Of a DNA stretch of 6,752 bases, positions 1 to 6,752 are shown one piece after another (within the stretch, counting starts at the first letter, position 1; the number at the start of each line of letters is the position of its first letter). The position numbers and the translations under genes were made by a program. This DNA is from Chloroflexota bacterium. GTDB taxonomy: Bacteria; Chloroflexota; Anaerolineae; Promineifilales; Promineifilaceae. The stretch spans positions 1 to 6,752 of the forward strand of contig QQUD01000071.1 of the NCBI GenBank assembly GCA_008501785.1. The letters are read 5' to 3'. The notes under the pieces were generated by a model, which was not told the DNA's origin, made no database searches, and worked only from the letters and a program-made list of their open reading frames with translations.

Positions 1-10
1 ACCATTCGTT

Positions 11-16
11 TACAAT
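11..16 (+). promoter_or_regulatory. possible -10 box upstream of the Lrp/AsnC gene
   Basis: TACAAT matches the TATAAT consensus at five of six bases and lies 40 bases before the start codon of the regulator gene. The matching -35 element would fall outside the left edge of the window, so the promoter cannot be confirmed. The leader 17-56 holds no clear ribosome binding site. Confidence 0.25.
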
Positions 17-56
17 GTGTTTCGTATCCTTAACTTCTAATTTGCGTGGTAATCAT

Positions 57-521
57 ATGGAAACACAGTTGGACGAACTGGATCGCGTCCTTTTGAACTT
101 TTTACAACAAGACGCTCGCATTTCAATGGCAGAATTGGCACGTCGTGTTGAATTGTCGCCACCTGGTTTGCAAAAACGATTACGTAAGCTAGAGGAGCAG
201 GGAATCATTGACAAATATGCCACGCTCGTGGATCATGAAGCTGTTGGGTATGACATGTTGTGCCTGGTACAGGTGTCATTGCAGCGACATGAACCAGGTG
301 CAGTGCAAGATTTTGACAATGCGATTCAAAACATGCCTGAAGTGTTGGAATGTTATCACATCACAGGTGAGTACGATTATCATCTCAAGGTTGTGATTCG
401 CAATCGGAAGCATTTAAAACGTTTCATTGTGGAAATGCTGACACCCATCACCGGCATGGATAAAGTGCGAACGAGTTTGGTGTTGAGTCGGATGAAATCG
501 ACAACGGCCGTTCCTCTTTAA
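57..521 (+). CDS. Lrp/AsnC family transcriptional regulator
   Basis: The 154-residue product has the size and two-part layout of Lrp/AsnC regulators, which are DNA-binding proteins that usually assemble as dimers to octamers and respond to amino acids or related small molecules. Residues 5-50 form the winged helix-turn-helix (LDELDRVLL, then ISMAELARRVELSPPGLQKR and the wing start EQGIIDKY). Residues 66-150 are the RAM ligand-binding and oligomerisation domain, with the typical GEYDYHLKV at 104-112 and the family-like C-terminal tail TSLVLSRMKSTTAVPL. I chose ATG 57 because the DELDRVLL helix begins a few residues later, as is usual; the frame is open back to ATG 15, but those 14 residues do not look like family sequence. 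No clear Shine-Dalgarno sequence is seen. The ligand and targets cannot be read from sequence. The flavin reductase gene downstream is a possible target, but 273 bases separate them. The last codons contain a copy of the ACGGCCGT palindrome. Confidence 0.9.
   Translation: METQLDELDRVLLNFLQQDARISMAELARRVELSPPGLQKRLRKLEEQGIIDKYATLVDHEAVGYDMLCLVQVSLQRHEPGAVQDFDNAIQNMPEVLECYHITGEYDYHLKVVIRNRKHLKRFIVEMLTPITGMDKVRTSLVLSRMKSTTAVPL
504..511. repeat. ACGGCCGT palindrome, copy 1
   Basis: This copy extends to the 10-base palindrome AACGGCCGTT (503-512). It lies in the last codons of the regulator gene and encodes Thr150-Ala151-Val152. The tail of Lrp-family proteins often reads similarly, so this copy fits the protein. 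Confidence 0.85.
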
Positions 522-655
522 CTGAACTTTTCTATAAACAAACTATTTTTTACCAATGTGATGCGCTTAAGTGGCCAAAACTCCTTATCTGACACCTTTT
601 GATGGTCGCTCTTCTTGAACCCACGAATCACTAGTCACAAAAGTGCATTGAAATT

Positions 656-681
656 GGTCAGGTATGCATTTTACCTGAACC
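656..681. repeat. inverted repeat, possible operator or hairpin
   Basis: CAGGTA (659-664) pairs exactly with TACCTG (672-677), and the flanking GGT (656-658) can pair with ACC (679-681) across one extra A, giving a nine-pair imperfect dyad with a seven-base centre that includes ATGCAT. The length and symmetry would suit a dimeric regulator, possibly the Lrp-type protein upstream, but nothing in the sequence proves binding. Confidence 0.4.
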
Positions 682-692
682 GCGCAATTGTG

Positions 693-733
693 GGCGTCTT
701 GGATGAAATGATCCCACGTTTCTCCAAGACGTC
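693..733. repeat. 9-bp perfect inverted repeat upstream of flavin reductase
   Basis: CGTCTTGGA (695-703) is the exact reverse complement of TCCAAGACG (723-731), with a 19-base loop. A G-T pair and then a G-C pair (694/732 and 693/733) extend the stem. It ends 61 bases before the flavin reductase ATG, so it could be a leader hairpin or a protein-binding dyad. There is no following T-run, so it is not an ordinary intrinsic terminator. Confidence 0.45.
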
Positions 734-794
734 TCACATACTACTTTCACCCTCTTTCTCTAGCTCTAGCTCAAATCTCCAAACAGGAATACCC

Positions 795-1427
795 ATGTTG
801 ATAACCCCTAACTCCCTCAATAATAAGGATCGCTACAAATTTATGATTGGCGCGATTGTGCCCCGCCCAATTGCATGGGTAAGCACAATCAGTGCCGATG
901 GCAAGCTAAATTTGGCACCATTTTCTTACTTTACAGCCGTTTGTCCCGACCCGATGACTTTGCTGTTTTGCCCTGGCTGGTCGGCCATGCGCAACCGCAA
1001 TAAAGATACGCAAATAAACATCGAACAAACCGGTGAATTTGTGATCAACATCACCAACGAAGCAACCAAAGAGGCGATGAATTTGACCGCTACTGAATTC
1101 GATGCAGATGTCGATGAGTTCGAATGGGCTGGCGTTACGCCAGCTCCCAGCAAAACGATTCAAGTGCCCCGCGTTGCCGAAGCGCCACTCTCGTTTGAGT
1201 GCAAGTTGCAGCAGATGGTGGTGGTGAAGGAAGGGGTGGGTGGGGGAACGGCCGTTTTCGGTGAAGTGCAAGCCATCCATGTGCGCGACGACATTTACGA
1301 GAATGGGTACATCTTGCCCGAAAAGTTGCAGCCAATCGGCCGTTTAGCTGGCTCAACCTATGCACACATCAATGATTTGTTTGAAATGCATCGTGTACCT
1401 CCACCAGAAAATCCACAAAAAAAGTAA
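795..1427 (+). CDS. flavin reductase-like (FMN-binding split-barrel) protein
   Basis: The 210-residue product looks like the flavin reductase-like family of FMN-binding split-barrel proteins (the DIM6/NTAB group), cytoplasmic flavoproteins that bind FMN and often pass electrons from NAD(P)H or supply reduced flavin to partner oxygenases. The visible signatures come in the usual order: PRPIAWVST at 23-31, NLAPFSYF at 39-46, DTQINI at 71-76 and EFVIN at 81-85 (the flavin-binding half), then GRLAGSTYA at 182-190 near the C-terminus. The length is normal for the family. ATG 795 is preferred because AGGA (785-788) sits six bases ahead and because the family sequence begins just after it; the in-frame TTG at 615 would add 60 unrelated residues. 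Substrate and partner are unknown, and no oxygenase gene is in view. It carries one perfect ACGGCCGT copy (1248-1255) and one near-copy (1336-1343). Confidence 0.85.
   Translation: MLITPNSLNNKDRYKFMIGAIVPRPIAWVSTISADGKLNLAPFSYFTAVCPDPMTLLFCPGWSAMRNRNKDTQINIEQTGEFVINITNEATKEAMNLTATEFDADVDEFEWAGVTPAPSKTIQVPRVAEAPLSFECKLQQMVVVKEGVGGGTAVFGEVQAIHVRDDIYENGYILPEKLQPIGRLAGSTYAHINDLFEMHRVPPPENPQKK
1248..1255. repeat. ACGGCCGT palindrome, copy 2
   Basis: This copy extends to AACGGCCGTT (1247-1256), encodes Thr152-Ala153-Val154 of the flavin reductase-like protein, and directly follows a run of G-rich sequence (1233-1246). A one-mismatch relative, TCGGCCGT, lies at 1336-1343 in the same gene. Confidence 0.85.
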
Positions 1428-1499
1428 GGGTCTTCATCAATTGTAAAATGTTAGTTTATTGTTTTCATCATTGCATCGGAGATCATGCACTCAATGGGA

Positions 1500-1528
1500 T
1501 TGTTCTTCATTAGTGCTTCCGCTAAACT
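1500..1528 (+). promoter_or_regulatory. weak candidate promoter for the pentapeptide gene
   Basis: TTGTTC (1500-1505) and TAAACT (1523-1528) are spaced by 17 bases and partly match the -35 and -10 consensus. Transcription would begin only a few bases before ATG 1538, giving an almost leaderless message, which agrees with the absence of a Shine-Dalgarno sequence there. The match is weak and could be chance. Confidence 0.25.
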
Positions 1529-1537
1529 TATGGTTCT

Positions 1538-2128
1538 ATGAACCAATTAACACGTGAAATCATTGTTACCAAAATCAGTGAAGGGGAAAAACGATTTTCG
1601 AACAGCAATCTGGCTGGACTCGATCTCAGTTTTCTTGATTTATCCCAATTACAGTTACGCTGTTCTTCGTTAGTGGGAGCCGATCTGAGCGGTAGCTTGC
1701 TAGTTTCTTCAAACTTGGACAGTGTTGATTTGAGTGGGGCATCTTTGGTGTTGGCAAATGGGCGTGGGGCAAACTTTCGGGCGGCAAATTTGAGTATGGT
1801 AAACGGCCGTTTAGCCAACCTCAGCCTCACTTTTCTGTCAGGGTCTGATTTAACCGGCATCGATTTAACAGGTGGCACGTTAGCTGGCGGAAATTTATCT
1901 TATGTCACGTTCATAAAAGCCAATATGGTCGGTGTTGAACTATCCGGTGCTGATTTGAATCATGCTAATATGCAGCAAGCCAATTTGTTGGGAGCCAATT
2001 TACAATCTGCAAATCTGCGCAATGCAAATTTGCAGGGAGCCAATCGGCGTGGTGTTGATTTGTCTGAAGCCAATCTCACCAATAAAAAACAGCTATCATC
2101 TTCATATCATCATATCAATAAGCGATGA
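1538..2128 (+). CDS. pentapeptide-repeat protein
   Basis: The 196-residue product is almost entirely tandem pentapeptides of the A(D/N)Lxx type, which fold as a right-handed square beta-helix. From residue 25 to 180 every fifth residue is a core hydrophobic residue (Leu, Phe or Met), about 32 repeats, with only three exceptions: Gly75, Gly90 and Arg170, each in an Asn-x-Arg triplet. A 20-residue cap precedes the solenoid (LTREIIVTKISEGEKRF), and a short polar tail rich in Ser, His and Lys follows. No signal peptide or membrane helix is seen, so it is probably cytoplasmic. Known relatives act as scaffolds or, in the Qnr/MfpA group, mimic DNA to protect gyrase; nothing here ties this protein to that role. 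ATG 1538 is the first possible start, because an in-frame TAA lies at 1523-1525. The 79-base gap to the next gene leaves co-transcription possible. Confidence 0.9.
   Translation: MNQLTREIIVTKISEGEKRFSNSNLAGLDLSFLDLSQLQLRCSSLVGADLSGSLLVSSNLDSVDLSGASLVLANGRGANFRAANLSMVNGRLANLSLTFLSGSDLTGIDLTGGTLAGGNLSYVTFIKANMVGVELSGADLNHANMQQANLLGANLQSANLRNANLQGANRRGVDLSEANLTNKKQLSSSYHHINKR
1803..1810. repeat. ACGGCCGT palindrome, copy 3 (14-bp form)
   Basis: This is the longest copy, a perfect 14-base palindrome TAAACGGCCGTTTA (1800-1813). It is read in another frame than copies 1 and 2 and encodes Asn89-Gly90-Arg91, placing Gly where the pentapeptide register expects a core hydrophobic residue. Confidence 0.85.
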
Positions 2129-2149
2129 ATGTCACTACTTCCTGACATT
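2128..2149 (+). terminator. small hairpin at the end of the pentapeptide gene
   Basis: AATGTCA (2128-2134) and TGACATT (2143-2149) form a perfect seven-base stem with an eight-base loop, starting on the last base of the stop codon. The stem is AT-rich and only a broken T-rich stretch follows, so at best it is a weak terminator or an mRNA-end hairpin. It could instead be a binding dyad in the leader of the next gene. Confidence 0.3.
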
Positions 2150-2207
2150 TGATTATGTTAAACTTCGCTTAGTGTTTTTGCATCAAAGAAAATCTGTCAA
2201 TTGAATT

Positions 2208-3869
2208 ATGAATACTCACCCAAACCGCCTGGAAATTAAAAACTTTTTAGTTAAGTATTTCTCCATCGAAGAATTAAAAAGCCTTTTATTTGATTTAGGT
2301 CTAGATTATCAAATAATTGTTGCACCTGATAGCCGCATAGAAATAATTGCAAGGGAAATTATCTTATACTTTGAACGGCACAGGGACATCTCAAGTCTTG
2401 GAGCGTATCTAAAAGAAAAAAGACCCAATTCTAAAGATACATTAGACAATATATTTGGAAAAGATTTTATTCTTCCATCCGAAGAACCTCGTGTATTTGA
2501 GTGGACACCTCCTAAACGAATACTTGAAGAAACATCACCTCATAAAAATATTCCTAATAAAACCCCTCAAAAAATACTTAATTCTGATAACATTCAACCC
2601 TTGCAAGTTAAGTCTGCACCTTCGCAAGTTGAACAAGTTGTAGATGCAACATCTTCTGTTGAACGAGACACAGATACAACACCTTTTGTTCAAGTCAAAG
2701 AGGCAACACCTCCAGTTGAGCAAGTTGTAGATACAACACCCTCTGCACAAGTCACAGAGGCAACACCTTCTGCTGAACAAGTTGCAGATGAGACATCTCC
2801 TGTTGAACATATCACAATCCAAACATCTCCACCGGAACCGTCACCAACAGAACAACTTCCATCTAATGATGGTAATTTTTTCAGCCATTTACCAAATAAA
2901 AAGGTGTTAGGGGTAGGTGGACTCATAATCATAGCGATTCTCGTTGTAGTAGGAATTGCAATAGCACAAAATATATCATCAGGGCTTTCCGCTGCGAACC
3001 TGACTGCAACTAGTCAGGCACAGAACCTCATCAGCACAGAGACAGCTTTTCAAGAACAAGGAACAGAAACAGCACAAAGTGGTCTGGAAGATTCAACGCC
3101 TGAACCAAACCAACCAGATCAAGGCGCGGATAAGCCGCCAGAACCTGAATCTACTGATTCAGAGGAACCTTTAGTGGATGAAACGGTCGCTCCACCAACC
3201 CTTATAAACACTGAACCGCCTCCAGCCGATACTTCTACACCAACTCCTCAACCTGACACTATTCGGTTAAGAACAAATACACAGGATGTAGATGTATATT
3301 ATGGTCCCAGCACAGAAAATCTTAGAGCTGCAATTTTGAAATATCAACAAGTAGTACAAGCCATTGGCAAAGTGCGAGGCAGCTCGTTTTATGAGGTGCT
3401 GCTTGACAATGGCATCACAGGATGGGTTGAAAGTGATAAGGTTGATTTTGTCGCTGGCTCAGATGAAGATGTACCGCAGACCTGGCCTAGAACGAGTACA
3501 GTTTCAAATGGCGGAACCGGTGAAACACCAGTTGTATCTGGTTGTTCACTGAGAGTTTGGGCAAAAGATAACCAGGTAAATGATGTGTTTATTCGGTGGG
3601 ATGATTTGCCTTCAGATACACGATGGCTATATTTGAAAGTGCAAGGGAGTTTAAACGGCCGTAATACCAACCTCATCGAACCGAACACCATCGATGCCAA
3701 TGATGTGGACACACGAGAAAATGGATTCATGTTAGGAAGCTGGCGGTTTGATCCCGACGATCCTAATTCAAAAGGCTTCCCTGAAAATACCCAATTCACA
3801 TTCACGCTAGAAGCCCAAGATGAGAACCGCAACGGTATTTGTTCAAAAAGCGGCACATTCACTCAGTAA
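2208..3869 (+). CDS. membrane protein: death-like domain, TM helix, SH3b domain
   Basis: The 553-residue product has at least five parts. Residues 1-75 resemble the small helical effector-associated or bacterial death-like domains that act as adaptor modules in bacterial conflict and signalling proteins (pattern F-x3-EL-x2-L-x-FDLGLDY, then AREIILYFERH and KRP). Residues 76-230 are a polar linker with imperfect 9-10-residue repeats. Residues 233-254 are a hydrophobic helix preceded by Lys231-Lys232, predicting N-terminus inside and C-terminus outside. Residues 255-350 are a Thr/Gln/Pro/Glu-rich stalk. Residues 351-415 resemble an SH3b domain (LRTNTQDVDVYYGPS, then FYEVLLDNGITGWVESDKV), a fold that often binds cell-wall material. 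Residues 445-553 look beta-rich and contain Cys446 and Cys545, a possible disulfide. No catalytic domain is seen, so a sensor or wall-anchored adaptor is my inference. No Shine-Dalgarno is visible; ATG 2208 is chosen because the death-like helix starts directly after it. The first part is markedly AT-rich. Confidence 0.8.
   Translation: MNTHPNRLEIKNFLVKYFSIEELKSLLFDLGLDYQIIVAPDSRIEIIAREIILYFERHRDISSLGAYLKEKRPNSKDTLDNIFGKDFILPSEEPRVFEWTPPKRILEETSPHKNIPNKTPQKILNSDNIQPLQVKSAPSQVEQVVDATSSVERDTDTTPFVQVKEATPPVEQVVDTTPSAQVTEATPSAEQVADETSPVEHITIQTSPPEPSPTEQLPSNDGNFFSHLPNKKVLGVGGLIIIAILVVVGIAIAQNISSGLSAANLTATSQAQNLISTETAFQEQGTETAQSGLEDSTPEPNQPDQGADKPPEPESTDSEEPLVDETVAPPTLINTEPPPADTSTPTPQPDTIRLRTNTQDVDVYYGPSTENLRAAILKYQQVVQAIGKVRGSSFYEVLLDNGITGWVESDKVDFVAGSDEDVPQTWPRTSTVSNGGTGETPVVSGCSLRVWAKDNQVNDVFIRWDDLPSDTRWLYLKVQGSLNGRNTNLIEPNTIDANDVDTRENGFMLGSWRFDPDDPNSKGFPENTQFTFTLEAQDENRNGICSKSGTFTQ
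2628..2831 (+). repeat. imperfect 9-10-residue repeats in the cytoplasmic linker
   Basis: Residues 141-208 of the membrane protein hold about seven degenerate units, including VEQVVDATSS, VERDTDTTPF, VQVKEATPP, VEQVVDTTPS and AQVTEATPS. The DNA repeats as well (for example GTTGAACAAGTTGTAGAT at 2628-2645 and a close copy at 2715-2732). Such linkers vary in length by slippage and probably act as a flexible spacer between the death-like domain and the membrane. Confidence 0.75.
3655..3662. repeat. ACGGCCGT palindrome, copy 4
   Basis: This 8-base copy (flanked as AAACGGCCGTAA) lies in the C-terminal beta-rich domain of the membrane protein and encodes Asn483-Gly484-Arg485, the same frame as copy 3. 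The surrounding residues (SLNGRNTN) look like a surface turn. Confidence 0.85.
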
Positions 3870-3881
3870 ATTTAGACAGAT

Positions 3882-3916
3882 AGAGGCAGGATCATCATCC
3901 TGCCTCTCATTTTGTT
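3882..3916 (+). terminator. rho-independent terminator
   Basis: AGAGGCAGGAT (3882-3892) pairs perfectly with ATCCTGCCTCT (3897-3907) around a four-base loop, and the T-rich stretch TTTTGTT follows at 3910-3916. It starts 13 bases after the stop codon of the membrane protein gene and separates it from the aconitase gene. Confidence 0.88.
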
Positions 3917-3963
3917 GGTATGGTAAATTGGGAACTAATGAGTGTATCTATTGGTCGATGAAA

Positions 3964-3971
3964 ACGGCCGT
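3964..3971. repeat. ACGGCCGT palindrome, copy 5 (intergenic)
   Basis: This is the only copy outside a gene. It extends to the 12-base palindrome AAACGGCCGTTT (3962-3973), whose right end reaches the expected -35 position of the aconitase promoter. Confidence 0.85.
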
Positions 3972-3998
3972 TTCCCCCTCCACCTTTTCCGCTATAAT
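3971..3998 (+). promoter_or_regulatory. probable sigma-70-type promoter of the aconitase gene
   Basis: A perfect TATAAT (3993-3998) lies 70 bases before the aconitase start, just after a terminator, which is where a promoter is expected. The -35 is poor: TTTCCC (3971-3976) at 16-base spacing is the best I see, so an activator or an alternative sigma factor may be involved. The predicted leader of about 60 bases has only a weak five-pair stem (4023-4027 with 4042-4046) and no riboswitch that I recognise. Confidence 0.6.
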
Positions 3999-4053
3999 AC
4001 CCTCCTAGACAGGTGACATCTTATCGTCATCGACCTCAACAACGATTTCAAAA

Positions 4054-4059
4054 AAGGGG
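4054..4059 (+). promoter_or_regulatory. ribosome binding site of the aconitase gene
   Basis: AAGGGG resembles the Shine-Dalgarno consensus AAGGAGG and ends eight bases before ATG 4068, which supports that start. It is the clearest ribosome binding site in the window. Confidence 0.65.
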
Positions 4060-4067
4060 TAACTACC

Positions 4068-6752
4068 ATGAGCAACTCATCTGATCAGTTTGGTGCCAAG
4101 GCAACACTGCCGGGAACCGACTACACTTATTATCGGCTCGATGCATTGGCCAACATCGCCAATATTGACCAGCTGCCATTTTCCATCAAAATTTTGCTGG
4201 AAGCATTGCTGCGCAACTGCGACGATTATGTGATTACACCAGCAGATGTCGAAAATCTGGCCAAATATAATGCCAAAGCACCCGTCAAAAACGAACTACC
4301 GTTCAAACCGGGCCGCGTCATTTTGCAGGATTTTACCGGGGTGCCAGCCGTTGTCGATCTGGCCGCTTTACGCTCCGCAATGGCTCGTCTTGGTGGCGAT
4401 CCAAAGAAAATCAATCCACAAGTCCCGGTTGATTTGGTAATTGACCATTCTGTCCAGGTTGATGCCTTTGGATCGGCAGCAGCGTTGTTTATCAACGTCG
4501 AAAAAGAGTTTGTACGGAATCGTGAGCGTTACGAATTCCTGAAATGGGGACAAAAAGCATTTGAAAACTTCACTGTTGTCCCGCCAGCGACTGGTATTGT
4601 GCATCAAGTCAACCTCGAATACCTGGGTAAAGTGGTCATGAGCAAGACTGATGGGGTGGGGGAGACGGTTGTTTTTCCTGACAGCCTGGTTGGAACCGAC
4701 TCGCATACCACCATGATTGACGGCCTCGGCGTTTTAGCTTGGGGTGTCGGTGGCATTGAAGCAGAAGCCGTCATGCTTGGCCAGCCAATTTACATGCTCA
4801 CGCCAGAAGTGATTGGCGTAAAACTCACTGGTAAAATGCCGGAGGGAACCACGGCAACGGATCTTGTGCTGCTTGTGACGCAACTGCTGCGTGAAAAGGG
4901 CGTTGTCGGTAAGTTTGTCGAATTCTTTGGTCCTGGCTTGAGCAACATGACATTGGCTGACCGGGCCACGATTGCCAACATGTGCCCTGAATATGGCGCA
5001 ACGGTTGGCTTCTTCCCGGTTGACGACGAAACATTGAACTACATGCGAAACACAGGGCGTCCTGATGAATTGGTAGATTTGGTCGAAAAATACACGAAGG
5101 CGCAAGGACTATTTCGCAGCGATGGCATGCCCGACCCAGAATTCACCGATGTGGTTGAACTAGATTTGGGCACGGTACTACCCAGTCTGGCCGGACCCAA
5201 ACGACCACAAGACCGCATTTTGTTGTCAGACATGAAGAAGCAATATCGCAAAACGCTGTTGGCACCAGTGGGACCGCAAGGGATTGGGTTGCAGGAAGAG
5301 GCGTTGGAGAAAACGGCCGTTATCAAAAATGGCACAGACACTGAAATTGGACACGGCGCAGTTGTCATTGCCGCCATCACCAGCTGTACCAATACATCCA
5401 ACCCCTATGTCATGATTGGGTCTGGTCTGGTCGCCAAAAAAGCAGTGGAAGCCGGTTTGAAAGTAAAACCATACGTCAAAACCAGTCTAGCTCCCGGTTC
5501 ACGTGTGGTAGAAGATTACTTGAAAAAAGCAAACTTATTGCCTTATATGGAAGAACTTGGCTTCCACATTGTCGGGTTTGGCTGCACGACTTGCATTGGC
5601 AACTCTGGTCCATTGCCAGAACCAGTTGCTAACGCCATTCAAGAAAACGATTTGGTTACATCGGCTGTCCTCAGCGGGAATCGCAACTTCGAAGGGCGCG
5701 TTAGCCCGCTAACTCAAACCAATTACCTGGCCTCACCGCCGTTAGTTGTCGCTTATGCATTGGCCGGAACGACTGATATTGACCTGATAAATGATCCCAT
5801 TGGCACAGGGAAAGATGGACAGCCCGTCTATTTGAAAGATATTTGGCCCACCAGCCAGGAAGTTGCAGATACTGTGGCCGCAGCGGTTACGGCCGAAATG
5901 TTCCGTGAGCAATATGGCAATGTTTATGAAGGGAGCGACGAATGGAACGAGATTCCAGTCAGCGGTGGCGAAATATTTGATTGGCAAGAAGATTCTACCT
6001 ACATTCAAGAACCACCATTTTTTGTTGATCTAACCCCAAAAGTGATGCCCATTGCTAATATTAACAATGCCAATGTGCTGGTAAAAGTTGGAGATTCGAT
6101 TACAACAGACCACATTTCACCCGCAGGCGCTATTTCACGAACAAGTCCAACGGCAAAATATCTGATGGATCGAGACGTGCAGCCACAATACTTCAATTCT
6201 TATGGCTCACGTCGAGGCAATGACCAGGTGATGACACGCGGCACCTTTGCCAATGTGCGTTTGCGCAACCAAATGGCTCCCGGCACTGAAGGCGGCTGGA
6301 CCACATATTTGCCAACTGGTGAAGTGATGACGATGTATGATGCTTCACTGAAGTACAAGGAAGATGGTACATCACTCGTTATTTTGTCTGGCAAAGATTA
6401 TGGGATGGGCAGCTCTCGTGATTGGGCCGCCAAAGGGACGCTGCTTTTAGGGGCAAAAATGGTCATCGCTGAAAGTTACGAACGCATCCATCGCAGTAAT
6501 TTGGTGGGCATGGGTGTGCTGCCGCTTGAGTATAAGGTGGGCGAAACGGCCGTAACTCTTGGCCTCGATGGCACCGAATCCTTCAGTACGCTCAATCTAA
6601 CGGATGATTTGAAACCTGGACAGACTATCACCGTCAAAGCCGTTCAAGCAGACGGCACAGAAATAGTTTTTGAAACAACTTGTCGTGTGGATACGCCTGT
6701 GGAAGTAGATTACTATCGCAACGGCGGCATTTTGCACACCGTTCTCCGCAAT
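4068..6752 (+). CDS. acnA: aconitate hydratase A (aconitase), 3'-partial
   Basis: This gene encodes the TCA-cycle enzyme that interconverts citrate and isocitrate through cis-aconitate, using a [4Fe-4S] cluster in the cytoplasm. The frame is open for 895 codons up to the window edge and ends in [14 protein letters not shown]; relatives are about 890-910 residues long and end soon after this motif, so only a few residues are missing. Family landmarks are all present: DHSVQVD at 126-132, [13 protein letters not shown] at about 209-221, the cluster ligands Cys440 (in SCTNTSNP), Cys506 and Cys509 (in [10 protein letters not shown]), [13 protein letters not shown] from 675, and the swivel-domain active-site segment [10 protein letters not shown] from 781. 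No frameshift or missing catalytic residue was found. It belongs to the AcnA/IRP-type branch rather than AcnB, judged by domain order and length. It has its own promoter and ribosome binding site. Two ACGGCCGT copies fall in loops that vary in the family. Confidence 0.97.
5313..5320. repeat. ACGGCCGT palindrome, copy 6
   Basis: This copy extends to AACGGCCGTT (5312-5321) and encodes Thr416-Ala417-Val418 of aconitase, about 20 residues before the first cluster cysteine, in a stretch that differs between aconitases. A one-mismatch relative, ACGGCCGA, lies at 5889-5896. Confidence 0.85.
6546..6553. repeat. ACGGCCGT palindrome, copy 7
   Basis: This 8-base copy (flanked as AAACGGCCGTAA) encodes Thr827-Ala828-Val829 in the C-terminal swivel domain of aconitase, just after the conserved [10 protein letters not shown] segment, in a variable loop. 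Confidence 0.85.

Follow-up and report, generated by a model that had tools for sequence, protein, structure and literature searches.

A CGGCCG-based octamer forms a highly iterated palindrome throughout genomes of one Chloroflexota order (class Anaerolineae)

The window, i.e. the whole stretch of 6,752 nucleotides analysed here, holds seven copies of the octameric palindrome ACGGCCGT, and the question is whether they are a chance cluster or, as the original prediction proposed, the local trace of a highly iterated palindrome (HIP). All seven lie where that prediction placed them: six in five open reading frames (ORFs) and one, at 3964, between 3869 and 4068. Every copy is preceded by A, five of the seven stand in the context AACGGCCGTT, and the longest palindrome is the 14-base TAAACGGCCGTTTA at 1800-1813, all as had been claimed. 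The genes and copies are as follows.

15..521, forward strand: Lrp/AsnC family regulator, holding copy 1 (ORF; PF01037, E 3.4e-22)
504..511: copy 1 of ACGGCCGT, within AACGGCCGTT, in the Lrp/AsnC-type regulator gene
795..1427, forward strand: flavin reductase-like protein, holding copy 2 (PF01613, E 1.1e-27; start 795 picked inside a longer ORF, 615-1427)
1248..1255: copy 2, within AACGGCCGTT, in the flavin reductase-like gene
1538..2128, forward strand: pentapeptide-repeat protein, holding copy 3 (ORF; PF00805, E 3.9e-30)
1803..1810: copy 3, middle of the 14-base palindrome, in the pentapeptide-repeat gene
2208..3869, forward strand: protein with weak, sub-cut-off Pfam matches to effector-associated domain 7 and a bacterial SH3 domain, holding copy 4
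3655..3662: copy 4, in the EAD7/SH3 protein gene
3964..3971: copy 5, within AACGGCCGTT, intergenic, upstream of the aconitase gene
4068..6752, forward strand: aconitate hydratase, holding copies 6 and 7, its 3' end past the window (ORF, Pfam)
5313..5320: copy 6, within AACGGCCGTT, in the aconitase gene
6546..6553: copy 7, in the aconitase gene

The expectation by chance, put earlier at about 0.1 copy, is 0.06 from 200 dinucleotide shuffles of the window, none of which gave seven copies, and 0.07 from base composition; the GC content, quoted as about 47%, is slightly lower at 45.6%. A maximal-order Markov model of the window's own 7-mers expects 7.1 copies, a figure that is uninformative for the window because ACGGCCGT supplies most of its own sub-words. 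Two of the sites are shared with other genomes in an alignment of aconitase genes from 43 genomes: at column 1257 (copy 6) ACGGCCGT is also present in 18 other genomes, and at column 2502 (copy 7) in five others, with TCGGCCGA in two.

Relatives of the window, located through its aconitase, are Chloroflexota, and seven such genomes carry 6,316-15,176 copies of ACGGCCGT each, against 64-255 copies of the reversed word used as control. The word exceeds 1,000 copies in 31 of the 56 genomes of the order, and stays at or below 430 in 361 other genomes of class Anaerolineae. Genome G001 holds 14,867 copies in 7.7 Mb, about 1,930 per Mb, with an observed-to-expected ratio (O/E) of 45 against a second-order Markov model (100-kb sample) and of 84 against base composition (123 kb); a whole-genome count near the Markov expectation, the sign proposed for a chance cluster, is thus not what the relatives show. 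Composition O/E is 54-156 in 26 of 29 samples of the ACGGCCGT type, and lower in G003 (32), G031 (26, 3 kb sample) and G015 (19). Sites occupy all three codon phases as well as intergenic DNA, with 2.12 per kb in coding and 1.63 per kb in non-coding DNA of the G001 sample and a coding density above the non-coding one in four further genomes tested. Their flanking bases differ by site and by lineage. In rpoB, the column encoding YGRI is written with ACGGCCGT in 23 of 24 ACGGCCGT-type genomes and in three of 23 others, the same peptide being encoded by synonymous alternatives in relatives. A chance cluster, codon usage or a repeat family could appeal to the small size of the window and to nothing else, and has a negligible probability: thousands of copies per genome set against the control word, the spread over codon phases and intergenic DNA, the variable flanks and the synonymous spellings all speak against it, and for the relatives the counts, codon phases and rpoB spelling rule it out. 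ACGGCCGT is a genome-wide HIP of one Chloroflexota order of the class Anaerolineae.

Comparison with sister genomes, suggested at the outset as a check, shows that related species carry different versions of the palindrome and that some are without it. The forms found in the order are ACGGCCGT, TCGGCCGA, GCGGCCGC, TGCCGGCA, the decamer AACGGCCGTT and an almost bare CGGCCG, and most of these dialects are built on the core CGGCCG. The kin of G010 and G011, which are adjacent in the aconitase tree, offer an example of relatives with different dialects. In G023 the HIP is TGCCGGCA, and CGGCCG is avoided, at 0.1 of expectation; G024 has a weak excess of TGCCGGCA only (886 copies; O/E 4), and no such word is found in G017, G018 and G056.

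The features by which HIPs are recognised as a class, defined by Elhai 2015 (PMC4390886, available part), can be followed in these genomes. The words are GC-rich, i.e. at least 75% (ACGGCCGT, TCGGCCGA and TGCCGGCA 75%; GCGGCCGC 100%), they lie both in genes and between genes in the G001 sample, and the density of G001 and, apart from the three lowest samples, the composition O/E values given above match the HIP1 range of 300-2,700 octamers per Mb and O/E 55-228 in the same part of that source. Once the octamer is masked, CGGCCG falls to an O/E of 1.0 in G001 and 1.2 in G006; it stays over-represented in G014, G016 and G043 (2.8-2.9) and in G049 (5.9). In samples of the ACGGCCGT and TCGGCCGA types, deviations by one base gather at the two end positions of the word: core one-off variants occur at 0.2-1.6 of expectation, and outer half-sites go higher, with 4.2-4.8-fold for TCGGCCGT, 1.8-3.0-fold for GCGGCCGT and 0.6-1.3-fold for CCGGCCGT. 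This recognition-like profile is absent in the smaller GCGGCCGC and TGCCGGCA samples.

The sites are also retained. Around one gene, in two groups of genomes compared as ordered, non-independent pairs, HIP sites are kept in 462 of 488 cases (95%) in the G001 group and 175 of 197 (89%) in the G006 group, against 559 of 1377 (41%) and 206 of 672 (31%) for control 8-mers; relative to matched words, the loss rate is 0.061 and 0.100, respectively, i.e. about 6-10%. Codons whose amino acid is unchanged are identical in 94-100% of cases inside HIPs and in 38-74% outside. The candidate palindrome of the original prediction is therefore borne out in the relatives by counts and conservation alike. If the excess is expressed as a scaled strength, S = ln(O/E), G001 gives 3.8-4.4 (O/E from 45, Markov, to 84, composition), which predicts a loss of 0.087-0.053 of neutral; for G006, with an O/E of 45-67, the prediction is 0.087-0.064. 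Observed and predicted loss agree within a factor of two, and the fit is consistent with a single directional force behind both excess and conservation, be it selection or biased repair, with a scaled strength of about 4. The gain of sites (O/E multiplied by the loss ratio) comes to about 3-7 times neutral; a lowered mutation rate alone is therefore not the explanation. It had also been suggested that biased mutation might produce the word. In its pure form, a mutational or repair-error bias that makes the word with no force retaining it, this fits the presence of sites in every codon phase and between genes, but it predicts ordinary or faster loss, and the slow loss and the codon identity inside HIPs contradict it; as the sites are strongly conserved, we regard it as very improbable.

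Spacing of the sites is near random (KS p 0.07-0.57) and their conservation is almost independent of how far away the neighbouring site lies (188/206, 406/434 and 43/45), so that no spacing-based function is apparent. A self-recognition tag, which would raise DNA uptake or transfer and spread by recombination in the manner of DNA uptake sequences, would suit a word that differs in dialect among relatives and whose strength is drive-like. Four viral-collection contigs (L290, L327, L278 and L286) are denser in HIPs, at 3.0-3.7 per kb, than the sampled host chromosomes, but they were picked for close-set HIP pairs. Known uptake sequences are non-palindromic and enriched beyond expectation in non-coding DNA, according to the available part of PMC1939737, and here coding density is not the lower one; an uptake or transfer drive is accordingly unlikely, if less so than pure mutational bias.

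No methyltransferase family tested is universal in the HIP genomes among the 56 genomes of the order. The C5 methyltransferases fail as universal writer, PF00145 being undetected in 30 of the 56, including the HIP-rich G001, G005, G009 and G032, and in 14 of the 32 octamer genomes. Vsr, present in eight of 56 genomes and six of 32 octamer genomes, has no link to the motif and is rejected as its cause; PF02384 is undetected in the HIP-rich G012, G014 and G042. D12 enzymes, promising at first as writer, turn out to be of Dam type: the motif R.N..G.FN.P.G, which we take to imply GATC recognition, is present in all 30 extracted enzymes (of 36 counted), TIGR00571 is above cut-off in all seven tested, and the closest solved structure to the G001 enzyme is the DpnII-system adenine methylase. 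From this motif and these matches, D12 enzymes should read GATC. The Dam-type enzyme occurs in 27 of 32 octamer genomes and nine of 24 others (p 0.0005; independent pairs 0.7 vs 0.1).

An orphan DUF1156-like methyltransferase (M), located in G001 at C10:161120-163093, is more frequent in genomes with the octamer (29 of 32) than in those without it (14 of 24; Fisher p 0.009). A tree-aware comparison of four independent pairs, too few for a test, has 1.8 on average running in the same direction and 0 in the opposite. Matches to M were obtained in 45 of the 56 genomes, and 43 were counted after weak matches had been set aside in G023 and G054; G023, with TGCCGGCA, is counted as octamer-negative, and as a positive would bring the figures to 29/33 and 14/23. 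M is partial or split in G007, G012, G015, G017, G020, G021, G025, G026, G028, G029, G031, G041 and G055. It is intact in some genomes without the octamer, where few residues distinguish it, and in a residue comparison no set of its residues tracks the dialects. M is therefore a weak candidate writer, and neither it nor the Dam-type enzyme accounts for the word. The search for an orphan methyltransferase specific for the motif, as first proposed, thus yields an orphan in most octamer genomes and no enzyme tied to CGGCCG specificity.

These surveys bear on the repair mechanism that Elhai proposed for HIP1, by which an orphan methyltransferase would mark CGGCCG, mismatch repair would keep the marked allele and sites would accumulate as a by-product. 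The anatomy of the word resembles that of HIP1, for which a matching methyltransferase is the rule in the available part of PMC4390886; M is commoner in octamer genomes, the Dam-type skew is larger still in raw counts, and the CGGCCG-avoiding G023 is without M. According to the same part, HIP1 cyanobacteria also have a GATC enzyme; GATC forms no part of the Chloroflexota word. Against methylation-directed repair stand the octamer genomes in which C5 enzymes (14/32) and Vsr (26/32) are undetected, the presumable GATC specificity of the D12 enzymes, and the whole M in octamer-free genomes, with residues that do not follow the dialects. G042, with 6,919 sites, has the Dam-type enzyme as its only one above cut-off among four methyltransferase families and M, in a broken assembly. 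Moreover, outer pairs A-T, T-A and G-C on one core are unpredicted by Elhai's rule of G before the methylated C. Methylation-directed repair is a serious contender that we nevertheless consider doubtful, and the survey of methyltransferases does not establish the word as a methylation target, one of the roles first suggested.

The best explanation as a whole, to which we give about an even chance, is a sequence-specific reader combined with a directional force on the CGGCCG-based palindrome. The putative reader would be a dimeric DNA-binding protein, strict in its recognition of CGGCCG and with a mere preference at one or two outer pairs; cells whose site is read may gain a slight advantage, or biased repair may restore broken sites, and the result would be a force per site of population-scaled strength about 4. 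Drift in the outer-pair preference of the reader could then carry a genome into another dialect. Such a reader would not have to be a DNA methyltransferase, and chromosome maintenance (repair, segregation or nucleoid organisation) is its favoured role; the word may act as a signal for binding, repair or organisation along the whole chromosome. No reader protein was found among the genomes surveyed, which counts against this explanation. Weak selection acting singly on about 15,000 sites is demanding, and biased repair leaves the same signature as selection. The more specific reading is a methylation-independent chromosome-wide code: through weak selection or biased repair a dimeric putative reader would impose an 8-10 base palindrome at thousands of sites, and shifts in its specificity would rewrite genomes into dialects within one order. 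This reading is tentative, and the balance is somewhat against it.

HIP1 of cyanobacteria, reportedly treated by Robinson in 1995, with selection on it said to be the subject of Xu, Lawrence and Durand in 2018, has been unexplained for decades, and the HIP puzzle, so far described in cyanobacteria, is here extended to another phylum. Searches of the open-access literature, outside which most subscription papers lie, brought up no description of a comparable motif for Chloroflexota and none that treats these words as HIPs, and the available text of PMC12772301, on methylation motifs of sludge bacteria, contains no GGCC-initial word. A second phylum with several dialects and relatives without the word allows a comparative test, namely a gene that changes with the dialect. 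The agreement of excess and conservation disfavours mutation-only explanations, and the scaled strength of about 4 is a figure that every mechanism must yield.

Among known systems, Chi sites are GC-rich octamers over-represented genome-wide, non-palindromic and oriented, whereas the Chloroflexota word is symmetric and occurs at a far higher density. Very short patch repair by Dcm/Vsr, whose sites are over-represented, shows that biased repair is able to raise the frequency of a short word; Vsr, however, is found in eight of 56 genomes here and is unlinked to the motif. DNA uptake sequences also form dialects among relatives. Those of Neisseriaceae and Pasteurellaceae share with the present word the many copies and the signature of drive (PMC1939737, available part), but the Chloroflexota word is palindromic and is not sparser in genes in the five genomes sampled. 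The closest parallel, as first proposed, is still HIP1 (GCGATCGC), present at about 1,000-2,500 copies per Mb in most genomes according to the available part of PMC4390886. As far as that part describes HIP1, both are GC-rich octameric palindromes of similar density per Mb, with a core hexamer near expectation after octamer removal, deviations gathered at the outermost bases, extension of the palindrome in certain lineages, outer-pair variants (TCGATCGA for HIP1) and sporadic replacement by other palindromes. They differ in phylum and in core (CGGCCG vs the cyanobacterial CGATCG), so that ACGGCCGT in Chloroflexota is distinct from HIP1 proper, which is GCGATCGC in a cyanobacterium; in the Chloroflexota, moreover, outer-pair variants substitute outright for each other, an almost bare hexamer state exists, and the survey yielded no methyltransferase of demonstrably matching specificity. 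The HIP phenomenon itself is already known, and by this analogy the Chloroflexota word appears to work like cyanobacterial HIP1, with another core and in another phylum.

The window carries seven copies of the palindromic octamer ACGGCCGT against an expectation of 0.06, and the excess claimed in the original prediction is thereby upheld. Its five open reading frames encode an Lrp/AsnC regulator, a flavin reductase-like protein, a pentapeptide repeat protein, an EAD7/SH3 protein and an aconitase. The protein at 2208-3869 begins with a weak match to effector-associated domain 7, has a long central stretch rich in Thr and Pro and also matches SH3 weakly; it may belong to a signalling or conflict pathway. 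Relatives were retrieved through the window's aconitase: seven of the 37 loci, at 77-83% identity, belong to Chloroflexota assemblies, and the other 30 hold zero or one copy of ACGGCCGT apiece; among the names attached to protein matches were Candidatus Promineifilaceae, Candidatus Leptofilum and Ardenticatenaceae. Whole-genome counts reach 14,867 (G001), 13,708 (G002), 6,316 (G003), 15,176 (G005), 12,866 (G006), 10,726 (G007) and 15,031 (G008), against 64-255 for the reversed word in these seven genomes; the more distant G004 has 75 copies of ACGGCCGT. More than 1,000 copies are present in 31 of the 56 genomes of the order to which G001 belongs, and of 396 class genomes sampled evenly and searched with ACGGCCGT, a pattern blind to other HIP words, the 361 outside those 56 reach a maximum of 430. 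Instead of the near-expected genome-wide count that would speak against a highly iterated palindrome (HIP), the window's relatives hold thousands of copies, and in them the excess is real, genome-wide and maintained.

Two other features were observed in passing. Several palindromic hexamers are nearly absent from a 100-kb stretch of G001 (L138-L142): ACGCGT, GAGCTC and TTTAAA do not occur, and GGGCCC, CCCGGG and GGATCC occur once each. Four contigs of a viral collection (L290, L327, L278 and L286) hold 3.0-3.7 ACGGCCGT per kb, above the sampled chromosomes, a density biased upward by their having been picked, among the contigs listed, for close ACGGCCGT pairs; L290 encodes ParA-like, DNA repair (RadC-like), FtsK-like and transglycosylase products, and L327 ParB-like and PAPS reductase-like ones.

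Related genomes use different HIP words. In stretches of 3-126 kb per genome, ACGGCCGT is the leading palindromic octamer in 29 genomes of the order, including G031, whose 3-kb sample gives a tie and whose assignment rests on 6,888 genome copies. The leading word is TCGGCCGA in G010 and G028 (76-78 times composition), GCGGCCGC in G045 (77 times composition) and TGCCGGCA in G023 (26 times Markov), with a weak excess of TGCCGGCA in G024; G017, G018 and G056 show no HIP-type excess in counts or sampled stretches. In G023, CGGCCG falls to 0.1 and GGCC to about 0.36 of expectation (L153-L157, L200), a depletion that, alongside its TGCCGGCA HIP, hints that the former core is subject to restriction. 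Masking the octamer brings CGGCCG close to expectation in G001 and G006 and leaves it 3.4-7.4-fold over in G011, G049, G050-G053 and G055; in these genomes any preference for outer bases is mild (CCGGCCGG in G051, G052 and G055, on small counts), the exception being G049, which retains ACGGCCGT. The extension AACGGCCGTT accounts for 94% of sites in G013, 83% in G012, 32% in G006 and 3% in G001, where C most often precedes the octamer; the window, with five of seven, resembles the G013/G012 kind. An aconitase tree built from the window and 43 genomes places G010, G028, G011, G049, G051 and G053 together with 100/100 support; this group sits among the ACGGCCGT genomes under midpoint rooting, with weak deep forks.

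Individual sites are conserved. In aligned pieces around the aconitase gene, compared as ordered and hence non-independent pairs, HIP octamers are identical in 462/488 comparisons among G001, G002, G005, G007 and G008, and control octamers (other words of the same bases with two CpG) in 559/1,377; the corresponding values are 175/197 and 206/672 for G006, G029 and G030, and 24/26 and 74/116 for G032 against G033. Against G009 (75-76% identity), HIP identity drops to 22/29 and 16/23 (controls 26/95 and 22/71). Where the amino acid is unchanged, 94-100% of codons are unchanged inside HIPs and 38-74% outside, and conservation extends to non-coding sites (16/19; coding 441/480). The rpoB peptide YGRI has the ACGGCCGT spelling in 23 of 24 ACGGCCGT-type genomes and three of 23 others. 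Across rpoB and aconitase columns with at least three ACGGCCGT sites, a selection biased towards ACGGCCGT-type genomes, 117 of 127 rows of that type able to carry the word do so, against six of 75 others (G049, 1/2, and the window, 2/2, left out). Under a fixation bias S, with excess e^S and loss relative to neutral S/(e^S-1), the excess in G001 of 45 (Markov) to 84 (composition) gives S of 3.8-4.4 and a predicted loss of 0.087-0.053 (observed in its group, 0.061); for G006, an excess of 45-67 predicts 0.087-0.064 (observed, 0.100). Excess and conservation are both compatible with a single force. Since excess and reduced loss together require site gain to be raised about 3-7-fold as well, a mutational cold spot, which would not produce such gain, does not suffice; selection and biased repair fit alike and cannot be told apart by S.

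The core of ACGGCCGT is strict and its outer pair graded: one-letter departures within the core stand at 0.2-1.6 of expectation in ACGGCCGT genomes, and outer ones at 4.2-4.8 for TCGGCCGT, 1.8-3.0 for GCGGCCGT and 0.6-1.3 for CCGGCCGT. Such a pattern would be expected of a dimeric DNA-binding protein, the putative reader; the profile is absent from the smaller GCGGCCGC and TGCCGGCA samples. Among candidate enzymes, C5 methyltransferases were found in 26 of the 56 genomes (18 of the 32 with an octamer HIP), Vsr in eight, PF02384 in 48 (undetected in HIP-rich G012, G014 and G042) and strong D12 enzymes in 36, with a Dam-type motif in all 30 extracted. The Dam-type methyltransferase (L108-L137), in 36 genomes and several diverged groups, is commoner with the octamer (27/32 versus 9/24). 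PF01555 was matched in 52 genomes, only weakly in several HIP-rich ones, and these weak matches revealed an orphan DUF1156-like enzyme of about 660 residues, M, present in 43 genomes (in G001 at G001:C10:161120-163093, L248). Its pairwise identity tracks that of rpoB (Spearman 0.60, 29 genomes) and it too is commoner with the octamer (29/32 versus 14/24), though tree-aware comparison left four independent pairs, too few for a test of either enzyme. M occurs without the octamer in G034-G041 and others, was undetected in HIP-rich G042, G043 and G049, and in genomes with and without the octamer differs at few separating residues, no set of which follows the dialects. Absence is weak evidence, because rpoB itself is missing in five of the 56 genomes and partial in three, G042 among them. 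The search originally proposed, for an orphan methyltransferase of this specificity, yielded in the 56 genomes a weak candidate, M, whose link to the HIP word was not established.

The parallel first drawn with cyanobacterial HIP1 extends to most descriptive features of that class: density, GC-richness, the behaviour of the core, deviations at the ends, palindromic extensions and replacement words. In Elhai's account (PMC4390886), HIP1 deviates most at its ends, as ACGGCCGT does in the genomes that use it, and Calothrix PCC 7103, with little HIP1, has strongly depleted GATC; G023, which has no CGGCCG-type HIPs and whose CGGCCG and GGCC stand at 0.1 and 0.36 of expectation, offers a parallel. 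The methyltransferase link, which is the chief clue to HIP1 in cyanobacteria, is not established in the Chloroflexota order, and Elhai's rule for the outer base fails to predict that a single core should carry A-T, T-A and G-C as its outer pairs. ACGGCCGT, a HIP variant with a putative reader, extends the class to a second phylum, Chloroflexota.
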